Shown piece by piece: positions 1 through 64,000 of a stretch of DNA of 64,000 nucleotides. Every line of letters starts with the position of its first letter. Position 1 is the stretch's first letter. The notes below the pieces were generated by a model, which had not been told where the DNA came from, did not search any database, and was given only the letters and a program-made list of their open reading frames with translations. The position numbers and the translations under genes are program-made. Source of the stretch: Pseudarthrobacter sp. NIBRBAC000502772 (GTDB lineage Bacteria; Actinomycetota; Actinomycetes; Actinomycetales; Micrococcaceae); NCBI RefSeq assembly GCF_006517235.1, contig NZ_CP041188.1, forward strand, positions 4,278,001 through 4,342,000, written 5' to 3'.

Positions 1-174
1 ATGGGCCTCGGAGACAAGATCAGCAACGAAGCAGAGCACCTGGGCGGCAAGGCCAAGGAAGCGGCCGGCAACGCCACGGACAACGACAAACTTAAGGCCG
101 AAGGCCAGGCGGACCAGGTCAAGGCTGACGCAAAGAAGGTCGGCGAAAACGTCAAGGACACCTTCAAGGACTAG
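1..174 (+). CDS. CsbD family stress-response protein
   Basis: The 57-residue product starts MGLGDKISNEAEHLGGKAKE. It is rich in Lys, Ala, Glu and Asp and has no hydrophobic segment, which fits the CsbD family of small soluble stress proteins. In Bacillus subtilis csbD belongs to the SigB general stress regulon; the biochemical role is unknown. The ATG is the first base of the window, so its promoter and ribosome binding site lie outside. A strong hairpin follows the stop, so the gene is probably transcribed alone. The family call is confident; the function is not. Confidence 0.85.
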   Translation: MGLGDKISNEAEHLGGKAKEAAGNATDNDKLKAEGQADQVKADAKKVGENVKDTFKD

Positions 175-188
175 TCCTTCCACATTCG

Positions 189-225
189 AACGGCGGCGGA
201 TTCCCATGGGGGGTCCGCCGCCGTT
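189..225 (+). terminator. Hairpin terminator after the CsbD gene
   Basis: AACGGCGGCGGA (189-200) pairs perfectly over 12 bp with TCCGCCGCCGTT (214-225), leaving a 13-nt loop. It starts 15 nt after the stop codon and is followed by the pyrimidine-rich CTCTTG. The second arm belongs to an 18-bp direct repeat (214-231 and 232-249). Confidence 0.6.
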
Positions 226-289
226 CTCTTGTCCGCCGCCGTTCTCGTGTCCGCCGACCGCGTCGACGGAGGGGATCGACGGCGGCGGC

Positions 290-295
290 TACCCT
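290..295 (+). promoter_or_regulatory. Candidate leaderless -10 element (TACCCT)
   Basis: TACCCT fits the TANNNT actinobacterial -10 pattern and ends 6 nt before the ATG at 302. Transcription would then begin at or next to the start codon. No Shine-Dalgarno sequence is visible and the -35 region is not convincing. Confidence 0.35.
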
Positions 296-301
296 TGGCC
301 C

Positions 302-1060
302 ATGACTTATGTGGACCTGAGTGCCCAGAGTGCCGCTGCCGGCGGTTCGCCTTCGCTCGGCGGATATCTCGCCACGCCTTCCGGGCCAGGTCCGTTTCCC
401 GCGGTCCTGATGATCCACGAAGCCTTCGGCCTGAACGACCTCGTTCGCGGGCATGCAGACCGGATGGCCCGCGCCGGGTACCTGACGCTGGCGGTGGACC
501 TGTTCAGCGACGGCGGCCCGCGCCGCTGCCTGGTCAGCACCATGCGGAGCATGCTCCGGGGAAGCGGCCGCGCGTTCACCGACCTCGCCACCGCCCGGAC
601 CTGGCTGGCCACGTCACCGCTGTCCACCGGCAAGACCGGGGTGATCGGGTTCTGCATGGGCGGAGGATTCGCGCTGCTGGTGGCCCGCGACGGCTTCGAC
701 GCGGCCTCGGTCAACTACGGCCGCCTGCCCGGCAATCTCGAGGAAAGCCTCCGCGGCGCCTGCCCCATCGTGGCCAACTTCGGCGGCCGCGACCTCACCC
801 TCAAGGGCGCGGCCGGCAAGCTCGGGACCGCCCTGGACAACCTCGGCATCGAAAACAGCGTCAAGGAATTTCCCACCGCAGGCCACGCGTTCCTCAACGA
901 AACCGACCTGGGCCCCGCGGTTTTCAGGCCGCTGATGCGCGTCATGGGCATCGGCCCCGACCCGGCGTCCTCCCCCGAAGCCTGGCAGCGGATCGACGAC
1001 CACTTCGCCCGGCACCTCAAGAACATGGACGCCACCCGACCACCATCGATTGCTCCGTAG
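302..1060 (+). CDS. Dienelactone hydrolase family protein
   Basis: This 252-residue alpha/beta hydrolase starts at MTYVDLSAQS. The nucleophile elbow GFCMGGG carries Cys where most hydrolases have Ser, as in dienelactone hydrolases. The acid (FGGRD) and the base (AGHAFLN) follow in the expected order, completing a Cys-Asp-His triad. The family hydrolyses cyclic esters and lactones, classically dienelactone in chlorocatechol breakdown. No catechol genes are nearby, so the substrate is open. The frame stays open back to 206, but that stretch is low-complexity repeat. The ATG at 302, 6 nt after TACCCT, is the better start. The last residues (IAP) and the stop codon lie inside a 52-nt palindrome. 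Confidence 0.85.
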   Translation: MTYVDLSAQSAAAGGSPSLGGYLATPSGPGPFPAVLMIHEAFGLNDLVRGHADRMARAGYLTLAVDLFSDGGPRRCLVSTMRSMLRGSGRAFTDLATARTWLATSPLSTGKTGVIGFCMGGGFALLVARDGFDAASVNYGRLPGNLEESLRGACPIVANFGGRDLTLKGAAGKLGTALDNLGIENSVKEFPTAGHAFLNETDLGPAVFRPLMRVMGIGPDPASSPEAWQRIDDHFARHLKNMDATRPPSIAP

Positions 1061-1100
1061 GGGCCCTTTTGAGTGCTCAAAAGGGCCCCTACGGAGCAAT
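1049..1100. repeat. Perfect 25-bp-arm palindrome covering a stop codon
   Basis: Bases 1049-1073 (ATTGCTCCGTAGGGGCCC then TTTTGAG) are exactly complementary to 1076-1100, with only TG between. The TAG stop of the hydrolase (1058-1060) is inside the left arm. There is no T-tract after it on the plus strand. The arms are much longer than a normal terminator, and three more large palindromes occur between genes in this window. Confidence 0.85.
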
Positions 1101-1113
1101 GGATGGGAACTTA

Positions 1114-1157
1114 CGACGACGGCGGGCCGCCCCCGAAAGGGTGACCCGCCGTCGTCG
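1114..1157 (-). terminator. Probable terminator of the amino-acid permease
   Basis: CGACGACGGCGGG (1114-1126) pairs perfectly with CCCGCCGTCGTCG (1145-1157), and the 18-nt loop contains a second small stem. It lies 66 nt beyond the permease stop. There is no clear T-run, so it may act as an mRNA-stabilising or bidirectional element. Confidence 0.45.
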
Positions 1158-1222
1158 GACTTCTTAGCGTCCGTCCGCAGGGTGTCCGTCCGCGTAGCGT
1201 CCGGCTGCTGGGGCGAAAAGAT

Positions 1223-2683
1223 CTAGCAGAAGAGCTCGCTCTTGGGCTCGTTGTGCTTGACCTTCTGCCAGCCCAGCCACAGCACCAGTGCGAAGAACGG
1301 GATGGTGGCCAGGGTCCAGAGACCGAGGTGGAATACCTCGCCGGTCTTGCTGGTCATGGTGTCGAAGCCGATGAGCACGGTGATGGCCAGCAGCGCAATG
1401 AGCCCGACCCAGCTGCTCCAGGTTCCGCCGGGCGCGGGCAGGGAGGAGACCTTGCCCTTCTTGTGGCGCAGCGCGATCTGGCTGGCGAAGATGGCGCCCC
1501 AGGTGAAGATCACGCCGATCGAGGCGGAGTTGAGCGCGAGGTCGAAGGCGTGTGAGCCGCCCAGCCAGATGTTCAGCAGGATGCCAACGAGGTAGACGGC
1601 GCCGATGGCCAGGATGGCGGCGTACGGCACGTGGCTCTTGGACATCCTGGTCAGCCACTCCGGGGCGTGCCCGTTGTTGGCCATGGTCCGGAAGATCCGG
1701 CCGATCGAGTACAGGCCCGAGTTGCAGGAGGACAGCGCGGCGGTGATGACGATCATGTTCATAACATCGCCCATCCAGCCGAGGCCCATCTGGCCGAAAA
1801 CGGTGACGAACGGCGAGGTGCCGGCCACGTACTGGTCCGAGGGCAACAGCATCGCCAGGAGGGTCACGGAACCGACGTAGAACACCACGATGCGGAAGAC
1901 GACGGCGCGGATCGCCTTGGGAACTTCCTTGGCGGGGTCCTGCATTTCACCGGCCGTGATGCCGACGAGTTCAATGCCGTTGTAGGCGAAAATCACGGCG
2001 TTCAGGACCAGGATCATCACCAGCGCACCCTTGGGGAACATTCCGCCTTCGGCTGCGAAGAGGTTGTTCACCGAGGCGTTGCCGTCGCCCACCTGGGCGT
2101 TGGTGACCACCATGAAGGTGCCCACGGCCAGGAAGATCATGATGGCGCCGACCTTGAGGCAAGAGGCCCAGAATTCAAATTCGCCGAACGCCTTGACGCT
2201 CATGAGGTTGACGCCCACGAGCAGCAGCAGCGCGGCAATGGCGCTGAGTTCGACCGGCACGTTGGGGAAGAAGAACTGGAAGTACAGTCCGATCGCGATG
2301 AGTTCGGCGATGCCGGTCATGGCCCAGTTGATGAAGTACATCCAGCCGGACAGGTACGCGCCCTTCTTGCCGAACATCTCACCGGCGTAGCTGACGAAGG
2401 AACCCGACGTCTGGCGGTACATGATCAGCTCGCCCAGGGCCCGCATCAGCAGATAGGCGATAACGCCGGCAATAGCGTAGGAGAAAATGAGCGCAGGGCC
2501 AGTGGAGGCCAGGCGTCCGCCTGCACCCATAAAGAGGCCGACGCCGATGGCGCCGCCCATGGCAATCATGGTGACCTGGCGTCCGCTCAGGGATTTTTTG
2601 TAGCCCTCGGCGCTGAGGGTGGAGTCGACGACGGCGGATTGCGCCGTCGGGCTCTCGAGTTCTGTGGGGGTACTTTGAGGCAC
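1223..2683 (-). CDS. Amino-acid permease, APC superfamily (AAT family)
   Basis: The 486-residue integral membrane protein has about 12 hydrophobic segments. Its N-terminal signature MIAMGGAIGVGLFMGAGG is the amino-acid:cation symporter motif of the AnsP/CycA/GabP group. Conserved SGSFVSYA and YNGIELVGITAGE segments support the assignment. It is a proton-coupled uptake system; it looks closest to L-asparagine permeases, but the substrate cannot be fixed by eye. I chose the GTG at 2683 because AAGGA lies 6 nt upstream and the length then fits the family; the frame is open to 2845 without a start signal. It lies downstream of nirD on the same strand, across a 188-bp gap with a dyad. Confidence 0.85.
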   Translation of the reverse strand: MPQSTPTELESPTAQSAVVDSTLSAEGYKKSLSGRQVTMIAMGGAIGVGLFMGAGGRLASTGPALIFSYAIAGVIAYLLMRALGELIMYRQTSGSFVSYAGEMFGKKGAYLSGWMYFINWAMTGIAELIAIGLYFQFFFPNVPVELSAIAALLLLVGVNLMSVKAFGEFEFWASCLKVGAIMIFLAVGTFMVVTNAQVGDGNASVNNLFAAEGGMFPKGALVMILVLNAVIFAYNGIELVGITAGEMQDPAKEVPKAIRAVVFRIVVFYVGSVTLLAMLLPSDQYVAGTSPFVTVFGQMGLGWMGDVMNMIVITAALSSCNSGLYSIGRIFRTMANNGHAPEWLTRMSKSHVPYAAILAIGAVYLVGILLNIWLGGSHAFDLALNSASIGVIFTWGAIFASQIALRHKKGKVSSLPAPGGTWSSWVGLIALLAITVLIGFDTMTSKTGEVFHLGLWTLATIPFFALVLWLGWQKVKHNEPKSELFC

Positions 2684-2741
2684 AACAATTCCTTGTGGGT
2701 AGGGGATTGGCCGGCACCCTTGGCAGGGACTTCTCCATCCC

Positions 2742-2776
2742 GAAAATTCGGTTTCTTGATGTTTCAAGGAATTTTC
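2742..2776 (-). promoter_or_regulatory. Dyad upstream of the permease
   Basis: GAAAATTC (2742-2749) and GAATTTTC (2769-2776) are perfect inverted repeats around an inner CTTGA-TGTT-TCAAG. The stretch is A/T-rich in a GC-rich background and lies 59 nt upstream of the permease GTG. It could be an operator or promoter element; no regulator family is recognised. Confidence 0.3.
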
Positions 2777-2871
2777 TGTATGGAAAGTCACAGTACGTCG
2801 AAGTTCGCGCGGCCTGTCTATCCTACAAGACTCAAACCGCAGCAAGTGACGCGGGCTACACCCTGACCCGG

Positions 2872-3255
2872 TTAAGCCAAACTATTGCCACGCATGTGGG
2901 GATAGTTCAGAACAATGTTCTGTTCGGCATCCTCCTGGACGCTGTACGTGCGCAAAGGTTCGGCGCCGGTGCTGGAGCAGCCCGTTTCCAGGCTGAACGT
3001 GTGCTGGTGCAGCGGGCAGATCACCACCTCCCGGTCGATGGTGCCGTCCGCAATGGGGCCGCCGCGGTGGGGGCAGACCGCGGACAGGGCGCGCAGGGTC
3101 CCGTCCCGCAGCCGGAAGACCGCAACCTGCTCGGCGTCCACCCCGAAGGCCCGGCCCTCACCGAACGGGATCTGGTCCACGGGGCCCAGGATGCGGCTGG
3201 TGGTGGTGACGGGCTCGGGGCTGAGCTGGTTAGCCGCTGTCTGGTCGGCGCTCAC
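2872..3255 (-). CDS. nirD: Nitrite reductase [NAD(P)H] small subunit
   Basis: The 127-residue protein is a Rieske-like domain with CPHRGG followed by CPLHQH, so both Cys-x-His pairs that hold a [2Fe-2S] cluster are present. Some enterobacterial NirD proteins lack these ligands. It partners NirB in the assimilatory six-electron reduction of nitrite to ammonia. The start is the GTG at 3255, which overlaps the nirB stop as GTGA; upstream in-frame ATGs lie inside nirB. The overlap implies translational coupling. Confidence 0.93.
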   Translation of the reverse strand: MSADQTAANQLSPEPVTTTSRILGPVDQIPFGEGRAFGVDAEQVAVFRLRDGTLRALSAVCPHRGGPIADGTIDREVVICPLHQHTFSLETGCSSTGAEPLRTYSVQEDAEQNIVLNYPHMRGNSLA

Positions 3256-5768
3256 CGGACCGGCACCTGGGGCAGGACCGTGAGCGGCAGGGACGTGCGG
3301 AACTGGCCCGGCGTAAGCGGATCGTCGCGTTCGCTCCACGGGTCCACGTAGCTGTCCACGGATGCCTGCATGGCGGCGTCCAGTTCCGCGGCGACACCTT
3401 CGGAATCCTCCACGATGACGGCGCGGAGATGCTCGATGCCCACCCGCGGCACAAAGGAGTAGGTCCGTTCCAGCCAGTTGGCGTTCTCACGGTAGTACTG
3501 CATGAACCGGCCGGTCAGAAGCTTCACTTCCTCCGGATCATCCACGGTGGCCAGCAGGTCGCCCTTGCGGATGTGGGCGCCCGCCGCTCCCCCGACGTAA
3601 AGCTCCCAGCGTCCGCCCTCCACGGCCACCACGCCCACGTCCTTGACCAGCGATTCCGCGCAGTTCCGTGGGCAACCGGACACAGCCAGCTTCAGCTTGG
3701 CCGGCGACTCGATGCCCTGGAACCGGGACTCGATCTCGATGCCCAGCTTGGTGGAGTCCCCCGTCCCGTAACGGCAGAAGTCCTTGCCCACGCAGGTCTT
3801 CACGGTGCGGAAGCTCTTGCCGTAGGCGTACCCGGAGGGCATGTCCAGGTCGGCCCAGACCTGCGGGAGGTCCTCCTTGGGGATCCCCAGGAGGTCGATC
3901 CGCTGCCCGCCGGTCAGTTTGATCAGCGGAACGTTGTGCTTCTCGGCGACGTCGGCGATGCGGCGCAGCTGCTGCACGGACGTCACGCCGCCCTTCATCT
4001 GCGGGACCACGGAGAACGTGCCGTCGCGCTGGATGTTGGCGTGCACGCGGTCGTTGATGAAGCGGGCGTCGCGTTCGTCGATGTACTGGTCCGCGAGCAT
4101 CATTTTCAGCAGTGACGCGAGGCCCATTTTGGATTTCGCGTCCTCGGCGCTGCCGGGAGCCAGGGCCATGAACACCTGGGAGACGGAGCGCAGGCCTTGT
4201 TTCCGGATGGCGGCCATCAGGGCCGGCTTGTCCAGCGGGATCCCGGGCACGTAGTAGCTGGCCGCCGGGTCCTCCTCCACCGCGCCGTCCGCGGCCCATT
4301 CCACCACCTGTTTGACCAGCAGCTTGCAGGAACCGCAGCCCTTGCCCGCCCGGGTGGCGTCCATGGCGCCGGAAACAGTGGTGCAGCCGCCCTTCACGGC
4401 GTCCACCAGGGCCTTCTTACTGACGCCGTTGCAGTTGCAGACCTGGGCGCCGTCGTCGAGCTCGGCCACGCCCACCGCCTCACCCGGCCCGCCGACGTCG
4501 AACATCAGCGCGATCCGTTCGTCGGGCAACGGCAGCCCGCGGTCGTAGGCCTGCGTCAGGTAGGCCACCTTCCGACTGTCGCCCAGGAGCGTGGCACCCA
4601 CCATCTTGTTGTCGCGGACCACGATGGACTTGAAAATGCCGCGGCTGGGCTCCGAGAAGACGATGTGCTCGTCGGTGACGAGTTCGGGGCCGTGCAGTCC
4701 CATGGATGCGACGTCGACGCCGGCCACCTTCAGCTTGGTGGCGGTCCGGGAGCCGAGGTAGGCCGACGACGTATCGGCGCCGGTCACGTGGTTGGCAAGC
4801 ACCACGGCCTGTTCCCACAGCGGCGCCACCAGCCCGTAGACCTCGCCGCGGTGCTGGACGCACTCCCCCACGGCGTAGATATCGTCTTCGTCCTGGACCC
4901 GCAGCCGGTCATCCACCACAATTGCCCGCTCCACCGGGAGCCCGCTCAGCACGGCCACGTCCACGTTCGGCCGAATGCCCGCGGCCACCACCACCATGTC
5001 GCAGGCGATGTCCTCCCGGTCCCGCAGGCTGACGCCGCTGACCATGTCCCTCCCGAGGACGGCTGTGGTGCGGCTGGACGTGTGCACCCGGATGCCCAGG
5101 GCCTCCACGCTCCTGCGCAGCACCGCGCCGCCGTCGGGCCCCATCTGCGCATTCATGAGGTGCCCGCCCGAGTGGACCACCTCCACCTCGATGCCGTGGC
5201 TTTTCAGGCCATAGGCCGCCTCCAAACCAAGCAGGCCGCCGCCGATCACCACGGCCCGCCGGTGATGCTCCTGCTGCGCATGCTGGACCATCCGCCGGGT
5301 GTCATCGATGGTGCGGAACCCGAACACACCGTGCTTCACGGACCCGCCGGGTGTGTACAGCCCGTCCATCGGCGGCATGTGGGAGCGGCTCCCGGTGGCG
5401 ATGATGAGGGTGTCGTACGGTGTAACGCGGCCGTCGTTGGAGAACACGTGTTTGGTGGCCTTGTCGATCCGGTCAACCCGGACCCCGGCGTGCAGCGTGA
5501 TGCTGTTCTCGCGGTACCAGGACAGCGCGTTCAGGAAGATGTCGGCGTCGCTTTCCTCGCCGGAGAGGACGTGGCTGAGCATGATCCGGTTGTAGTTGCC
5601 GTAGGGCTCGTCGCCGAACATGGTGATGGTGAACTGCTCGGCACCGCCGCGGGCCAGGATCTCCTCCACGGCCCGGGCGCCCGCCATCCCGTTTCCCACC
5701 ACCAGCAGCCGACGGCGTGGCGCGGCGCCTGTGTGCCTCCCCTGCGGCCGGTCCAGCACGCTGGTCAT
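3252..5768 (-). CDS. nirB: Nitrite reductase [NAD(P)H] large subunit
   Basis: This 838-residue cytoplasmic enzyme reduces nitrite to ammonium with NAD(P)H. The FAD/NAD(P)H oxidoreductase domain has LVVGNGMAG near residue 22 and VVIGGGLLGLEAA near 173. A BFD-like [2Fe-2S] domain has Cys444, Cys446, Cys478 and Cys481. The C-terminal siroheme/[4Fe-4S] half has Cys659 and Cys665 (CVGKDFC) and Cys699 and Cys703 (SGCPRNC). All cluster ligands are present and the length is typical. It overlaps the upstream small gene by 1 nt (TGATG) and nirD by 4 nt, so the three form one operon. Confidence 0.96.
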   Translation of the reverse strand: MTSVLDRPQGRHTGAAPRRRLLVVGNGMAGARAVEEILARGGAEQFTITMFGDEPYGNYNRIMLSHVLSGEESDADIFLNALSWYRENSITLHAGVRVDRIDKATKHVFSNDGRVTPYDTLIIATGSRSHMPPMDGLYTPGGSVKHGVFGFRTIDDTRRMVQHAQQEHHRRAVVIGGGLLGLEAAYGLKSHGIEVEVVHSGGHLMNAQMGPDGGAVLRRSVEALGIRVHTSSRTTAVLGRDMVSGVSLRDREDIACDMVVVAAGIRPNVDVAVLSGLPVERAIVVDDRLRVQDEDDIYAVGECVQHRGEVYGLVAPLWEQAVVLANHVTGADTSSAYLGSRTATKLKVAGVDVASMGLHGPELVTDEHIVFSEPSRGIFKSIVVRDNKMVGATLLGDSRKVAYLTQAYDRGLPLPDERIALMFDVGGPGEAVGVAELDDGAQVCNCNGVSKKALVDAVKGGCTTVSGAMDATRAGKGCGSCKLLVKQVVEWAADGAVEEDPAASYYVPGIPLDKPALMAAIRKQGLRSVSQVFMALAPGSAEDAKSKMGLASLLKMMLADQYIDERDARFINDRVHANIQRDGTFSVVPQMKGGVTSVQQLRRIADVAEKHNVPLIKLTGGQRIDLLGIPKEDLPQVWADLDMPSGYAYGKSFRTVKTCVGKDFCRYGTGDSTKLGIEIESRFQGIESPAKLKLAVSGCPRNCAESLVKDVGVVAVEGGRWELYVGGAAGAHIRKGDLLATVDDPEEVKLLTGRFMQYYRENANWLERTYSFVPRVGIEHLRAVIVEDSEGVAAELDAAMQASVDSYVDPWSERDDPLTPGQFRTSLPLTVLPQVPVR

Positions 5769-6115
5769 CAGTGCTCCACCATGCCCAGGTCCACCACCAC
5801 GGATCCCCCAACGCCATCCGGAGCGGCGAGATAGAGCTCCACCACTGAGCCGCCGTCGATGTCCTCCACCACCCGCAGCGGCACATGGACATCGCTTTTG
5901 GCGCCGATGGGGAAGTACCGCATGGGCACACCGTTCCGCATCAGGACCACCGTGATGAGTTCACTGCTGGAATTGCCGCCCCGGAAGTAGAGCGTCTGGT
6001 TGATGACGCCGTCCGGAACGTAGTGCGAGAGTTCGCGGTGGATGGGGACGGGTTTCTCCAGCCCGGTGCCCACAAACGGGAAGATGCCCTGCAGGAAAAG
6101 GTTCTTGGTGATCAC
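5768..6115 (-). CDS. Uncharacterised protein, first gene of the nirBD operon
   Basis: The predicted 115-residue protein begins MITKNLFLQGIFPFVGTGLE. It contains RELSHYVPDGVINQTLYFRG, has no Cys, no signal peptide and no membrane segment, and reads as a compact beta-rich soluble domain. I do not recognise the family. The GTG at 6115 is preceded by AAAGGA 7 nt upstream; the frame is open to 6220 but has no start signal there. Its stop overlaps the nirB start by 1 nt, so it is translationally coupled to nitrite reductase and probably serves it, for example in maturation or as an accessory subunit. That role is inferred from position alone. Confidence 0.75.
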   Translation of the reverse strand: MITKNLFLQGIFPFVGTGLEKPVPIHRELSHYVPDGVINQTLYFRGGNSSSELITVVLMRNGVPMRYFPIGAKSDVHVPLRVVEDIDGGSVVELYLAAPDGVGGSVVVDLGMVEH

Positions 6116-6193
6116 GGACAGATCCTTTCGGCCGGCGGGAGACTGGCATAGGCCTATCTTCCGCCGCCGATGTTTCCGCCTGCCGGTCGGTGC

Positions 6194-6220
6194 GTAACTT
6201 TTCGTTTGCGCAAATCTCAC
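6194..6220 (-). promoter_or_regulatory. Possible GlnR-type site upstream of the nir operon
   Basis: Read on the minus strand the sequence is GTGAG-N6-GCAAA-N6-GTTAC, which approximates the alternating GTnAC/GnAAC half-sites with 6-nt spacing of actinobacterial GlnR boxes. It is 79 nt upstream of the first gene. GlnR controls nirBD in several actinobacteria. The match is imperfect and could be chance. Confidence 0.3.
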
Positions 6221-6256
6221 CGCTTTCCGGGCCGTCAGGCCGGGGCGCGCGGGGCA

Positions 6257-7969
6257 TCAGGCCGGGGCGAGCACGCCCTGGTCCATCGAGTACCGGATCC
6301 AGCGCCCGGCGTCGTCCGTGCGCGAGGTGTCGCTCTTCTTCGCGCACCGGGCAAACCAGTCCCGGAGGGCGCGGTCATGGCTGACCATGACCAGGGTCCC
6401 GGTGAAGCCGGCGAGCGCCTCCTCAAGCTGCTCCACCAGGACCGGCGCCAGGTGGTTGGTGGGTTCATCCACAATCAGTGTGCCGTAACCGCCCAGCAGC
6501 AGGCGGGCCAGGGCAAGCCTGCGCTGCTGGCCCGCGGACAGGCTGCCTACGGGGACGTGGAACTCGCTGGTGCGGAACAGCCCCAGGCGCAGGAGTGCCT
6601 CGGCGTGCTCATCGATGTTGCCGCCGAGGCCCGCCGCGAAGGCCGGCAGCAGGCGGAGCGTGGGCCGTTGCGGCAGTTCGAGTTCCTGCTGCAGGTAGCC
6701 GATCCGCGCAGGCCGCTGAACCAACCCTTCGACGGGCTCCAGGGTTCCCGCCAGCACGGAGAGCAGCGTGGATTTGCCGGCGCCGTTCGGGCCGGTGATG
6801 AGGATCTTCTCACCCGTGCGGGCCGCGAAATCAGTGACGGCCAGGCGGCCGGGAACTGCGACGCCGCGGGCAACGAGAACCGCCGACGCGGTCAAGAGGG
6901 AGTCGTCCCCGGATGCGGTGGTCGCCACGGAGGCACCCGAAGGAACCTCCGGTTCCACGGCGAGCTCCGCCGCCAGCCGAAGCGGCACCGGCGGGCGGTC
7001 GATGGGGCTCGCTTCCAGCCGCCGGAGCCGTTCCTGCGCGTTGCGGACCTTGCTGGTGGCCGCTTTCTGCCAGGTGCCGGCTTTGAAGTCGAAGCCCACC
7101 TTGTCGTTGTCGCGTTGGCGGGCGTAGCCCATCTTGTCGGTCACGGTGTCTGCCTGCCGCTGCTCCGCCTCCATCGCGACGATCCATTCGTGGTACTGCT
7201 GGACCCAGCGCTGGCGTTCGGCGGCCTTCTCGCGGAGGTAGCCGTCGTAGCCGTTGCCGTAGCGGGTCACGGTACGGCGCTCGGCATCAACCTCAATCAC
7301 GGTGCTGGCCACCTTGCGGAGCAGCACGCGGTCGTGGGACACCACCACCACTGTCCCGCGATGGGCGGCCAGCCGGTCCTCCAGCCAGGCGGTTCCGCGG
7401 GCATCGAGGTGGTTGGTGGGTTCGTCCAGGAGCAGGATGTCCGCCGGATCGGCCAGGACACAGGCCAGCGCCACGCGTTCCTGCTCGCCGCCGGAGAGCG
7501 ATCCCAGCGTCCGTTTCCGGTCCAGGCCGCCCAGGCCCAGCCGGTCGAGCGCCGCCTCCACGCGGGATTCGGCGGCGTAGCCCTCGCGCAGCTGGTACTC
7601 GGTCTGCAGCCGGCCGTAGGTTTCCAGCTCGTCGTCCTCGGCATCGGCGAGGCCGGCCTCCAGCCGGTCAAGTTCGGCTTCGAGGGCGCGCAGCGAGGCC
7701 AGGGAAGCGTCGACGGCGGCTCCCACGGTGAAGGATTCGGGCAGGCCGTGCGTCTGGGCAAGGTAGCCCACGCGGCCGTGGCTGACCGCAGTTCCTTCGT
7801 CGGGCGCTTCCAGCCCGGCCAGGATCTGGAGCAGCGTGGATTTGCCGGCGCCGTTTTCGCCGACGATGGCAACATGCTCGCCGGCCGTGATGACCAGGCT
7901 GATTCCGTCGAGCAATTGCCGGTCGCCATAGCCATGGGAGACGCCGGAAAGGTTCAGGTGTTCAGTCAA
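6257..7969 (-). CDS. ABC-F family ATP-binding protein
   Basis: The 570-residue protein has two ABC ATPase domains and no membrane segments, the ABC-F layout. Domain 1 has GENGAGKST, signature LSGGEQERV and Walker B LLLDEPTNHLD. A charged linker follows, then domain 2 with GPNGAGKST, signature LSAGQQRRL and Walker B LIVDEPTNHL. ABC-F proteins act on ribosomes, either as translation factors or by dislodging antibiotics; which applies here cannot be told from the sequence. The start is taken as TTG at 7969, with GAGGA 7 nt upstream; the frame is open to 8053 without a start signal. It is monocistronic and divergent from the next pair. Confidence 0.9.
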   Translation of the reverse strand: MTEHLNLSGVSHGYGDRQLLDGISLVITAGEHVAIVGENGAGKSTLLQILAGLEAPDEGTAVSHGRVGYLAQTHGLPESFTVGAAVDASLASLRALEAELDRLEAGLADAEDDELETYGRLQTEYQLREGYAAESRVEAALDRLGLGGLDRKRTLGSLSGGEQERVALACVLADPADILLLDEPTNHLDARGTAWLEDRLAAHRGTVVVVSHDRVLLRKVASTVIEVDAERRTVTRYGNGYDGYLREKAAERQRWVQQYHEWIVAMEAEQRQADTVTDKMGYARQRDNDKVGFDFKAGTWQKAATSKVRNAQERLRRLEASPIDRPPVPLRLAAELAVEPEVPSGASVATTASGDDSLLTASAVLVARGVAVPGRLAVTDFAARTGEKILITGPNGAGKSTLLSVLAGTLEPVEGLVQRPARIGYLQQELELPQRPTLRLLPAFAAGLGGNIDEHAEALLRLGLFRTSEFHVPVGSLSAGQQRRLALARLLLGGYGTLIVDEPTNHLAPVLVEQLEEALAGFTGTLVMVSHDRALRDWFARCAKKSDTSRTDDAGRWIRYSMDQGVLAPA

Positions 7970-8161
7970 GACAAGTCCTCGCAAGATTCCGCAGTGTGGC
8001 CGCCGGAACTGATGCTCGACGGCGGCCCTGGATTCGGGGGAACAGTCCGGCATTGCCGGGCTGCTGCTCAGGACTTCATCGCTCCAGCTTCCCCGCCGGA
8101 AGCCGCAGCGTCAAGCCGGGACACCACCGGTGGCACCATTATTCGCCAGAAAGTATTGATG

Positions 8162-8191
8162 TGACACCAAACTGACGTCAGAATGGTGTCA
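8162..8191 (+). promoter_or_regulatory. 30-bp near-perfect operator-like palindrome
   Basis: The site is TGACACCA, AA, CTGACGTCAG, AA, TGGTGTCA. Every position is palindromic except the two AA spacers. Its last base is the A of the ATG at 8191. The gene it abuts encodes a ribbon-helix-helix protein, the class that typically binds such dyads to repress itself. The autorepression is inferred. Confidence 0.6.
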
Positions 8192-8706
8192 TGCAACTCA
8201 ACCAATATGTATCCGCCGTCCAGCACCAGCTGGGCGTTGCCGCCGAAGCCGGTGGTCCCGAGGCCCGGGAACTCAGCGACCGCCTCACTGCCGCGCTTGA
8301 CTCCACTGTCCGGCTCGTCCTCCTCGAGGCCCTCTCCGACGCCGCCAGCGAGATCACCCTCGAGCTGGCCCCGGCGTCGGTGGAGGTACGGCTCCGCGGC
8401 CGCGATCCGGAGTTTGTGGTCACCAGCCCGCCCGCCGCCAGCGACTTCGAAGCGGTGACGGAACGGTCCGGCCGGCCGGCCCGGCAGGCCCCGGAAGAGT
8501 TCGACGGCGCCAGCACCTCGCGCACGACGCTCCGCCTTCCCGATCACCTCAAGCAGCAGGTTGAAGAGGCCGCGGGCTTTGAAGGCCTGTCCGTGAACTC
8601 CTGGCTGATCCGGGCCGTCGCGGACGCCCTCAACGGGAGCCAAACCACGCACCGCACCATTCGCCGCGATCCCGGCGAGCAGAACTTCACAGGATGGGCA
8701 CGCTGA
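8191..8706 (+). CDS. Ribbon-helix-helix (HicB/Arc-like) DNA-binding protein
   Basis: In this 171-residue protein the last third (TTLRLPDHLKQQVEEAA through LSVNSWLIRAVADAL) is a ribbon-helix-helix domain like those of HicB-type antitoxins and Arc/CopG repressors. The N-terminal part is acidic and helical, with a beta-rich stretch (ITLELAPASVEVRLRG) that may sense or oligomerise. No toxin gene is adjacent. The gene is directly followed, with a 1-nt TGATG overlap, by a DUF4097 protein, so it is probably a transcriptional regulator of this pair rather than an antitoxin. The 30-bp palindrome over its start codon is the likely target. Confidence 0.75.
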   Translation: MQLNQYVSAVQHQLGVAAEAGGPEARELSDRLTAALDSTVRLVLLEALSDAASEITLELAPASVEVRLRGRDPEFVVTSPPAASDFEAVTERSGRPARQAPEEFDGASTSRTTLRLPDHLKQQVEEAAGFEGLSVNSWLIRAVADALNGSQTTHRTIRRDPGEQNFTGWAR

Positions 8707-9569
8707 TGAAAACCTTCGAGACCCCCCAGCCAATCGCCGTCGTGGTGGACGTGTCCGTCCGTGCCGACATTCTGATTGTGGCCGGCAACCGCACCGACAC
8801 CGTGGTCAACGTCCGGCCCCGCGAGGCAACCCGGGCCCTGGACATCAAGGCGGCGGAGCAGACCACCGTGGACTACACGGATGGACGCCTGCAGGTAAGG
8901 CTGCATCCGCAGCGCCGCCACACCTGGTTCAGCGACGGCGGCGCCGTGGACATCGCAGTTGAAGTGCCCATCGGCTGCAGCCTGGAGTTGAAGTCCGGAA
9001 TGGGCGATCTCCGCTGCGAGGGCGAATTCAGCTCCGCCGAACTGAAGACGGACATGGGCCACGTTCACGTCGATCACTCCACGGAGCTCCGGGTCCACAC
9101 GGGCATGGGCGACGTGACCGTGGAACGCGTCGCGGGGCGGGCTGAAATCAAGACCGGCTCGGGCAAGATCCGGATCCGGGAAATCGACGGTACCGCCAGC
9201 GTCAAGAACGGCAACGGCAGCACGTACATCGTGGATGCCGCCGGTGAACTCAAGGTCAGTGCCGCCAACGGGGACGTCTCCGTGGAACGCGCCGGCGACA
9301 CCACCACCATCAAGGCCTCCAACGGCGACATCACGGTCGGCGAGGTGGCCCGCGGAACCCTCACCCTCCAGACCGCGGCGGGTTCGTTGGCCATCGGCGT
9401 CCGCGAAGGCAGCGCCGCGTGGCTGGACCTCAGCACCAAGTACGGTCGCGTCCGCAACGGACTCGATGCCACCACCGGGCCGAGCGAGACGGACGCCAAA
9501 GTGGAGATCCGCGCCCGCAGCGCCTACGGCGACATCACCGTGCGGCGCTCCCCCGTTCCCACCCGGTAA
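8706..9569 (+). CDS. DUF4097 beta-strand repeat protein
   Basis: The 287-residue protein consists of repeated short beta strands with the pattern K-G-D-I-x-V/E (for example TGMGDVTVERV, GSGKIRIREI, SNGDITVGEV). This is the right-handed beta-solenoid type of DUF4097 adhesin-like domains. There is no signal peptide or membrane segment. The family occurs with bactofilin-like scaffolds and anti-sigma factors, but its activity is unknown. I chose the ATG at 8706, which overlaps the stop of the RHH gene (TGATG); an in-frame ATG at 8694 is possible. It is coupled to the RHH gene and probably under its control. Confidence 0.8.
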   Translation: MKTFETPQPIAVVVDVSVRADILIVAGNRTDTVVNVRPREATRALDIKAAEQTTVDYTDGRLQVRLHPQRRHTWFSDGGAVDIAVEVPIGCSLELKSGMGDLRCEGEFSSAELKTDMGHVHVDHSTELRVHTGMGDVTVERVAGRAEIKTGSGKIRIREIDGTASVKNGNGSTYIVDAAGELKVSAANGDVSVERAGDTTTIKASNGDITVGEVARGTLTLQTAAGSLAIGVREGSAAWLDLSTKYGRVRNGLDATTGPSETDAKVEIRARSAYGDITVRRSPVPTR

Positions 9570-9600
9570 ACCCCCACCAGGTCAGACCTCTGCAAAGGAA

Positions 9601-9663
9601 CAACGCGGGGTCACTTAACGCCCATGTTTCCCCTCGTATTGGGCAGTAAGTGACCCCGCGTTG
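9601..9663. repeat. Large intergenic palindrome after DUF4097
   Basis: CAACGCGGGGTCACTT (9601-9616) is perfectly complementary to AAGTGACCCCGCGTTG (9648-9663). The stem continues imperfectly with AACGCCC against GGGCAGT around a 17-nt loop. It lies 31 nt after the DUF4097 stop and 15 nt before the insertion sequence. It could end transcription from both sides but has no T-tract. The right arm closely resembles that of the palindrome at 41995-42050. Confidence 0.8.
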
Positions 9664-9852
9664 CTGTGGACTCCCGGGCCTAGCCTCGATTTTTCATGAT
9701 GGTCGGTGACCGTCGCGGATTTGTGCCAGCGGCCGATGCGTGGTTGTTTTCTGTTTTCGGGCAGGCTGGTGTGGCCTGTTGGTTCGCCTGGTTTGGCGCC
9801 GGTTCCACTTCCGGTGATGGGGCTGCTCGTCGGGACGGGATGAGTGCCCGGC

Positions 9853-11283
9853 TCAGCCGGTAGAAGGAACGAGCCCTTTGGTGAGGCGGGCGGTGTTCTC
9901 CAGGAGAAGTTTCAGGAGGTCTTTCTCCGGCGCTGATTCCGGGAGCAGGAGCTGGTTGCGGCGGGCGCGGGTGATGATTTTCCCTGCGGTCGCGAAGAGC
10001 CGGTAGCGCCAGCGTTTGATGTCCCAGGCCTTGGCCCGGTGTCCGTCCGGCAGGGCAGCGAGCTGGAGCCAGGACACGAGGTTGAAGGCCAGTGCGGCGA
10101 TGTTCGCCCAGGCCTGGTTCGCGGCGAAATCGAAGAACGGCAGCTTGCCCAGGCCGGTGTTTTTCAGGGTTTTGATCCGGTTCTCGCACCGGCCGCGGGC
10201 CCGGTGCCTGGCGTCGAGGAATGGTCCGTGCCAGCGTGGTGAGTTGGTCAGGAACGCGGTGATCCGGTGCCCGTCCGTGTCGAGCAGGGTCGGCTGCGCA
10301 CCGGGGTGCAGCGGCTCGGCGCGGAGGAACAGTTTCGTGCCGGGCGGGTAATCGGTGAGCGGGATGACGTCGGTGGCGTTGATGACCCACGCGTCCGTCC
10401 GGTCGTTTCCAGTCTGGTCTAGGGCCGGCTGCCAGTACTCTTTGTCGCTGATCCAGTCGATCATGTGTGCCTTGCCGAACGGGAGGGTATAGCTGGTGGA
10501 GAACTGCACGCCGAGGCTGTGGAGGTGCCAGAGGAACTTCCTCGAGGCCCCGGCGCTGTCGGTGCGGACCAGGACCTTCTCCCCGGCCAGGGCCCCGGTT
10601 CCGTCGTAGAAGCTCTGGGGCAGTTGGGTTGTGGCGGTGTGGAAGACCCGGATGTGGTCCTCGGCGCTGTTTGCTCCGGCGTTGCCGGGCCGGAGCACGG
10701 CGGCGAGGATTTCCCCGGCTCCGTTGCCGTTACCGTAATCGGCGCTGGCGATGAACGGGGCGAATCCGTAGCCGCCTTTGTAGGTTCCGGCGACGTTTTC
10801 CTTATCGGAGTGTGAGGTCACCAGGGTCGCGTCGATGTCGATGATGAGCGGGTCCGCGGCTGTTGCGGTCAGGGCCGGGTTCCGGTTCCCGGCGGCGTTC
10901 CAGGCGCGGGTGCGCAGTTCCTGGGTGAGGGTCTCGAATCCGTAGCTGAACAGTTCCGGGTTTGCCACGGTGCGTTCGAAGAACCGGGAGACGGTAGCGT
11001 TCGAGGGCAGCTGACCGAAGGCCCCGGGTGAGGAGCGCAGGATGTCCAGGTCCGATGCGTGTTCGCCTCCGGCGGCGAGCATCGCCGCGAGGGACCCCAC
11101 CAGCCGGCCGGGCCGGTGTTTCGCGCCGGAGGGAACGAACTGGCCGAGTCTGTCTTCGCACAGCCTGCCGAAACCCAGGGCGTCCATGAAGCCGGTGAGG
11201 ACCGAAACTCCGGCGTGGGAGATCAGCGACTGGCCGGTGAAACTGACCGGCAGGGACGGAAAAACAGCGGTAGACTTCTGCAT
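9853..11283 (-). CDS. IS1380 family transposase (DDE)
   Basis: The intact 476-residue transposase starts MQKSTAVFPSLPVSF. Acidic residues in DDE context are visible: IDIDATLV, VRTDSAGAS and GRCENRIKTLKN. It also has the IS1380-like segments AGGEHASDLDILR and WHLHSLGVQFSTSY. It would catalyse cut-and-paste movement of the surrounding element. I prefer the ATG at 11283, with GAGGGAG upstream; an in-frame ATG at 11325 gives 490 residues. No frameshift is seen, so the element may be active. An inverted repeat just upstream can fold the ribosome binding site into a stem. Confidence 0.9.
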   Translation of the reverse strand: MQKSTAVFPSLPVSFTGQSLISHAGVSVLTGFMDALGFGRLCEDRLGQFVPSGAKHRPGRLVGSLAAMLAAGGEHASDLDILRSSPGAFGQLPSNATVSRFFERTVANPELFSYGFETLTQELRTRAWNAAGNRNPALTATAADPLIIDIDATLVTSHSDKENVAGTYKGGYGFAPFIASADYGNGNGAGEILAAVLRPGNAGANSAEDHIRVFHTATTQLPQSFYDGTGALAGEKVLVRTDSAGASRKFLWHLHSLGVQFSTSYTLPFGKAHMIDWISDKEYWQPALDQTGNDRTDAWVINATDVIPLTDYPPGTKLFLRAEPLHPGAQPTLLDTDGHRITAFLTNSPRWHGPFLDARHRARGRCENRIKTLKNTGLGKLPFFDFAANQAWANIAALAFNLVSWLQLAALPDGHRAKAWDIKRWRYRLFATAGKIITRARRNQLLLPESAPEKDLLKLLLENTARLTKGLVPSTG

Positions 11284-11284
11284 C

Positions 11285-11356
11285 GAAAGGGTGCTCCCTC
11301 GCTCGGCAAATAACGGTCTCGACAACCACTATTTTCCCAGTTCAGAGCACCCTTTC
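11285..11356 (-). promoter_or_regulatory. Inverted repeat hiding the transposase RBS
   Basis: GAAAGGGTGCTC (11285-11296) and GAGCACCCTTTC (11345-11356) are perfect 12-bp complements. In mRNA entering from outside the element the proximal arm covers the bases immediately before the transposase ATG, including part of the GAGGGAG ribosome site. Transcripts starting inside the loop would escape. IS10 and IS50 use such stems to block read-through expression; use here is inferred. Confidence 0.5.
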
Positions 11357-11402
11357 CCTGATTAACACGCCAACCCCACGGACCCGCCATGAAAACCCCG
11401 GG

Positions 11403-12281
11403 CTAGGCAACCAGAAGTGCGGCGGCCTTCCTGCGGCGGGCCTTCGCCAGCCGGGTGCCGATCAGTCCCTGCCGGGGGCTGAACAGGTAGACGGCGGCGA
11501 ACACCACACCCTGTGTGAGCACCACCATGGCGCCCGAAGCCGTGTCCAGGTAGTAGCTGAAGTAGATGCCGGCGATGGAGCACACCGCTGAAATCACCGG
11601 TGCGATGACCAGCATCCGGTTGAAGCGGTCCGTGAGCAGGTAGGCGGTGGCACCGGGGATGATGAGCATGGCCACCACCAGCACCACACCCACAGTCTGC
11701 AGCGCCACCACCGACGTCAGCGCCAGCAGCCCCATAAGCAGCGCCCCCAACCGTTTCGGGGAGAGCCCGATCGCGTGGGCGTGAGTGGGATCGAACGCGT
11801 AGAGGGTCAGGTCGCAGCGCTTCAGGATCAGGATGACGAAGGCGACGACGCCGAGCACCAGCACCTGGACCAGGTCAGGGATGCTGACGCCCAGGAGGTT
11901 GCCGAAGATGATGTGGTTCAGGTCAGTCTGGCTGGGCGTGACGGAGATCAGCACCAGGCCCAAGGCAAACAGCGAGGTGAACACAATGCCGATGGCGGCG
12001 TCCTCCTTTACGCGGCTGGTGTTGCGGACGACGCCGATCAGGGTCACCGCGATCAGCGCGAACACCAGGGCGCCGAGCGCAAACGGGGCGCCCACAATGT
12101 AGGCCAGCACAACGCCGGGCAGCACGGCGTGCGAGACGGCGTCGCCCATCAGGGACCAGCCGATCAGCACCAGCCAGCAGCTGAGGACGGCACAGACGAC
12201 GGCGGCGAGCGCGGTGGTGACGATGGCGCGGACCATAAAGTCGTAGCTGAGCGGTTCGAGCAGAAAGTCGAAGATTTCCAC
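11403..12281 (-). CDS. Manganese/metal ABC transporter permease (ABC-3 type)
   Basis: The 292-residue polytopic protein has 8-9 hydrophobic segments and the ABC-3 signature region GDAVSHAVLPGVVLAYI near residue 50. It forms the membrane channel of a divalent-metal importer with the ATPase and binding protein encoded upstream on the same strand. The start is GTG at 12281, 3 nt after the ATPase stop. The TAG stop (11403-11405) is part of the IS1380 right end, so the native last codons may have been replaced. The C-terminus KARRRKAAALLVA is basic and probably dispensable. The ligand residues in the binding protein favour manganese. Confidence 0.88.
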   Translation of the reverse strand: MEIFDFLLEPLSYDFMVRAIVTTALAAVVCAVLSCWLVLIGWSLMGDAVSHAVLPGVVLAYIVGAPFALGALVFALIAVTLIGVVRNTSRVKEDAAIGIVFTSLFALGLVLISVTPSQTDLNHIIFGNLLGVSIPDLVQVLVLGVVAFVILILKRCDLTLYAFDPTHAHAIGLSPKRLGALLMGLLALTSVVALQTVGVVLVVAMLIIPGATAYLLTDRFNRMLVIAPVISAVCSIAGIYFSYYLDTASGAMVVLTQGVVFAAVYLFSPRQGLIGTRLAKARRRKAAALLVA

Positions 12282-12284
12282 GGG

Positions 12285-13106
12285 TCAGCCCCTGCTCTTG
12301 GTGGTGGCGGAGGCGCCGGCGGCTGCGGGGTGGACGACGACGGCCGTGGCGGCGGGGTGGGGAGGTTCCGGAAGGTCGCGGTTCAGCACATCCAGGCCGA
12401 ACGCCATGGCGAGGTTCTCCGGCTGGAGCACCAGTTCCGGGGCGCCGTGCATCAGGACCCGGCGCATAAGGAGCACGGCTTCGTCGCACAGGTTGGGCAG
12501 CGCGTGCAGATCGTGGGTGGAGATCAGTATGGTGCAGCCGTCTGAGGCGAGCTCGCGCAGCAGCCTGGTGATGGTGGCCTCGGAGCGCTTGTCCACACCG
12601 GCGAACGGTTCGTCCAGGAGCATCATGGTGGCACCCTGGGCAATGCCGCGGGCCACAAAGGCGCGCTTCTTCTGCCCGCCGGACAGCTGCCCGATCTGCC
12701 GGTCCGCGTACTCGCTCAGTTCCACGCGGTCCAGCGCCAGATCGACGGCGGCACGGTCGGCCTTGGAGGGCCGCCGGGTGAAGCCCTGGTGCCCGTAGCG
12801 TCCCATCATCACCACATCGCGGACGGACAGCGGGAACTGCCAGTCCACATCCTCGCTCTGCGGCACGTAGCCGATCCCGCCCTCCTTGCGCGCCTTGGTA
12901 GGTGACTGTCCGCCGATCAGCACGCGGCCGGCGTCGGGCTTGATCATTCCCATGATCACCTTGAACAGGGTGGATTTCCCGGACCCGTTCATGCCGATCA
13001 GGCCGCAGATCCGGGCGGCGTCCACGGTGAGCGAGGCGGAATCGAGCGCCAGGACCTCGCCGTAGTGGACGGTGACGTTTTCAACGAGGATGGCGGGGGA
13101 GCTCAT
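12285..13106 (-). CDS. Manganese/metal ABC transporter ATP-binding protein
   Basis: This is a 273-residue cytoplasmic ABC ATPase. It has Walker A GMNGSGKST near residue 39, a Q-loop in VPQSEDVDW, signature LSGGQKKR and Walker B MMLLDEPFAGVD, followed by the switch His in ISTHDLH. It powers the importer with the neighbouring permease and binding protein. Its ATG overlaps the stop of the binding-protein gene by 1 nt (TAATG). The C-terminal 40 residues are Ala/Pro/His-rich (EPPHPAATAVVVHPAAAG), an extension beyond the core domain. Confidence 0.92.
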   Translation of the reverse strand: MSSPAILVENVTVHYGEVLALDSASLTVDAARICGLIGMNGSGKSTLFKVIMGMIKPDAGRVLIGGQSPTKARKEGGIGYVPQSEDVDWQFPLSVRDVVMMGRYGHQGFTRRPSKADRAAVDLALDRVELSEYADRQIGQLSGGQKKRAFVARGIAQGATMMLLDEPFAGVDKRSEATITRLLRELASDGCTILISTHDLHALPNLCDEAVLLMRRVLMHGAPELVLQPENLAMAFGLDVLNRDLPEPPHPAATAVVVHPAAAGASATTKSRG

Positions 13107-14104
13107 TACTTCGCCCCTGCTGCGGAGCCGGTGGAGCTGCCGGCCAGGGCCTTGGTGATGACATCGGCGTCGTGCCTGATCAGATCCAGGTAAGTGGGGA
13201 CGGGCCCGTCGGCTTCGGACAGCGAATCCACATAAAGTGTGCCGCCGAACTTCGCGCCGGTGGCGCCCACCACCTGCTGCATGGGCGCATCGGACACCGT
13301 GGATTCACAGAACACGGCAGGAACCTGGTTGGCCTTGACGTACTCGATGGCACGGGTGATCTGTTGCGGCGTGGCCTGCTGTTCGGCGTTGACGGCCCAG
13401 ATGTAGACCTCTTTGAGCCCGGCATCACGGGCCAGGTAGGAGAAGGCGCCTTCGCAGGTCACCAGGGCGCGCTGGTTCTCCGGGAGGCCTGCGAGGCTTG
13501 CTTTCATCTCGTCCTGCACACCCTGCAGTTCAGCCTTGTAGGCGTCACCGTTGGCTTGGAATACCGCGGCGTTGTCCGGGTCAAGCTTGCTGAACGCGGT
13601 CACCATGTTATCCACATAGATCTGCACGTTCACGGGTGACATCCACGCATGCGGGTTCGGTTTGCCCTGGTAGGAGTCCTCGCTGATGGACATGACCTCC
13701 ACACCGTCGCTGACCACGGCGTGCGGCACGTCCAGGCCCTCCACGAACTGCCCGAACCAGGCCTCGAGGTTCAGGCCGTTGTCCAGGATGAGGTCCGCCT
13801 TGGCTGCCTTGCGGATGTCGCCGGGGGTGGGTTCGTAGCCGTGGATTTCGGCGCCCGCCTTGGTGATGGACTCCACGGTGAGCTTGTCCCCCGCAACGTT
13901 CCGGGCGACGTCGGCGAGCACCGTGAAGGTGGTCAGGACCACGGGCTTGTCACTGTCACTGTTGCCCGACGCGTCACCCCCACACGCGGTAACGGAGAGG
14001 GAAAGGAGGACGACGGCGGCGGCGCTGGCAGCGCGGAACGCCGCCGTTCCCCGGGCGAGGGTTCGGGCGGCGACTTTGGCGCGCCGAAACAAAAATTTAG
14101 GCAT
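13106..14104 (-). CDS. Manganese-type metal ABC transporter substrate-binding lipoprotein
   Basis: In this 332-residue cluster-A1 binding protein a basic N-terminus and hydrophobic stretch end in the lipobox VTAC, so it should be anchored outside the membrane. Metal ligands are seen in HGYEPTP and NPHAWMSP. The third ligand position reads CEGAFSY. A Glu there is typical of manganese-binding members such as PsaA and MntC, while zinc-binding ZnuA has His. There is no His-rich loop, which also argues against zinc. The ATG at 14104 and one at 14113 (MFGMPKF) are both possible. It heads the three-gene operon and is divergent from the CPBP gene across about 60 bp. Confidence 0.88.
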   Translation of the reverse strand: MPKFLFRRAKVAARTLARGTAAFRAASAAAVVLLSLSVTACGGDASGNSDSDKPVVLTTFTVLADVARNVAGDKLTVESITKAGAEIHGYEPTPGDIRKAAKADLILDNGLNLEAWFGQFVEGLDVPHAVVSDGVEVMSISEDSYQGKPNPHAWMSPVNVQIYVDNMVTAFSKLDPDNAAVFQANGDAYKAELQGVQDEMKASLAGLPENQRALVTCEGAFSYLARDAGLKEVYIWAVNAEQQATPQQITRAIEYVKANQVPAVFCESTVSDAPMQQVVGATGAKFGGTLYVDSLSEADGPVPTYLDLIRHDADVITKALAGSSTGSAAGAK

Positions 14105-14161
14105 ACCGAACATTCTACGCGACGCCCATCCGGCCCCGCAATGTGACGCCCACCGTGGAGC

Positions 14162-14167
14162 TAGGCT
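14162..14167 (+). promoter_or_regulatory. Candidate leaderless -10 element (TAGGCT)
   Basis: TAGGCT ends 6 nt before the ATG at 14174 and no ribosome binding site is visible, so the CPBP protease mRNA is probably leaderless. The divergent metal-transporter promoter must share this short interval. Confidence 0.35.
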
Positions 14168-14173
14168 GAAGAC

Positions 14174-14935
14174 ATGGCCACCACACACCGGAATCCACCC
14201 GCGCCGCAGCCCGAGCTGTACCGGTTTTCCGCCCTTGATTTCACCGCCGTTGGCCTCTATGTGGCCGCGGCCGGGCTCTTCGCCGTGGCAGGGGAACTGC
14301 TGGTCCCGTTCATAAGCCAGCTTGCCCCCAGCCCGGCCGCGGCATCGTACGCCGTGAACCTCATCTTCTATGGCTCGATCGGGATCCTGGCGCTGGCCGC
14401 CGCCCGCCGGGTGGTGGCCCGGGACCTGCGCGTGCTGGCCATCCGTCCGTGGTTCACCCTGCTGATGGTGCCCGCGGCGGTGGTGGCCATGATGATCCTC
14501 ACGGCCGTGGTGGTGTCGGCCGGCGGCGGAGTGGAGACGTCGGCAAACCAAGCCGGGCTGCAGGCGCTGATGCAACAGGTCCCTGCCTGGCTGATGGTGC
14601 CGGTCCTGGTGGTGGTGGGCCCGTTTGTGGAGGAGTACATCTTCCGGCACCTGCTGATCGGCAAGCTCAGCCGCCGGCTCAACATCTGGCTGTGCTGTGC
14701 CCTCTCTGTGGTCCTCTTTGCCGGCATCCATATCGCAGGCCAGGAAGCCATCACGCTCAGTGCCTTGCTCCCCTATCTGGCCATGGGAGGCACGCTGGTG
14801 TTTGTCTACGTGTGGACCGGGAAGAACCTGATGTTCTCCTACTTTGTGCACGCGGCGAAGAACCTGCTGGCGGTCATCTTCATCTACGCCATCCCGCCCG
14901 AGCTATTTGAGCAGTTGCAGCAGGTCCAGCCCTGA
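14174..14935 (+). CDS. CPBP family intramembrane glutamic endopeptidase
   Basis: The 253-residue membrane protein has about 7-8 hydrophobic segments. The CPBP (Rce1-like) motifs are present in order: VEEYIFRH, the EExxxR site; LFAGIH, the second motif; and YFVHAAKN with the distal His and Asn. The family cleaves substrates within the membrane or acts in bacteriocin immunity; the substrate here is unknown. It stands alone, divergent from the manganese transporter and 62 nt ahead of menB. Confidence 0.88.
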   Translation: MATTHRNPPAPQPELYRFSALDFTAVGLYVAAAGLFAVAGELLVPFISQLAPSPAAASYAVNLIFYGSIGILALAAARRVVARDLRVLAIRPWFTLLMVPAAVVAMMILTAVVVSAGGGVETSANQAGLQALMQQVPAWLMVPVLVVVGPFVEEYIFRHLLIGKLSRRLNIWLCCALSVVLFAGIHIAGQEAITLSALLPYLAMGGTLVFVYVWTGKNLMFSYFVHAAKNLLAVIFIYAIPPELFEQLQQVQP

Positions 14936-14985
14936 CAGCTGCCGTTCCCGAGGGCGACGAGTTCTGCATCAGCTGACCCGATTAC

Positions 14986-14991
14986 TAGACT
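14986..14991 (+). promoter_or_regulatory. Candidate leaderless -10 element for menB (TAGACT)
   Basis: TAGACT ends 6 nt before the GTG at 14998. TTCTGC lies 18 nt upstream as a weak -35. No Shine-Dalgarno sequence precedes the GTG. Confidence 0.35.
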
Positions 14992-14997
14992 TGTCCG

Positions 14998-15981
14998 GTG
15001 AGCAACCAACTTCCCGCCAAGGTGTCCGACGTCTTTGACCCCACCCGCTGGCGCACCGTGTCCGGTTTCGACGACTTCCAGGACATGACGTACCACCGGC
15101 AGGTAGAGCGTGTTTCGACGGGCTCAACAACCGGAACGGGCTCAACAACCGGAACGGAAACCAGGGACCTGCCCACCGTCCGCATCGCCTTCAACCGCCC
15201 GGAAGTCCGCAACGCCTTCCGCCCCGGCACCGTGGACGAGCTCTACCGCGCCCTGGACCACGCCCGCATGACCCCGGACGTCGCCACGGTCCTGCTCACC
15301 GGCAACGGCCCCTCCCCCAAGGACGGCGGCCACAGCTTCTGCTCCGGCGGGGACCAGCGCATCCGCGGCCGTGACGGGTACCGCTATGCCGACGGCGAGA
15401 CCACGGAAACCATCGATCCCGCCCGCGCCGGACGGCTCCACATCCTCGAGGTCCAGCGGCTCATGCGGACCATGCCCAAGGTGGTCATCGCCGTGGTGAA
15501 CGGCTGGGCTGCCGGCGGCGGGCACTCCCTGCACGTGGTCTCGGACCTCACCATCGCCTCCCGCCAGCACGGCAAGTTCAAGCAGACGGACGCCACGGTG
15601 GGAAGTTTCGACGCCGGGTACGGCTCGGCGCTGCTGGCCCGCCAGATCGGCCAGAAGTCCGCCCGCGAGATCTTCTTCCTGGCCCGCGAATATTCCGCCG
15701 AGGACATGGTCCGGATGGGCGCCGTGAACGAGGCCGTGGACCACGAGCGCCTCGAAGAGGTGGCCCTGGAATACGCCGCGGACATCGCCCGGCAGTCACC
15801 GCAGGCCATCCGGATGCTGAAATTCGCGTTCAACCTTGCCGACGACGGCCTGGCCGGCCAGCAGGTCTTCGCCGGCGAAGCCACCCGCCTGGCCTACATG
15901 ACGGACGAGGCGGTGGAAGGAAAGGAAGCCTTCCTGGAGAAACGCGACCCGGACTGGTCCCGCTTCCCGCACTACTTCTAG
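14998..15981 (+). CDS. menB: 1,4-dihydroxy-2-naphthoyl-CoA synthase
   Basis: The 327-residue crotonase-fold enzyme of menaquinone synthesis closes the second ring of o-succinylbenzoyl-CoA. MenB hallmarks are seen: FNRPEVRNAFRPGTVDELYRALDHAR, split here as FNRPEVRNAF then RPGTVDEL; SGGDQRIRGRDGY; VNGWAAGGGHSLHVVSDLT; and DATVGSFDAGYGSALLARQ. Residues about 42-53 are an unusual tandem GSTTGT-GSTTGT insert encoded by two exact 18-bp repeats, placed between the N-terminal arm and the first core strand. The rest of the protein is intact. It is followed by menE (74 nt) and menA. Confidence 0.95.
   Translation: MSNQLPAKVSDVFDPTRWRTVSGFDDFQDMTYHRQVERVSTGSTTGTGSTTGTETRDLPTVRIAFNRPEVRNAFRPGTVDELYRALDHARMTPDVATVLLTGNGPSPKDGGHSFCSGGDQRIRGRDGYRYADGETTETIDPARAGRLHILEVQRLMRTMPKVVIAVVNGWAAGGGHSLHVVSDLTIASRQHGKFKQTDATVGSFDAGYGSALLARQIGQKSAREIFFLAREYSAEDMVRMGAVNEAVDHERLEEVALEYAADIARQSPQAIRMLKFAFNLADDGLAGQQVFAGEATRLAYMTDEAVEGKEAFLEKRDPDWSRFPHYF
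15121..15156 (+). repeat. Two exact 18-bp repeats inside menB
   Basis: GGCTCAACAACCGGAACG occurs at 15121-15138 and again at 15139-15156, in frame. With the preceding GTTTCGAC it resembles a fragment of the GTTTCGACAnGCTCAACCACC-like dispersed repeats that I recall from Arthrobacter intergenic DNA. The resemblance is from memory. Confidence 0.8.
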
Positions 15982-16055
15982 GCACCACGTCTAGGCACAA
16001 ACTTCCAAGCCGGCCGGCCTCCAGGCCCCGGCTGACTTCAAAGGCAGGACGGCAC

Positions 16056-17270
16056 ATGAATCTCGGAACCCAGACCACCGGTCCCACGGACATCGACCCG
16101 GTGCTCAAAGCCCTGGCCGCCGCCCTCCACGGTGAGGGACCCGCCGTCGAACTTTCCGCAGGCCCCAACGGCGAACTGGTGGTGGGACACACCGAGACGC
16201 CCGGCTGCGATGACGCCGTGGCGGTGGTCCGCACGTCCGGCTCGACGGGCGCGCCGAAGGCCACCATCCTGACCGTCGAGGCGCTGGCAGCCTCCTCCAT
16301 GGCCACCGCCCTGGCGCTCAAGGGCGAAGGCCAGTGGCTCCTGGCCCTGCCCGTGCAGTACGTGGCAGGCGTGCAGGTCCTGGTGCGGTCACTGTTCGCC
16401 GGTACCCGCCCGTGGGTGATGGACATGTCCGGCGGTTTCACCCCCGAGGCGTTCACGGCCGGCGCCCTGGAGCTGACCGACAAGTTCCGCTTCACGTCGC
16501 TGGTACCCACCCAGCTCCAGCGCCTCCTGGAGGCGCCGTCACCGGAGACCCTGGCCGTCCTGCGGCGGTTCAACGCCATCCTGCTGGGCGGCTCACCGGC
16601 GTCGGCTGAACTGCTGGACGCGGCCCGCCAGGCCGGCGTCAGGGTGGTCACTACCTACGGGTCCGCCGAAACCTGCGGCGGCTGCGTGTACGACGGCGTG
16701 GCGCTGGAAGGTGTCCAGGTCCGGGTGGCCGACGACGGCCGCATCCTGCTGGGCGGCGACACCGTGGCCGCCGGCTATGTGGATGCGCCCGAAGCGACGG
16801 ACACGTTTTTCGAGGAGGACGGCGTCCGCTGGTACCGCACCAATGACCTCGGCACGCTGGACGCGGACGGCCGGCTCACCGTGCTGGGCCGCGCCGACGA
16901 CGTCATCATCACCGGCGGCGTCAAGGTCTCCGCCGCGCATGTGCAGGAAGAGCTGGAAAAGTCCGACGGCGTCGTGGCGGCTTTTGTGGCCGGCGTCCCG
17001 TCCACAGAATGGGGCCAGGCCGTGGCCGCGTTTGTTGCGTTCGACGCCGCTGCCTCGGGAGCAGTCGCGGACCCAGCCCCGGACTCAGGTGCGGCCGGCA
17101 CCCCAGCAGGGGATCACGCCGTCGTGCTTAAGGAGGAATGGCACCGGCGGCTGGGCCTCCTGGCGCCGAAAACCGTGCTGGCTGCCCCGGAACTGCCGAT
17201 GCTTCCGAACGGCAAGCCGGACCGCCTGGCGATGATCGAACGGCTCAACGCGCTGCACCAGGGAAAGTAG
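16056..17270 (+). CDS. menE: o-succinylbenzoate-CoA ligase (AMP-forming)
   Basis: This 404-residue ANL-superfamily ligase activates o-succinylbenzoate to its CoA thioester, the substrate of MenB. The P-loop is TSGSTGAPKA near residue 60. TTYGSAETCGG and YRTNDLG are the AMP-binding motifs, and DDVIITGGVKVS leads to the C-terminal lysine region PNGKPDR. It is short for the superfamily, as MenE proteins of this lineage are. An Ala/Pro-rich insertion near residue 340 (DPAPDSGAAGTPAGD) looks like a linker. Its position between menB and menA supports the name. Confidence 0.9.
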   Translation: MNLGTQTTGPTDIDPVLKALAAALHGEGPAVELSAGPNGELVVGHTETPGCDDAVAVVRTSGSTGAPKATILTVEALAASSMATALALKGEGQWLLALPVQYVAGVQVLVRSLFAGTRPWVMDMSGGFTPEAFTAGALELTDKFRFTSLVPTQLQRLLEAPSPETLAVLRRFNAILLGGSPASAELLDAARQAGVRVVTTYGSAETCGGCVYDGVALEGVQVRVADDGRILLGGDTVAAGYVDAPEATDTFFEEDGVRWYRTNDLGTLDADGRLTVLGRADDVIITGGVKVSAAHVQEELEKSDGVVAAFVAGVPSTEWGQAVAAFVAFDAAASGAVADPAPDSGAAGTPAGDHAVVLKEEWHRRLGLLAPKTVLAAPELPMLPNGKPDRLAMIERLNALHQGK

Positions 17271-17349
17271 AGTAGAGCTGCACCGGCGGCCCGTTCGCGG
17301 CCGCCACCACCGTTTCGCCGTTCTCCCGACCCAACACGAGGTACTGACC

Positions 17350-18231
17350 GTGGCCACAGCCGCACAATGGATCCAAGGCGCCCGCCTCCGCACTTTGCCG
17401 GCCGCCATCGCCCCGGTACTGATCGGCACCGCCGCGGCCTACGAGCTGGATTCGTTCCGCCCCGTTAATGCCGTGCTGGCCGCCCTGGTGGCGCTGCTGC
17501 TGCAGATCGGCGTGAACTACGCCAACGATTATTCCGACGGCGTCCGCGGCACCGACGAGGACCGCGTGGGACCCCTGCGGCTGGTGGGTTCCGGCGCCGC
17601 CCAGCCGGAACACGTCAAATATGCAGCGTTCGGGGCCTTTGCCGTGGCCATGCTGTTCGGCCTGGCGCTGGTGTTGATCACCCAGAGCTGGTGGCTGATC
17701 CTGGTGGGAGTCGGCTGCGTCATGGCCGCGTGGGGCTACACCGGCGGCAAGAACCCGTACGGCTACATGGGCCTGGGCGACGTTTTTGTGTTTGTCTTCT
17801 TCGGCCTGGTGGCAACACTCGGCACCACTTACACCCAGGCCGGCCAGGTCAACCTGCCGGCCGTTATCGGCGCGATCGGCACCGGCCTCATTGCCTGCGC
17901 CCTGCTGATGGCCAACAACGTCCGCGACATCCCCACCGACATCCAGGCCGGCAAAAAGACGCTGGCCGTGCGCCTGGGCGACAAGCACGCCCGCGAAAGC
18001 TACGTGCTGATGCTCGCCGTGGCCATCCTGCTGGTGGTCATCCTGGCTCCCGGGCGGCCGTGGATGCTGATCGTGCTGCTGCTCATCCCGGCGTGCCTGA
18101 TGCCCGCCTGGCTGATGATCAACGGCCGCAAGCGCAAAAGCCTCATTCCCGTGCTGCAGCAGACCGGCCTGATCAACCTCGGCTACAGCCTGCTGTTCTC
18201 ACTGGGACTGGTGCTCAGCCACGGATTCTAG
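17350..18231 (+). CDS. menA: 1,4-dihydroxy-2-naphthoate polyprenyltransferase
   Basis: The 293-residue UbiA-superfamily membrane enzyme attaches the polyprenyl tail to dihydroxynaphthoate, giving demethylmenaquinone. The first Asp-rich motif is NYANDYSDGVRGTD near residue 57 and the second is NNVRDIPTDIQAGKKT near 190. Eight to nine hydrophobic segments are visible. The start is GTG at 17350. It completes a menB-menE-menA cluster, with about 80 nt before it. Its stop overlaps that of the convergent DUF4229 gene by 2 nt (CTAG). Confidence 0.94.
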   Translation: MATAAQWIQGARLRTLPAAIAPVLIGTAAAYELDSFRPVNAVLAALVALLLQIGVNYANDYSDGVRGTDEDRVGPLRLVGSGAAQPEHVKYAAFGAFAVAMLFGLALVLITQSWWLILVGVGCVMAAWGYTGGKNPYGYMGLGDVFVFVFFGLVATLGTTYTQAGQVNLPAVIGAIGTGLIACALLMANNVRDIPTDIQAGKKTLAVRLGDKHARESYVLMLAVAILLVVILAPGRPWMLIVLLLIPACLMPAWLMINGRKRKSLIPVLQQTGLINLGYSLLFSLGLVLSHGF

Positions 18232-18569
18232 GCCTCGGGGGCCTTCGGGGCCGGCGTTCCGGTTTCGGGGGCCTTCGGGCCGCTGTTCCGGATGGTGACA
18301 TCCGGGTTGGCGTCCAGGAGGCTGTCCTCGGCTTCGGCGTCGGCCACCTCGCTTTCACTGCGCAGCGGCTTGGCCTTGCCGGATAGCCGGCCGTGAATGG
18401 CGGCAGCGGCGGCGTCGCGCTGTTTCTGGAAGAAAAGGTAGCTGACCGCAAACGCGATCAGCGCTGCGCAGATGACTGACAGCACCGCCCCCAGCTCCAG
18501 GAACATAAAAAGCACAAAGAGCGGCGCAAACAGCGCCAGCCGGATCAGGGAGTATTTCAGAAAAGCCAC
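18228..18569 (-). CDS. DUF4229 domain membrane protein
   Basis: The 113-residue protein starts MAFLKYSLIRLALFAPLFVL. Two adjacent membrane helices fill residues 5-50, followed by FFQKQRDAAAAAIHGRL and an acidic, Pro-rich tail (PETGTPAPKAPEA). This matches the actinobacterial DUF4229 family, which often lies beside menaquinone genes. Its function is unknown. It is convergent with menA. Confidence 0.8.
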   Translation of the reverse strand: MAFLKYSLIRLALFAPLFVLFMFLELGAVLSVICAALIAFAVSYLFFQKQRDAAAAAIHGRLSGKAKPLRSESEVADAEAEDSLLDANPDVTIRNSGPKAPETGTPAPKAPEA

Positions 18570-18616
18570 GGTTCAAGTTTAGCCGCCCTGCCTGAACGCC
18601 CCCGGCCTGCGGACGA

Positions 18617-18622
18617 TAGACT
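18617..18622 (+). promoter_or_regulatory. Candidate leaderless -10 element (TAGACT)
   Basis: TAGACT ends 7 nt before the ATG at 18630, with no ribosome binding site between. It is the same hexamer as upstream of menB and of the HAD hydrolase. Confidence 0.35.
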
Positions 18623-18629
18623 TAATGGC

Positions 18630-19091
18630 ATGCTCTTCCGTGTGGTTCTCGCCGTCGCAGTTCTCGTCATCTTTGTGTACGGCCTGGTGGACGTGATCCG
18701 CACTGACGGCCGCCTCACCCGCGGGATCTCCAAGCCGGCCTGGATCGTGGTGATGATTGTCCTTCCGGTGCTCGGAGCCATCCTCTGGCTGCTGATCGGC
18801 CGTCCGCGTGACTCAGCCCCGGTCCGCCAACCACGCAGCCATCCCACCGCCCCGGATGATGATCCCGATTTCCTCCGCAACCTGGAAATGCGCCGCCGCA
18901 ACCAGGCCGAGGCTGCCCGCCTGAAGAAGCTCAAGGATGACCTTGAGACGAACGCCAAGGCCGACGGCGGTCCCGCTGGCACCGGACAGAACAACGCAGG
19001 TACGCGGGGCAAGGATGGGATCGGCCACGACGAAGCCGGCGGTGCCAGCACGGGAGACGCGGACACCCACGATACCGGCGACGTAAAGTAG
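18630..19091 (+). CDS. PLD nuclease N-terminal (PLDc_N) domain protein
   Basis: Of its 153 residues, the first 60 hold two membrane helices with the PLDc_N pattern VYGLVDVIRTDGRLTRGISK and PVLGAILWLLIGRPRD. The remainder is charged and disordered, with a helical segment (NLEMRRRNQAEAARLKKLKDD). No phospholipase catalytic domain is attached, so it is probably a small membrane-anchored accessory protein of unknown role. It is followed 7 nt later by another membrane protein on the same strand. Confidence 0.8.
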   Translation: MLFRVVLAVAVLVIFVYGLVDVIRTDGRLTRGISKPAWIVVMIVLPVLGAILWLLIGRPRDSAPVRQPRSHPTAPDDDPDFLRNLEMRRRNQAEAARLKKLKDDLETNAKADGGPAGTGQNNAGTRGKDGIGHDEAGGASTGDADTHDTGDVK

Positions 19092-19098
19092 GCAAAAC

Positions 19099-19722
19099 GT
19101 GGCCCAGCACCCCGACGGAGAATCCCAACAGCCAGTTGCACCCGCCGGGGCTGCCACGCCCCCTCTGCCGCCGCCGCGGCCCGGGCTGTCCTACGCCGCG
19201 CCGGCGCCCATCGTTGTCATTCCGCCGGCACCGCGGAGCGTCCGCCTGGCGCGGACCTTTTGGCTGCTCAGCTTCGTTGCAGGCCTGGCCGTAGTTGTCG
19301 GTTCATTCCTGACCCGCGACTCACACCTGGAGCGGCTCCGCACTGTGGTGGACCAGATGTCGCCCGGCGGCGGACCTGACGCTGTGACCACATCCGCGGC
19401 CATTGTTTTCTGGGGCAGCCTGGGCGCCCTGCTGCTGGTGATGCTGTTTGAAGCGGCGGCGCTGGCTATTTTCGCAGCGCGCCGCGGCTGGTCCCGCTGG
19501 CTGCTGATCCCGCTGCTGGCCGGGCAAGTGGTGGTCATGGTGGTGGCCGCAGCTTTCCTCGTACCCGACGGCGACGCCGGCAGTTACGTTGTGATGCTCT
19601 GGGGAGCCCAGCTACTCCTCGCGTTCTTCGGCCTGGTGGCGGTTTTTGTGCCGTCGGCGGGCAGGTGGCTCACGGCGCGGATCCAGTCGGCGCAGGTCAG
19701 GCCGGCGCGGACGCGGCAATAA
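19099..19722 (+). CDS. Four-helix hypothetical membrane protein
   Basis: The 207-residue protein has a Pro/Ala-rich N-terminus (PLPPPRPGLSYAAPAPIVV) and four predicted membrane helices between about residues 50 and 195. I do not recognise a named family. The GTG start lies 7 nt after the PLDc_N gene, so the two are probably cotranscribed. It is convergent with the dynamin-like operon; the stops are 9 nt apart with no terminator in between. Confidence 0.7.
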   Translation: MAQHPDGESQQPVAPAGAATPPLPPPRPGLSYAAPAPIVVIPPAPRSVRLARTFWLLSFVAGLAVVVGSFLTRDSHLERLRTVVDQMSPGGGPDAVTTSAAIVFWGSLGALLLVMLFEAAALAIFAARRGWSRWLLIPLLAGQVVVMVVAAAFLVPDGDAGSYVVMLWGAQLLLAFFGLVAVFVPSAGRWLTARIQSAQVRPARTRQ

Positions 19723-19731
19723 GGGCCGACC

Positions 19732-21225
19732 TCAAGCGGACTGCGGGTCGAGTTGCAGGGCCGAGCATTCGGCCACGACGCCCTCACAGCTGCGCATCAC
19801 CACGCGGCAGGCCTCAACGGCTGACCGCTCCGTCAGCGGGTTTTCCGATACCGTCCGCCACCGGTTTAGGAAGCGGCGGGCTTCGGCCAGGACTACGTCC
19901 GGTCCGGCATCCGGAGCCAGCCCCATCCTCAGGGCGGGCGCCGCACCCCAGCCGCCGACCAGCATTTCAGCCTCCGCCGCCAATTCATCACTGAGGGATA
20001 CCCCCGTGGTACGGATCGTGGCGAGCAGGCGGAGCTCACGAAACTCATGGGCGTTGGCCTGAAGGCGTTCCAAGGCTGCGGCCAGGCGGCCGGCCCCCTC
20101 CCTGGGCGCGGTGCGCAGCAAGCTTTCCACTCCCACCAAGGCAGTACGGGCTTTGAGGGCATCCCCGCGGGCCTGGAACTGCCGGGCCACAAGGTGCAGC
20201 AACGGGTCCAACCCGCTGCGCCGGGCCAGTTCATGCGCCAGTGGCGTGGGTTCAGTGAATCCACTCCGAATCAGCACCACGCCCAGGCGTATCCCGAACA
20301 GCCCGAACCGCTCAAGGAGGGAGGCCCGGGCGTCGGCGCCCAGGCTTTGCGGGACACTGGCCCTGATGAACCTGTCCGCCGAGAGCAGCATCCGTTCCCG
20401 GGCCGACCGCTCCATGCCGGCCAGGACCTGCAGGGACTCGAAGTCCGACTGGCGCATGCTGCGTGCGCTTTGCGCCAGCAGCCCGGCCACCGGGACCACC
20501 CCCAACGCCAGCTTCCGCAGGCTGTGGTCCCGGCGGTACCGGTCAGCGATGTCACCTGCGGAGAGCAGCGAATCAATGCGGCCCGCACCGATCTCGTCGG
20601 CGCGGGACAGCACGGCAAGGGCGTTCACGGTTCCCGACCTACCCGCCTCGGTATCCCTGAAGGATTCGAGGAACCGCAGGTCCGAGGCGTGCATGTGGCG
20701 CATGAGGTAAATGATGGCATCAGCCTCGGAGGGCGCGTCCACGGGGATGAGGAAATCGGTGGACCGGGCAGAGACGTCTTCGGACAACGAGGCAATTCCC
20801 GGGGTGTCTATCAGGGTGAGCTCGCGCAGGGCCGGCGAGGGCCACTCCACCACCAGCCGTTCCATGTCCTCGGCGCGGGCGTTGCCCAGGACAAACACCA
20901 GGCGGCCGTCCACGCGCTTCAGCGGCAGGATACGCGGTTCACCGGCGATGGGGTAGGCCGTGATCCGCGGCGTGTGCCCGTAGCGGTACCAGGTCACAAT
21001 CTTTGTGCATTCCCCGGTGTCGGTCGGGGCGATCTCTTCCCCGATGATGGCGTTCAGCAGCGTGGATTTTCCCGCCTTGACCATGCCTGCCACAGCGAGC
21101 CTGAGGGGCTCGGAGAGCCGCCGGGCATAAGTCTCCAATGCCGCAGCCGCAGCGGGGTCGTCCGCATACACAAGCAGGGCGTCCTGGATCAGGTCCGCCA
21201 CTCCTGCGCTGATGGACTCCTTCAT
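19732..21225 (-). CDS. Dynamin-like GTPase, IniC-like
   Basis: This is a 497-residue large GTPase. G1 is GMVKAGKST (about 47-55), G3 is DTPG (about 140) and G4-like is SRAD. The remainder is helical, as in bacterial dynamin-like proteins. Its length and its place directly after a longer dynamin-like gene match mycobacterial IniC (about 490 residues). In mycobacteria IniA and IniC act at the plasma membrane and are induced by cell-wall inhibitors. The ATG overlaps the upstream gene by 4 nt (ATGA). The frame remains open to 22059, but that part is a shadow of the upstream gene. Homology to IniC specifically is inferred from order and size. Confidence 0.82.
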   Translation of the reverse strand: MKESISAGVADLIQDALLVYADDPAAAAALETYARRLSEPLRLAVAGMVKAGKSTLLNAIIGEEIAPTDTGECTKIVTWYRYGHTPRITAYPIAGEPRILPLKRVDGRLVFVLGNARAEDMERLVVEWPSPALRELTLIDTPGIASLSEDVSARSTDFLIPVDAPSEADAIIYLMRHMHASDLRFLESFRDTEAGRSGTVNALAVLSRADEIGAGRIDSLLSAGDIADRYRRDHSLRKLALGVVPVAGLLAQSARSMRQSDFESLQVLAGMERSARERMLLSADRFIRASVPQSLGADARASLLERFGLFGIRLGVVLIRSGFTEPTPLAHELARRSGLDPLLHLVARQFQARGDALKARTALVGVESLLRTAPREGAGRLAAALERLQANAHEFRELRLLATIRTTGVSLSDELAAEAEMLVGGWGAAPALRMGLAPDAGPDVVLAEARRFLNRWRTVSENPLTERSAVEACRVVMRSCEGVVAECSALQLDPQSA

Positions 21226-23261
21226 CTGCCCGCCGCACCCACCGGCGCAGTGCCCACCGACTGGCTCCCCGTCGTCGGACTTCCCGACGCCGGGTTTCCC
21301 ATCGCCGGGTTTCCCATCGCCGGACTTCCCGACGCCGTGCCGCGCCCGGCCGGAGACTTCTCCGCCGAAGACTGCGCGGCCTGCGGCCCCGGGGATTGGG
21401 CCACTTCGGCGGCCACCAGGCCGGCGGCATGGTGCAGGGCGTCCACCTTCTTGAGCTCGGCCTTGATCTCGCGGATGCGAATGTCCTTTTCCAGCGTGTA
21501 GGTGGTGGCTGCCTTCTGGGCCGCCGCCACCGAATCCGCCAGGGAGCGATGGTTTTCGTCCGCGATTTCCGTGAAGTGGTCCCGGGTGGAGCGCTGCACC
21601 AGCCGGAGCCGGTCCTTGAGCTGCTTGCCCACCTGGAACGTGACATCGTCCAGCTGCCGGCGGACCAGCGCCTTGGCTTCGGCCTGCCGGCGCTTCAGCC
21701 GTGCTTCCTTGTCCTCGCGGTACGCCTTGCGGCCCAGCAGCAGGCCCGCGCCCACTGACAAAGGATTGATCAGGGCCATGCCAAAAATCCCGGTCAGGAG
21801 CCCGAACATCAGCACGCCGCCGTAGGATCCGCGCATGCCGATCAGGACCTTCTGCAGGGGGTTGATGTGCCCGTCGTCGAGCCTTGGCATGGTGTCCACC
21901 GGGTCCAACGCGTCGTCGGTGTCCGAGATGTGAAGCACCGGCAGGGCCACTTCGTCCTCTGAAAAATGCTCCGCCACCTGCGCGGCCAGCCACTGCGCGC
22001 GTTCGCTGGTCCACACAAACGTGTCCGAGATCGCGGCGGCGGCACACTCCTCGAGCCACGCGGAAAACTGGGTCCAGGTGGGGCCGGGATCGCCCTGGTC
22101 AATAGCGGCCTCGGCTTCGCGCTGGATGCGCCGCAGACGGTCCCGGAGGTCGTACTCCATGTCCGCGATCAGGTCGCCGATGCCGTCGTTGAGCGTAATC
22201 TGCCACCGGGCGGAACGTTTGCGCAGCTCATCGGCCTGTGACTTCGCCTCCTCCAGCCCTGCAATCATCCGCGGCGTCCCGTGCGGATCCTCAAGCGCTC
22301 CCAGCTCGGACCGCAGGGACAGGCGCAGGTTCTCAGTCACGGAAAGCAAGTCCTGGCTGACGGAGCGCCGTTGCAGCCGTTCCGCCTTGCCCACAATTTC
22401 ATTCCGGAGGTGGCCGATCAACACGGGGAAACCCGACTCGGCGTTGAGTTCGCTGTCCTGCAGGCGTGCAGCCTCCAGCCGGAGATCCGAGGAAACCGCG
22501 AACAGCGGGATGTCCGGCGCCACCTGCGCGAGCTGGGCACGGTCCATGGCCTCCACACGCCGCCAGTCCGGATACAGGTCCGTTTTGGACAGGATGCCCG
22601 CAACGCTCGGGGTGATCCGCATGGCCTGGCGCAGGAACCGCATTTCGGGCTCGGTGTATTCCTGCGAGGCATCTGAAACCAGCAGCATGGCGTCCGCTGT
22701 GGGCAAGGCTGTGAGGGTGGTCAATGTGTGCGAGGAGCCCAGTCCTCCCACACCCGGCGAATCGATGACCGTCAGCCCGCCGGCCAGGACCTTGCGGGGC
22801 AGGAAAACTTCGGCCGCTACCAGCTTCTTGACGTTTCCGGGGTTGCCCCGCTCGGAAACGTAGGCCGCCAGGTCCGCTATGTTGATGGGCTGCCGCTCGA
22901 TTGCGGCGTCGTCGCCGGGCTCTGTGCCGGCTTTGGGCAGCAGGATGGCGGCGGACGCGGGTTCCCCGTTGCGGACCACGGTGGGCACGGAGGTGGCGAT
23001 GTCGTCGTCGACAGGGCACACCGGGGCGTTCACCAGGGCGTTGATAAGTTTGCTTTTTCCTTGCTTGAATTCCCCCACCACGATCACGCGGATACTCGGA
23101 TCCTTCAGCCGTCGCAGGGTCTGGTCCAGGCGTTTCCGCAGGTCCGCGCGGTCCCCTGTCCCCACCAGCTCGATGCCCTGCTCCACCAGCAACGCCAGCT
23201 GGCCGGCGTTCATCGGCACCGGCGCATGTCCAGGGCCTCCCGGTCGTTGCGATTCAGCCAT
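21222..23261 (-). CDS. Dynamin-like GTPase, IniA-like
   Basis: The 679-residue dynamin-family GTPase has G1 GEFKQGKSKL (63-72), G3 DSPGVGGLGS (167-176) and G4 SKTD (225-228). A long helical stalk follows, then a hydrophobic paddle-like stretch (about 471-510, GGVLMFGLLTGIFGMALINP) for membrane insertion, more coiled coil, and a Gly/Ser/Pro tail with GNPAMGNPASG repeats. The layout matches mycobacterial IniA (about 640 residues), a membrane-remodelling protein of the isoniazid-induced operon. It is translationally coupled to the IniC-like gene and 111 nt downstream of the IniB-like gene, with a hairpin between. Confidence 0.85.
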   Translation of the reverse strand: MAESQRPGGPGHAPVPMNAGQLALLVEQGIELVGTGDRADLRKRLDQTLRRLKDPSIRVIVVGEFKQGKSKLINALVNAPVCPVDDDIATSVPTVVRNGEPASAAILLPKAGTEPGDDAAIERQPINIADLAAYVSERGNPGNVKKLVAAEVFLPRKVLAGGLTVIDSPGVGGLGSSHTLTTLTALPTADAMLLVSDASQEYTEPEMRFLRQAMRITPSVAGILSKTDLYPDWRRVEAMDRAQLAQVAPDIPLFAVSSDLRLEAARLQDSELNAESGFPVLIGHLRNEIVGKAERLQRRSVSQDLLSVTENLRLSLRSELGALEDPHGTPRMIAGLEEAKSQADELRKRSARWQITLNDGIGDLIADMEYDLRDRLRRIQREAEAAIDQGDPGPTWTQFSAWLEECAAAAISDTFVWTSERAQWLAAQVAEHFSEDEVALPVLHISDTDDALDPVDTMPRLDDGHINPLQKVLIGMRGSYGGVLMFGLLTGIFGMALINPLSVGAGLLLGRKAYREDKEARLKRRQAEAKALVRRQLDDVTFQVGKQLKDRLRLVQRSTRDHFTEIADENHRSLADSVAAAQKAATTYTLEKDIRIREIKAELKKVDALHHAAGLVAAEVAQSPGPQAAQSSAEKSPAGRGTASGSPAMGNPAMGNPASGSPTTGSQSVGTAPVGAAGR

Positions 23262-23314
23262 AATCTGTCCTTTGCAGCAGGGGTGCGGGTGGGGCGGGGG
23301 ATAATCCGCGAAGA

Positions 23315-23347
23315 GCCCGGCAGGAGGTCGATGGCCTCCTGCCGGGC
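23315..23347 (-). promoter_or_regulatory. Hairpin between the IniB-like and IniA-like genes
   Basis: GCCCGGCAGGAGG (23315-23327) pairs perfectly with CCTCCTGCCGGGC (23335-23347), leaving a 7-nt loop. It lies 25 nt after the IniB-like stop and has no T-tract. It is probably a partial terminator or a processing/stability element that makes the repeat protein more abundant than the GTPases. Confidence 0.5.
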
Positions 23348-23372
23348 GCTCCCGGTACCCGGAACTTGATGT

Positions 23373-24530
23373 TTATAGGCTGATCTCCGAATCTTCGACC
23401 GCGACGTCGGTGTCCACAGCCACGTCAGTGTTCGTCGAGTTGTCCTCGGTGGAGTTGTCCTGGAAAGAATCCTCAACCACAACCTCAACCGGGTTGAAGG
23501 AATCAACCACCTCCACCTCGGTGGTCTCCGCCTGCGAGTTGTCGTTGAAGGAGTCCTCAACCGCAACCTCGGTGTTGGTGGTGTTATCCGAGTTGTCCTG
23601 GAAGGAATCCTCAATCGCAACATCGGTGGTGGAGTTGTCTTCGGTGGAGTTGTCCTCGGTGGAGTTGTCTTCGATGGAGTTGTCCGAGTTGTCGTTGACT
23701 ACGAGGGAGTTGTCCTCGGTGGAGTTATCGGAGTTGTCCTGGAAGGAATCCTCAATCTTCACCGAGTTATCCTCCGAGTTATCCACGGAGTTATCCGAGT
23801 TGTCCGAGTTATCCGAATTATCGGAGTTGTCCGAGTTGTCGTTGAACGAATCAGCGACATCAATGTCAACGTCGGTGTTGAACGAATCTGCCACATCCAG
23901 ATCGCGGTTGCCGATGTTGACGTCGCCGCCGGCGGTGATCGAGTTGTCCGTGGAATTGTCCGTGGTGTTGTCCGTGTTGTACGAATCGGTGGTGTTGTAG
24001 GAGTCCCGGACGTTGTTGTCGTCTCCGGCAGCCAGGGCCTTATCACCGGATGCGATGACAGCCTCGTTGTCGAACCACTGGTTCACGTCGCCGTCGGCCC
24101 AGATGTTCTGGTTGACCGACTGGTCCGTGATCGTGTCCCGGTCATCCACCGTTGAGGTGTAGGAGTAGTTGTTCACCACGTGGTGCAGCTGCTGGACGGC
24201 ATGGGCGTGATCGTCATGGTGGTCGTGCCCCGGAGTGTGTCCAGAACCGCCGCCTCCAGGAGGCGGGGTGTGGCCGGCGCCGCCGATGCCTCCGGTCCAT
24301 GAGGTGTTCCCGCCGGTGTTGTACTCCCGGTCGAAGGAAGAAGCGTTGACAGTGATGGGTGCGTAGTCCAGGACAACCGGCATAGCGGCGTCAACATCGG
24401 CGGAGCAGACTCCGCGCAGGCCGGCACCCTCGAGTGAACGCTCCGGATCGTGCAGGAACTCCTGGGCAGCGGCGGGGTTGTTGAACAGGCCCATGAGGAA
24501 CTGAACGAGCTGGTTTGCGAGTGTAGGCAT
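23373..24530 (-). CDS. IniB N-terminal domain protein with Asp-Asn-Ser repeats
   Basis: In this 385-residue protein the first 60 residues (ANQLVQFLMGLFNNPAAAQE and a following helical segment with DPERSLEGAGLRGV) resemble the N-terminal domain of mycobacterial IniB. A Gly/His linker follows (GHTPGHDHHDDHAHA). The rest is extreme low complexity: ASGDKALAAGDDNNV and ITAGGDVNIGNRDL read like solenoid strands, then dozens of DNS, EDNST and VEDSFNDNS units run to the C-terminus. It is very acidic, has no Cys and no classical signal peptide. Mycobacterial IniB is also repetitive (Gly/Ala-rich) and linked to the envelope. GAGGA lies upstream of the ATG at 24530. Confidence 0.8.
   Translation of the reverse strand: MPTLANQLVQFLMGLFNNPAAAQEFLHDPERSLEGAGLRGVCSADVDAAMPVVLDYAPITVNASSFDREYNTGGNTSWTGGIGGAGHTPPPGGGGSGHTPGHDHHDDHAHAVQQLHHVVNNYSYTSTVDDRDTITDQSVNQNIWADGDVNQWFDNEAVIASGDKALAAGDDNNVRDSYNTTDSYNTDNTTDNSTDNSITAGGDVNIGNRDLDVADSFNTDVDIDVADSFNDNSDNSDNSDNSDNSDNSVDNSEDNSVKIEDSFQDNSDNSTEDNSLVVNDNSDNSIEDNSTEDNSTEDNSTTDVAIEDSFQDNSDNTTNTEVAVEDSFNDNSQAETTEVEVVDSFNPVEVVVEDSFQDNSTEDNSTNTDVAVDTDVAVEDSEISL
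23405..23850 (-). repeat. Degenerate DNA repeat encoding DNS units
   Basis: Imperfect 9- to 18-bp units such as GAGTTGTCCTCGGTG and GAGTTATCCGAGTTGTC recur along the plus strand and encode DNS and EDNST repeats. Copy number is likely to vary among strains. Spacing is irregular and units are contiguous, so this is not a CRISPR array. Confidence 0.8.
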
Positions 24531-24596
24531 TGGATGGTCCTCAAATCATCTCGGAGTTGTGGATCGCCAGGCCTCGGTGCCGGGCTTAAATCAAAC

Positions 24597-26750
24597 CTAA
24601 GGTCCTTCGTAGGGGCCGGACATCGGGTTGTGTCCCCGTACCCGGATGCCCCGCATTAGGGGTTTGCCTGTTTCGTGGCTAGGGGCAGCAGTGGCTCCGT
24701 CCTGGCCCGGATGATCTGCAGTTAGCGCCAGCCTCAGGCGGACCAACAGATCGGAGCGGTTTTCGGCCCCAAGCCTCCGCCGCATCCTGGCAATGTGATG
24801 TTCAGCGGTCCGGGGGGAAATGTAGATGGCTTCGCCGATTTCCCGGTACGTCTTCCCTTCCAGGACCAACCGCGCCACTTCCTTTTCGCGTTCGCTGAGC
24901 CCCGAGGCGTCAGGATGCGCGCCATGGTTGTTCTCGGCGGCGCCGCGGCGTACTTCCGGTGACGGCCCGGCGGGTGGCCCGGTGGTTCCACTCTGCGGGT
25001 GGAGGTCCCTGGCGCAGGCAAGGAGCCGCATCATGTCCCTGCGCTCGTCTGCCTGCGCGGCCGCATGTCCTGCCAGCCGGGCCCCTTCCCATGGCATGCC
25101 CACCACTTTCAGTCCCCGGGCTGCGTTCTCCACATCCGTCGCCTGGAACCGGCCGGCCAGGACGCTGACCCAGGCCTTGCCTGCCGCGGCGAACACAGTG
25201 GCCATGTGACTGTATTCCGAGGCCCGCACCAGCGCTGCTGCGTGCGGGGCAAGGTCGGCCGGGCTCTTGTTCAGCAGGGCAGCCTGGACCGCCGCCCAGT
25301 GAAGCGGGACGGCCCACAGGGGCGGCTCCCCCAGCTTGGTCAGCAGGACCCACGCTTCATCCAGATAATGCGCGACGCGCCGGGTCTCCCGCAACCGGGC
25401 GGCAGCAATCATCAGTTCGCCCCACGGCAGCAGGCTGTAAAGGTCGACGGCTGTGTGCAGCATCGCTTCGCGGGCGCGCTCCCAGGCCATCACCAGGTCA
25501 TGGACGTCGCCGCTGCGCCGCGCAAGGCCCACTTCCAGGGCGGCGCACATGAACTCGTCCCTGGGCACCAGCGGCCAGTGGTTGGCTTTGGAGGCTTCGT
25601 TGATGGCCAGCCGTGCTTCGCCCGGATCGTCCTGCTGCATGGCCGACCATGCCTGCAAGAGGTGGAGCCGTGGCTTGGCGGCGTCACCGCCCTGCCTCGC
25701 TGTGACGGCGGAGCGGATGATGGTGTCCGCTACGTGGGATTCACCGCTGTGGAGGGCCACTAACGCGGCCAACGCTCCAGGGGTGTCCGGAAGGGGCAGC
25801 GCTGAACCGGACGCATTGAGCATGTCTGAAGCATGGATCAGCAGGGGAAGGCCCTTGTGTGGATCCCGCTCCATCGACTCCATCACGCCCTTGCCCGTTT
25901 GCGAAAGCGCCACCGCCAGTAATGTGGGCGACACCGGTGCCGACCCGGCGGGAAAGGCCTCTTCCGCACCTGCCCGGTCGCCGCTGCCGATCATGGCCAC
26001 CGCGGCAAGCGGGGCGGATCGGCCCATGTTCGCCGGACCAAGCCAGGCATAGAGGTCGGCACTGCGGACCAGCAGCCCGCGCTGTGCCCAGACGGAAGCA
26101 GCAACATCCACGCCAAGTCTGACATCCGGCGGATCAGAGCTCACCAGGAGCCCGTCAATAATCCGGCCGGCGGCGTCAAGGTCACCCGTAGCGGCTGCGG
26201 CCTGGGCGCGGCGGGCAGCGATGCGCAGTTCGTTCGCCCCTGCCAGCAGCGCTTCGCTGTACAGCTGCACGGCCAGACCGGGGTTGAGCTGCAGCGCTTT
26301 GTCCGCTGCGGCTTCGAGTTCGGCGGCGACCCTCGGGTCCGCCAGTCCGCCCCTCGCCAGCTCGCGGGCAAGGTCGCCGAAGGGCTGGCCCTCGGCCGAA
26401 ACAAAACCGACGAGTTCCCGCTGCAATGCATGCACACGGGCTGTGGGCGTGCCGTTCAGGAGCGCGTGTTGCGCGGGGCCAACGACTGTCCCGTCAGTAA
26501 GCAGCAGGCCGGAGGCCTCGGCGCGGTTTACCACGGCGTCCAGGCCCGGACCGTCAGGGCCTTCCAGCTTGTGCGCCAGCTCACCGGGCAGCGGACCGGG
26601 CAAGGTGAACCCCACGGACAGCGCCAGCAGGAGTTCACGGACTGCCGCATTCTCGCCCCGCAACTGCTGTGCCATATCAGCGGCTCCGGCGGGAGCCGAC
26701 GTCCCTGCCTCGTGCAGTTCCCGTTCGGGCTGCGTATGATTGGCGGCCAT
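24597..26750 (-). CDS. LuxR-type transcriptional regulator, IniR-like
   Basis: The 717-residue regulator has a C-terminal LuxR helix-turn-helix (about residues 617-671: LSEREKEVARLVLEGKTYRE then ISPRTAEHHIARMRRRLG). The preceding 550 residues are Ala/Leu-rich helical repeats like the TPR-type sensory part of LAL regulators. No Walker A motif is visible, so the N-terminal ATPase module of full LAL proteins and of mycobacterial IniR appears absent. It lies 3 nt after the Hsp70-like stop and 66 nt before iniB-like. In Mycobacterium the LuxR-type IniR controls iniBAC, so control of this operon is the natural inference. A 46-residue tail follows the HTH. Confidence 0.82.
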   Translation of the reverse strand: MAANHTQPERELHEAGTSAPAGAADMAQQLRGENAAVRELLLALSVGFTLPGPLPGELAHKLEGPDGPGLDAVVNRAEASGLLLTDGTVVGPAQHALLNGTPTARVHALQRELVGFVSAEGQPFGDLARELARGGLADPRVAAELEAAADKALQLNPGLAVQLYSEALLAGANELRIAARRAQAAAATGDLDAAGRIIDGLLVSSDPPDVRLGVDVAASVWAQRGLLVRSADLYAWLGPANMGRSAPLAAVAMIGSGDRAGAEEAFPAGSAPVSPTLLAVALSQTGKGVMESMERDPHKGLPLLIHASDMLNASGSALPLPDTPGALAALVALHSGESHVADTIIRSAVTARQGGDAAKPRLHLLQAWSAMQQDDPGEARLAINEASKANHWPLVPRDEFMCAALEVGLARRSGDVHDLVMAWERAREAMLHTAVDLYSLLPWGELMIAAARLRETRRVAHYLDEAWVLLTKLGEPPLWAVPLHWAAVQAALLNKSPADLAPHAAALVRASEYSHMATVFAAAGKAWVSVLAGRFQATDVENAARGLKVVGMPWEGARLAGHAAAQADERRDMMRLLACARDLHPQSGTTGPPAGPSPEVRRGAAENNHGAHPDASGLSEREKEVARLVLEGKTYREIGEAIYISPRTAEHHIARMRRRLGAENRSDLLVRLRLALTADHPGQDGATAAPSHETGKPLMRGIRVRGHNPMSGPYEGP

Positions 26751-26753
26751 GCC

Positions 26754-28853
26754 TCAGACCGCCGGCTCGGTAGTTGGGACAGGATCCGTGGTGGGGGACG
26801 GTTCCGCGAACGGGTCGGGCTCCGGCGCAGGGTCCGTCGTCGGATCGGGCTCCGGCGCAGGTGCCGACGACGGCTCTGGAGCCGGGCCCATGGTCGGATC
26901 CGGCGCAGGGTCAGTAGTCGGATCCGGAGCCGGGTCAGTGGTCGGATTGGTGGTCGGATCCGGCGCAGGGTCAGTAGTCGGATCCGGAGCCGGGTCAGTG
27001 GTCGGATTGGTGGTCGGATCCGGCGCAGGGTCAGTGGTAGGACCCGGGGCCGGGTCAGTGGTCGGATCCGGTACAGGATCGACGGGCAATGGGACCACGT
27101 CCGGCGGCGGATCCGTCGTCGGGCTGGTCACTGTACCCGGGGTGGAGCCTCCGGAACCCTGTGCAGGCTCACCAGAAGTGCCCGTCCCGGCAGCGGCTCC
27201 GCCGGCTGCTGGTTGGCCTGCTTCGGTAAGTGGCCTGCTGGTGGACGAGGCAGCAATGTCCAGTCCCGTGGAACTGGCCGGCGCGCCGCTGTCCTGCAGC
27301 TGGGCGCTGGCTTCAATCCCCTGCACGGGGAGCTGCGCCGCGCCTGCTCCTGCTACTGCCGCGCCTGCTCCTGCCGCGGGGCCACCGGAGCCAGGTCCGC
27401 CGGTTCCGTCAGGAGGAGCAGCGCTTGGCGTGTCCTTCGCCGCATCCGCCGACGGGGCGAACATCGCCGAGAGGCTGCCGAGTCCGTCCGGGCCCTGGGC
27501 TGCCGTCGCCGTCAGCCCGGTAAAGAGCGCCGCTACCGCTGCTACCGCAGTCAGCCGCACGGTCGGACGTGGCCCGTGCGCGCCGCCCTTGCGCCCGCCA
27601 GCATGGGCACCGGCGGCATGGGCGCCGGCGGCGAGTGCTGCAGCACCGGCGTCGGCATGCCGGGACCAGCTGGCTCGTCGGCCGGCAGTCCCATGATGCC
27701 CGTCAGCCTGCGTGAGCACGACGGCGTCGGCCAGCTGTGCGGTCATGGCAGCGGGCTGCGCGGCGCCCTCCGGCTGAGCGCGAAGGGCGGCAACCGCCGC
27801 GCCGAGGCAGATGGATGACTTCGGATCGGCGTCCACGGCGATCGGCCGGTCCAGCTGCTCCGAAATCAGCTGTGCCACCAGGGGAATGCGCGATGAGCCG
27901 CCGATGAGAAGCACCGCGGACAGGTCGTCCGGGGTGAGCCCCAGGTCCTGCAGGGAACGCTCCAGGGCGTCCACTGTTTCCCGGATGGGCTCCCTGATCA
28001 TCGCCTCGAAGTCGGACCGGACCAGCCGCACCTGCTGCTGGAATCCCGGCAGGAGCACCGAAATGCTCGCCTCGCTGTCCGCGGACAACGCCTCCTTGGC
28101 TTCCACACACTCCCGCCGCAGGCGGGACAGGGCCGCCAGCGCTCCGGGCGCCGACGGGTCAAGATTGGCCAGGCCCTGCCCGGCGTGATCGGCAACGTAC
28201 CGCAGGACGGCTGCGTCGAAGTCGGCGCCGCCCAGCCCCTCGATCCCTTCGGGCCGGCCCAGCAGTTCAAAGTGGCCGGCGTCCGTCTTCTTCAGGACGG
28301 CGGTGTCAAAGGTCCCGCCACCGAGGTCGTAGACGGCGATGGTACTGCCAGCCTCCACCCGCACCTGGGCGGCGTAGTGCAGCGCCGCCGCTTCCGGTTC
28401 GCTGATCAGCGTGACCTTTGTCAGGTCTTTTGAGGCAAGGGCAGCGAGGACGAGCTGCGTTCGGTGCGCACCCCAGGAGGCAGGGTGGGAAAGGATAATG
28501 TCCGACGGCGGCGCTCCCTCGCGTTCTTCAGCCCGGTCTGCGACCCATCGGGCCATAGTGGCGAAGACGTCCTCAGCAGGGAGGGAAAGAGTGCCGACGG
28601 CAATGGGGACGTCGTCTCCGACGCGCCTTTTGAACTCCCGCACCACCCGCTCCGGGGAGTCAAGGCCGCGGCGCTCGGCCGCCTCCCCCACCAGGATGGG
28701 GCCTTCCTCGGGGTAGTAAACCACCGAAGGCACAGCCGTTCCGCGGAGCCCCAGCGGCAGGCTCTCCGGAACACGTGAAGCGTCGTGATTGATTCGAACT
28801 ATGGCGGCGGCGGTGAAACTGGTCCCGACGTCAAGGGCGAGAACATAGTTCAT
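26754..28853 (-). CDS. Hsp70-like ATPase with membrane anchor and DPTT-repeat tail
   Basis: Residues 1-360 of the 699 form an actin/Hsp70 ATPase: DVGTSFT (8-14), DLGGGTFD (176-183) and GGSSRIP (318-324). There is no DnaK substrate-binding domain. A His/Gly/Ala linker leads to one membrane helix (about 431-452, VRLTAVAAVAALFTGLTATA). About 245 residues follow, ending in repeats of DPAPDPTT, so the tail should be outside the cell. The frame is open to 28916, but MNYVLALDVG at 28853 aligns with the family start and has GAGG 5 nt upstream. It heads the operon with the IniR-like gene. A cytoplasmic ATPase coupled to an external tail suggests envelope sensing or scaffolding; this is inferred. Confidence 0.85.
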   Translation of the reverse strand: MNYVLALDVGTSFTAAAIVRINHDASRVPESLPLGLRGTAVPSVVYYPEEGPILVGEAAERRGLDSPERVVREFKRRVGDDVPIAVGTLSLPAEDVFATMARWVADRAEEREGAPPSDIILSHPASWGAHRTQLVLAALASKDLTKVTLISEPEAAALHYAAQVRVEAGSTIAVYDLGGGTFDTAVLKKTDAGHFELLGRPEGIEGLGGADFDAAVLRYVADHAGQGLANLDPSAPGALAALSRLRRECVEAKEALSADSEASISVLLPGFQQQVRLVRSDFEAMIREPIRETVDALERSLQDLGLTPDDLSAVLLIGGSSRIPLVAQLISEQLDRPIAVDADPKSSICLGAAVAALRAQPEGAAQPAAMTAQLADAVVLTQADGHHGTAGRRASWSRHADAGAAALAAGAHAAGAHAGGRKGGAHGPRPTVRLTAVAAVAALFTGLTATAAQGPDGLGSLSAMFAPSADAAKDTPSAAPPDGTGGPGSGGPAAGAGAAVAGAGAAQLPVQGIEASAQLQDSGAPASSTGLDIAASSTSRPLTEAGQPAAGGAAAGTGTSGEPAQGSGGSTPGTVTSPTTDPPPDVVPLPVDPVPDPTTDPAPGPTTDPAPDPTTNPTTDPAPDPTTDPAPDPTTNPTTDPAPDPTTDPAPDPTMGPAPEPSSAPAPEPDPTTDPAPEPDPFAEPSPTTDPVPTTEPAV
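26893..27060 (-). repeat. 60-bp tandem repeats in the Hsp70-like gene
   Basis: A 60-bp unit starting GTCGGATCCGGCGCAGGGTC occurs at 26893-26952, exactly again at 26953-27012, and in diverged form after 27013. It encodes 20-residue blocks of the DPTT tail. Exact identity implies recent duplication or homogenisation. Confidence 0.9.
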
Positions 28854-29009
28854 GGGCACCTCGGCAAAAAACGCAGCTAGCTGTCTGCGAGCTTCATCAC
28901 TGACAACTCCCACCAAGGTAGCATCACCGTCTGCGGGGCAACACCCTTATTCATACATCGATTGGCGTATCAGTCGACCGCTGCCAAGGACAGCTGGAGA
29001 AACCCCAGT
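28854..29009 (-). promoter_or_regulatory. Probable promoter region of the Hsp70/Ini-like operon
   Basis: This 156-bp gap separates the Hsp70-like start from the ccsB stop. It holds the palindrome CAGCTAGCTG (28874-28883), flanked by CGCAG and CTGCG. On the minus strand are TTGTCA- and TTGGCA-like hexamers that could be -35 elements. I cannot assign a definite promoter. Confidence 0.3.
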
Positions 29010-30134
29010 TCAGAGGCCCGAATAGGAGTGCAGACCGTTAAAGAACTGGTTGACGATGGTGAAATTGAAGACCACGCAGAGGTAGCCGACGATCGACAGC
29101 CACGCGGCTCGGGTGCCGGTCCAGCCACGCGTGGCGCGGGCGTGCAGGTAGCCCGCGTAGACCACCCAGATCACGAAGGTCCAGACTTCCTTGGTGTCCC
29201 AGCCCCAGAACCGGCCCCAGGCTTTTTCAGCCCAGATGGCACCGAACATGAGGGTGAAGGTCCAGCCGATGAAGGCGATGGCGTTGATCCGGTAGGACAG
29301 GTTTTCCAGGCTCAGTGCCGAGGGAACCAGCCGCATAAAGCCAAGCTTGTCAGCACCACCGGCAGCCACCGTCTTTTGCCGGTGGGACTGGACCAGCTGC
29401 AGGGCGGACATGGCGAACGTGAGGGTGAAGAGTGCGGAGGAGAGCACCGCGATGGAGACGTGGATGATCAGCCAGTAGCTCTGCAGCGCAGGGACCAGGT
29501 GGCCCACGGGGGTCCAGTAAGCCACCGAGGCGGCCACCAGCATGATGATGGCCAGGCCCACCACAAACGTGCCCAGGAACCGCAGGTCGCGGCGGATCAG
29601 CACCAGCAGGAAAACCGCCACGGCCACAAACGCGCCGGTGGTCAGGAACTCGTACATGTTGCCCCACGGCACCCGGCCTGCACCCACGGCACGCGTGATG
29701 ACGCCGGCGGCATGGATCAGCACGCCGAGAACGGTGAGGGCAACGGCGACCCGCGCCGGAACGCGGCGTTCCGCCGCATAGCGCATATCGGCGTCGGCCG
29801 TCTGCCCGGCCCCGGAAGCGTCGCCGCCCCGCTTGGCCACGGACGACGACGGCCGCTCGACCCGTCCCACCGGTCCGGCCAGGTGCGAGTCAACCCTGTC
29901 CGTTGCCACACTGTCGGCTGCCGCGGCTGAACCAGCAGACGCACCGGCGCCGGCCATCGCGGGCACCCTGGTCCCGGCAGCCTCGGCCGCCTTCAGGTCT
30001 ATGGCGCGCAGCGCCCTGCTGCTCTTCGCGAGGTCCCAGGCGAAGGCGATGAAGGCCACGGTGTACGTGCCGGCTGCGAGCAGCATAAACAGCTCGCTGT
30101 ACTGGCCCATGGTTTCGTTGATGGCGAACGGCAT
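29010..30134 (-). CDS. ccsB: Cytochrome c biogenesis protein CcsB
   Basis: The 374-residue polytopic protein carries the haem-handling tryptophan-rich motif of system II cytochrome c maturation (WGRFWGWDTKEVWTFVIW) with flanking His residues (LIIHVSIAV, YLHAR). It works with ResB to export haem and ligate it to apocytochromes. An Ala/Gly/Ser-rich cytoplasmic loop (about residues 55-110) is longer than usual. The ATG overlaps the resB stop by 1 nt (TAATG). It is last in the operon histidine phosphatase, tlpA, ccdA, resB, ccsB. Confidence 0.94.
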   Translation of the reverse strand: MPFAINETMGQYSELFMLLAAGTYTVAFIAFAWDLAKSSRALRAIDLKAAEAAGTRVPAMAGAGASAGSAAAADSVATDRVDSHLAGPVGRVERPSSSVAKRGGDASGAGQTADADMRYAAERRVPARVAVALTVLGVLIHAAGVITRAVGAGRVPWGNMYEFLTTGAFVAVAVFLLVLIRRDLRFLGTFVVGLAIIMLVAASVAYWTPVGHLVPALQSYWLIIHVSIAVLSSALFTLTFAMSALQLVQSHRQKTVAAGGADKLGFMRLVPSALSLENLSYRINAIAFIGWTFTLMFGAIWAEKAWGRFWGWDTKEVWTFVIWVVYAGYLHARATRGWTGTRAAWLSIVGYLCVVFNFTIVNQFFNGLHSYSGL

Positions 30135-31891
30135 TACTGGTCCTTTTTCGGCCCGGTGGGGCCCGCTGGGGTGGTGACAGAGTCTGCGCCATTATCGCCC
30201 TGGCGGCTGGGAGTTTGCTGGGTGACGCTGGAATCGGAATCGTCAGCAGATTCGACGGAATCGGAATCCGCAAGCTGCCACTCGTCGGACAGCAGCTTCC
30301 TGACGGCAACCGCTTCCGCGGCGAGCCGGTGGTCCTCACCGCGGGCAAGCAGGCCATACTCCACCATGGTGCGGCCGTCCTCGTGCGTCCCGGTCCGCAC
30401 CCAGACGCGGCGCCGGTTCACGTAGAGCGAGACGATCAGGCCGCCCACGGCCAGCAGCGCGAAAATGAGGGCGTAGAGCTGGCCCGGGTTGTGGTGGATG
30501 TCCACGCCCACGTACCGCTTCACGCTGTCAAAGCTGATGCTGCCCTTGCCGTCCGGCAGGGTGTAGGTGCTGCCCGGAGCCAGGGTGATGCCGCCGGCGT
30601 CCAGGTTGCGGGCGTTCAGCGGCGTGAGGTCACTGACGTCGAGTTCAAAGACGTTCTGCGGCGAGCCGGCGTCCAGGCCAAGGTCCCCGAAGTAGGAGTT
30701 CAGGGTCAGCCGCGGGTTGAACAGGTCCGGATCGCCGCTGAAGGACACCCCCTCCTCGGTGACAAACGCCGTGGGCAGGAAAAACCCCACGAAGCCCAGC
30801 TGTTCGGGCCGGGCGTCGGGGACCTTGATCACCAGGGAGGAGTAGTAGTTGTCACCCTGGAGCTTGGCCACCACGGGACCCTGCATGGCCACGTTGCCGG
30901 CGCCGTCGCGGATGGTCACCACGGGCGCGTAGCCGTTGCCCGTGAGGTAGATGCTGGTGCCGCCGAGGGTCACGGGATCGTTGACCTTCAGGACTTCCTG
31001 CTTGGCGGGCGAGTCCGGGGTTTCCCGGGTGGTGACTTCGGCGTTGAAGTCGATGGGCTGGCCGATTTTGCCTGGTGATTCGCGGTCAAACAAGACGTCG
31101 AATTTGTCCAGCTGGATGGAGTACGGCTGCAGCTGGCTGGACTGGAAGTTCGTGCCGGGGGTGAACTGGTCGTAGCCCACCAGCGTGTTCACGAAGGTGT
31201 CGCCCTCCACCAGGATGCGCTGGCCGCTGTAGCCGAACAGGCCGCCCACGGCCACGGACACCAGCACACCGATCAGCGACGTGTGGAACACCAGGTTCCC
31301 TACCTCCTTGGCGAAGCCGCGTTCGGCGCCCAAAGACGGCCGCGCGCCGTCGTCGTCCCTCACGTCAACGCGGTAGCCGCGCTTCCTGAGCACGCCGGCG
31401 GCACTGCGGATGGCGTCCGACGCCGGGAGGCCGGCGTCGGCGGGAACCACCAGGGTGCCGTACTCGGGGAGGCGGGAGAGACGTTTGGGGGTCCGCGGCG
31501 GCTGGGAGCGCATGGCCCTGTAGTGGGCGATGGCGCGCGGGACCACGCAGCCGATCAGCGAGATGAACAGCAGGATGTAGATGGCCGAGAACCAGGCCGA
31601 CGAGTAGACGTCGTAGAGCTGGAGGGTGTCCAGCAGCTTCCCGTAGTCCGGGTTGTCCTTGATGTACTGCGTCACGATGGACGGGTTGGCCGGGCGCTGC
31701 GGGAAGAGCGAACCGGGCACCGCGGCGACAGCCAGGAGCAGCAGCAGGAACAGCGCCGTGCGCATGCTGGTCAGCTGGGTCCAGGCCCAACGCAGCATCT
31801 CCACCGGCCCCAGGACTGGCAGCGCCGCCTCGGTTTTGGCGGCGGCAACGGGTGCCGGGGACTTTTTGTTTTCTTTCACGCGCTCGCTCAT
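30134..31891 (-). CDS. resB: Cytochrome c biogenesis protein ResB
   Basis: This is a 585-residue ResB/Ccs1 family protein. Three N-terminal membrane helices (about 45-65, 95-115 and 205-225) precede a large external domain (QRILVEGDTFVN through YVGVDIHHNPGQ), then a last helix and a cytoplasmic tail rich in Asp and Ser (ADSDSVESADDSDSSV). It forms the haem-ligation complex with CcsB. I start it at the ATG at 31891, which overlaps the ccdA stop (TGATG). The frame runs open to 32245, but that is a shadow of ccdA. Confidence 0.93.
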   Translation of the reverse strand: MSERVKENKKSPAPVAAAKTEAALPVLGPVEMLRWAWTQLTSMRTALFLLLLLAVAAVPGSLFPQRPANPSIVTQYIKDNPDYGKLLDTLQLYDVYSSAWFSAIYILLFISLIGCVVPRAIAHYRAMRSQPPRTPKRLSRLPEYGTLVVPADAGLPASDAIRSAAGVLRKRGYRVDVRDDDGARPSLGAERGFAKEVGNLVFHTSLIGVLVSVAVGGLFGYSGQRILVEGDTFVNTLVGYDQFTPGTNFQSSQLQPYSIQLDKFDVLFDRESPGKIGQPIDFNAEVTTRETPDSPAKQEVLKVNDPVTLGGTSIYLTGNGYAPVVTIRDGAGNVAMQGPVVAKLQGDNYYSSLVIKVPDARPEQLGFVGFFLPTAFVTEEGVSFSGDPDLFNPRLTLNSYFGDLGLDAGSPQNVFELDVSDLTPLNARNLDAGGITLAPGSTYTLPDGKGSISFDSVKRYVGVDIHHNPGQLYALIFALLAVGGLIVSLYVNRRRVWVRTGTHEDGRTMVEYGLLARGEDHRLAAEAVAVRKLLSDEWQLADSDSVESADDSDSSVTQQTPSRQGDNGADSVTTPAGPTGPKKDQ

Positions 31892-32646
31892 CAGATCGGC
31901 AACTTCACATCGGTTTGGAACCAGTACTGCAACTCGGTGACCCAGGTGCCCCAGACGCCGCTGGCCATCAGCAGGCCCAGCACCACCAGGATCCCGCCGC
32001 CGATCCGCTGGATGGCCAGGCGGTGCGTGCGGAAGAAGGACATCACACCCATGCCGCGTCGCACCGCCAGGGCGATCAGCAGGAACGGGATGCCCAGGCC
32101 CAGGCTGTAGACAAACGCCAGGAGGGCACCCTTGGCTGCGGAGGAACCGCCGGACAGGCTCAGGAGCTGGACGGCAGAGTAGGTGGGCCCGATGCACGGG
32201 GCCCAGCCCAGGCCGAACGTGAGGCCCAGCAACGGCGCGCCCCACAGGCCGGCCGGCGGCTTGGCATGGATCTTCGCATCACGCTGCAGCCAGCCGAAAC
32301 CGCCCATAAACACCACGCCCATAAGGATGACCAGGAGCCCCAGCAGCTGGGTGATCCAGGCATTCTGCGAGCCGGTGATCAGGGTGCCAAGCTGGCCGAA
32401 CGCGCCGCCCAGGAGCACGAAAATCACCGAGAACCCCAGCACAAAAAGCCCGATGCCCGCAAGCATCCGGCCGCGCTTCTGCTTCTCCAGGTCCACGCCG
32501 CTCAGGCCGGTGACGTAGCCCAGGTAGCCGGGCACCAGGGGCAGCACGCACGGCGAGAGGAAGGACACCAGGCCGGCGAGCAGCGCCACCGGGATGGCAA
32601 GCAGGAGCGAGCCGTTCAGGATGGTTTCGGCGAAGGGGCTGTTCAC
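31891..32646 (-). CDS. ccdA: Cytochrome c biogenesis thiol transporter CcdA
   Basis: The 251-residue membrane protein of the DsbD/CcdA family has six hydrophobic segments. The conserved cysteines are in FLSPCVLPLVPGYLGYV and GWAPCIGPTYSA. It passes electrons across the membrane to reduce apocytochrome cysteines through the thioredoxin-like partner encoded 15 nt upstream. The start MNSPFAETILNG gives a normal length. Confidence 0.94.
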   Translation of the reverse strand: MNSPFAETILNGSLLLAIPVALLAGLVSFLSPCVLPLVPGYLGYVTGLSGVDLEKQKRGRMLAGIGLFVLGFSVIFVLLGGAFGQLGTLITGSQNAWITQLLGLLVILMGVVFMGGFGWLQRDAKIHAKPPAGLWGAPLLGLTFGLGWAPCIGPTYSAVQLLSLSGGSSAAKGALLAFVYSLGLGIPFLLIALAVRRGMGVMSFFRTHRLAIQRIGGGILVVLGLLMASGVWGTWVTELQYWFQTDVKLPI

Positions 32647-32661
32647 GGTCCGGGGCCGCCG

Positions 32662-33297
32662 CTACTCTGCCACGGCGGCGGTGATGAGGGCTTTGAGGGT
32701 GCCCTTCTGGATTTCGCCCAGCACGCGCGAGGCCACGCGGCCCTGCTTGTCCAGGACCAGCGTGGTGGGGACCGCTCCCGGCGGGACCAGCCCGGAGACG
32801 GCCAGGAGCACGCCGCCGTTCTTGTCATCGAAGCTGGGGTAGGTCAGGTTGAAGGTCTTATCAAAGGCCTCTGCAGTGCCTTTTTCATCGCGGAGGTTGA
32901 CGCCAAAGAACTGCACGCCCTGGTCCTTGAAGTCCTGGTGCAGCTCTTCCAGGATGGGTGCTTCAACGCGGCAGGGTGCGCAGGCGGCGAACCAGAAGTT
33001 CAGGACGGTCACCTTGCCTTGGAAGTCCGCGGGGGCTATCTGGGTGCCGTTGAACAGTGTGCCGTTAATGGCGACGGCGGCCTTGCGGTCCGCGGCGGTG
33101 AACTCGGTCACCGAGCCGTCCCCGGCCACGTAGTTCTTGTTGTCGCCGGCTTTGGCCTGCTTGGCGAGGGCGTCTTCCTGCGCGCAGGCGGACAGCCCCA
33201 GGGTCAGGGCGGTCAGGGCGGCGCCGCCGGCAACGAGCACGGCGCGGCGGGATGCTGTGCCTGAAATTGCGCGGGATGTTGCGCGAGGGTCAGTCAT
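32662..33297 (-). CDS. TlpA/ResA-like thioredoxin lipoprotein
   Basis: This is a 211-residue extracytoplasmic thioredoxin-fold protein. The N-terminus has a twin-arginine-like SRRAVL, a hydrophobic core and the lipobox LSAC. The active site is FAACAPCRVEAP (CxxC), and the cis-proline loop is PPGAVPTTLVLD. It probably keeps apocytochrome c thiols reduced, using electrons from CcdA. I chose the ATG at 33297, 1 nt after the upstream stop; the frame is open to 33360 but that adds sequence in front of the signal peptide. Confidence 0.9.
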   Translation of the reverse strand: MTDPRATSRAISGTASRRAVLVAGGAALTALTLGLSACAQEDALAKQAKAGDNKNYVAGDGSVTEFTAADRKAAVAINGTLFNGTQIAPADFQGKVTVLNFWFAACAPCRVEAPILEELHQDFKDQGVQFFGVNLRDEKGTAEAFDKTFNLTYPSFDDKNGGVLLAVSGLVPPGAVPTTLVLDKQGRVASRVLGEIQKGTLKALITAAVAE

Positions 33298-33298
33298 G

Positions 33299-33979
33299 TC
33301 AGGCTCCGGGGGTGCTGGCGGCGCCGGGAAGAAGTACGGCAGCGGGCTCACTGTACTCAACGCGCAGGAGCGAGCCGTCGTCGTCGAACACCAGGGAGGT
33401 GATGGACGTCAGCGTGCACTCGCGCTTGCGCGGGTCATGCCACAGCGGCCTGCCTTCGGCGCTGAGGCGGGTGGCCCAGATGGGGAGCTGGTGGCTAACC
33501 ATGATGGCTTCCGGCCCATCGGTTCCGTAGTCGCCGGTGGCCAGTTCGATGGCCCGGAGCCGGGCGTCCTCAACAGCTGACATGACGCGCGCGGCCTGCG
33601 CCTTGTACGGTTCGCCCCAGGACGGCCGGAACGGGTTGACCAGGTGCGGCCAGTGCTTGGGCTTCCGGAGCTCGGCCTTGGTGACCTTCATGCCCTGGAA
33701 GTAGTTTTCCGCTTCGATGATGCGGCTGTCCGTGTGGAGTTCCAGGCCAAGCGCCTCTGCCGTGGGGGCCGCTGTTTCCTGCGCCCTGACCAGCGGCGAC
33801 GCCGCGAGATAGACGATCCGTGCCCCGCGCGCGGCACGTTCGGCGAAGTGGTCGGCGAGCATCTGCGCCATTTCCCGGCCCAGCTCGGAGAGGTGGAATT
33901 CGGGCAGCCTGCCGTACAGAACGCGGTCAGGATTGTGGACCTCGCCGTGGCGGAGCAGATGGACAGTGGATTGGGGCAT
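33299..33979 (-). CDS. Histidine phosphatase (phosphoglycerate mutase-like) family protein
   Basis: The 226-residue protein has the phosphohistidine motif LLRHGEVHNPDRVLYGRLPE at residues 8-27. Downstream are the conserved Arg/Glu (RAQETAAPTAEAL) and the second His (IMVSHQLPIWA). The family includes cofactor-dependent phosphoglycerate mutases and many small-molecule phosphatases; the substrate is unknown. It lies 1 nt upstream of tlpA, so it shares the cytochrome c operon. Confidence 0.88.
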   Translation of the reverse strand: MPQSTVHLLRHGEVHNPDRVLYGRLPEFHLSELGREMAQMLADHFAERAARGARIVYLAASPLVRAQETAAPTAEALGLELHTDSRIIEAENYFQGMKVTKAELRKPKHWPHLVNPFRPSWGEPYKAQAARVMSAVEDARLRAIELATGDYGTDGPEAIMVSHQLPIWATRLSAEGRPLWHDPRKRECTLTSITSLVFDDDGSLLRVEYSEPAAVLLPGAASTPGA

Positions 33980-34054
33980 GTTTACCAGTTTCTCAAAGAT
34001 GGCGTGCGATCCGAAATCTTCTACATCCAGTAGAACTCAAATTTTTGGAAAAAT

Positions 34055-34097
34055 GTTCCGGAACCGGGAACAAAACATGCAAACGCATGTTTATACT
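34055..34097 (+). promoter_or_regulatory. Palindromes and -10 element upstream of YceI
   Basis: GTTCCGGAAC (34055-34064) is a perfect 10-bp palindrome. AAACATGC-AAAC-GCATGTTT (34073-34092) is a perfect inverted repeat. The second runs into TATACT (34092-34097), a good -10 hexamer, so a bound repressor would cover the promoter. The regulator is unknown. Confidence 0.5.
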
Positions 34098-34180
34098 GGA
34101 TGCAGCGGATAGTTGAGGATTCAACAGATGAAGCGTCAAGCTATCCGGAAGTACCACCCGACAAACCAAGGAGAAACACC

Positions 34181-34729
34181 ATGACTCTTCCCGCAGACGT
34201 CACCACCGGCACCTGGACCCTCGACAACTCGCACAGCGAGATCGCCTTCACCGTCCGGCACGCAGGCATCAGCAAGGTCCGCGGCCAGTTCAAGGATGCC
34301 GTGGCAACCCTGGACCTCGCCGACAACGTGGCCGATTCCAAGATCAGCGCCACCATCCAGACCGCCAGCTTCGACTCCGGCGATGTCAACCGCGACGGCC
34401 ACGTCCGCGGCGAAGACTTCTTCGACGTCGAGACCTTCCCGGAAATCTCCTTCGTCTCCAACAGCCTCGTGGCCAAAGGCAACAGCTACGAGCTGACCGG
34501 GGACCTCACCATCAAGGGTGTCACCCGCCCCGTTGCCCTTGAGACCGAGTTCAACGGCGTGGCCGTGGACCCGTTCGGCATGACCCGTGCCGGCGTCTCC
34601 GCTGAAACCACCATCAGCCGCAAGGACTTCGGCCTGACCTGGAACGCCGTGCTGGAAGCCGGCGGCGTGCTGGTCAGCGACAAGGTTGCCGTCAACCTGG
34701 AGCTCGCGTTCATCGCACCCGCAGCATAG
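34181..34729 (+). CDS. YceI family protein
   Basis: The 182-residue protein has the YceI lipocalin-like pattern: GTWTLDNSHSEIAFTVRHAGI at the N-terminus (WxxDxxHSxIxFxVxH), then DSKISATIQTASFDSG and GDLTIKGVTRPV. These beta-barrels bind long isoprenoids such as polyprenyl or quinone-like chains. No signal peptide is seen, so it is probably cytoplasmic. The ATG at 34181 has AAGGAG 8 nt upstream. It is monocistronic, between a dyad-bearing promoter and a strong terminator. Confidence 0.92.
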   Translation: MTLPADVTTGTWTLDNSHSEIAFTVRHAGISKVRGQFKDAVATLDLADNVADSKISATIQTASFDSGDVNRDGHVRGEDFFDVETFPEISFVSNSLVAKGNSYELTGDLTIKGVTRPVALETEFNGVAVDPFGMTRAGVSAETTISRKDFGLTWNAVLEAGGVLVSDKVAVNLELAFIAPAA

Positions 34730-34740
34730 TTTTCTTCCTG

Positions 34741-34795
34741 AAGCACCCCGGCCGCCAATTCCCCGGAATCTGGCGGCCGGGGTGCTTTGTTTTTA
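34741..34795 (+). terminator. Strong intrinsic terminator after YceI
   Basis: AAGCACCCCGGCCGCCA (34741-34757) pairs perfectly over 17 bp with TGGCGGCCGGGGTGCTT (34771-34787), followed by TGTTTTTA. It begins 12 nt after the stop codon. Confidence 0.9.
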
Positions 34796-34823
34796 TCCCC
34801 TAGATACAGGCGGATACGCGGTC

Positions 34824-34829
34824 TACAGT
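34824..34829 (+). promoter_or_regulatory. Candidate leaderless -10 element (TACAGT)
   Basis: TACAGT ends 7 nt before the ATG at 34837; no ribosome binding site is visible. Confidence 0.3.
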
Positions 34830-34836
34830 GAGACCC

Positions 34837-35589
34837 ATGAGCAACAGTGAAGTACCACAGCCACAGCAGCCCCAGCAGCCCGGCGCCGAGCAACCGGGCG
34901 CCCAGCCGCCCGTCACTCAGCCGCCTGTCACTCAACCCCCTGCCGGCAACGTACCGCCTGCAGGCAACGTTCCTCCGGCCGGCTACCAGCCGCCACCCGC
35001 CTACCCGCAGCCGGGCCAGGCTTATCCCGCGCCGGGCCAGGCCTACCCGCAGCCCGGCCAGCCATACAACCAGCCTGGCCAACCGGGCGGCTTCCGCTTT
35101 GAGATGCCAACCGACGGCCCCCGCAACTTCAACGACGTTATGCCCAAGGCCGGGTTCTCCGGCATGTTCAGCGTGACCGGGCTGCCCACCGAGCTCAAGG
35201 TCTCGTACTGGATCTGGCTCATCGGCGGCATGCTGGGAGTCCTTGGCGGCCTGTTCGGCGTGTTGGGTTCGCTGGCGTTGTTCGTCGTGGCACCCGGGCT
35301 GGCCGTTGTGGTCCTCCTGCTCGTCCTGGTGGCACTGGCCCTGGCGGCGGCCCAGATTGTCCTGGTCCTGAAGATGAAGGAGGGCAAGGAATGGGCAAGA
35401 CTTGCGCTCACCATCGTGGCCGGCGTTTCGCTGGTGCTCGCCGTGCTTGGCGGCAGCGTGGGCGGCGGCGGCATGGGCCAAGGCATCGGCAACAACTGGC
35501 TGGGCTTCCTCATCAGCGCCGCGGCAACGGTGCTCATGTGGCTGCCGAACTCGCAGGCCTGGTTCAACGCCGCCAAGGGCCGCGCGTAG
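34837..35589 (+). CDS. Proline-rich membrane protein, paralogue 1
   Basis: The first 85 of 250 residues are Pro/Gln/Gly-rich (YPQPGQAYPAPGQAYPQPGQ) and probably disordered in the cytoplasm. Four membrane helices follow from about residue 120, with MKEGKEWARLALTIVAG and a closing WLPNSQAWFNAAKG. I do not recognise a characterised family; it resembles actinobacterial DUF4064-like or Pro-rich tail membrane proteins. A related gene with the same layout follows 180 nt later. A GTG 9 nt upstream of the ATG is an alternative start. Confidence 0.75.
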   Translation: MSNSEVPQPQQPQQPGAEQPGAQPPVTQPPVTQPPAGNVPPAGNVPPAGYQPPPAYPQPGQAYPAPGQAYPQPGQPYNQPGQPGGFRFEMPTDGPRNFNDVMPKAGFSGMFSVTGLPTELKVSYWIWLIGGMLGVLGGLFGVLGSLALFVVAPGLAVVVLLLVLVALALAAAQIVLVLKMKEGKEWARLALTIVAGVSLVLAVLGGSVGGGGMGQGIGNNWLGFLISAAATVLMWLPNSQAWFNAAKGRA

Positions 35590-35769
35590 ACCGGATCCAG
35601 TAGAAACACAGCCTTGCGCGACGCCCGCTGAGTTCTGTGGGAATACCTCTCCGGAATGATCCCCCGCGGCACCCGCCGGGGGTACGGTGGGAAGTAAGCC
35701 GTACTGGGGGCAGGCCAGTTGGACTGCACCCAGCAGCCGAACTGACATCCGACCTGCAAAGGACCGCTC

Positions 35770-36588
35770 ATGAGCACTCCTGTCCCGCCTCCCGTTCCGA
35801 ACGAGCCCGAGCCCGGCAACCAGCCGCCAGCGCCCCGATACGGCGAGAACAGCCCGCAGTTCGGGCAGCCCACACCGCCGGCGCCACAGTACGGGCAAAA
35901 CGCCCCGCAGTATGGCCAGCAGACTCCCCCGGCACCCCAGTACGGGCAAAACGCACCGCAGTACGGGCAAAACGCCCCGCAGTATGGCCAGAACAACGCG
36001 CCGCAGTTCGGCCAGCCCACGCCTCCGCCTTATGGCCAGCAGCCGTACGGGCAGTCCCCCTACGCGCAGTACCCGTCCGAGCAGCCGCAGGCCACGGGAT
36101 CCAACGGGGTTCCCCAGCTGGTCAACATCTCGTTCTGGCTGCTGATTGGCGCGGGTGTTGTGTATGTCATCAGCCTGCTGATGGGCATTGGCATGCTTGA
36201 CGATCCGTTGTTCCGGAATGCGTTCGACGACGCCATGCGCAGCAGCGGTGCCACTGGTGCGGAATTCGCGTTCGACGACTTCAAGGGTGTCATTGCCGGA
36301 TCGCTCGTGGTCTTCGCGATCATCGGTGCGGGGTTGTACGCGCTCGTGGCGTTCTTCGTCCGCAAGGGCAAGAACTGGGCCCGCATCCTCGGTACGGTTT
36401 TCGCGGCACTGTCCATTTTCGGCCTCTTCGGACCACCGAGCCTCGGAACTGTGGGAACGCTGGCCGGGATCGCAGCGATCGTGCTGCTCTACCTGCCGGC
36501 CGCGGCACCTTACTTCCGCAAGCAGCAGCCGTTCGCTAACCCGTACGGCGCCCCGGGCACCACGCCTGGCAACCCGTACGGGCAGTAG
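35770..36588 (+). CDS. Proline-rich membrane protein, paralogue 2
   Basis: Residues 15-110 of the 272-residue protein are tandem YGQNAPQ and FGQPTPP repeats. A helical membrane part with four hydrophobic segments then begins near 118 (LVNISFWLLIGAGVVYVISL). The segment RKGKNWARILGTVFAAL matches EGKEWARLALTIVAG of the preceding gene, so the two are diverged tandem duplicates. Both end in a short segment with WLPNS or YLPAAAPYF. AAAGGA lies 7 nt upstream of the ATG. The function is unknown. A GC-rich hairpin near 35661-35684 may separate the two genes. Confidence 0.75.
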   Translation: MSTPVPPPVPNEPEPGNQPPAPRYGENSPQFGQPTPPAPQYGQNAPQYGQQTPPAPQYGQNAPQYGQNAPQYGQNNAPQFGQPTPPPYGQQPYGQSPYAQYPSEQPQATGSNGVPQLVNISFWLLIGAGVVYVISLLMGIGMLDDPLFRNAFDDAMRSSGATGAEFAFDDFKGVIAGSLVVFAIIGAGLYALVAFFVRKGKNWARILGTVFAALSIFGLFGPPSLGTVGTLAGIAAIVLLYLPAAAPYFRKQQPFANPYGAPGTTPGNPYGQ

Positions 36589-36645
36589 TACCAACGAGCC
36601 GCATCCACACCCTAACGGGCGTGGGCCCCATCAGCCGCCGACGAA

Positions 36646-37404
36646 CTAGGCGGTCTGGTCCGGGGTCTGCGCCCGTTGTGCGTGATAGGCGAGGATCTGC
36701 AGTTCGGTGGCCATATCCACCTTGCGGAGGTTGACGCCCTCGGGGACCTGCAGCATAACGGGGGCGAAGCTCAGGATGCTGTGGACGCCGGCCGCCACCA
36801 CGCGGTCGCACACGGCCTGCGCCGCATGGGCCGGAAGTGCCAGGACCACCATGTTGGCGCCCGTCCGCTGCAACACGGCCTCCATGTCCGCAGAGTCGCT
36901 GACGCGCAGCCAGCCCACTTCATTGCCCACCACCATCTGGTCGGCGTCGAAAATTGCCACGACGTCAAACCCGCGGGACTCGAAGCCGCCGTAGCGGGCC
37001 AGGGCCTTGCCGAGGTTACCCGCGCCAACAATGGCGACCTTCCAGTCGTGGGTCAGCCCCAGGGCCGCGGAGATGTGACGGCTCAGGTACTGCACTTCGT
37101 AGCCCACTCCGCGCGTGCCGTAGGAACCCACATAGGAAAGGTCCTTGCGAAGGGTTGACGAGCTCACTCCTGACGCTTCCGCCAGCGATTCCGAAGATAC
37201 CCGTTCGACGCCGTCGGACAGCAGCGTGTTAAGGGCGCGCAGGTAGATGGTCAGCCGGGCCACTGCGGCGGGCGGTATTTGCTTGGTGGACTCGGCGCCG
37301 TGGACGGGCTGTGCACTGTGGCCAGCCTCTGTACCTTGGACAGCATGGGGAGATGGATCCAGTGAAGTCACTATCCCCTCCATCCCATCGCGTCGTGACT
37401 CCAC
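36646..37404 (-). CDS. rex: Redox-sensing transcriptional repressor Rex
   Basis: The 252-residue Rex protein has a winged-helix N-domain (AVARLTIYLRALNTLLSDG, ASGVSSSTLRKDLSYVGSYG) that binds operators of respiratory genes. A Rossmann domain (VAIVGAGNLGKALARYGGF) binds NADH, which releases DNA. The C-terminal domain-swap helix is present. The first 40 residues are variable; GTG at 37404, ATG at 37383 and GTG at 37368 (after GGAGGGG) are all possible starts. The glutaredoxin gene lies 56 nt upstream on the same strand. Regulation of respiration fits the nearby menaquinone and cytochrome c genes. Confidence 0.93.
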   Translation of the reverse strand: MESRRDGMEGIVTSLDPSPHAVQGTEAGHSAQPVHGAESTKQIPPAAVARLTIYLRALNTLLSDGVERVSSESLAEASGVSSSTLRKDLSYVGSYGTRGVGYEVQYLSRHISAALGLTHDWKVAIVGAGNLGKALARYGGFESRGFDVVAIFDADQMVVGNEVGWLRVSDSADMEAVLQRTGANMVVLALPAHAAQAVCDRVVAAGVHSILSFAPVMLQVPEGVNLRKVDMATELQILAYHAQRAQTPDQTA

Positions 37405-37460
37405 TCTAGAGCCCCGCAGCTGGTGCCAACAAAGCCGGTGTCATTCTGCGGGCCGCTTTC

Positions 37461-37715
37461 CTATTGGGCCATGGCGCGTTTGAGGACGCGCTCCAGCCGG
37501 GCTTCGTCGATCTTCCAGAAATCGCGTTGGATTCCATCCACCAGGACTACGGGAATTTCCTCCGCGTACCGCTCACGCAGTTCCGGCAGCTCGTCCACCT
37601 GCTGTTCCGTCCACCCGAGTCCCAGCGAGGCAGTAACGCGTCCGACGGCGTCGCGCGCTCCTGCACACAGGTGACAGTCTGCCTTGGTGATGAGGACTAC
37701 CTCGGGTTTTGCCAT
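37461..37715 (-). CDS. Glutaredoxin family protein
   Basis: The 84-residue thioredoxin fold has active site CHLC near residues 14-17 and the cis-proline segment EEIPVVLVDG. It resembles the short DUF836/glutaredoxin-like proteins common in actinobacteria. It probably reduces disulphides in the cytoplasm. It lies upstream of rex and probably shares its transcript, a redox pairing that makes functional sense. Confidence 0.87.
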   Translation of the reverse strand: MAKPEVVLITKADCHLCAGARDAVGRVTASLGLGWTEQQVDELPELRERYAEEIPVVLVDGIQRDFWKIDEARLERVLKRAMAQ

Positions 37716-37864
37716 GCATTAACCGTATCGCCCTTCAGGGCAGAGAGCTGGGCAGAGGACAGCGGCCGACGGCGGGTCGTACGGCGGGTCGTACGGCGAC
37801 GCGGGTATCCGGGCGAGCGCTGGCACTCGCGCTGGCACTGAAATCTTGGTCACCGAGTATTGAC

Positions 37865-37870
37865 TAGACT
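37865..37870 (+). promoter_or_regulatory. Candidate leaderless -10 element (TAGACT)
   Basis: TAGACT ends 7 nt before the ATG at 37878. It is identical to the hexamers before menB and the PLDc_N gene, with the same spacing. Confidence 0.35.
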
Positions 37871-37877
37871 CGTGGAC

Positions 37878-38696
37878 ATGCCCGAGGAGAAGTACGTCGC
37901 TGTGGTGACCCAGCCGGATGCGTTGATGCAGACCGGCGAAGCCGCCTTCTTCGACGTCGATAACACCCTCATGAAGGGCGCCAGCCTCTTCCATGTTGCC
38001 CGCAAGATGCACCAACGCGGCGCCTTCACCCTGACGCAGGCTGCGGGGTTCGCGTGGAAGCAGTTCAAATTTGTGGCGCGCGGCGAGAACATGGACGATG
38101 TCCACGCTGTCCGCGACTCCGCCCTCACCCTCGCCGAGGGCATCACCGTGGAAGACGTCAAGGCCCTGGGCGAAGAGGTCTACGACGAAATGATCGCGTC
38201 CCGGATCTGGCCCGGCGCCAAGGCACTGGCGCAGCAGCACCTGCGCGTGGGCCGGCGGGTCTGGCTGGTTACCGCAACCCCCATCGAGGTTGCCGCGGTC
38301 ATTTCCACCAGGCTCGGCCTGACCGGAGCCTTGGGCACCGTGGGCGAGATTGCCGATGGCATGTACACCGGCCGGCTGGTGGGCGACATCCTGCACGGTT
38401 CCGCCAAGGCAGTGGCTGTGCAGGCCCTGGCCCACGCCGAAGGCCTGGACCTTAAGCGGTGCTGGGCCTACAGCGACTCATACAATGACATCCCGCTGCT
38501 GACCCTCGTGGGGCACCCGGTAGCCATCAACCCTGATGCCAGGCTCCGCCGCCACGCGCGGGACAATAACTGGCCGGTCTACGACTTCCGTTCCGGCCGC
38601 CGCGCCGCCACCCTGGGCCTCAAGGCAGCAACGGCCGGCGGCGCCGTGTACGGTCTCTGGCGCGGCTACTCCCGGATGCGCGGCCCCCGGGCTTAA
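37878..38696 (+). CDS. HAD-IB family hydrolase (SerB-like phosphatase)
   Basis: The 272-residue HAD phosphatase has motif I FFDVDNTLMKGAS, motif II VTATP, and motif III/IV with Lys followed by SDSYNDIPLL. The cap and size fit the IB subfamily, which includes phosphoserine phosphatases and membrane-lipid phosphatases. The C-terminus LKAATAGGAVYGLWRGYSRM is mildly hydrophobic. A TTG at 37860 and GTG at 37872 are alternative starts. The substrate is unknown. Confidence 0.88.
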   Translation: MPEEKYVAVVTQPDALMQTGEAAFFDVDNTLMKGASLFHVARKMHQRGAFTLTQAAGFAWKQFKFVARGENMDDVHAVRDSALTLAEGITVEDVKALGEEVYDEMIASRIWPGAKALAQQHLRVGRRVWLVTATPIEVAAVISTRLGLTGALGTVGEIADGMYTGRLVGDILHGSAKAVAVQALAHAEGLDLKRCWAYSDSYNDIPLLTLVGHPVAINPDARLRRHARDNNWPVYDFRSGRRAATLGLKAATAGGAVYGLWRGYSRMRGPRA

Positions 38697-38711
38697 GCCG
38701 CCGCCGCAACT

Positions 38712-38883
38712 GTCGCCGTCGACGTTTCACGTAGGAGCGCATCGCGGCCGAACGAGCGACAGAGGTCGCCCAGCGACCGACGGAGCTCCTTTCGGCGGAA
38801 GTGAAAGCCCGCGGGTCCCGGCCCGAGCTTGCGAGGGTTGGGCAGGGCTGAACGCTAAGCGACGGTGAAACGTCGATGGCGAC
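38712..38883. repeat. 172-bp element with 19-bp terminal inverted repeats
   Basis: GTCGCCGTCGACGTTTCAC (38712-38730) and GTGAAACGTCGATGGCGAC (38865-38883) are complementary at 18 of 19 positions. The 134-bp interior has no plausible ORF and several short stems, including GGAGC pairs and a GTCGCCCAGCGACC hairpin. It fills most of the gap between the HAD hydrolase and bS22. It could be a miniature transposable element or a structured RNA; a direct repeat at the ends was not evident. Confidence 0.7.
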
Positions 38884-38895
38884 CTCACCCGACGC

Positions 38896-38932
38896 AAAAA
38901 AATGCCCGCTGCCGGGAAGGCAACGGGCATTT
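38896..38932 (-). terminator. Intrinsic terminator of the bS22 gene
   Basis: On the minus strand AAATGCCCGTTGCC pairs with GGCAGCGGGCATTT (14 positions, one G-T) around a 5-nt loop and ends in T7. It is 19 nt after the bS22 stop. Confidence 0.9.
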
Positions 38933-38951
38933 CACGCTTGTCGAAGTATCT

Positions 38952-39050
38952 CTACTTCTTATTGCGGCGCTGGTGACGGGTCTTACGAAGCAACTTGCGG
39001 TGCTTCTTCTTGGCCATACGCTTGCGACGCTTCTTAATAACTGAACCCAC
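38952..39050 (-). CDS. Small ribosomal subunit protein bS22 (AURKAIP1/COX24 domain)
   Basis: This 32-residue, extremely basic protein starts MGSVIKKRRKRMAKKKHRKL. It matches the actinobacterial 30S mini-protein bS22, known from mycobacterial ribosome structures and related to the mitochondrial mS38/AURKAIP1 C-terminus. The start is GTG at 39050. It is followed by its own terminator. The excisionase-like gene 156 bp upstream matches the Rv0500A-Rv0500B order that I recall in M. tuberculosis. Confidence 0.9.
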   Translation of the reverse strand: MGSVIKKRRKRMAKKKHRKLLRKTRHQRRNKK

Positions 39051-39206
39051 GAAAGTTCCTCACAAACTAGATGCAGTACCTGTCTGATGGAAATGGTCCG
39101 TGGACAGAGCTACAGACTGAAACAACTGACAGATTCTTACAATGACGTAAAACGTTCCTTAACAGGGTACCGCTTCTTGGCGATGCCCACTGACCGCAGG
39201 TAATGC

Positions 39207-39419
39207 TCAGGCGGTTTCGGAGTGCCCGTCCACCACAGCACCCTTGAGGTACTGCTCGACGGCGCTCTCCGGCACCCGGTACGACCGGCCGAAACGCACC
39301 GCGGGCATTTCGCCTGAGTGGACCAACCGATAGACGGTCATTTTGGAGACGCGCATGACCTCGGCCACTTCGGCCACGGTCAGGAACTTCGCGTTCGAGA
39401 AGTTCTGTTCTGCGGACAT
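39207..39419 (-). CDS. Excisionase/MerR-type helix-turn-helix protein
   Basis: The 70-residue protein is a single winged helix: FLTVAEVAEVMRVSKMTVYR then LVHSGEMPAVRFGRSYRVPE. This is the excisionase-family HTH used by small chromosomal regulators. No integrase or attachment site is nearby, so it is not a phage excisionase. The ATG at 39419 has AGGAATAGGG just upstream; the frame extends to 39506 without start signals. Its position beside bS22 is conserved in actinobacteria, but its target is unknown. Confidence 0.85.
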   Translation of the reverse strand: MSAEQNFSNAKFLTVAEVAEVMRVSKMTVYRLVHSGEMPAVRFGRSYRVPESAVEQYLKGAVVDGHSETA

Positions 39420-39561
39420 TTCCCTATTCCTTTGCTGATGGATGACGACAATACCCCAGCTTTGATTCATATTCGGTGTGCCGATGCTGAGCCATCCACC
39501 AACCATGTGTTAGATACTCTAGAGGTTCATGGGGCTGTAGTGAAAGTCATCCGGGCAATCA

Positions 39562-40668
39562 TTAAGCGGTCCGGCGCTTCCTGGCGGACGCCGCGAGCTG
39601 ATCGAGGACCGAAACGGAGACGTCCCAATCCATGCACGCGTCCGTGACACTCTGCCCGTAGACCAGTTCCGCCCGGCCCGCCGCATGCTCGGTGACATCC
39701 AGGTTCTGGGCTCCGCCCACCAGGAAGCTCTCCAGCATGACACCCGCGATGGCCTGTGCCGCCTCGCCGCCGTCCTCCAGCTGCGCGCCGATTTCCAGCG
39801 CCACTTCCGCCTGCCGGTGGTGGCTCTTGCCGCTGTTGGCGTGGCTGGCGTCCACGATCAGCCGCGGGTTGAGCCCCTTGCCGGCGAGCTTGGCGGAGGC
39901 GCTTTCGACGTCGGCCGCTGAGTAGTTAGGCCCCTTCCGTCCACCCCGGAGGATGACGTGGGTGTCCGGGTTCCCGGCGGTGGCCACCAGCGCGGCCCGG
40001 CCGTCGCCGTCGATCCCCAGGAATGCCTGCGCGGCAGCGGCGGCGCCGCACGCGTCGAGCGCCACCTGGAGGTCGCCGTCGGTCCCGTTCTTGAAGCCGA
40101 TGGGCATGGAGAGACCGGAGGCAAGCTGGCGATGGATCTGGCTCTCGGTGGTGCGCGCCCCGATGGCTCCCCACGAGATCAGGTCCGCCATGTACTGGGG
40201 GCTGATGGGTTCCAGGAATTCGGTGGCCGTGGGCAGTCCCAGCGCGGTGACCTGCTGCAGGAATTCCCGGGCGGTCCGGAGCCCGGTGACCATGTCATGG
40301 CTGCCGTCCAGGCGAGGATCGTTGATCAGGCCCTTCCAGCCCACCGTCGTGCGGGGCTTTTCGAAGTACGTGCGCATCACGATCAGGAGGTCGTCACGGT
40401 GCTTCTCGGCCTGGCTGACCAGCCGGCGGGCGTATTCCAGTCCAGCCTTGGGATCGTGGATGGAGCAGGGGCCCACGATGACCAGCAGCCTGTCGTCCAC
40501 GCCGTCCATGATGGCCCGGACTTCGTCGCGGCCACGCTCGACGACGTCCGTCACCCGGGCGTCCAGGGGCAGCTCGGCGATGAGCTCCTGGGGCGAGGGC
40601 AGCGGCGTGAATTCGCTGACGCGCAGATTGGACGTGGATTTTGCGGGGGTGGCTGTCGCGGTGCTCAT
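39562..40668 (-). CDS. 3-deoxy-7-phosphoheptulonate (DAHP) synthase, class I
   Basis: The 368-residue class I (AroF/G/H-type) DAHP synthase condenses phosphoenolpyruvate and erythrose 4-phosphate, the first step of aromatic amino-acid synthesis. Seen are LLVIVGPCSIHDPKAGLEYA with the metal-ligand Cys, the KPRTTVGWKG phosphate-binding segment, SWGAIGARTTESQIHRQLAS, GFKNGTDGD and DASHANSGK. The ATG at 40668 has GGAACAGGA upstream. It is preceded by a 130-nt leader encoding an aromatic-rich peptide and mutually related stems, so it is probably attenuated by charged aromatic tRNAs. Confidence 0.95.
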   Translation of the reverse strand: MSTATATPAKSTSNLRVSEFTPLPSPQELIAELPLDARVTDVVERGRDEVRAIMDGVDDRLLVIVGPCSIHDPKAGLEYARRLVSQAEKHRDDLLIVMRTYFEKPRTTVGWKGLINDPRLDGSHDMVTGLRTAREFLQQVTALGLPTATEFLEPISPQYMADLISWGAIGARTTESQIHRQLASGLSMPIGFKNGTDGDLQVALDACGAAAAAQAFLGIDGDGRAALVATAGNPDTHVILRGGRKGPNYSAADVESASAKLAGKGLNPRLIVDASHANSGKSHHRQAEVALEIGAQLEDGGEAAQAIAGVMLESFLVGGAQNLDVTEHAAGRAELVYGQSVTDACMDWDVSVSVLDQLAASARKRRTA

Positions 40669-40729
40669 GTTCGGGTCCTGTTCCAGATAGGAAGCGGGCC
40701 CAGATCAGAACCCGCCGGAGAAATGGCGA

Positions 40730-40812
40730 AGGGCAGAGAATGATCTCTGCCCTGTTGGCTCTGAAGGAAGATGGATGCGTGTCAGTTAGACGCGGGCTCC
40801 TCCAGAGCCAAC
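40730..40812 (-). promoter_or_regulatory. Attenuator-like RNA structures of the DAHP synthase leader
   Basis: On the transcript, GTTGGCTCTG (40812-40803, inside the leader ORF) can pair with CAGAGCCAAC (40763-40754). GGCTC-TGGAG-GAGCC can form a competing local stem. Immediately after, AGGGCAGAG-N6-CTCTGCCCT (40753-40730 on the minus strand) forms a 9-bp terminator-like stem, though without a U-run. A ribosome stalled at the aromatic codons would cover the first arm. Control may be transcriptional or translational. Confidence 0.55.
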
Positions 40813-40841
40813 GAAAAATACGCATACCAACGGTTTGTCAT
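40782..40841 (-). CDS. Aromatic leader peptide for DAHP synthase
   Basis: The 19-residue ORF encodes MTNRWYAYFSLALEEPASN. Trp5, Tyr6, Tyr8 and Phe9 sit together, one codon for each aromatic amino acid plus an extra Tyr, as in an attenuator leader. The stop is 113 nt upstream of the DAHP synthase ATG. There is no Shine-Dalgarno sequence, but a -10 hexamer ends 6 nt before the ATG, so the mRNA is probably leaderless. From memory, Corynebacterium glutamicum has a comparable leader before aroF. Confidence 0.8.
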   Translation of the reverse strand: MTNRWYAYFSLALEEPASN

Positions 40842-40847
40842 AGGCAA

Positions 40848-40876
40848 ACCATAACCGCGCGCTGTGACGGCCGCAA
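40848..40876 (-). promoter_or_regulatory. Promoter of the DAHP synthase leader
   Basis: On the minus strand TTGCGG (40876-40871), 17 nt, then TATGGT (40853-40848) form a well-spaced promoter. The -10 ends 6 nt before the leader-peptide ATG. The inverted repeat GTGACGGCCG-N8-CGGCCGTCAC (40864-40891) overlaps the -35 and may be an operator or the upstream gene's terminator. Confidence 0.55.
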
Positions 40877-40914
40877 AATCACGGCCGTCACACATGGAAA
40901 TCCGGGCCCCCAAG

Positions 40915-41916
40915 TCAGCCCAGGAGCTCGCGGAGGTACTGCAGCTGCCTGATCCAGTGGTGCTCCTGGCCGCCCTCGTGGTTGTTGAACCGGTAGACCT
41001 CGATCTCCTTTTGTGCCGCGGAGCCGCTGCCGTAGGCGTTGAAGCTGGCGAACACGGTGGATGGCGGGCAGACATCGTCCATCTGCGCCACCGAGTACAG
41101 GGCCGGTGCGGTGGCCGCCCGCGCAAGGTTGACGCCGTCGAAATAGTTCAGGACCGCGAGCATCGGCTCATACCGGTCCCGGTGCCTGCCCAGGAACGCC
41201 GCGATTTCCGGATAGGGGCCGCGGGCCGCGATGTCGATGGACCTGGGGAAGTCCTGCAGGAAGGGGACGTCGGGCAGCGCGGCGATGACGCCGTCGAGCC
41301 TTCCGGCCACCAGACCCGCAACCGCCACCACAATGCCGCCGCCCTGGCTGATTCCGGCCAGGACCACGCGCGCAGGATCCACCTCCGGGTGGGACTGCGC
41401 CGCTTCCACCGCGCGGAACGCGTCCACATACACGCGGCGGTAGTAGTAGTCCTCGCGGCTGCCGGCGCCCCTGGTCATCAGCCCCGCGTAGGCCACCTCG
41501 CCCGCAGACGGGTGGGGATCCGCCGTCTGGCCGAGGATCCCGCCATAGCCCTGGCCGCGGGTGTCCATGATGAAATGCGCATAGCCGGCCTGCGCCCATT
41601 TGGTGTCCTGGTTGACGAGGCCGCGGCCGCCGGAGTACCCGATGTACTGCACGACGACGGGCAGCCGGCTTCCGGCGCGCCGGTTCGCCGGGAGGTGCAG
41701 CCAGCCCTTGATGGGTGCGCCGTCGTAGCCGGCGAACGTCACGTCGAAGGTGTCGATGACCGACAGGTGGTTCTCGACCGGCCCGAACGTGGCGTTGAGC
41801 GGGAACGTCCGGGCCTCGTCGAGCGTGGCGTCCCAGAAGTCCTGCAGGTCGGCCGGCGGCGTGACCCGCGAGGTGTAGCCGCGGAGCTGGTCAAGGGGAA
41901 GGTCGAAGAGGGGCAT
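40915..41916 (-). CDS. Acetylxylan esterase / cephalosporin-C deacetylase family (CE7-like)
   Basis: The 333-residue alpha/beta hydrolase has oxyanion-hole and CE7 markers: VVQYIGYSGGRG, MDTRGQGYGG, the nucleophile elbow AGISQGGG with the catalytic Ser, and a C-terminal NNHEGGQEHH with the His. No signal peptide is seen, so it acts on imported sugars. CE7 enzymes remove acetyl groups from xylo-oligosaccharides and other glycans. Its place beside the rhamnose and rhamnogalacturonan genes suggests acetylated pectic oligosaccharides; that substrate is inferred. Confidence 0.88.
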   Translation of the reverse strand: MPLFDLPLDQLRGYTSRVTPPADLQDFWDATLDEARTFPLNATFGPVENHLSVIDTFDVTFAGYDGAPIKGWLHLPANRRAGSRLPVVVQYIGYSGGRGLVNQDTKWAQAGYAHFIMDTRGQGYGGILGQTADPHPSAGEVAYAGLMTRGAGSREDYYYRRVYVDAFRAVEAAQSHPEVDPARVVLAGISQGGGIVVAVAGLVAGRLDGVIAALPDVPFLQDFPRSIDIAARGPYPEIAAFLGRHRDRYEPMLAVLNYFDGVNLARAATAPALYSVAQMDDVCPPSTVFASFNAYGSGSAAQKEIEVYRFNNHEGGQEHHWIRQLQYLRELLG

Positions 41917-41994
41917 GCTGCTGTCCGGTCCTGTCTCGTCGGGTTGCTATCGGAGATCCTACGTCACGCAACCCACCCGGCGGCGCCTTCTTTG

Positions 41995-42050
41995 AGCGCG
42001 AAACGACACTTGGGGCCCTGCGATTAGGGCCCCAAGTGTCCCCTCGCGCT
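41995..42050. repeat. Large palindrome between rhaB and the acetyl esterase
   Basis: GACACTTGGGGCCCT (42005-42019) pairs perfectly with AGGGCCCCAAGTGTC (42026-42040). After a 3-nt mismatch the outer arms AGCGCGA (41995-42001) and TCGCGCT (42044-42050) also pair. It lies 42 nt after the rhaB stop and probably ends the rhamnose operon. The right half AAGTGTCCCCTCGCGCTG resembles AAGTGACCCCGCGTTG of the 9.6-kb palindrome. Confidence 0.8.
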
Positions 42051-42091
42051 GGGTTGTTCGCGCTGGATGGTTGCCGCTGGGTGGCGGGCGG

Positions 42092-43594
42092 TTACAGGCG
42101 GGAGAGCTGCGGCGTGAACGTCTGCAGCTCGTGGGAAGACACCACCAGTCGACGCAGTTCCGTGAGCCCCCCGCTGACGTGCCCGGCGGCACGGGCCTGG
42201 ACCAGGACATTCCCGACGGCGGTCGCTTCCACCGGCCCGGCCATCACCTTTTTGCCCGTGGTGTCGGCCGTGAGCTGGCAGAGGAGCCCGTTCTGGGAGC
42301 CGCCCCCCACGATGTGGACCACATCCACGGTGCGCTCCGCCAGGCGTTCTGCGTCCGCGATGGCCCGCGCGTAGCCCGTGGCCAGGCTGTCCATGATGCA
42401 CCGGGTGATGGCCGCCTGGTTATCAGGCAGGATGTCTCCGGTATGGCGGACCGTGGCACGGATGCGGTGGGGCATGTTGTCCGGGGCGATGAACGCTGAA
42501 TCGTCCGGGTTGATCTGCGGGCCGCCCGGGGGCAGCGCCGCTGCGGCGGCCAGCAGGTCAGCGAGTTCCGGGGTGTGGCCTTCGGCGGCCCAGGTCCGCT
42601 GGCATTCGCTGAGCAGCCAGAGCCCGCCCATGTTGCGCAGGTAGCGGATGGTGCCGTCCACGCCGCGTTCGTTGGTGAAGTTCGCTGCCCGGCTGGCTTC
42701 GGTCATGACCGGATGATCCAGTTCCAGCCCCACCAGGGACCAGGTGCCCGAGGAGATGTAGGCGAAGTCCTCCTCCTGGGCGGGGACTGCGGCGACGGCA
42801 GAGGCGGTGTCGTGCGAGCCGACGGCCACCACGTTGGTGCCGGCCGGCAGTCCCACCCTTGAGGCGATCTCCGGCAGCAGCGTGCCAACGGTCTCGCCGG
42901 GCTCGATCAGCGGCGGGAACAGGTCTTTCCGCAGGCCCAGGGCGGTCAGGAACTCCGTCGCCCAGTCCCCCGCGACTGCGTCAAACAGACCTGTGGTTGA
43001 GGCATTGGTCGATTCCGTGCGGCGGACTCCCGTCAGGAAGAAGGCGATGAGGTCCGGGATCAGCAGCGCCTGCAGACCGTCCAGGTCACGCTCCGTGGCC
43101 AGCTGGTACAAGGTATTGAACTGCAGGAACTGCAGGCCGGTGGTGCCGTAAAGCCGGGCAGGGTCCAGTTTCCGGTGCACGGGCGCGACGGCGGCTCGGC
43201 TGCGGTCATCGCGGTAGCTGTAGGGCTGGGCCGTGAGCTCCCCCGCCTTGTTGACCAGGCCGTAGTCCACCGCCCAGGTGTCGATCCCGATGCTGGTGAT
43301 CGTTTCGCCCTGCAGCGCCGCCACGGTGGCGGCGGCAGTCAGGCCCGCGAGGACCTCGGCGAACAGGGCGTCGAAATCCCAGCGGAGGCCGGCGTCGATC
43401 TCCACCACACCGTTGGGAAACCGGTGCACCGTCTCCAGCTCCACGCTCCCGGCCGCGGCGGCACGGCCGTCGAGGACCCGGCCCAGGATGACCCGGCCGG
43501 AGGACGCGCCGATGTCGACGGCGGCGAACACACTGCGGGCGGAAGTACCGCCGCCGTCGACACCGCCCGGTGCATGGGATGCGGTTGTGCTCAT
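42092..43594 (-). CDS. rhaB: Rhamnulokinase
   Basis: The 500-residue FGGY-family kinase phosphorylates L-rhamnulose to L-rhamnulose 1-phosphate. The N-terminal phosphate loop is AAVDIGASSGRVILG. IDTWAVDYGLV, YSYRDDRS and the FGGY-type VHIVGGGSQNGLLCQLTAD adenosine site follow. The ATG at 43594 overlaps the upstream stop by 4 nt (ATGA). The frame is open to 44296, but that part is a shadow of the aldolase/dehydrogenase gene. It is last in the rhaM, rhaI, rhaD/E, rhaB order. Confidence 0.93.
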   Translation of the reverse strand: MSTTASHAPGGVDGGGTSARSVFAAVDIGASSGRVILGRVLDGRAAAAGSVELETVHRFPNGVVEIDAGLRWDFDALFAEVLAGLTAAATVAALQGETITSIGIDTWAVDYGLVNKAGELTAQPYSYRDDRSRAAVAPVHRKLDPARLYGTTGLQFLQFNTLYQLATERDLDGLQALLIPDLIAFFLTGVRRTESTNASTTGLFDAVAGDWATEFLTALGLRKDLFPPLIEPGETVGTLLPEIASRVGLPAGTNVVAVGSHDTASAVAAVPAQEEDFAYISSGTWSLVGLELDHPVMTEASRAANFTNERGVDGTIRYLRNMGGLWLLSECQRTWAAEGHTPELADLLAAAAALPPGGPQINPDDSAFIAPDNMPHRIRATVRHTGDILPDNQAAITRCIMDSLATGYARAIADAERLAERTVDVVHIVGGGSQNGLLCQLTADTTGKKVMAGPVEATAVGNVLVQARAAGHVSGGLTELRRLVVSSHELQTFTPQLSRL

Positions 43595-45627
43595 CGCAGG
43601 AAGGCTGCGGCCACCCCGGCGTCCACGGGGATGTGGAGGCCGGTGGTGTGGGACAGTTCGCTGCTGGTGAGGACCGCGGCGGCGTTGGCCACGTGCTCGG
43701 GCAGGACTTCGCGCTTGAGCAGGGTCCGCTGGGCGTAGTACTTGCCCAGCTCCTGCTCGTCCACGCCGTAGACCGCGGCGCGCTTGGCGCCCCAGCCGCC
43801 GGCGAAGATGCCGGAGCCGCGGACCACGCCGTCGGGGTTGATCCCGTTGACGCGGATGCCGTATTCGCCCAGTTCGGCCGCGAGGAGCCGGACCTGGTGC
43901 GCCTGGTCGGCTTTGGTGGCGGAGTAGGCGATGTTGTTCGGGCCGGCGAAGACGGAGTTCTTGGAGGAGATGTAGATGATGTCCCCGCCCATGTCCTGGG
44001 CGATCATGACCTTCGCGGCGGCCTTGGAGACCAGGAAGGAGCCCTTGGCCATGACGTTGTGCTGGATGTCCCAGTCTTTCTCGGTGGTTTCCAGCAGCGG
44101 CTTGGAGATGGACAGGCCGGCGTTGTTGACCACCAGGTCCAGCCCGCCGAAGGCGAGCACCGCTTCCTGGATTGCGGCGGCGATCTGCGCTTCGTCGGTC
44201 ACGTCGGCCTGGACGCCGAGGGCGACGTCCGCGCCGCCCAGCTCCGCGGCGACGGCCTGGGCGTTCTCCAGGTTCAGGTCGGCAATGACCACGCACGCGC
44301 CGTCGGACGCCAACCGGGTGGCGATCGCCTTGCCGATGCCTGACGCCGCCCCGGTGACCAGCGCGATGCGGGAGGCATGCGACTTGGGCTTCGGGAGGCG
44401 CGCGAGCTTCGCTTCCTCGAGGGACCAGTATTCGATCCGGAACTTCTCGGATTCCTCGATCGGGGCGTAGGTGGAGATCGCCTCAGCCCCGCGCATCACG
44501 TTAATCGCGTTGAGGTAGAACTCGCCGGCCACCCGGGCGGTCTGCTTGTTGGCACCGTACGAGAACATGCCGACGCCCGGGACCAGCACGATGGCCGGGT
44601 CCGCGCCGCGCAGCGCCGGGGAATCCTGGTCCGCGTGGCGGTCGTAGTAGGCCTGGTAGTCCTCGCGGTAGGCGGTGTGGAGTTCCTTCAGCCGGTTGAT
44701 GGAGTCCTCGATCGAGGCCTCCGCCGGGAGGTCCAGGATCAGCGGCTTGACCTTGGTCCGCAGGAAATGGTCCGGGCAGGACGTGCCCAGCGCGCCCAGG
44801 CGCGGGTGCCCGGCAGCTGCCAGGAAGTCAAGGACGACGGCGTCATCACTGAAGTGCCCCAGCTGCGGTTTATCCGTGGAGGCCAGGCCACGGATCACCG
44901 GTGCCAATGCTGCGGCCTTGGCGCGGCGCTCGGCTTCCGGCAGCGGACCGTAACCCGTCAGGCGGGAACCGAAGGGTTCGGCCTTGCCGTTCTCCTCGAT
45001 GTACTTCTCGGCCTGCTCAATGATCCACAGCGAGTTCTGTTCTGCTTCTTCGGACGTGGCGCCCCAGGCGGTGATGCCGTGGCCACCCAGGATGGTGCCG
45101 ATGGCCTGCGGGTTGGCGTCCTTAATCGCCGCGATGTCCAGGCCCAGCTGGAAACCGGGACGGCGCCACGGAACCCAGAGGACCTTGTTGCCGAAGATCT
45201 TGGTGGTCAGCGCCTCGCCGTCCACCGCCGTCGCAATGGCGATCCCGGAGTCCGGGTGCAGGTGGTCCACGTGTGCGGCGTCCACCAGGCCGTGCATGGC
45301 GGTGTCGATCGACGGCGCGGCGCCGCCTTTCCCGTGCAGGCAGTAATCAAAAGCGGCCACCATCTCATCTTCCCGTTCAACGCCCGGGTAGACATTCTTC
45401 AGCGCGTTCAGCCGGTCCAGGCGCAGCACCGCGAGGTTCCCCGCTTTGAGTGTGCCGAGGTCCCCGCCGGAGCCCTTGACCCACAAAAGCTGGACATCCT
45501 CACCCGTGACCGGGTCCTTCTCCGTGCCTTTGGCCGACGTGTTGCCGCCGGCAAAGTTGGTGTTGCGTTTGTCCGCGCCGAGGCGGTTGGAACGGGCAAT
45601 CAGGTCTTCAACAGTCGTGTTAGTCAT
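43591..45627 (-). CDS. Bifunctional rhamnulose-1-phosphate aldolase / alcohol dehydrogenase
   Basis: This is a 678-residue two-domain protein. The N-terminal class II aldolase domain (about 1-420) carries the zinc site and phosphate pocket (NFAGGNTSAKG, DHLHPDSGIAIA, GGHGITAWG). The C-terminal short-chain dehydrogenase domain (about 430-678) has LVTGAASGIGKAIATRLA, NNAGLS and YSATKADQ (catalytic Tyr-x-x-x-Lys). It splits rhamnulose 1-phosphate into dihydroxyacetone phosphate and L-lactaldehyde, and probably processes the lactaldehyde. Such fusions are known from Bacillus and actinobacteria. The start is the ATG at 45627, 4 nt after the rhaI stop. Confidence 0.94.
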   Translation of the reverse strand: MTNTTVEDLIARSNRLGADKRNTNFAGGNTSAKGTEKDPVTGEDVQLLWVKGSGGDLGTLKAGNLAVLRLDRLNALKNVYPGVEREDEMVAAFDYCLHGKGGAAPSIDTAMHGLVDAAHVDHLHPDSGIAIATAVDGEALTTKIFGNKVLWVPWRRPGFQLGLDIAAIKDANPQAIGTILGGHGITAWGATSEEAEQNSLWIIEQAEKYIEENGKAEPFGSRLTGYGPLPEAERRAKAAALAPVIRGLASTDKPQLGHFSDDAVVLDFLAAAGHPRLGALGTSCPDHFLRTKVKPLILDLPAEASIEDSINRLKELHTAYREDYQAYYDRHADQDSPALRGADPAIVLVPGVGMFSYGANKQTARVAGEFYLNAINVMRGAEAISTYAPIEESEKFRIEYWSLEEAKLARLPKPKSHASRIALVTGAASGIGKAIATRLASDGACVVIADLNLENAQAVAAELGGADVALGVQADVTDEAQIAAAIQEAVLAFGGLDLVVNNAGLSISKPLLETTEKDWDIQHNVMAKGSFLVSKAAAKVMIAQDMGGDIIYISSKNSVFAGPNNIAYSATKADQAHQVRLLAAELGEYGIRVNGINPDGVVRGSGIFAGGWGAKRAAVYGVDEQELGKYYAQRTLLKREVLPEHVANAAAVLTSSELSHTTGLHIPVDAGVAAAFLR

Positions 45628-45631
45628 GCTC

Positions 45632-46810
45632 TTATGCGCCCCATCCGGCTTGCTGGCCGCCGATGCGGTCCTCGTTGATCTGTTTCTGGTAACCACTGGC
45701 CCTGAACGCGGCCATCGGGTCCGCGGGCAGGCCGCGGGATTCACGCCATTCGGCCAGGATGGGCCGGACGTCGGTGTAGAAAGCGTCGTTGAACACGCCG
45801 TTGGCGGCCAGGACGTCCCCGGACCGCTGGGCCTCGCCCAGGGCGGCGGTGTCCACGAGCAGGGCCCGGGCCGTCATTTCCTGGACATTCAGGACCGAGC
45901 GGATCTGGCCCGGGATCTTCTCCTCGAGGTTGTGGCACTGATCCAGCATCAGGGCCACGTGTGAGTTCTCTCCTGCGGACGTGCCGAAGCCGCCGCCGCG
46001 GATGACCTCGCACATAATCCGGAACAGCTGGAACGGATCCGCAGCACCCACGATCAGGTCATCGTCGGCGTAGAACCGGGAGTTGAAGTCAAAGGAACCC
46101 AACTTGCCCAGCCGCAGCAGCTGCATCACGATGAACTCAATATTCGTGCCCGGCGCGTGGTGGCCGGTGTCCAGGCAGACCAACGCCTTCTCCCCCAAAG
46201 CCAGGGTCTGCGCGTAGGAGGTGCCCCAGTCCGGAACATCGGTGTGGTAAAAAGCCGGCTCGAAGAACTTGTACTCCAGGACCAGCCGCTGGTTCTCGCC
46301 CAGACCCGCGTAGATCTCCTGCAGCGACTCGGCCAACCGGTCCTGACGCCCGCGCATATCGTCCTGGCCCGGGTAGTTCGTCCCGTCCGCCAGCCAGATC
46401 TTCAGGTCCTGCGAGCCCGTGGCGTGCATAATCTCGATGCACTCAAGGTGATGGGCAACCGCACGCCGCCGCACGGACTCACTGGACGAGGTCAGGGAAC
46501 CGAACTTGTACTCGTCATCCTGGAAGGTGTTCGAGTTGATGGTGCCCAGGCCCACGCCCAGGCCGGCCGCGTACTCCTTGAGGGCGGCGTAGTCATCCAC
46601 CTTGTCCCACGGGATATGCAGGGCCACTGTGGGAGCGAGGCCGGTCAGCTCATGCACCTTGGCGGCGTCCGCGATCTTCTCCTGCACCGTCCGCGGGGTT
46701 CCCGGCGTGCCGAACACCTTAAAGCGCGTGCCTGAATTTCCATAAGCCCACGAAGGGACCTCGATGGCAAGCTCCCCGAGCCTGCCAAGCACCGTTGCTA
46801 CGTCATTCAT
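45632..46810 (-). CDS. rhaI: L-rhamnose isomerase (RhaI type)
   Basis: This 392-residue TIM-barrel isomerase interconverts L-rhamnose and L-rhamnulose. Metal-binding segments are LVLEYKFFEPAFYHTD, LVCLDTGHHAPGTNIE and FDFNSRFYADDDL. It belongs to the Pseudomonas stutzeri-type family rather than the E. coli RhaA family. I chose the ATG at 46810 (MNDVATVLGRLG); the frame continues to 47056 through a 30-bp tandem repeat, which would add a low-complexity N-terminus not expected for the family. Confidence 0.93.
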   Translation of the reverse strand: MNDVATVLGRLGELAIEVPSWAYGNSGTRFKVFGTPGTPRTVQEKIADAAKVHELTGLAPTVALHIPWDKVDDYAALKEYAAGLGVGLGTINSNTFQDDEYKFGSLTSSSESVRRRAVAHHLECIEIMHATGSQDLKIWLADGTNYPGQDDMRGRQDRLAESLQEIYAGLGENQRLVLEYKFFEPAFYHTDVPDWGTSYAQTLALGEKALVCLDTGHHAPGTNIEFIVMQLLRLGKLGSFDFNSRFYADDDLIVGAADPFQLFRIMCEVIRGGGFGTSAGENSHVALMLDQCHNLEEKIPGQIRSVLNVQEMTARALLVDTAALGEAQRSGDVLAANGVFNDAFYTDVRPILAEWRESRGLPADPMAAFRASGYQKQINEDRIGGQQAGWGA

Positions 46811-46830
46811 GTTGGTTCTTCCCGGTCTTA

Positions 46831-46890
46831 GTGATGTGGTCTGTTGTGCTGTGGTCTTTGGTGACGTGGTCCGTTGTGCTGTGGTTCCTG
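46831..46890 (-). repeat. 30-bp tandem repeat between rhaM and rhaI
   Basis: The 30-bp stretches 46831-46860 and 46861-46890 match at about 25 positions (GTGAYGTGGTCYGTTGTGCT is the shared core). The repeat fills most of the 103-nt gap between rhaM and rhaI. Confidence 0.75.
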
Positions 46891-46913
46891 CGGCCGCCAA
46901 CGGGGCCAGCGCC

Positions 46914-47270
46914 TCAGCTGCTAGTGGACTCCGCCGCCGCGAGCCGATCGTCAAGATTGAAGACTTCCTCAAGGACCTGGAACCCTTCGTCGGGCGCCTG
47001 GTCCGGATTGTCTGGGTTATCAAAAAGCGTGGCCATCTCGGCCTGCCAGCGGGCATTGACCTCGGTCAGCGCCATCCGCGCCCGGACGGCGTCGAAATCG
47101 TCGCATTCGACGTAGCCCACCAGGAGCCCGTCCGCACCCATGAACAGCGAGTAGTTGTTCCAGCCGGCGTCATTCAACGCACGGAGCATTTCCGGCCACA
47201 CCGCCGCGTGCCGCCGTCGGTATTCGTCGATCAGCTGTGGCTGGACCGAAGAGCGGAAACACACCCTCAT
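46914..47270 (-). CDS. rhaM: L-rhamnose mutarotase
   Basis: The 118-residue dimeric alpha-beta barrel starts MRVCFRSSVQ. Seen are YRRRHAAVWPEMLRALNDAG with the catalytic His, NNYSLFMGADGLLVGYVE, and the C-terminal acidic helix region. It interconverts alpha and beta L-rhamnose ahead of the isomerase. The ATG at 47270 follows GGGGAG by 6 nt; the frame is open to 47324, but that part overlaps the operator. It is the first gene of the rhamnose operon. Confidence 0.93.
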   Translation of the reverse strand: MRVCFRSSVQPQLIDEYRRRHAAVWPEMLRALNDAGWNNYSLFMGADGLLVGYVECDDFDAVRARMALTEVNARWQAEMATLFDNPDNPDQAPDEGFQVLEEVFNLDDRLAAAESTSS

Positions 47271-47296
47271 CTGCAACTCCCCTGAACTTTCCCTGG

Positions 47297-47325
47297 TTTG
47301 AATCGTTTCATTGTTACGATTCAAA
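47297..47325 (-). promoter_or_regulatory. LacI-family operator between rhaM and the regulator
   Basis: TTTGAATCGT (47297-47306), 9 nt, then ACGATTCAAA (47316-47325) are perfect inverted repeats. The left part also reads TGAATCGTTTCA, close to the TGAAnCGnTTCA pattern of LacI-type operators. It lies 27 nt upstream of the rhaM ATG and 94 nt upstream of the divergent lacI-type gene. Confidence 0.7.
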
Positions 47326-47419
47326 GTACTCTTGAAGTCAAGTAGGTGTCAAGCAATTTCCAGACCACATCCGGAACTACGGGAAAAGTGCCGCACACGG
47401 CATATCAGCACGGAGAAAC

Positions 47420-48451
47420 ATGAATCGCTCAGCCAGCATCAAGGACGTCGCCAACCATGCCAGTGTTGCCGTGGGAACGGTCTCCAACGTCCTGAACTAC
47501 CCGGACAGGGTTTCCCAGCGGACCAAGGAGCGCGTGCAGCGGGCCATCGATGAGCTCGGCTTCGTCCGCAATGACGCCGCCCGCCAGCTACGCGCCGGCC
47601 ACAGCAGGACCATCGGGCTGATTGTGCTCGACGTCGGCAACCCCTTCTTCACGTCGGTGGTCCGGGCCGCGGAGGATGCCGCAGCCCTCCAGGGCAGTGC
47701 CGTGCTGCTGGGCGACAGCGGCCACGATGCCAGCCGGGAATCCAACTACATCGACCTGTTCCAGGAGCAGCGCGTGCAGGGCCTCCTCATCTCGCCCGTG
47801 GGTGACGTGACGGCGCGTATCGACCAGCTCCGCGAGCGCGGTGTCCCCACCGTTCTGGTGGACCGGCTCGCCGATGAGACCAAGTACAGCTCCGTCTCAG
47901 TGGACGACGACGCCGGCGGTTACCTCGCTGCCCGGCACCTGCTGGACACCGGCCGCCGTCGGCTCGCCTTTGTGGGCGGCCCCACCTCCATCCGCCAGGT
48001 GGCGGACCGACTCCAGGGCGCAGAACGCGCCGTGAAGGAGGAAGCCGATGCCACGCTGGAGGTCCTGGATTCCGACGGCCAGACCGTGCTGGCCGGCCGG
48101 AGCGTGGGCAACACGCTGGTGGAGCGGGGGCCCGGCGAGCTGCCGGACGGCATCTTCTGCGCCAACGATCTGCTTGCCCTGGGTGTGATGCAGTCACTGA
48201 CCATGACGCACACGTTGCGGATCCCGGAGGACATTGCGCTGATTGGGTACGACGACATCGACTTCGCCGTCTCCGCCGTCGTCCCCCTCTCCTCCATCCG
48301 GCAGCCCACCGAAGCCCTGGGGCGCACGGCCATCGAGCTGCTGGCCGAGGAACTCGAGTCCGACACTCCAAAGCACCGGGCCGTCATCTTCACCCCCGAA
48401 CTGGTGGTGCGCCAGAGCACCGCCCCGGCCAAGGGATCCTCCGCCGGCTAG
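47420..48451 (+). CDS. LacI family transcriptional regulator of rhamnose use
   Basis: This is a 343-residue LacI/GalR protein. The N-terminal HTH and hinge are SIKDVANHASVAVGTVSNVL and ERVQRAIDELGFVRNDAARQL. The periplasmic-binding-like effector domain follows (TIGLIVLDVGNPFFTSVV, DGIFCANDLLALGVM, IPEDIALIGYDDIDFA). It is divergent from the rhamnose operon, and the dyad between them is its probable operator. Rhamnose or rhamnulose is the likely effector by position. A similar half-site precedes the rhamnogalacturonan operon. Confidence 0.9.
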   Translation: MNRSASIKDVANHASVAVGTVSNVLNYPDRVSQRTKERVQRAIDELGFVRNDAARQLRAGHSRTIGLIVLDVGNPFFTSVVRAAEDAAALQGSAVLLGDSGHDASRESNYIDLFQEQRVQGLLISPVGDVTARIDQLRERGVPTVLVDRLADETKYSSVSVDDDAGGYLAARHLLDTGRRRLAFVGGPTSIRQVADRLQGAERAVKEEADATLEVLDSDGQTVLAGRSVGNTLVERGPGELPDGIFCANDLLALGVMQSLTMTHTLRIPEDIALIGYDDIDFAVSAVVPLSSIRQPTEALGRTAIELLAEELESDTPKHRAVIFTPELVVRQSTAPAKGSSAG

Positions 48452-48461
48452 GGATTTCCGG

Positions 48462-48508
48462 TTCGAGCAGTTGTGTATTCGAGCAGTTGTGTATTCGAGC
48501 AGTTCTGG
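48462..48508 (+). repeat. 16-bp tandem repeat after the LacI gene
   Basis: TTCGAGCAGTTGTGTA occurs at 48462-48477 and 48478-48493, followed by a partial copy (TTCGAGCAGTTCTGG) to 48508. It lies just after the regulator stop. No hairpin of note. Confidence 0.8.
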
Positions 48509-48572
48509 AGAAGTCTCCTCGGCGCCCGGACACTAGCGTGGACTCCAAGAGACCACCAAGGAAGGAACCGCA

Positions 48573-49037
48573 ATGACGGACACGAACAAGACCGACACGA
48601 GCACCAAGTCGTACGACGGCTTCGATGCGGACGAACGGGCCGCAATGAAGGAACGGGCCCAGGAGCTCAAGGCTGCATCGCGAAAAGGGGCCCGCGCCGC
48701 CAAGCCGGATGGCGAAAGCGATGTGCTCGGGAAGATCGCCGAGATGTCGGACCCGGACCGCGCCATCGCCGAACGGCTGCATGCCATCATCACGGACAAC
48801 GCCCCGGAACTCGCGCCGAAGACCTGGTACGGAATGCCTGCCTACGCCAAGGACGGCAAGGTGGTCTGTTTCTTCCAGCCCGCGGACAAATTCAAGGCAC
48901 GGTACGCGACGCTCGGATTCAGCGACCCCGCAAACCTCGACGACGGCAACATGTGGCCCACCTCCTATGCCCTGACCAAGCTCACTGCCGCAGACGAAGC
49001 AAGAATCGTCGAGCTCGTGAAGAAGGCGGTCAGCTAG
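48573..49037 (+). CDS. DUF1801 / iron-chaperone-like protein
   Basis: This 154-residue soluble protein has the DUF1801 fold pattern in its second half: [40 protein letters not shown] and [11 protein letters not shown]. The N-terminus is a charged helix ([18 protein letters not shown]). Members are often labelled iron chaperone or YdhG-like, with little experimental support. AAGGAAGGA lies 6 nt upstream of the ATG. It is not obviously linked to sugar metabolism. Confidence 0.8.
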
Positions 49038-49144
49038 CGGCTCAGCCTGCTCCGGACGGAGGCGCCCGAGCTGCCGCAATTTCCTCTTGCCAGTTCGTGC
49101 CAACGGTGGGACTCTGCTGGAAGAGCGAGAGGTCCGTGAGTCCC

Positions 49145-50539
49145 ATGGAACAAAGCACGGAGATCGACGGCGTTGCGGTCGATGAATTACAGACATCCTT
49201 TCGGGGCGACGTCGTCCGTCCGGTTGACGCTGGTTACGATGAGCATCGCAGGGTGTGGAACGGGTCGATTGACCGCCGGCCCGCACTGATAGCCCGCTGT
49301 ACCGGCGTCGCAGACGTGCGAGCTGCCATCCGGTTCGCCCGCTCGCAGAACCTGCGGGTTGCCGTGCGGGGAGGCGGTCACAGCTTCCCCGGGCTGTCAG
49401 TGTGCGATGACGGAATGCTCATCGATCTCGGGCCTATGAAGGGCATCCGGGTGGACCCCGAGGCGAGAACGGCACGTGTCCAGGCCGGCGTACTGCTCGG
49501 CGAGCTCGACCGGGAGACGCAGGAGTTCGGTCTCGCTGTCCCGTCTGGAGTCGTGACCCACACCGGGGTGGCGGGCCTGACCCTCGGCGGTGGCATCGGC
49601 TGGGTCATGCGGAAGTACGGGCTCACGGTCGATCAGCTGCTGTCTGTGGACGTGGTCACCGCCGACGGCGAGCTGGTCAAGGCAAGCGAGAACGAAAACG
49701 CCGACCTCTTCTGGGGCGTGAGGGGTGGCGGCGGGAACTTCGGCATTGTCACCGACTTCGAGTTCCGGCTTGTCTCTGTGGGTCCGTACGTTATGGCCGG
49801 GCCCGTGTTCTGGCCAATGGAAGATGCCCCCGAAGTGCTCCGCTTTTATCGGGACTGGATCGGGGACTGCCCCGACGAGCTTATGACCATCGCCGTGCAG
49901 CGAAGGGCACCGGCGCTGCCGATCGTGCCGCCCGAGCTGGTGGGCAAGCTCGTCATTGCGGTCACCGCCTGCTACGCGGGACCGGTCGAGGACGGCGAAC
50001 GGGCCCTTCGCCCGCTCAAGGAGTTCGGTTCGCCCGTGCTCGATCTTTGCCGGCCCAAGCCCTTCCTGGAGCATCAGAGGACCTTTGATCCGTCCTTCCC
50101 GCACGGCTGGCATTACTACGTCAGGTCCTGTGACGTCGCGGCCCTCAGCGACGACGTCATCGACATCGTGGTGGAGCACGGCAGGCGCATCACCTCGCCG
50201 GTCACCAGCATCGCCCTGTGGCAGATGGGCGGTGCGGTGGGCAGGATCGACGACGGTGCTACCGCCTTCAACGGCCGCCAGGCCGGGTTCACGTTCAACA
50301 TCAACGGCAACAGCAAGACCGCCGACGGCTTCGACGCCGAGCGGCAATGGGCACGCGACTACTGGTCTGCCCTGGCGCCCCACCACACCAGCGTCTACGT
50401 GAACTTCCTGATGGAAGAGGGCGAGGAACGTGTCAGGCACGCGTACGGCGCCGCCAAGTACGACCGGCTCAAGGCACTCAAGCGCAAATACGACCCAACC
50501 AACTTCTTTAGCCTGAACCAGAACATAAGGCCCGACTGA
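49145..50539 (+). CDS. FAD-binding oxidoreductase with BBE domain
   Basis: The 464-residue member of the VAO/berberine-bridge-like family has the PCMH FAD domain with RVAVRGGGHSFPGL; His79 is placed for covalent FAD attachment. GLTLGGGIGWVMRKYGL and WGVRGGGGNFGIVTDFEF follow. The C-terminal BBE motif is YGAAKYDRLKALKRKYDPTNFF. The CxxV/Cys for a second covalent bond is not obvious. Such enzymes oxidise sugars or alkaloid-like alcohols with O2; sugar oxidation fits the surroundings but is not shown. The frame runs open from 48473, but the upstream part is a shadow of the DUF1801 gene. Confidence 0.87.
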   Translation: MEQSTEIDGVAVDELQTSFRGDVVRPVDAGYDEHRRVWNGSIDRRPALIARCTGVADVRAAIRFARSQNLRVAVRGGGHSFPGLSVCDDGMLIDLGPMKGIRVDPEARTARVQAGVLLGELDRETQEFGLAVPSGVVTHTGVAGLTLGGGIGWVMRKYGLTVDQLLSVDVVTADGELVKASENENADLFWGVRGGGGNFGIVTDFEFRLVSVGPYVMAGPVFWPMEDAPEVLRFYRDWIGDCPDELMTIAVQRRAPALPIVPPELVGKLVIAVTACYAGPVEDGERALRPLKEFGSPVLDLCRPKPFLEHQRTFDPSFPHGWHYYVRSCDVAALSDDVIDIVVEHGRRITSPVTSIALWQMGGAVGRIDDGATAFNGRQAGFTFNINGNSKTADGFDAERQWARDYWSALAPHHTSVYVNFLMEEGEERVRHAYGAAKYDRLKALKRKYDPTNFFSLNQNIRPD

Positions 50540-50566
50540 ACACTTAGTCATGGATCGGAGAACGTC

Positions 50567-50728
50567 ATGCTAAAAACCCTGCTCTGCAAGATGAATCTGC
50601 GCCACGATTGGCACATCCAAAGCACGGACGACGGCGGCCGCTACCGGCGCTGCGCACGCTGCGGTAAGTACCAGGAAGGCAGCAGCGGCGGCAGGAATGG
50701 CAACTGGGCAGCGCCGCTGGGCATGTGA
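50567..50728 (+). CDS. Small CxxC protein (53 residues)
   Basis: The short ORF encodes a basic protein with Cys7, HDWHIQSTDDGGRYRRC and the pair CARC, then GKYQEGSSGG. The layout suggests a one-knuckle zinc-ribbon remnant. GGAG lies 7 nt upstream of the ATG, and the ORF begins 27 nt after the oxidoreductase stop, which supports real translation. I do not recognise a characterised family. It is convergent with the DUF1961 gene. Confidence 0.6.
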   Translation: MLKTLLCKMNLRHDWHIQSTDDGGRYRRCARCGKYQEGSSGGRNGNWAAPLGM

Positions 50729-50738
50729 CGAACCGCTG

Positions 50739-51410
50739 TTAGATTTTCTGCACCCTGAGGTTCCGGTACGCGGCCTTCAGCGGCGCCATCTGTCGGAAAC
50801 CGATGCGGCCACCGCCCAGCACATTCTCCGACGGGTCCCACCAGTCAAAAAGGGGCAACCCGTTGATGGAGAACACCACCTGCGGGCCGTCCTTCACCAC
50901 TTCCATCCGGTAGAAGTCCGCCGCATCCTCGGTGGGCGGCAGCGGATCCGCACCCTGTGCCACCAGCTCAAAGCCGGCGCTTTTCCGCAGGTTGCACGTA
51001 CGGAAAGCCCGTTCGGACTCGTACTTGTGCCGGAAGTAGGAGACGTGCAGGGCGTCGATGTCGCCGGAGTGGTACTGAGGGTAGTAACCCGTCCGTGGTG
51101 CCAGGCCGGCGGAGAACAGGTCGCGGCCGCCATGACCCGCGGCTGCGAAGAACAGCATGGCCAGGCCCGGCTCCGCGATGGGCAGGAACTCCCAGCTGAT
51201 CCGGATCCCGTCCGGAAACTCCTCCGGGCACCAGAACGTCCAGTGCGCGTGGTCCCCGAACTCCTCATCGTCCAGCGAGCCGGACAGCTCAAGTGCACCG
51301 TTGTGGCTTCCCGTCAGCAGCGGCCCTTCCGCCACCCAGCCGGCCACGTCCGCCGGGCCGGCGAGGGGGTTGCTGTACAGCAGGCCGGTACTGGCTTGCG
51401 GCCCGCGCAC
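50739..51410 (-). CDS. DUF1961 family protein (YesU-like)
   Basis: The 223-residue concanavalin-like beta-sandwich protein has WTFWCPEEFPDGIRISWEFLP, MLFFAAAGHGGRDLF, YYPQYHSGDIDALHVSYFRH and GRIGFRQMAPLKA. These are the DUF1961 features of Bacillus YesU, encoded in the yes rhamnogalacturonan cluster. No signal peptide is present. It probably acts on imported pectic fragments, but the reaction is unknown. The start is GTG at 51410 directly after the acetylesterase stop, with GGAG 5 nt upstream. It is last in the operon. Confidence 0.87.
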   Translation of the reverse strand: MRGPQASTGLLYSNPLAGPADVAGWVAEGPLLTGSHNGALELSGSLDDEEFGDHAHWTFWCPEEFPDGIRISWEFLPIAEPGLAMLFFAAAGHGGRDLFSAGLAPRTGYYPQYHSGDIDALHVSYFRHKYESERAFRTCNLRKSAGFELVAQGADPLPPTEDAADFYRMEVVKDGPQVVFSINGLPLFDWWDPSENVLGGGRIGFRQMAPLKAAYRNLRVQKI

Positions 51411-52139
51411 CTAGCTCCGCCCCGAAGACGGATGTCCCGCCGTCGTGAGTCCCGCCGTCGCGCTGTCCGGGGAGCCTAACCGGCGCGGGCCGAAGCCGAG
51501 CCGCCCAAGTTGGGCGGCAACCTCCGCCGCTACGAGGGACGCGCCGCGCTGGGAGAAGTGCGTATTGTCCGCCAGACCCGCCGGCCAGAATGCGTGTTCG
51601 CCCGGTCCGAAGTGGCAGAACAGGGACTGCGATTCCGCAACCCCCAGCTCCACATACAGCGCACGCGTCCAGGCGTTAAGGTCGACGGCGGGCAGCTGCA
51701 GCTCAAGCGCGAGCTCCCGGACCACGTCGGGGTAATCCTCCAGGCTGTCCTCCAGGACTGCGCCCGACGCCGGCCCGCCCAGGAAGTGCCGGCGCTCCAC
51801 CGATGTGCAGAGCACCGGCACTGCGCCCAGGTCACGGACCTCCGCCACCATGGCGCGCAGGTTGGCGGCGTAACCCGTCCTGGCCGCGAGGTGGACCCTC
51901 TTCTGATCGTTGTGCCCGAACTGGATCAGGACAAGATCGCCCTCCGCCGCGGTTTCGAGCAGCTGCCCCCAGAGCCCTTCCTCGCGGAAGGACTCCGTGC
52001 TGGCACCGCCCTTGGCGAAGTTGTGCACCGCAGCCCAGGAGTACACATGCCGGGGCAGCCGCGCTCCCCAGCCACTCATGGGGTACTCGTAAGTGGGGCA
52101 GTTTGCCACCGTGGAATCTCCGGCGAGCAGGATTTTCAT
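51411..52139 (-). CDS. Rhamnogalacturonan acetylesterase (YesT-like SGNH hydrolase)
   Basis: The 242-residue SGNH/GDSL esterase has block I AGDSTVANC with the nucleophile Ser, block II KGGAST, block III FGHNDQ and block V DNTHFSQRG with the catalytic His. It resembles Bacillus YesT and fungal rhamnogalacturonan acetylesterases, which remove acetyl groups from galacturonate residues in RG-I. No signal peptide, so it is intracellular. It directly abuts the DUF1961 gene and follows the permease genes across a palindrome. Confidence 0.9.
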   Translation of the reverse strand: MKILLAGDSTVANCPTYEYPMSGWGARLPRHVYSWAAVHNFAKGGASTESFREEGLWGQLLETAAEGDLVLIQFGHNDQKRVHLAARTGYAANLRAMVAEVRDLGAVPVLCTSVERRHFLGGPASGAVLEDSLEDYPDVVRELALELQLPAVDLNAWTRALYVELGVAESQSLFCHFGPGEHAFWPAGLADNTHFSQRGASLVAAEVAAQLGRLGFGPRRLGSPDSATAGLTTAGHPSSGRS

Positions 52140-52161
52140 GCTGTTCTTTCTTTGCGTTGCT

Positions 52162-52210
52162 CTATCACTTATGGTCCCTAAAACGGGGTTTTGAGGACCA
52201 TAAGTGATAG
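52162..52210. repeat. Palindrome between the transporter and YesT-like genes
   Basis: CTATCACTTATGGTCC (52162-52177) pairs perfectly with GGACCATAAGTGATAG (52195-52210). The interior AAAAC-GGG-GTTTT extends the stem with one mismatch and a wobble. It lies 16 nt after the permease stop and 22 nt before the next start. It is probably a stability or attenuation element in the polycistronic mRNA. Confidence 0.8.
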
Positions 52211-52226
52211 CTCAAATGGATGGGGG

Positions 52227-53099
52227 TCAGCCTTTGACCGAGCCGATGAGCATGCCTTTGGCGAAGTGTTTTTGCAGGAAGGGGTAGAAGATGAGGATGG
52301 GCAGGGTGGCGACGACGATGACGGCGAATTTGATGCCCTGCTCCGGGGGTATGTAGTTCGGGTCCACGTTCCCGGTGCCCAGAAGGTCCGAGGAAGCGGT
52401 GACCTGGCGCAGGTACATCTGCAGCGTCCATTTGGAGTTGTCGGACAGGTAGAGCAGCGGTGACATGAAGTCGTTCCAGATGCCCACGGCGTAGAACAGC
52501 GCGAACGTTGCCAGCACGGGTTTGGAGAGCGGGAGCAGGATCCTCCAAAGGATCCCCACCTCGGTGGCGCCGTCCATCTTCGCGGATTCCTCCAGCTCGG
52601 CCGGGAGTTCCTGGAAGAAGTTTTTGATGATGATCAGGCTGAACGGGTTGATGGCCGCCGGCAGGATCAAAGCCCAATAGGAGTTGAGCAGGCCGAGGTC
52701 CTTGACCAGCAGGAACGTGGGGATCATACCGCCGGAGAAGACCATGGCGAAGACCACCAGGGACATGATGAGCTGGCGGCCGCGGAGGTTCCGTTTGGCC
52801 AGCGGGTAGGCCATGGTCACAGTCAGGATCAGCTGGACCACGGTTCCGACGGCCGTGACCAACACCGTGGTGACCAGGGCGCGGATGAACGCGGGCGTGG
52901 AGAAGATGTATTCATAGGCGCCCATGCTGAACTGCTCGGGCCAGACGAAGAAGGCCCGCCGGGTGATTTCGGCTTCGGTGGCGAAGGAGCCGGCGAAGAC
53001 GTAGATGAACGGCAGCAGTGTGATGATGCCGATCAGGCTCAGGAAGACGTAATTGGCGGCATCGAAGATCCGCCCGCCGGTGGTGTTATGAATCTTCAT
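52227..53099 (-). CDS. Carbohydrate ABC transporter permease (LplC/YesQ-like)
   Basis: The 290-residue membrane protein of the MalG type has six hydrophobic segments. The EAA loop ELPAELEESAKMDGATEVGILWRI is seen as ELPAELEESAKMDGA then TEVGILWRILLPLSKP. It forms the channel with the LplB-like permease. The ATG overlaps the upstream stop by 1 nt (TAATG). The frame is open to 53969 but that is a shadow of the other permease. No ATPase gene is adjacent, so a shared ATPase such as MsiK probably powers it. Confidence 0.92.
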   Translation of the reverse strand: MKIHNTTGGRIFDAANYVFLSLIGIITLLPFIYVFAGSFATEAEITRRAFFVWPEQFSMGAYEYIFSTPAFIRALVTTVLVTAVGTVVQLILTVTMAYPLAKRNLRGRQLIMSLVVFAMVFSGGMIPTFLLVKDLGLLNSYWALILPAAINPFSLIIIKNFFQELPAELEESAKMDGATEVGILWRILLPLSKPVLATFALFYAVGIWNDFMSPLLYLSDNSKWTLQMYLRQVTASSDLLGTGNVDPNYIPPEQGIKFAVIVVATLPILIFYPFLQKHFAKGMLIGSVKG

Positions 53100-54073
53100 T
53101 AGAACAGTCCGCTCTGGTTGAACCGCTTGGCCAGGGCGTTGGTGCCGAAGATCAGCACGATGCCCACCAGGGACTTGAACAGACCCACGGCGGTGGAGTA
53201 GCTGTAGGCGCCCTGTGTGATGCCCACGAAGTACACGTAGGTGTCGAAGACCTCGGCCACCCCGCGGTTCAGGGCGTTGGTCATGAGGTAGATCTGCTCG
53301 AAGCCGGTGTTGAGCATCTGCCCGATCGCCAGGATCAGCATCACGATGATGGTGGAGCGGATCCCGGGCAGGGTGATGTGCCAGACCCGGCGGAACCGGC
53401 CGGCGCCGTCGATGATGGCGGCCTCGTACTGGTCCTGGTCCACGGTGGCCAGGGCGGCGAGGAAGATGATGGTCCCCCAGCCGGTGTTCTTCCAGATGTC
53501 CTGCAGCACGATCAGCGGCCGGAACCAGGCCGGGTCCGAGAGGAAATCGATGTCCGTTCCCAGCACGTTGTTGATGAACAGGAACAGCGGCCCGAAGTCC
53601 AGGGCGAACAGCAGGAAGCTCAGCGACGCCACAATCGTCCAGGACAAAAAGTGCGGGATGTAGACAAGGGTCTGGACGGTGCGTTTGAGGATGGAGAGGC
53701 GGACCTCGTTCAGCAGCAGCGCCAGCACGATGGTCAGCGGGAACGCGATGCCCAGGCTCAGGAAGGCCAGGATCAGGGTGTTGCCCAGCAGCCGACCGAA
53801 GTCCGGGTTGGAGAAGAAGTCCGCGAAATGCTGGAACCCCACCCACGGGCTGGCGTTCACACCCAGGAACGGAACGTAATCCTTGAACGCGATGGACACC
53901 CCGTACATCGGGGCGTAGCGGAACACCGCGAAATACAGCACGCCGGGCAGCAACAGCAGGTACAGCCATTTGTAATGCGCGAAATGGACCGAAAACTTGC
54001 CGCGTTTCCGCGGAGCGGGCGCAGTGGACTGCACTCGCTCCGCGGACTCGGTGTCAATGACAGGGGCTGACAT
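53099..54073 (-). CDS. Carbohydrate ABC transporter permease (LplB/YesP-like)
   Basis: The 324-residue MalF-type permease has a cytoplasmic N-terminus of about 30 residues and six membrane helices. The EAA loop region is DQDQYEAAIIDGAGRFRRVW, followed by HITLPGIRSTIIVML. FRYAPMYGVSIAFKDYVPF and DPAWFRPLIVLQDIWKNTGW are typical of the LplB group that imports pectic oligosaccharides. The ATG follows the binding-protein stop with no gap. Confidence 0.92.
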   Translation of the reverse strand: MSAPVIDTESAERVQSTAPAPRKRGKFSVHFAHYKWLYLLLLPGVLYFAVFRYAPMYGVSIAFKDYVPFLGVNASPWVGFQHFADFFSNPDFGRLLGNTLILAFLSLGIAFPLTIVLALLLNEVRLSILKRTVQTLVYIPHFLSWTIVASLSFLLFALDFGPLFLFINNVLGTDIDFLSDPAWFRPLIVLQDIWKNTGWGTIIFLAALATVDQDQYEAAIIDGAGRFRRVWHITLPGIRSTIIVMLILAIGQMLNTGFEQIYLMTNALNRGVAEVFDTYVYFVGITQGAYSYSTAVGLFKSLVGIVLIFGTNALAKRFNQSGLF

Positions 54074-55603
54074 CTACTTGCTGTCCTGCCAGAGCTTGTT
54101 GATCTCTTCCTGGACCTTGTCGCCGCCGCTGGTCTTCCAGAGCTTGATGGCGTCTTTCAGGCCCTGCTCATCGATCTGGCCAGCAAGGTACTTGATCCGG
54201 GCGTCCGCAACGATGTTGTCCAGCTGCGCACCCTTGGCCACATAGGTAGGCGACACGAAGGCCGCGGCCGGGTTGTACACGGCGCTCTTCAGATCCTTTG
54301 CCATGACCTCAACGCGCTTGTCGAAGACTTTCTGCTCGTAGGCCGAGGCCTGCTTCACCGGGTAGAAGTTGTTGCCGGTGACGTTGGTGCCCAGCTGTGC
54401 ATAGCTCTTGATGTCAGTGTTGACGACCTTACCCTCGGGGGTTTCGGGCTTGATAGTGGCTGCCTTGCCGCCCTCGACGGCGAAGTTCACGCCGTCGATG
54501 CCGTTATTGAAAAGCGTGGCTACTTCCTTGCCGTTCATGGTGTTCAGGAATTCCAGCACCGTTTTCAACTCAGCCTCGGTGCGGACACTGGTCTTGGGAA
54601 TGGCCAGGAAGCCCGAGTAGCCGTCCGTCGGGTGTGCGTTGAGTTCGCCGTCCGGTCCCTTGAGGTTGCCGACGAAACCCACCTTATTTTCGAAGTCGTT
54701 GGGGTTGGCCTGCTTGAAGAGGTTGATGAGGACACTGACTCGGGAGTCGACGTCGACAATGATGCCGCCCTTGCCGTTAAAGAACGGCTCGTTCCACTTA
54801 GTGCCGTCGAACGTGGCGAAGTCGGGGTTGATGAGCTTCTCGTCCACCATCTTCTTGACGAAGCGGTTGGCTTCGAGGAACTCCTCGGTCTCGAAGCTCG
54901 GGATCAGCTTGCCGTCTTTTTCGGTCCACCGGTTACCCGCGCCATACCATTCTTCAATGATGTCGTAGGGGCTGTTGGAGCCCAGTGCGCCCCACTTGGG
55001 GATGGTGATGCCCCAGGTGTCGTCCTGGCCATTGCCGTCCGGGTCCTGCTCCGTGAATGCCTTGGCCACGTTGTAGAGGTCCTCGGTGGTTTCCGGCGCC
55101 TTCAGGCCGAGCTTGTCCAGCCAGTCCTGGCGGAACATCACGGCCGCACGCATCGGTCCCCGTGCCCGGAAGATGCCGTAGACCTTGCCATTGACGCTGG
55201 CGTTGTTCTGCACCTCGGGGAAGGTGGTCTTGAGGTTGGGGTACTCGTCCAACTTGTCCGTGAGGTCCCAGAAGGCGCCGGCCTCGGCGTTCTTGACGAA
55301 CCCTGGGGATTTGCTCTGCACCACCAGTACGTGGGGGATCTCGGAGGAGGCAAGGGTGATGTTCATTTTGTCTTCGTAAGAGGCGTTCGGCGTCCACGTG
55401 ATGTTGACGTCCTTGCCGGTGAACTCCTCTAATTTCTGCTGTACGGCCCCGTCAGGTGTGGGCGGCTGTGCTTCCAGGAACGGAGCCATCACGTTGATCG
55501 TGGAGAGGTCTGCCGACTGGGTTTCACCGGCTCCACACGCTGTGAGGGTCAGTGCCGTGGCGGTCACGACGGCGGCGGCCAGGCTGAGTTTTCTGGTAAT
55601 CAT
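54074..55603 (-). CDS. Sugar ABC transporter substrate-binding lipoprotein (LplA/YesO-like)
   Basis: This is a 509-residue extracellular solute-binding protein. The signal peptide ends in the lipobox LTAC, so it is anchored outside the membrane. The large size and segments such as WLDKLGLKAPETTEDLYNVA, DPDGNGQDDTWGIT and GKGGIIVDVDSRVSVLINLF match the LplA/family 1 proteins for long oligosaccharides. It probably captures rhamnogalacturonan oligosaccharides, inferred from the neighbouring lyase, acetylesterase and GH42 genes. Confidence 0.9.
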   Translation of the reverse strand: MITRKLSLAAAVVTATALTLTACGAGETQSADLSTINVMAPFLEAQPPTPDGAVQQKLEEFTGKDVNITWTPNASYEDKMNITLASSEIPHVLVVQSKSPGFVKNAEAGAFWDLTDKLDEYPNLKTTFPEVQNNASVNGKVYGIFRARGPMRAAVMFRQDWLDKLGLKAPETTEDLYNVAKAFTEQDPDGNGQDDTWGITIPKWGALGSNSPYDIIEEWYGAGNRWTEKDGKLIPSFETEEFLEANRFVKKMVDEKLINPDFATFDGTKWNEPFFNGKGGIIVDVDSRVSVLINLFKQANPNDFENKVGFVGNLKGPDGELNAHPTDGYSGFLAIPKTSVRTEAELKTVLEFLNTMNGKEVATLFNNGIDGVNFAVEGGKAATIKPETPEGKVVNTDIKSYAQLGTNVTGNNFYPVKQASAYEQKVFDKRVEVMAKDLKSAVYNPAAAFVSPTYVAKGAQLDNIVADARIKYLAGQIDEQGLKDAIKLWKTSGGDKVQEEINKLWQDSK

Positions 55604-55660
55604 GTTGTTCCTTGTCCACTTCTTCGGGGTTGGGTCCGGCAGTTCAGTTCACCGGTGTCG

Positions 55661-55702
55661 TTGGTGCAGTTGTGTTGGTGCAGTTGTGTTGGTGCTGTTC
55701 AG
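55661..55702 (-). repeat. 14-bp tandem repeat before the binding-protein gene
   Basis: TTGGTGCAGTTGTG occurs at 55661-55674 and 55675-55688, followed by a degenerate third copy to 55702. It occupies half of the 95-nt gap between the PL26 gene and the binding-protein gene and overlaps the last codon region of the former. Confidence 0.75.
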
Positions 55703-58341
55703 TTGGTGATGCGGGTCAGGTCGTGAGGGTGGTTTGCCCAGCGTGGCTCCCCCGGCGGGCCGACCAGCTCCAGGCAGAGCATGGCGTTGAGGCCCCACTG
55801 GGAGGCCCAGTTGGTGGAGACGTTGGGGTGTTCGACGACGGGACGCCAGGTCTGTGCCTGCTGCAGCGATGCGGCGAAAGGGGTTGTCAGCCCGCCGCCG
55901 GCGTTCTCCAGCAGGATCTTCCAGGCAGTGGCAGCGAGTTCCTCGTCGCGGTAGTACCAGGCGCCGTAGGCCATCATTCCGGTGGCCATGGACGGCCAGC
56001 TGAAGTGCGAGTCGTCCAGGGCGCCGCCGGTGAGGCGCTGCTTTTCGCCTTCTGGCAGGGCGTAGAACCTGCCGAAGTCGGCGAGCATCCGCCGGAAGCC
56101 GTCATGGTCCAGCGCCTCGGCCACCTCCATCCACACCTGCGGGGCACCGAAGGCGATGATCATGTGGAAGCCGCCCTCCGTCCCCGTGAACAGGTGGTGC
56201 AGGTCCAGGGCCGAGGCGTCGAGCTCCAGGGTGGGTCCGGAGAGCAGTCCGTGGGGCATGGCCTCAAGCTGGCTGATGCCCTTGGTGATCCGGTCCTTCC
56301 ACTGGGTGTGGCCAGTACGTTCCCATTCGCTGAACCAGTTGGACACCAGTGCGGACCAGTCGGGCCCGATCCGGATGTGCGTCCGGTCCGGGGTCCGGTC
56401 GTAGAACTCACGCATGGGGTCCAGCCGGTCCAGGGCGTGTTCGGCGTCGCGTACTTCGGAGAGAAGCTCGCCGATGCGTTCGTCCCCGGTGAGGAAGTAG
56501 TAGTAGCGGTGCAGGCCGGCCATGCTGATCCGGACTTCCTTGCAGCCGCAGCCCCAGTGGACCACGTTGTGGCGGGACCCCAGCTGAGAGTATGCGCCGA
56601 AGTGGTGCCGGTCCACTTCCGCGCTGTGCCAGGTCATGGCCTGGGCGAGGCGGAAGGCGCGGGCGTCGCCGCTGCGCAGGAACGTCTGCCAGAGCCACAT
56701 GTTGGGTGCCAGTTCGTTGTTGGCCCAGGCGAAACCACCGAGGTCATAACGCCACTGGTGGCGGTACTGGTCGTAGCTGTGCATAAAGTCGCCGTAGTTC
56801 CAGTAGCCGTACCAGCCGCGCTGCTCCACTTCCTGGGTGTAGAACTCCACGAGCCCGTCAAGCCGCTGTTCCACGGCCGCGCCGGCGGGCACCGTCTCCG
56901 GCAGCCCCCACGTGGTTCCGGCGGCGCGGGAGGAGTAGTACAGCTCCGGATCGCAGACGGGCTGGGCGGGCTGCTGGCGTTCGCAGGCCAGTTCCCACAG
57001 CCAATCGCCGGACGGTGAAGAGTCCAAGAAGTCAAAGGAGATGTGGGACGTGTTGGCCACGCCTTCCGGGGTGGAGCGAAGTTCGTCGAAGCCCTCGTAG
57101 GCGCTGGGAACGTGGCATTCATCGGTGTAGTGACGCAGGTCCATGGGTTCCACTGACTCGGCCCAGGACCATGCAGTGAACGCGGCGGAATCACCGGCCA
57201 TGCCGTCCACTTCCAGGGCGGCCGGGAATTTCTGCCAGAAGCCGCGCAGGGTGACGGCCACGCCGCCAGTGGCGTCCCCGGCGTACAGCAGTCCCTGGCT
57301 GCGGTGGCCTTTGCCCATCCGGACGGGCAGCAGCTTGGCTTTGGTCTGCTTCTCCAGCCGGAAGTAGTCCTCCGATTCCTGCGTCAGGCGGAAGTTGGAC
57401 CAGACGGCGTTCTGCCGTCCGACGGCGAAGACCGCAGCGGTTTCCGGCGTCTCGCTGACGGCCTGGCCAGCGAGCTGGCGCGCATAGTCGGGGTTGTCGC
57501 CGCTGAACGGACGGCTGTAGAGCGACTGCACGGGTTCGGTGTAGACGGCGGTGTCCCCCGCGATGCTGACGCGGCGGTTCAGCAGTTCCCCATTGAGGCT
57601 GCGGTCCAGCCGCAGCCCGACGCCTTTGATGATCCGGTCCTTGGCTGCGTCCTGGAACAGCAGTGTCTGTGTAACCTGAACGGTGGCCTGCCCGGCGAAG
57701 AACGTGAGGCGGATGATGAACCGGAGCAGTTCGGTGCCACCCGCGGCGACAGAGCCCTCAATCCGGACCACCGTCCGCACGGAGCCTGGAGTTTCGATGT
57801 CCGCGGACTCGACGCTGGCCTGGGCATCAGGTGCACTGACCACCAGCCGCAGGGCATCGCCGAGCTGCCGTCCGTCCGGCGCGGTGAAAGGGTCGGTGAG
57901 CTCGCCGCCCGCCTTCCGGGGACGGGCTTCCGCGGTCTGACTACCGGCACCCGCCGACTGGGTACCGGAGGGGATAGTCACCGTGAAGGCTCCGGTGTCC
58001 ACGCGGATGGCACCGCCCTCGAAGGAAGCCAACGGGCGGGTCGGCAGGGCGTCGGACAGTGCCCGTTCGGATCCCAGGACTGGTGCCGGTTCCGAGGCGA
58101 ATGCACCCGCCAGCACCGGCTCCAGGGCAGCAGCCTCCGTGGCGGCCGGAACGACGGCGGCATGGGCAGTCCATTTAACGGTGCCGTCCGCCCAGTAAGC
58201 CAGCGGCCTGGCCTCATGGGCCAGCGCGGCGTCGGCCAGCCGAATGCCGGGGACGCCCGCTGCGTCCAATTGCCCCTGCGCCCACGGCCTGCCGAACTGC
58301 ACAGCCGTGTCCACGCGTGGTGCTTGCTCAAGCCATTTCAC
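55699..58341 (-). CDS. Exo-rhamnogalacturonan lyase family protein (PL26/YetA-like)
   Basis: This is an 880-residue multidomain protein. The N-terminal RIFT-like barrel (VKWLEQAPRVDTAVQFGRPW, YWADGTVKWTAHAA) matches the PcRGLX domain. A central beta-sandwich and a C-terminal helical toroid follow (WGLNAMLCLELVGPPG at the end). It resembles Bacillus YetA and Penicillium PcRGLX, which releases disaccharides from RG-I chain ends by beta-elimination. No signal peptide, so it degrades imported oligosaccharides. The start is GTG at 58341, with AGGAG 8 nt upstream, overlapping the GH42 stop (GTGA). The frame is open to 58632 as a shadow. Activity is inferred. Confidence 0.85.
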   Translation of the reverse strand: MKWLEQAPRVDTAVQFGRPWAQGQLDAAGVPGIRLADAALAHEARPLAYWADGTVKWTAHAAVVPAATEAAALEPVLAGAFASEPAPVLGSERALSDALPTRPLASFEGGAIRVDTGAFTVTIPSGTQSAGAGSQTAEARPRKAGGELTDPFTAPDGRQLGDALRLVVSAPDAQASVESADIETPGSVRTVVRIEGSVAAGGTELLRFIIRLTFFAGQATVQVTQTLLFQDAAKDRIIKGVGLRLDRSLNGELLNRRVSIAGDTAVYTEPVQSLYSRPFSGDNPDYARQLAGQAVSETPETAAVFAVGRQNAVWSNFRLTQESEDYFRLEKQTKAKLLPVRMGKGHRSQGLLYAGDATGGVAVTLRGFWQKFPAALEVDGMAGDSAAFTAWSWAESVEPMDLRHYTDECHVPSAYEGFDELRSTPEGVANTSHISFDFLDSSPSGDWLWELACERQQPAQPVCDPELYYSSRAAGTTWGLPETVPAGAAVEQRLDGLVEFYTQEVEQRGWYGYWNYGDFMHSYDQYRHQWRYDLGGFAWANNELAPNMWLWQTFLRSGDARAFRLAQAMTWHSAEVDRHHFGAYSQLGSRHNVVHWGCGCKEVRISMAGLHRYYYFLTGDERIGELLSEVRDAEHALDRLDPMREFYDRTPDRTHIRIGPDWSALVSNWFSEWERTGHTQWKDRITKGISQLEAMPHGLLSGPTLELDASALDLHHLFTGTEGGFHMIIAFGAPQVWMEVAEALDHDGFRRMLADFGRFYALPEGEKQRLTGGALDDSHFSWPSMATGMMAYGAWYYRDEELAATAWKILLENAGGGLTTPFAASLQQAQTWRPVVEHPNVSTNWASQWGLNAMLCLELVGPPGEPRWANHPHDLTRITN

Positions 58342-60458
58342 AGTGAGTGCTCCTCTTTGATGTCTTCCAGAACCAGGTAGTCGTAGGCGCCCAGGGTGTG
58401 GACGCCGGCGGGAAGGGTAAGCGCGGGGTGGCTGGCGTGGCTGGCGTGGCTGCCGTTGTCGGCGTGGACCGACTGTTTGCCCAGCAGTTTGCGGGTGGGC
58501 CGCAGGAGAGTGAACGTTCCCGGCTCGCCGCCCATGTTGACCAGCCAGTGCTGCCGCCGGCCGTTGCGCCAGCGCAGATATTCGGCCACCGTGCCACCCG
58601 CGGTTCGGACACGCGGCAGGACCCCGGCACACGCGTACTCGGCGACGGCAGCCAGCGCCGCGCCGCCCTCGTCCGCGCGGCCGTCGTCCGGTCCGCCGGT
58701 TCCCGCGCCGGCCCCTGGATAGGAACCGAGCAGGATCATCCGGCCGGCGCCGATCCGGCGTTCGGTGGAGAATTCAAGGCCATCCGCGGGACCGGAGGTG
58801 ACCGTGCCGATAGCCGTGGCCGCCCCGGGCGCGTCATTTTCGGGAAGCCGGAAGAAGGTGCTCATTCGGGAGAGGACGACGTCGTGGCCCAGGATGCTGC
58901 CCCGGGAAGCTGACCCGGTGGCCGGGAACTGGAAGACGGATTCGACGCCGGCGGCGGCCTCCAGCCCGCCGAGGGCGGAGTCGGCATGCCAGGTGTGGTG
59001 CTCCGTGCGGCCTCCGGTGCCGGGCCCGCAGACCCAGGTGCCGCCGTCGTGCACCCACTGCAGGATCCGCTCCCGGTCCTGCTCTGGGAGGTGGTGGACG
59101 AACAGGGTGAAGAGCACGCGGAAGCCGGCGAGGGAGGCCTCCACCGGAATCAGTGACCGCTGGATTCCGGCCCGGACCAGTCCTGCGTGGAAGGCCGAGA
59201 TCAGGCCGCGGTAGCCAACGCTGTCGCCCGCTTCGGTCTCCAGGAATCCCTTGGCGTGGTCCGAGTAGTGGACGGCGACGGCGGGCTGGGCCGGGCTGCT
59301 GTGGTCCAGCAACGGCTTCACCGCCGGGAGCAGCCGGCCTATGGCGTCGGCGCTGGCGTGGCCGATGGTGGGCTGGCCCCAGGCGCTGACCACCGAACCG
59401 TGCGCCTGTTCGCTGCCGCCGCGGTGCTGGCGGAAGTGCCAGAACAGGAATCCGGCGGACCCCGAGGCGTAGTTGGCGAAGGCCTCCGCTTCCACGAACC
59501 CGTGCGGGTGCGGCACTCCGTAGTGCCGCACCGAGCCGCCGTGGCTGGGGCTGGTCTCCATCAGGACCGTGCGGCGGGACTTTGCCAGGCGCGGGAAGTA
59601 GTCCAGGTTCATCAGGAACGCGGAATGGTTGTTGGCCGAGGGGTAGGTGTCGAAGCTGGAGAAATCCAGGTGCTCGAAGAGCGCGGCGTTGTCCAGGTCG
59701 AAGCCGAAGCCGCTGTTGTGGGTCACGGGAAGGCTGCTGTGGCCGCGGATGATGCCCGCCTGTTCGCGGGCAAACCCGTTGATGCATTCCTGGCTGAACA
59801 GCCTGAAATCGTTGACCAGCGAGGTGTTGTGGAGGAACGGCGTGGGGCCGGGAAGGGGCACCTGCGCAAAGTTTTGATACGTTTCACTCCAGACCGCGGA
59901 ATGCCACGCCTGATTGAGCAGATCAACCTCCTGGTAGCGGGCGGCCAGCCACCCGGTCCAGAGGTCACGGCAGGTTGCGCAGTGGCAGCCGCCCACATGG
60001 GACTTGAACTCGTTGTCCAACTGCCACGCGAGAACCCTCCGGTCATTCCCGACGGCGGCCACCATGGTCTTGGTTATCCGCGCGGCGCGGTCGCGGAAGA
60101 CAGGATTGTTGGTGCAGATGTGCTGCCGGGAGCCGTGACCCAGCGCAACGCCGTCGGCCGTGTGGTGCAGGCGTTCCGGGTGGCCATGGGTGAGCCAGAC
60201 CGGCGGGGTGGCCGTGGGAGTGCAGACAATGGCGCTGAGCCCGTTGGCGCCGAGCACGTCAAGGGCGCGGTCCAGGACGTCCAGGCAGATCTCCCCATCC
60301 TCCGGTTCCAGGGCGGACCACATGAACTCGCCCAGCCTGGCCGTGTTCATGCCGAGCCGGCGCATGTGGGCAGCGTCGACGGCGAACGTGGCGGCGTCCA
60401 GGACCTCCGGATAGACGGCCGCGCCATACAGGAGCCGGCCGGCAAAGAGCTCATCCAA
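58338..60458 (-). CDS. Beta-galactosidase, GH42 family (YesZ-like)
   Basis: In the 706-residue GH42 enzyme the TIM barrel starts LYGAAVYPEVLDAATFAVD. The acid/base Glu is in WQLDNEFKSH, a zinc-type Cys cluster follows (GGCHCATCRDLW), and the nucleophile Glu is in VLMETSPSHGG. The trimerisation and C-terminal beta domains are present. It probably removes galactose side chains of RG-I, as YesZ does. I chose the TTG at 60458, with GGGGG 6 nt upstream and an 8-nt overlap with the DUF624 gene. The ATG at 60563 would overlap that gene by over 110 nt. The start is uncertain. Confidence 0.9.
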   Translation of the reverse strand: MDELFAGRLLYGAAVYPEVLDAATFAVDAAHMRRLGMNTARLGEFMWSALEPEDGEICLDVLDRALDVLGANGLSAIVCTPTATPPVWLTHGHPERLHHTADGVALGHGSRQHICTNNPVFRDRAARITKTMVAAVGNDRRVLAWQLDNEFKSHVGGCHCATCRDLWTGWLAARYQEVDLLNQAWHSAVWSETYQNFAQVPLPGPTPFLHNTSLVNDFRLFSQECINGFAREQAGIIRGHSSLPVTHNSGFGFDLDNAALFEHLDFSSFDTYPSANNHSAFLMNLDYFPRLAKSRRTVLMETSPSHGGSVRHYGVPHPHGFVEAEAFANYASGSAGFLFWHFRQHRGGSEQAHGSVVSAWGQPTIGHASADAIGRLLPAVKPLLDHSSPAQPAVAVHYSDHAKGFLETEAGDSVGYRGLISAFHAGLVRAGIQRSLIPVEASLAGFRVLFTLFVHHLPEQDRERILQWVHDGGTWVCGPGTGGRTEHHTWHADSALGGLEAAAGVESVFQFPATGSASRGSILGHDVVLSRMSTFFRLPENDAPGAATAIGTVTSGPADGLEFSTERRIGAGRMILLGSYPGAGAGTGGPDDGRADEGGAALAAVAEYACAGVLPRVRTAGGTVAEYLRWRNGRRQHWLVNMGGEPGTFTLLRPTRKLLGKQSVHADNGSHASHASHPALTLPAGVHTLGAYDYLVLEDIKEEHSL

Positions 60459-61152
60459 CAGGTGCCCCCTGCCGGTTGGATCGGGCGACGTCGGGGCGCA
60501 CGATGTCGTCGCTTGCTTCCTGGAGTGCGGCGAAGGCAGCGACGGACTCGTCATTGGCGGCAAAGAACCGGTCGCACAGCCAGCCTGTTACGTACAGCCA
60601 GGCGCCGATGCTGAAGAAGGGGATGAGTCCGGGCAGGGCGCGGCTCGCGTAGACGGCTGCGGCCGTGAGGAACAGCAGGATGACTGTGCCCGCCAGGTGG
60701 CGGACAGTGAATCGGGAGCAGATCATCAGGTACTGGCCCAGCGGCAGTTCGTAGCGGGCGTACATCGGGAAGAGATAGCAGACCACCCCGGCGAGGAAGA
60801 TGGCTCCAACAAAGGTGCCGGCCGCCACCAGCCGGGACATCAGGTCCCCGGCGCCGGACGAGTAGTTCCAGTTCATCGCCAGGGCCACGGCCACCGCCAT
60901 GACGGACAACGCCAGAGCGTTGGCACGGACGAAGTTCGCGAAGTATTCGCGGGTGAACGACTTAAGCAGCGGGGCGGCTTCTCCACGCGCCCGTCGACGG
61001 ACCAGGATCTGCGCCGCGGCCGTTGCAGGACCCGCACCCAGGACACCCAGGCCCAGCAGGGTGAAGATGATCCACAGCATGTTGAGGCAGGCAATCCAGA
61101 GCAGGGTGTCAAAGAACGAGTAGGCTCGTGCACTGAAATTTCCAGCCAGCAT
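60451..61152 (-). CDS. DUF624 membrane protein (YesL-like)
   Basis: The 233-residue protein has about five membrane helices: FFDTLLWIACLNMLWIIFTL near the start, then LGAGPATAAAQILVRR, MYARYELPLGQYLMICSRFT and a helical C-terminus. It is a DUF624 member like Bacillus YesL, the first gene of the yes cluster. These proteins accompany oligosaccharide transporters; an auxiliary transport role is assumed. The ATG at 61152 has AAGGAG 7 nt upstream, better than ATGs at 61176 or 61266. It is first in the operon that runs to the DUF1961 gene. Confidence 0.87.
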   Translation of the reverse strand: MLAGNFSARAYSFFDTLLWIACLNMLWIIFTLLGLGVLGAGPATAAAQILVRRRARGEAAPLLKSFTREYFANFVRANALALSVMAVAVALAMNWNYSSGAGDLMSRLVAAGTFVGAIFLAGVVCYLFPMYARYELPLGQYLMICSRFTVRHLAGTVILLFLTAAAVYASRALPGLIPFFSIGAWLYVTGWLCDRFFAANDESVAAFAALQEASDDIVRPDVARSNRQGAPVG

Positions 61153-61269
61153 GGCAAAGCTCCTTCGGTTCTCCATCGTTGCAGAAACGCGTCCATGAGT
61201 GGCGGGCGTCACCTGAGTAATCGGTTTCTCGAAATCTAGACCTCTGACGGCGGGCGGGTCAAGCAAATT

Positions 61270-61285
61270 TTTGAATCGTTACATT
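61270..61285 (-). promoter_or_regulatory. Half-operator matching the rhaM-lacI operator
   Basis: TTTGAATCGTTACATT differs at one position from TTTGAATCGTTTCATT of the operator at 47297. The second half-site is not conserved here. The core TGAATCGTTACA also matches TGAATCGTAACA, the other arm of that operator. It lies 118 nt upstream of the DUF624 start. Control by the LacI protein at 47420 is the likely reading. Confidence 0.55.
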
Positions 61286-61324
61286 ACTGGACTCGGCACC
61301 CCACCATAGTCCACACTGGACCTT

Positions 61325-61338
61325 GGAAAGCGCTTGCC
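61325..61338 (+). promoter_or_regulatory. LacI/cre-like dyad upstream of the oxidoreductase
   Basis: GGAAAGCGCTTGCC is palindromic at 12 of 14 positions around AAGCGCTT, the centre typical of LacI-family and CcpA-like sites. It faces the plus-strand oxidoreductase and GH78 genes. The regulator could be a second LacI protein outside the window. Confidence 0.45.
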
Positions 61339-61489
61339 GAATGATGTATCAGCGAGCGCCAAGGGCGTGCCAGCCCCGTATCCGCCTGCCAGCGCCGGTA
61401 TCGCGGGAACGCCGCATCGTCCGCTCCGGCTCCGTCACGACGGCCGCCGGTGCCAAGATTTTGTGCCTGCGGGCAGAAACGGAGATCCA

Positions 61490-62785
61490 TTGGGAACGCC
61501 AGCCGGCACCGCCGCCGAGTCACAGTCCCGGGCTGCAGATCCTGTCCAGACCGACGGTCTTGGTGAGGCCCAGGATCCTGTTCGGACCGAAGACCCCGAC
61601 CCCGCCCAGGCGCCCGCGCCGGCGCCCGCCCCGGAGCAAGTCCGCCCGGCGCGGGTGGCGCTGGTAGGCGTCCACGGCTTCGGCGCCCACCACCTGGGCA
61701 ACCTTGAACGGCTGCAGGCCGCCGGCGTCGTCGAACTCGTAGCGGTAGCCGATCCCCAGCCGCCGGCACCGGGGTCCGTGCCGGCAGCAGCCGCAGTGTT
61801 TCCTGGGCTCACGGAACTTCTGGCGGGCACCCCGGACCTGGACGTGATCATTGTGGCCACGCCCATCCAGACCCACGCCCCGCTGGGCCTCGCCGCCCTG
61901 GCCACGCAGGCTGACCTGTACCTGGAGAAGCCTCCCGTGGCATCCCTGGCCGACTTCAACACCCTGTGTGAGGCCGCCAAGGCATCCGGCCGGAGCGTGC
62001 AGATCGGCTTCCAGAGCCTGGGCTCGCACGCATTGGCGGCCATCGACGAACTCGTGGCCAGCGGCACCATCGGCACCATCGAAGGCATCTCGGCAACCGG
62101 CCGTTGGGTCCGCGACAAGGCCTACTTCAAGCGTTCCCGCTGGGCCGGGAAGCGGAGCATTGACGGCATCGACGTGGTTGACGGGGTCGCCACCAATCCG
62201 CTGGCCCATGCCGTGGCAACCGCCCTCCGGATCGCCGGCGCCCGCACCATTGAAGATGTCGCCTCGGTGGAAACCGATCTCTACCGGGCCAATGACATCG
62301 AATCCGACGACACCTCCGTCATCCGGATCCGCACCGCCAAGGGACTTCCCGTCACCTGCGCACTCACCATCTGCGCCACCGAATCCGCGGAACCTTACAT
62401 CACACTGCAGGGCTCGCGGGGCAAGGCCGTGTTCCACTACACCGAAGACCGCCTCACCGTGACCACCCCTGCCGGGCAGACGGAGCAGGTCTTCGGCCGG
62501 GACGACCTCACGGAGAACCTGCTGGCCCACCGCCGCGAAGGCAGGGAACTCATCAGCCCGCTCCTGGACAGCGGAGCCTTCATGCTGGTGCTCGAAGCCA
62601 TCCGGACCGCACCGCTGCCGGCCCTGATCGACGGCGCCTACATCCACTGGGAGGGTGACGGCGACGCCGCGCACGCCGTCGTCGTTGGGATCGAGGAGGC
62701 CTTGGAGCGTGCCACGCAAGAGCATGCGACTTTCAGCGAGCTCGGCCTGCCCTGGGCCCGGGCAGCACGCGGAACTGCCTCCTGA
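61490..62785 (+). CDS. Gfo/Idh/MocA family oxidoreductase
   Basis: The 431-residue NAD(P)-dependent sugar oxidoreductase has the Rossmann motif VALVGVHGFGAHHLGNLERL, the conserved YLEKPP with the catalytic-domain Lys, GFQSLGSHALAAIDELVASG and an alpha/beta C-domain. I chose the TTG at 61490 because GGAG lies 6 nt upstream; the frame is open to 61334. Even so the first 55 residues are an Ala/Pro/Asp-rich tail (DPAQAPAPAPAPEQ) that the family does not normally have. It overlaps the GH78 start by 1 nt (TGATG), so its substrate is probably a product of rhamnogalacturonan breakdown. Confidence 0.85.
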   Translation: MGTPAGTAAESQSRAADPVQTDGLGEAQDPVRTEDPDPAQAPAPAPAPEQVRPARVALVGVHGFGAHHLGNLERLQAAGVVELVAVADPQPPAPGSVPAAAAVFPGLTELLAGTPDLDVIIVATPIQTHAPLGLAALATQADLYLEKPPVASLADFNTLCEAAKASGRSVQIGFQSLGSHALAAIDELVASGTIGTIEGISATGRWVRDKAYFKRSRWAGKRSIDGIDVVDGVATNPLAHAVATALRIAGARTIEDVASVETDLYRANDIESDDTSVIRIRTAKGLPVTCALTICATESAEPYITLQGSRGKAVFHYTEDRLTVTTPAGQTEQVFGRDDLTENLLAHRREGRELISPLLDSGAFMLVLEAIRTAPLPALIDGAYIHWEGDGDAAHAVVVGIEEALERATQEHATFSELGLPWARAARGTAS

Positions 62786-64000
62786 TGGGCGCCTCCCCCA
62801 CCCAGGAAGCCACCCCCACGCGGACCCGACAAGGCCAGCTGCAGGCAGCCGGCCTGCTGACCGACGGCTTGGCGCACTGCCTCACTGCGTCGCTGCGCCC
62901 CGTGTTTGGCTGGACACTGGCCCGGCCGGCGGACGCCGACCCCGCCGCGGCCCGGCAGACAGGCTACGAAATCGCCGTCGAGGATTCGTCCGGAGCGGAG
63001 GTCTGGCACTCCGGACCCATCCCCTCATCCCGCCAATCCGGGATCCCCTACGGCGGTCCGGAACTGGCCGAGGACGCGGACTACAGCTGGCGCGTCCGGG
63101 TGAGCGACGCCGCCGGAAACCCCGGCACCTGGTCCGAAGCGGAGATCTTTAGCACCGGACTTTCGGACAGCGGATGGGATGCCGACTGGATCCACCGGGC
63201 CCCGGGCGGGCGGGCTCCATTGGACGTCCTCGAAGGCGCCCTTCGCGTCGCCGGTTCCCCGTTCCTGCCCATTCCCTGCCCTCCCGTCCGCCGTTTCTTG
63301 CTGGAATCACGTCTCCGGCCGGTGATGGGGTGGGCCGGCCTGCTCCTTCGCAGCAGCGGACCGGGCACTGGATTGCTGTTGGAACTGAACACGGCAGGCA
63401 ATGTGGTGCTCCGCCGCGCCCCGGAATGGGACATCCCCGCCCCTGCCACTCCGGACACCGAGGTGCTGGCCAGCGCCCAGCTGCAACGCAACGCCGTTGC
63501 CAGCCAGGAACGGCTGCCCGGCAAGGACCTGGTCCCCGGCACCTGGCAGGATCTGACAGTTTCCGACGACGGGGCCACCGTCACCGTTAGCCTCGACGGC
63601 GTTGAACTGCTCACCGTCAACGAGCCGATCCCCGCGGGGTTCGAGGGTCGGTTCGCGCTGCATCAGGGTCCCCGCAGCCAGGCCGAGTACGCCTCGATTC
63701 GGATCACCGACCGCGCGCCCGCTGACACGACTCAAGCCGTCGGCAAGGTGCTGCTCGACCACCGGTTCAGCGCCGGCCCGGAAGAGGCCCGCGCGTTCCT
63801 GGGCCACTGGGCACAAACCACGGCGCACCGGCAGCCCGACGAGTGGACACTTTTCCGCAGCACCGTCCTGCTCACGGGAACTGTGGCCCGGGCACGCCTC
63901 TTTTTGGCTGCGAGCCATCATGCGCAGGTGGCGTTGGACGGCACCGCCTGCCTGAGCACCACCTCTTTCGGCTACCCCGGCGAGGGATATTACGACGCCG
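62785..64000 (+). CDS. Alpha-L-rhamnosidase, GH78 family (3' end outside window)
   Basis: The first 405 residues are present with no stop before the window edge. An N-terminal fibronectin-like domain (RPVFGWTLARPADADPAAAR, YSWRVRVSDAAGNPGTWS, FSTGLSDSGWDADWI) matches GH78 enzymes. Next comes a beta-sandwich insert (GLLLRSSGPGTGLLLELNTAG), then the start of the second carbohydrate-binding-like domain (EWTLFRSTVLLTGTVARARL, GYPGEGYYDA). The catalytic (alpha/alpha)6 barrel lies beyond the window. It would release terminal L-rhamnose for the rha pathway. The ATG overlaps the oxidoreductase stop (TGATG). Confidence 0.88.
   Translation, partial: MGASPTQEATPTRTRQGQLQAAGLLTDGLAHCLTASLRPVFGWTLARPADADPAAARQTGYEIAVEDSSGAEVWHSGPIPSSRQSGIPYGGPELAEDADYSWRVRVSDAAGNPGTWSEAEIFSTGLSDSGWDADWIHRAPGGRAPLDVLEGALRVAGSPFLPIPCPPVRRFLLESRLRPVMGWAGLLLRSSGPGTGLLLELNTAGNVVLRRAPEWDIPAPATPDTEVLASAQLQRNAVASQERLPGKDLVPGTWQDLTVSDDGATVTVSLDGVELLTVNEPIPAGFEGRFALHQGPRSQAEYASIRITDRAPADTTQAVGKVLLDHRFSAGPEEARAFLGHWAQTTAHRQPDEWTLFRSTVLLTGTVARARLFLAASHHAQVALDGTACLSTTSFGYPGEGYYDA

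Follow-up and report, generated by a model that had tools for sequence, protein, structure and literature searches.

A membrane-anchored Hsp70-like protein beside IniA and IniC in an iniBAC-type locus of Pseudarthrobacter and its relatives

The iniBAC genes are strongly induced by drugs. The membrane ATPase MalK, an ABC ATPase, is linked to the activator MalT, and transmembrane receptor kinases with propeller ectodomains join a constant inner domain to variable outer domains; in the protein studied here, the inner domain is instead an Hsp70 ATPase. Among the closest known systems is mycobacterial iniBAC with its regulator IniR (Boot 2017, PMC5760070; PMC6715688); our locus shares with it a homologous IniB N-terminus, IniA, IniC and a regulator of the IniR type, and it carries CCCCTA repeats before iniB like those of the genus taken for Mycobacterium. 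The repeat domain of IniR is likened to MalT in Boot 2017 (PMC5760070). For M. smegmatis, one paper notes in a single sentence a dnaK-like gene next to iniR. According to the excerpted text on the GAP1-N2 GTPase conflict systems (PMC7159879), Hsp70 domains without a substrate-binding domain likewise lie near GTPases in actinobacteria, but the GTPase family differs from IniA and IniC, and neither "dynamin" nor "IniB" turned up as a word in the main text of that paper.

In this study, we analysed a window of 64,000 nucleotides from Pseudarthrobacter sp. NIBRBAC000502772, in which positions 19732..28853 hold five minus-strand ORFs in the order hsp70-like gene, IniR-like regulator, and iniB, iniA and iniC homologues (Table 1). 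All of them were found where the preliminary description had placed them, with recomputed gaps of 3, 66, 111 and -4 nt; iniC starts at 21225 in an ATGA overlap with iniA, and the hsp70-like gene starts at ATG 28853, with an upstream TTG at 28916 as a possible start. Rfam gave no matches at gathering scores over 19500-30300. The identity of the last three genes as iniB-iniA-iniC, claimed earlier, was confirmed. Similarity of the N-terminal domain to IniB had been set beforehand as a test, and since the domain scored 66.6 bits against NF038175 (curated cut-off 40), we accept the similarity; a DNS-repeat region completes this protein. The IniA homologue matched the solved IniA structure (PDB 6j72) with E 6.6e-140 over residues 23-618, and the IniC homologue matched IniC from relatives (E 1e-109 in L089, for example); both match PF00350, and IniC adjoins IniA in B-A-C order here and in relatives. 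Recurrence of the gene order, another test set beforehand, was likewise observed, and the module is present outside mycobacteria as had been proposed. Judged by sequence, the five genes form an actinobacterial counterpart of iniBAC, the cell-envelope stress cluster of mycobacteria. Compared with the mycobacterial cluster as excerpted, the window has a single IniB-domain gene and a regulator without an AAA domain, and hsp70 and the regulator, divergent in mycobacteria, share one strand and precede iniB; its Hsp70 is also catalytically intact as far as its motifs indicate.

Table 1. Coordinates of the features of the iniBAC-type locus in the window
Feature	Position	Strand	Details
hsp70-like membrane protein gene	26754..28853	-	699 aa; PF00012 149 bits; AF2 model
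Hsp70 nucleotide-binding domain	27780..28853	-	residues about 1-358; DVGTS, YDLGGGTFD and GGSSRIP catalytic motifs kept
Single predicted membrane helix	27498..27554	-	residues about 434-452; AF2 helix 436-452; positive charge precedes helix
Pro/Thr-rich (DPTT-type) predicted outer tail	26754..27497	-	disordered in AF2 model
IniR-like regulator gene without N-terminal ATPase	24597..26750	-	717 aa; NF038181 partial match
LuxR/GerE helix-turn-helix	24741..24902	-	PF00196, residues 617-670
CCCCTA box 1, candidate IniR site	24680..24685	-	within regulator 3' end
CCCCTA box 2, candidate IniR site	24657..24662	-	
CCCCTA box 3, candidate IniR site	24610..24615	-	
iniB homologue	23373..24530	-	385 aa; NF038175 66.6 bits
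IniB N-terminal domain	24366..24512	-	residues 7-55; NF038175
Hairpin after iniB	23315..23347	-	13-bp perfect stem GCCCGGCAGGAGG / CCTCCTGCCGGGC, loop 7; z -4.03
iniA homologue, dynamin-like GTPase	21222..23261	-	679 aa; PDB 6j72 E 6.6e-140; PF00350
iniC homologue, dynamin-like GTPase	19732..21225	-	497 aa; PF00350; relatives' IniC

The hsp70-like protein matched the Pfam HSP70 domain (PF00012) far above the cut-off of 20.6, and the match stopped at profile position 372 of 599, which indicates that the substrate-binding domain is absent. In the AF2 model, residues 1-360 were ordered, a helix spanned 436-452 and the rest was mostly disordered. A membrane Hsp70 with one helix and an outer tail had been described, and these results agree with it; on sequence and fold, the protein has a true Hsp70-fold ATPase domain. 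It shares the fold and motifs of the nucleotide-binding domain with DnaK/Hsp70 chaperones, but differs from them in the missing substrate-binding domain, the membrane helix, the outer tail and its separate group in the tree. The DnaK YFND loop, which we take to be the DnaJ-contact loop, was not conserved. In the tree, the ATPase domains of IniA-linked Hsp70s grouped apart from DnaK, except that two related Hsp70 domains not near IniA (L170 and L181) fell within the IniA-linked group.

The Hsp70-like gene was found near 64 of the 65 IniA loci surveyed, and the exception (L114) is cut by a contig end; L149 and L093, both duplicates, were removed before counting, as was L092, which marks another IniB place in a genome already counted. 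In a draw of 396 Actinomycetota genomes, it was near all 20 evaluable IniA-IniC pairs, that is, 19 of 22 full-length matches with both genes on one continuous stretch, and one further pair at 200 bits; 13 of these pairs were already in the survey and 7 were new. A membrane helix was predicted in 19 of these 20 Hsp70s (exception L079). Near the lone dynamins of the same draw (2 full-length IniA and 8 weaker dynamins, two of the latter on contigs of only 5-6 kb), Hsp70 was found in none of 10 cases. The reciprocal Hsp70 scan of named genomes gave mostly ordinary DnaK-like proteins among the matches listed; IniA and IniC were nearby in 7 of the best 8 (L155-L162) of the 80 listed loci, the eighth (L160) having a family Hsp70 and no IniA within its 21-kb stretch, and neither was seen at the other 72. 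The preliminary description regarded the Hsp70 as a novelty of this operon; it is instead a constant neighbour of IniA-IniC pairs, including those of genomes taken for mycobacteria, in which the nucleotide-binding motifs of the Hsp70 copies are degenerate. This conservation of neighbourhood points to the membrane-anchored Hsp70-like protein as a constant partner of both dynamin-like proteins that has drawn little notice.

The linkage extends to the regulator. The Hsp70 gene lay directly upstream of it on the same strand in 51 of the 62 loci holding both, at a distance of 10 nt or less in 46 of these 51, with the regulator start codon chosen by rule. In L162, L240 and L244, it lay downstream of the dynamin genes and in the same orientation. 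The search for a regulator near the IniA-IniC pair found none in L157, L158, L159, L162, L240, L243 and L244, and therefore the Hsp70 cannot act there through a neighbouring IniR.

A membrane helix was predicted in 68 of 77 Hsp70 copies (the other 9 had no clear helix), and the charge pattern around it fitted the assumed topology in 46 of the 68, with 8 equal. The outer part, scanned in 65 copies, contained PD40 propeller repeats in 3, WD40 in 1 and BON in 2, and most others had a disordered tail; the loci examined for propeller or BON outer domains were L158, L159, L244, L148 and L156. No sensor fold was recognisable in the low-complexity outer tail of the window's own protein. As in receptors, the predicted outer part differs between relatives (disordered tail, beta-propeller, BON). 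It had been proposed that the Hsp70-like protein may sense or anchor, and signal to the regulator or organise the GTPases; this putative role is now backed by the variable outer domains and by the linkage of the Hsp70 to IniR as well as to the dynamins.

The regulator scored 384 bits against NF038181 (IniR), short of the 750 bits that the equivalog demands; the match spans profile positions 184-826 of 827, and the protein showed no AAA match and no Walker A. Its AF2 model was all-helical (pLDDT 85.8), with a helical repeat domain and a LuxR-type HTH. The late start of the profile match accords with the earlier claim of an IniR-like regulator lacking its ATPase domain, and by profile the protein is an IniR devoid of the ATPase part. 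We could not confirm that the repeat domain resembles MalT, because Foldseek gave only general TPR-type matches among the 50 listed and the matches of a profile search against solved structures were mainly to HTH and P-loop proteins.

In three of the four families tested, no hexamer upstream of iniB was more enriched than CCCCTA, with 64 observed versus 6.3 expected, 8 versus 0.3 and 105 versus 5.7, figures that are not probabilities because related sequences are not independent (L087 was also left out of this count). In the fourth family, f81 (10 sequences), it was not among the top hexamers. No CCCCTA boxes were found upstream of 65 iniA genes, and in the family of the window's locus there were 0.24 boxes per sequence upstream of hsp70 versus 2.29 upstream of iniB. 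At least two boxes within 60 nt occurred at 54 of 67 IniA-IniC loci with a regulator (the cluster was missing at 13) versus 3 of 13 without a regulator in the stretch. A direct pair with N15-18 occurred at one place in the 4.8-Mb genome, namely this locus, versus 6 for the reversed control pattern. The boxes upstream of iniB are common to the window's locus and the genus taken for Mycobacterium, and we regard them as candidate IniR sites shared with mycobacteria. An inverted pair (CCCCTA-N10-40-TAGGGG) was rejected as the operator; it occurred at 3 places in the own genome, none in the window, and less often than its reversed control.

A hairpin after iniB was found in 43 of 49 iniB-iniA gaps tested, versus 1.0% of 490 shuffled sequences and 1 of 49 control stretches; the count omits six gaps below 50 nt, L101, L102 and L111 (gap closed by the start-codon rule) and loci where iniB and iniA have opposite orientations. 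A simple terminator scan did not list the hairpin of the window's locus, which has no T run. The promoter scan found no sigma-70-type promoter. Boxes before iniB and a hairpin after it suggest more than one transcript level; for this reason a single five-gene operon is less likely, and there are probably two transcription units. The five-gene arrangement of the "operon" described earlier stands, but it is probably not one simple operon.

We propose that the Hsp70-like protein, made together with an IniR-type activator, may act like a receptor, as a single-pass membrane protein with its ATPase domain in the cytoplasm and its tail outside. Disturbance of the wall or membrane would change its ATPase or assembly state, and this change would be passed in the cytoplasm to IniR and/or the IniA-IniC pair. 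IniR would bind the repeated CCCCTA boxes and switch on iniB-iniA-iniC, the hairpin might hold IniB output above that of both dynamins, and the dynamins, by homology to IniA, may remodel or reseal the membrane. Domain make-up, linkage, boxes and hairpin were observed; for the whole reading, in which a receptor-like Hsp70 reports the state of the wall to IniR and/or the dynamins of an iniBAC-type envelope-stress module, we see roughly even chances. The membrane Hsp70, which accompanies IniA-IniC in every evaluable pair of the draw, is a direct candidate for the missing wall-damage sensor to IniR, or else for a third part of the dynamin machinery. Now that a candidate operator and a candidate dosage hairpin are also at hand, the module can be tested in harmless soil actinobacteria. 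More tentatively, such proteins could form a new class of one-pass receptors with an Hsp70 ATPase output (degenerate in some lineages) and interchangeable outer domains, a hidden iniBAC stress sensor controlling IniR and IniA-IniC across Actinomycetota, mycobacteria included.

The Hsp70 may instead serve the dynamins and not IniR, as a membrane-anchored, ATP-driven partner that recruits, assembles or dismantles IniA-IniC coats, with IniR and IniB as later additions in some lineages. Its firmest link is indeed the IniA-IniC pair (20 of 20 evaluable), even where no regulator or IniB was found nearby, and in three loci it follows the dynamin genes. Against this, it directly precedes the regulator in most loci holding both, its own upstream region is, in the family of the window's locus, short of the boxes of the iniB unit, the substrate-binding domain is absent and the YFND loop is not conserved, and we consider this explanation rather doubtful. 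The same missing domain, together with the membrane helix and predicted outer tail, speaks against an ordinary accessory chaperone that would, under stress, help to fold or export the large dynamins or IniB with its repeats. Such a role would suit a true Hsp70-fold ATPase domain, but the protein scored 144 bits against the DnaK equivalog, far under the cut-off of 822.55, and the Hsp70 also occurs at loci where the search gave no IniB (L144, L240 and L243 are examples), so that we regard it as very improbable.

Only slightly less improbable is the idea that the Hsp70 ATPase now does the work of an AAA ATPase that disappeared from IniR in the lineage of the window's locus. All 13 adjacent AAA-less pairs in the family of that locus have an intact Hsp70 phosphate motif, and the reverse (AAA kept, Hsp70 motif degenerate) holds in 22 pairs, most of them from the genus taken for Mycobacterium. 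However, a strict swap had to be rejected as a rule, because among the 51 adjacent pairs 12 keep both ATPases and 4 have neither intact (L084, L085 and L097 without AAA; L095 with an AAA match and no Walker A). In the big-tree AAA count, L113, whose regulator is split over two ORFs, and L114, cut by a contig end, are artefacts and no real losses, and the same may hold for L122; three short regulator pieces (L113, L123 and L086) were left out. The AU test, on a tree without L113 and L114, gave p 0.29 for one event, and the AAA loss in the family of the window's locus amounts to only one or two events.

The preliminary description had proposed five minus-strand genes, and all five open reading frames are present as claimed, with recomputed gaps of 3, 66, 111, and -4 nt, in order. 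The identity of the last three as iniB, iniA, and iniC homologues also held: the IniB N-terminal domain, whose similarity had been set beforehand as a point of refutation, scored 66.6 bits against the curated model (cut-off 40), IniA matched the solved IniA 6j72 (E 6.6e-140), and IniC has a Dynamin_N domain and matches iniC genes in relatives. The set is flanked on the 5' side by cytochrome c assembly (ccsA-like) and ResB family genes and on the 3' side by a DUF4229 gene and, on the opposite strand, a UbiA-family prenyltransferase gene. Across the genome (4.8 Mb, one contig), one further, DnaK-like Hsp70 match was found, and no IniB domain but this one passed the cut-off. We read the locus as an envelope-stress module of the iniBAC type in which a receptor-like membrane Hsp70 is the constant third partner. 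The domains, gene linkage, upstream boxes, and hairpin were observed here; a signal, its direction, a membrane topology, and a role in repair would be putative further steps.

Features of the iniBAC-type locus in the window
Feature	Position	Strand	Remark
Hsp70-like gene	28853-26754	-	first of five genes, 5' to 3'
LuxR-type regulator gene	26750-24597	-	second of five genes
iniB	24530-23373	-	third of five genes
iniA	23261-21222	-	fourth of five genes
iniC	21225-19732	-	fifth of five genes
CCCCTA, three copies	155, 132, and 85 nt before iniB		overlap the regulator gene at its 3' end

The Hsp70-like protein has the nucleotide-binding domain only (Pfam, 149 bits). In its model, residues 1-360 are ordered, one helix spans 436-452, and the remainder is mostly disordered, Pro/Thr-rich after the helix; the 50 matches listed against solved folds are DnaK and other Hsp70s. 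The catalytic motifs are retained, and the YFND loop, the DnaJ contact of DnaK, is not. In 68 of 77 non-DnaK Hsp70s of the survey, the ATPase domain is followed by a clear membrane helix; the other nine include two borderline cases (L094, L122), a cut gene (L109), and a probable DnaK piece running off its stretch (L126; L and G numbers denote loci or genomes in the comparison). Positive charge was greater before the helix than after it in 46 of the 68 and equal in 8, which fits, not strongly, a predicted inner ATPase and outer tail. The part after the helix varies: presumed mycobacteria (a genus whose IniR exceeds the curated cut-off, presumably Mycobacterium) have Ser/Thr-rich tails, L158, L159, and L244 have beta-propeller repeats, L148 and L156 have a BON domain, and L147, L236, L237, and L240 share a segment with an HVHFFF motif. 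Pfam found PD40, WD40, and BON in 3, 1, and 2 of 65 proteins, respectively.

The survey took at least one neighbourhood from each IniA- or IniB-positive genome, plus some IniR matches, so that its anchors were IniA and IniB rather than Hsp70. IniA occurs in 25 of 245 Micrococcaceae genomes (4 of 32 genera), and the IniB domain in 40 of 393 genomes class-wide. Within Pseudarthrobacter, the cluster is patchy (IniA in 7 of the 18 genomes among those listed), which suggests loss or transfer. IniA was present in 65 of 68 distinct loci, and 64 of these 65 shared their stretch with a non-DnaK Hsp70-like gene, the exception being truncated by its own contig end. Hsp70 and regulator were both found in 62 loci, with Hsp70 immediately upstream on the same strand in 51 and a spacing of at most 10 nt in 46, the gaps being approximate because the regulator start was picked by rule. 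At most presumed mycobacterial loci iniB and the Hsp70-IniR pair are divergent, and many of these loci carry a second Hsp70; the sole Hsp70 of L090, L133, and L135 lies beyond iniC. Ten presumed mycobacterial loci (L089, L124-L126, L128-L130, L132, L136, L138) carry two Hsp70-like genes, both with degenerate ATP motifs, one with iniR and the other after iniR or iniC; L126 has the DnaK piece in addition. Two IniB genes of near-equal length and score stand in tandem at L116:8872-11890, and L093 and L121 contain very long open reading frames (about 1540-1580 aa) that include the IniB N-terminal domain and adjoin further Hsp70-like genes. Boot 2017 (PMC5760070) mentions a dnaK-like gene beside iniR in M. 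smegmatis; no follow-up to this remark was found in the open-licence literature searched.

For the phylum, 396 genomes were searched with the IniA profile; 28 matched, with 22 places of at least 500 bits, and the flanks were fetched and scanned. At 19 places IniA and IniC form a pair on unbroken sequence, and an Hsp70-like gene accompanies all 19. With the weaker pair G192 (200 bits), Hsp70 lies near 20 of 20 evaluable pairs (13 already surveyed, 7 new), and 19 of these 20 Hsp70s have a predicted membrane helix, L079 having none. Of the remaining three places, one falls on a contig edge and the other two hold IniA alone, with neither IniC nor Hsp70; eight lone weaker dynamin-like matches (128-149 bits; L246 and L250 on 5-6 kb contigs) also had no Hsp70. 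Neither a regulator nor IniB was found beside the pair in L240, L243, and L244, and the same holds for the pairs of L157, L158, L159, and L162. Hsp70 is thus linked first to the IniA-IniC pair, and to IniR where IniR occurs. As a counterpoint, L160 (Pseudonocardia) has an Hsp70 of this family on a 21-kb stretch that lacks IniA. A tree of 70 chosen rows separates the Hsp70 domains of iniAC loci from DnaK, with two exceptions, Lentzea and Crossiella proteins that fall inside the iniAC group and have no IniA in their stretches. Within L170:43-6486 the Lentzea gene adjoins an NB-ARC/TPR protein and a SARP-type NB-ARC regulator, and within L181:5926-11734 the Crossiella gene adjoins an FtsK/SpoIIIE-family ATPase; judging by these neighbours, Hsp70 may be paired with STAND regulators more widely.

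The NCBIfam IniR model gave the window regulator 384 bits, short of its equivalog cut-off (750), in a match that covered model positions 184-826 of 827. Neither a match to AAA, the N-terminal ATPase part of mycobacterial IniR, nor a Walker A motif was found, and in the AF2 model (pLDDT 85.8) a loose linker joins a repeat domain made up wholly of helices to an HTH. The regulator is therefore an IniR without ATPase, as first described. It has 717 aa, 33 codons more than the 684 of the 95% identical L099, and the extended 3' end of its gene (24597-24700) crosses operator-like boxes. A strict swap of ATPase between Hsp70 and regulator was considered with the 51 adjacent pairs. AAA is present with a degenerate Hsp70 motif in 22, and the Hsp70 motif is intact without AAA in 13, all Micrococcaceae and including the window. 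Both ATPases are intact in 12 and neither in 4, including L095, whose AAA match lacks Walker A. AAA was lost in Micrococcaceae once or twice, and on these counts such a swap is not supported.

CCCCTA was the top enriched hexamer upstream of iniB in three of four families with enough sequences (64 observed vs 6.3 expected in 28 sequences, 8 vs 0.3 in 5, and 105 vs 5.7 in 41); in the fourth, f81 (10 sequences), it was absent from the top eight. No copy stands within 300 nt upstream of any of 65 iniA genes. Upstream of hsp70 it is rare in Micrococcaceae (0.24 per sequence) and common in the presumed mycobacterial family (2.09), where hsp70 and iniB are divergent. A direct CCCCTA pair spaced 15-18 nt occurs once in the whole Pseudarthrobacter genome. 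Among IniA-IniC loci, box clusters (at least two CCCCTA or CCCTAA within 60 nt, either strand) were found at 54 of the 67 that have a regulator and at 3 of the 13 whose stretch shows none; the 10 lone dynamins had no such cluster. As to those three, the stretch of L237 narrowly misses its regulator (seen in L146), L121 stops short of the position where its congener L150 has one, and the L087 genome has regulators on another contig (L086); among the other ten of the 13, which have no boxes, the stretches of L094, L155, and L235 are truncated. We infer that CCCCTA is a candidate binding site of IniR; a word search of the main text of Boot 2017 (PMC5760070) found no motif or binding site. Upstream of hsp70, a different, genus-wide footprint (28854-28960), TGTAGCAA ... 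TGCTAC-TTG, forms an inverted pair unlike CCCCTA and is partly decayed in the window.

In the iniB-iniA gap of the window, a perfect stem of 13 bp closes a loop of 7 bases (z -4.03). A stem score of at least 9 was reached in 43 of 49 iniB-iniA gaps of at least 50 nt, in 1.0% of 490 shuffles, and in 1 of 49 equally long control stretches upstream of iniB. Stem sequences differ between lineages, so that structure rather than sequence is kept. The RNA-seq of Boot 2017 (PMC5760070) suggests more IniB than IniA and IniC, which a hairpin of this kind would explain.
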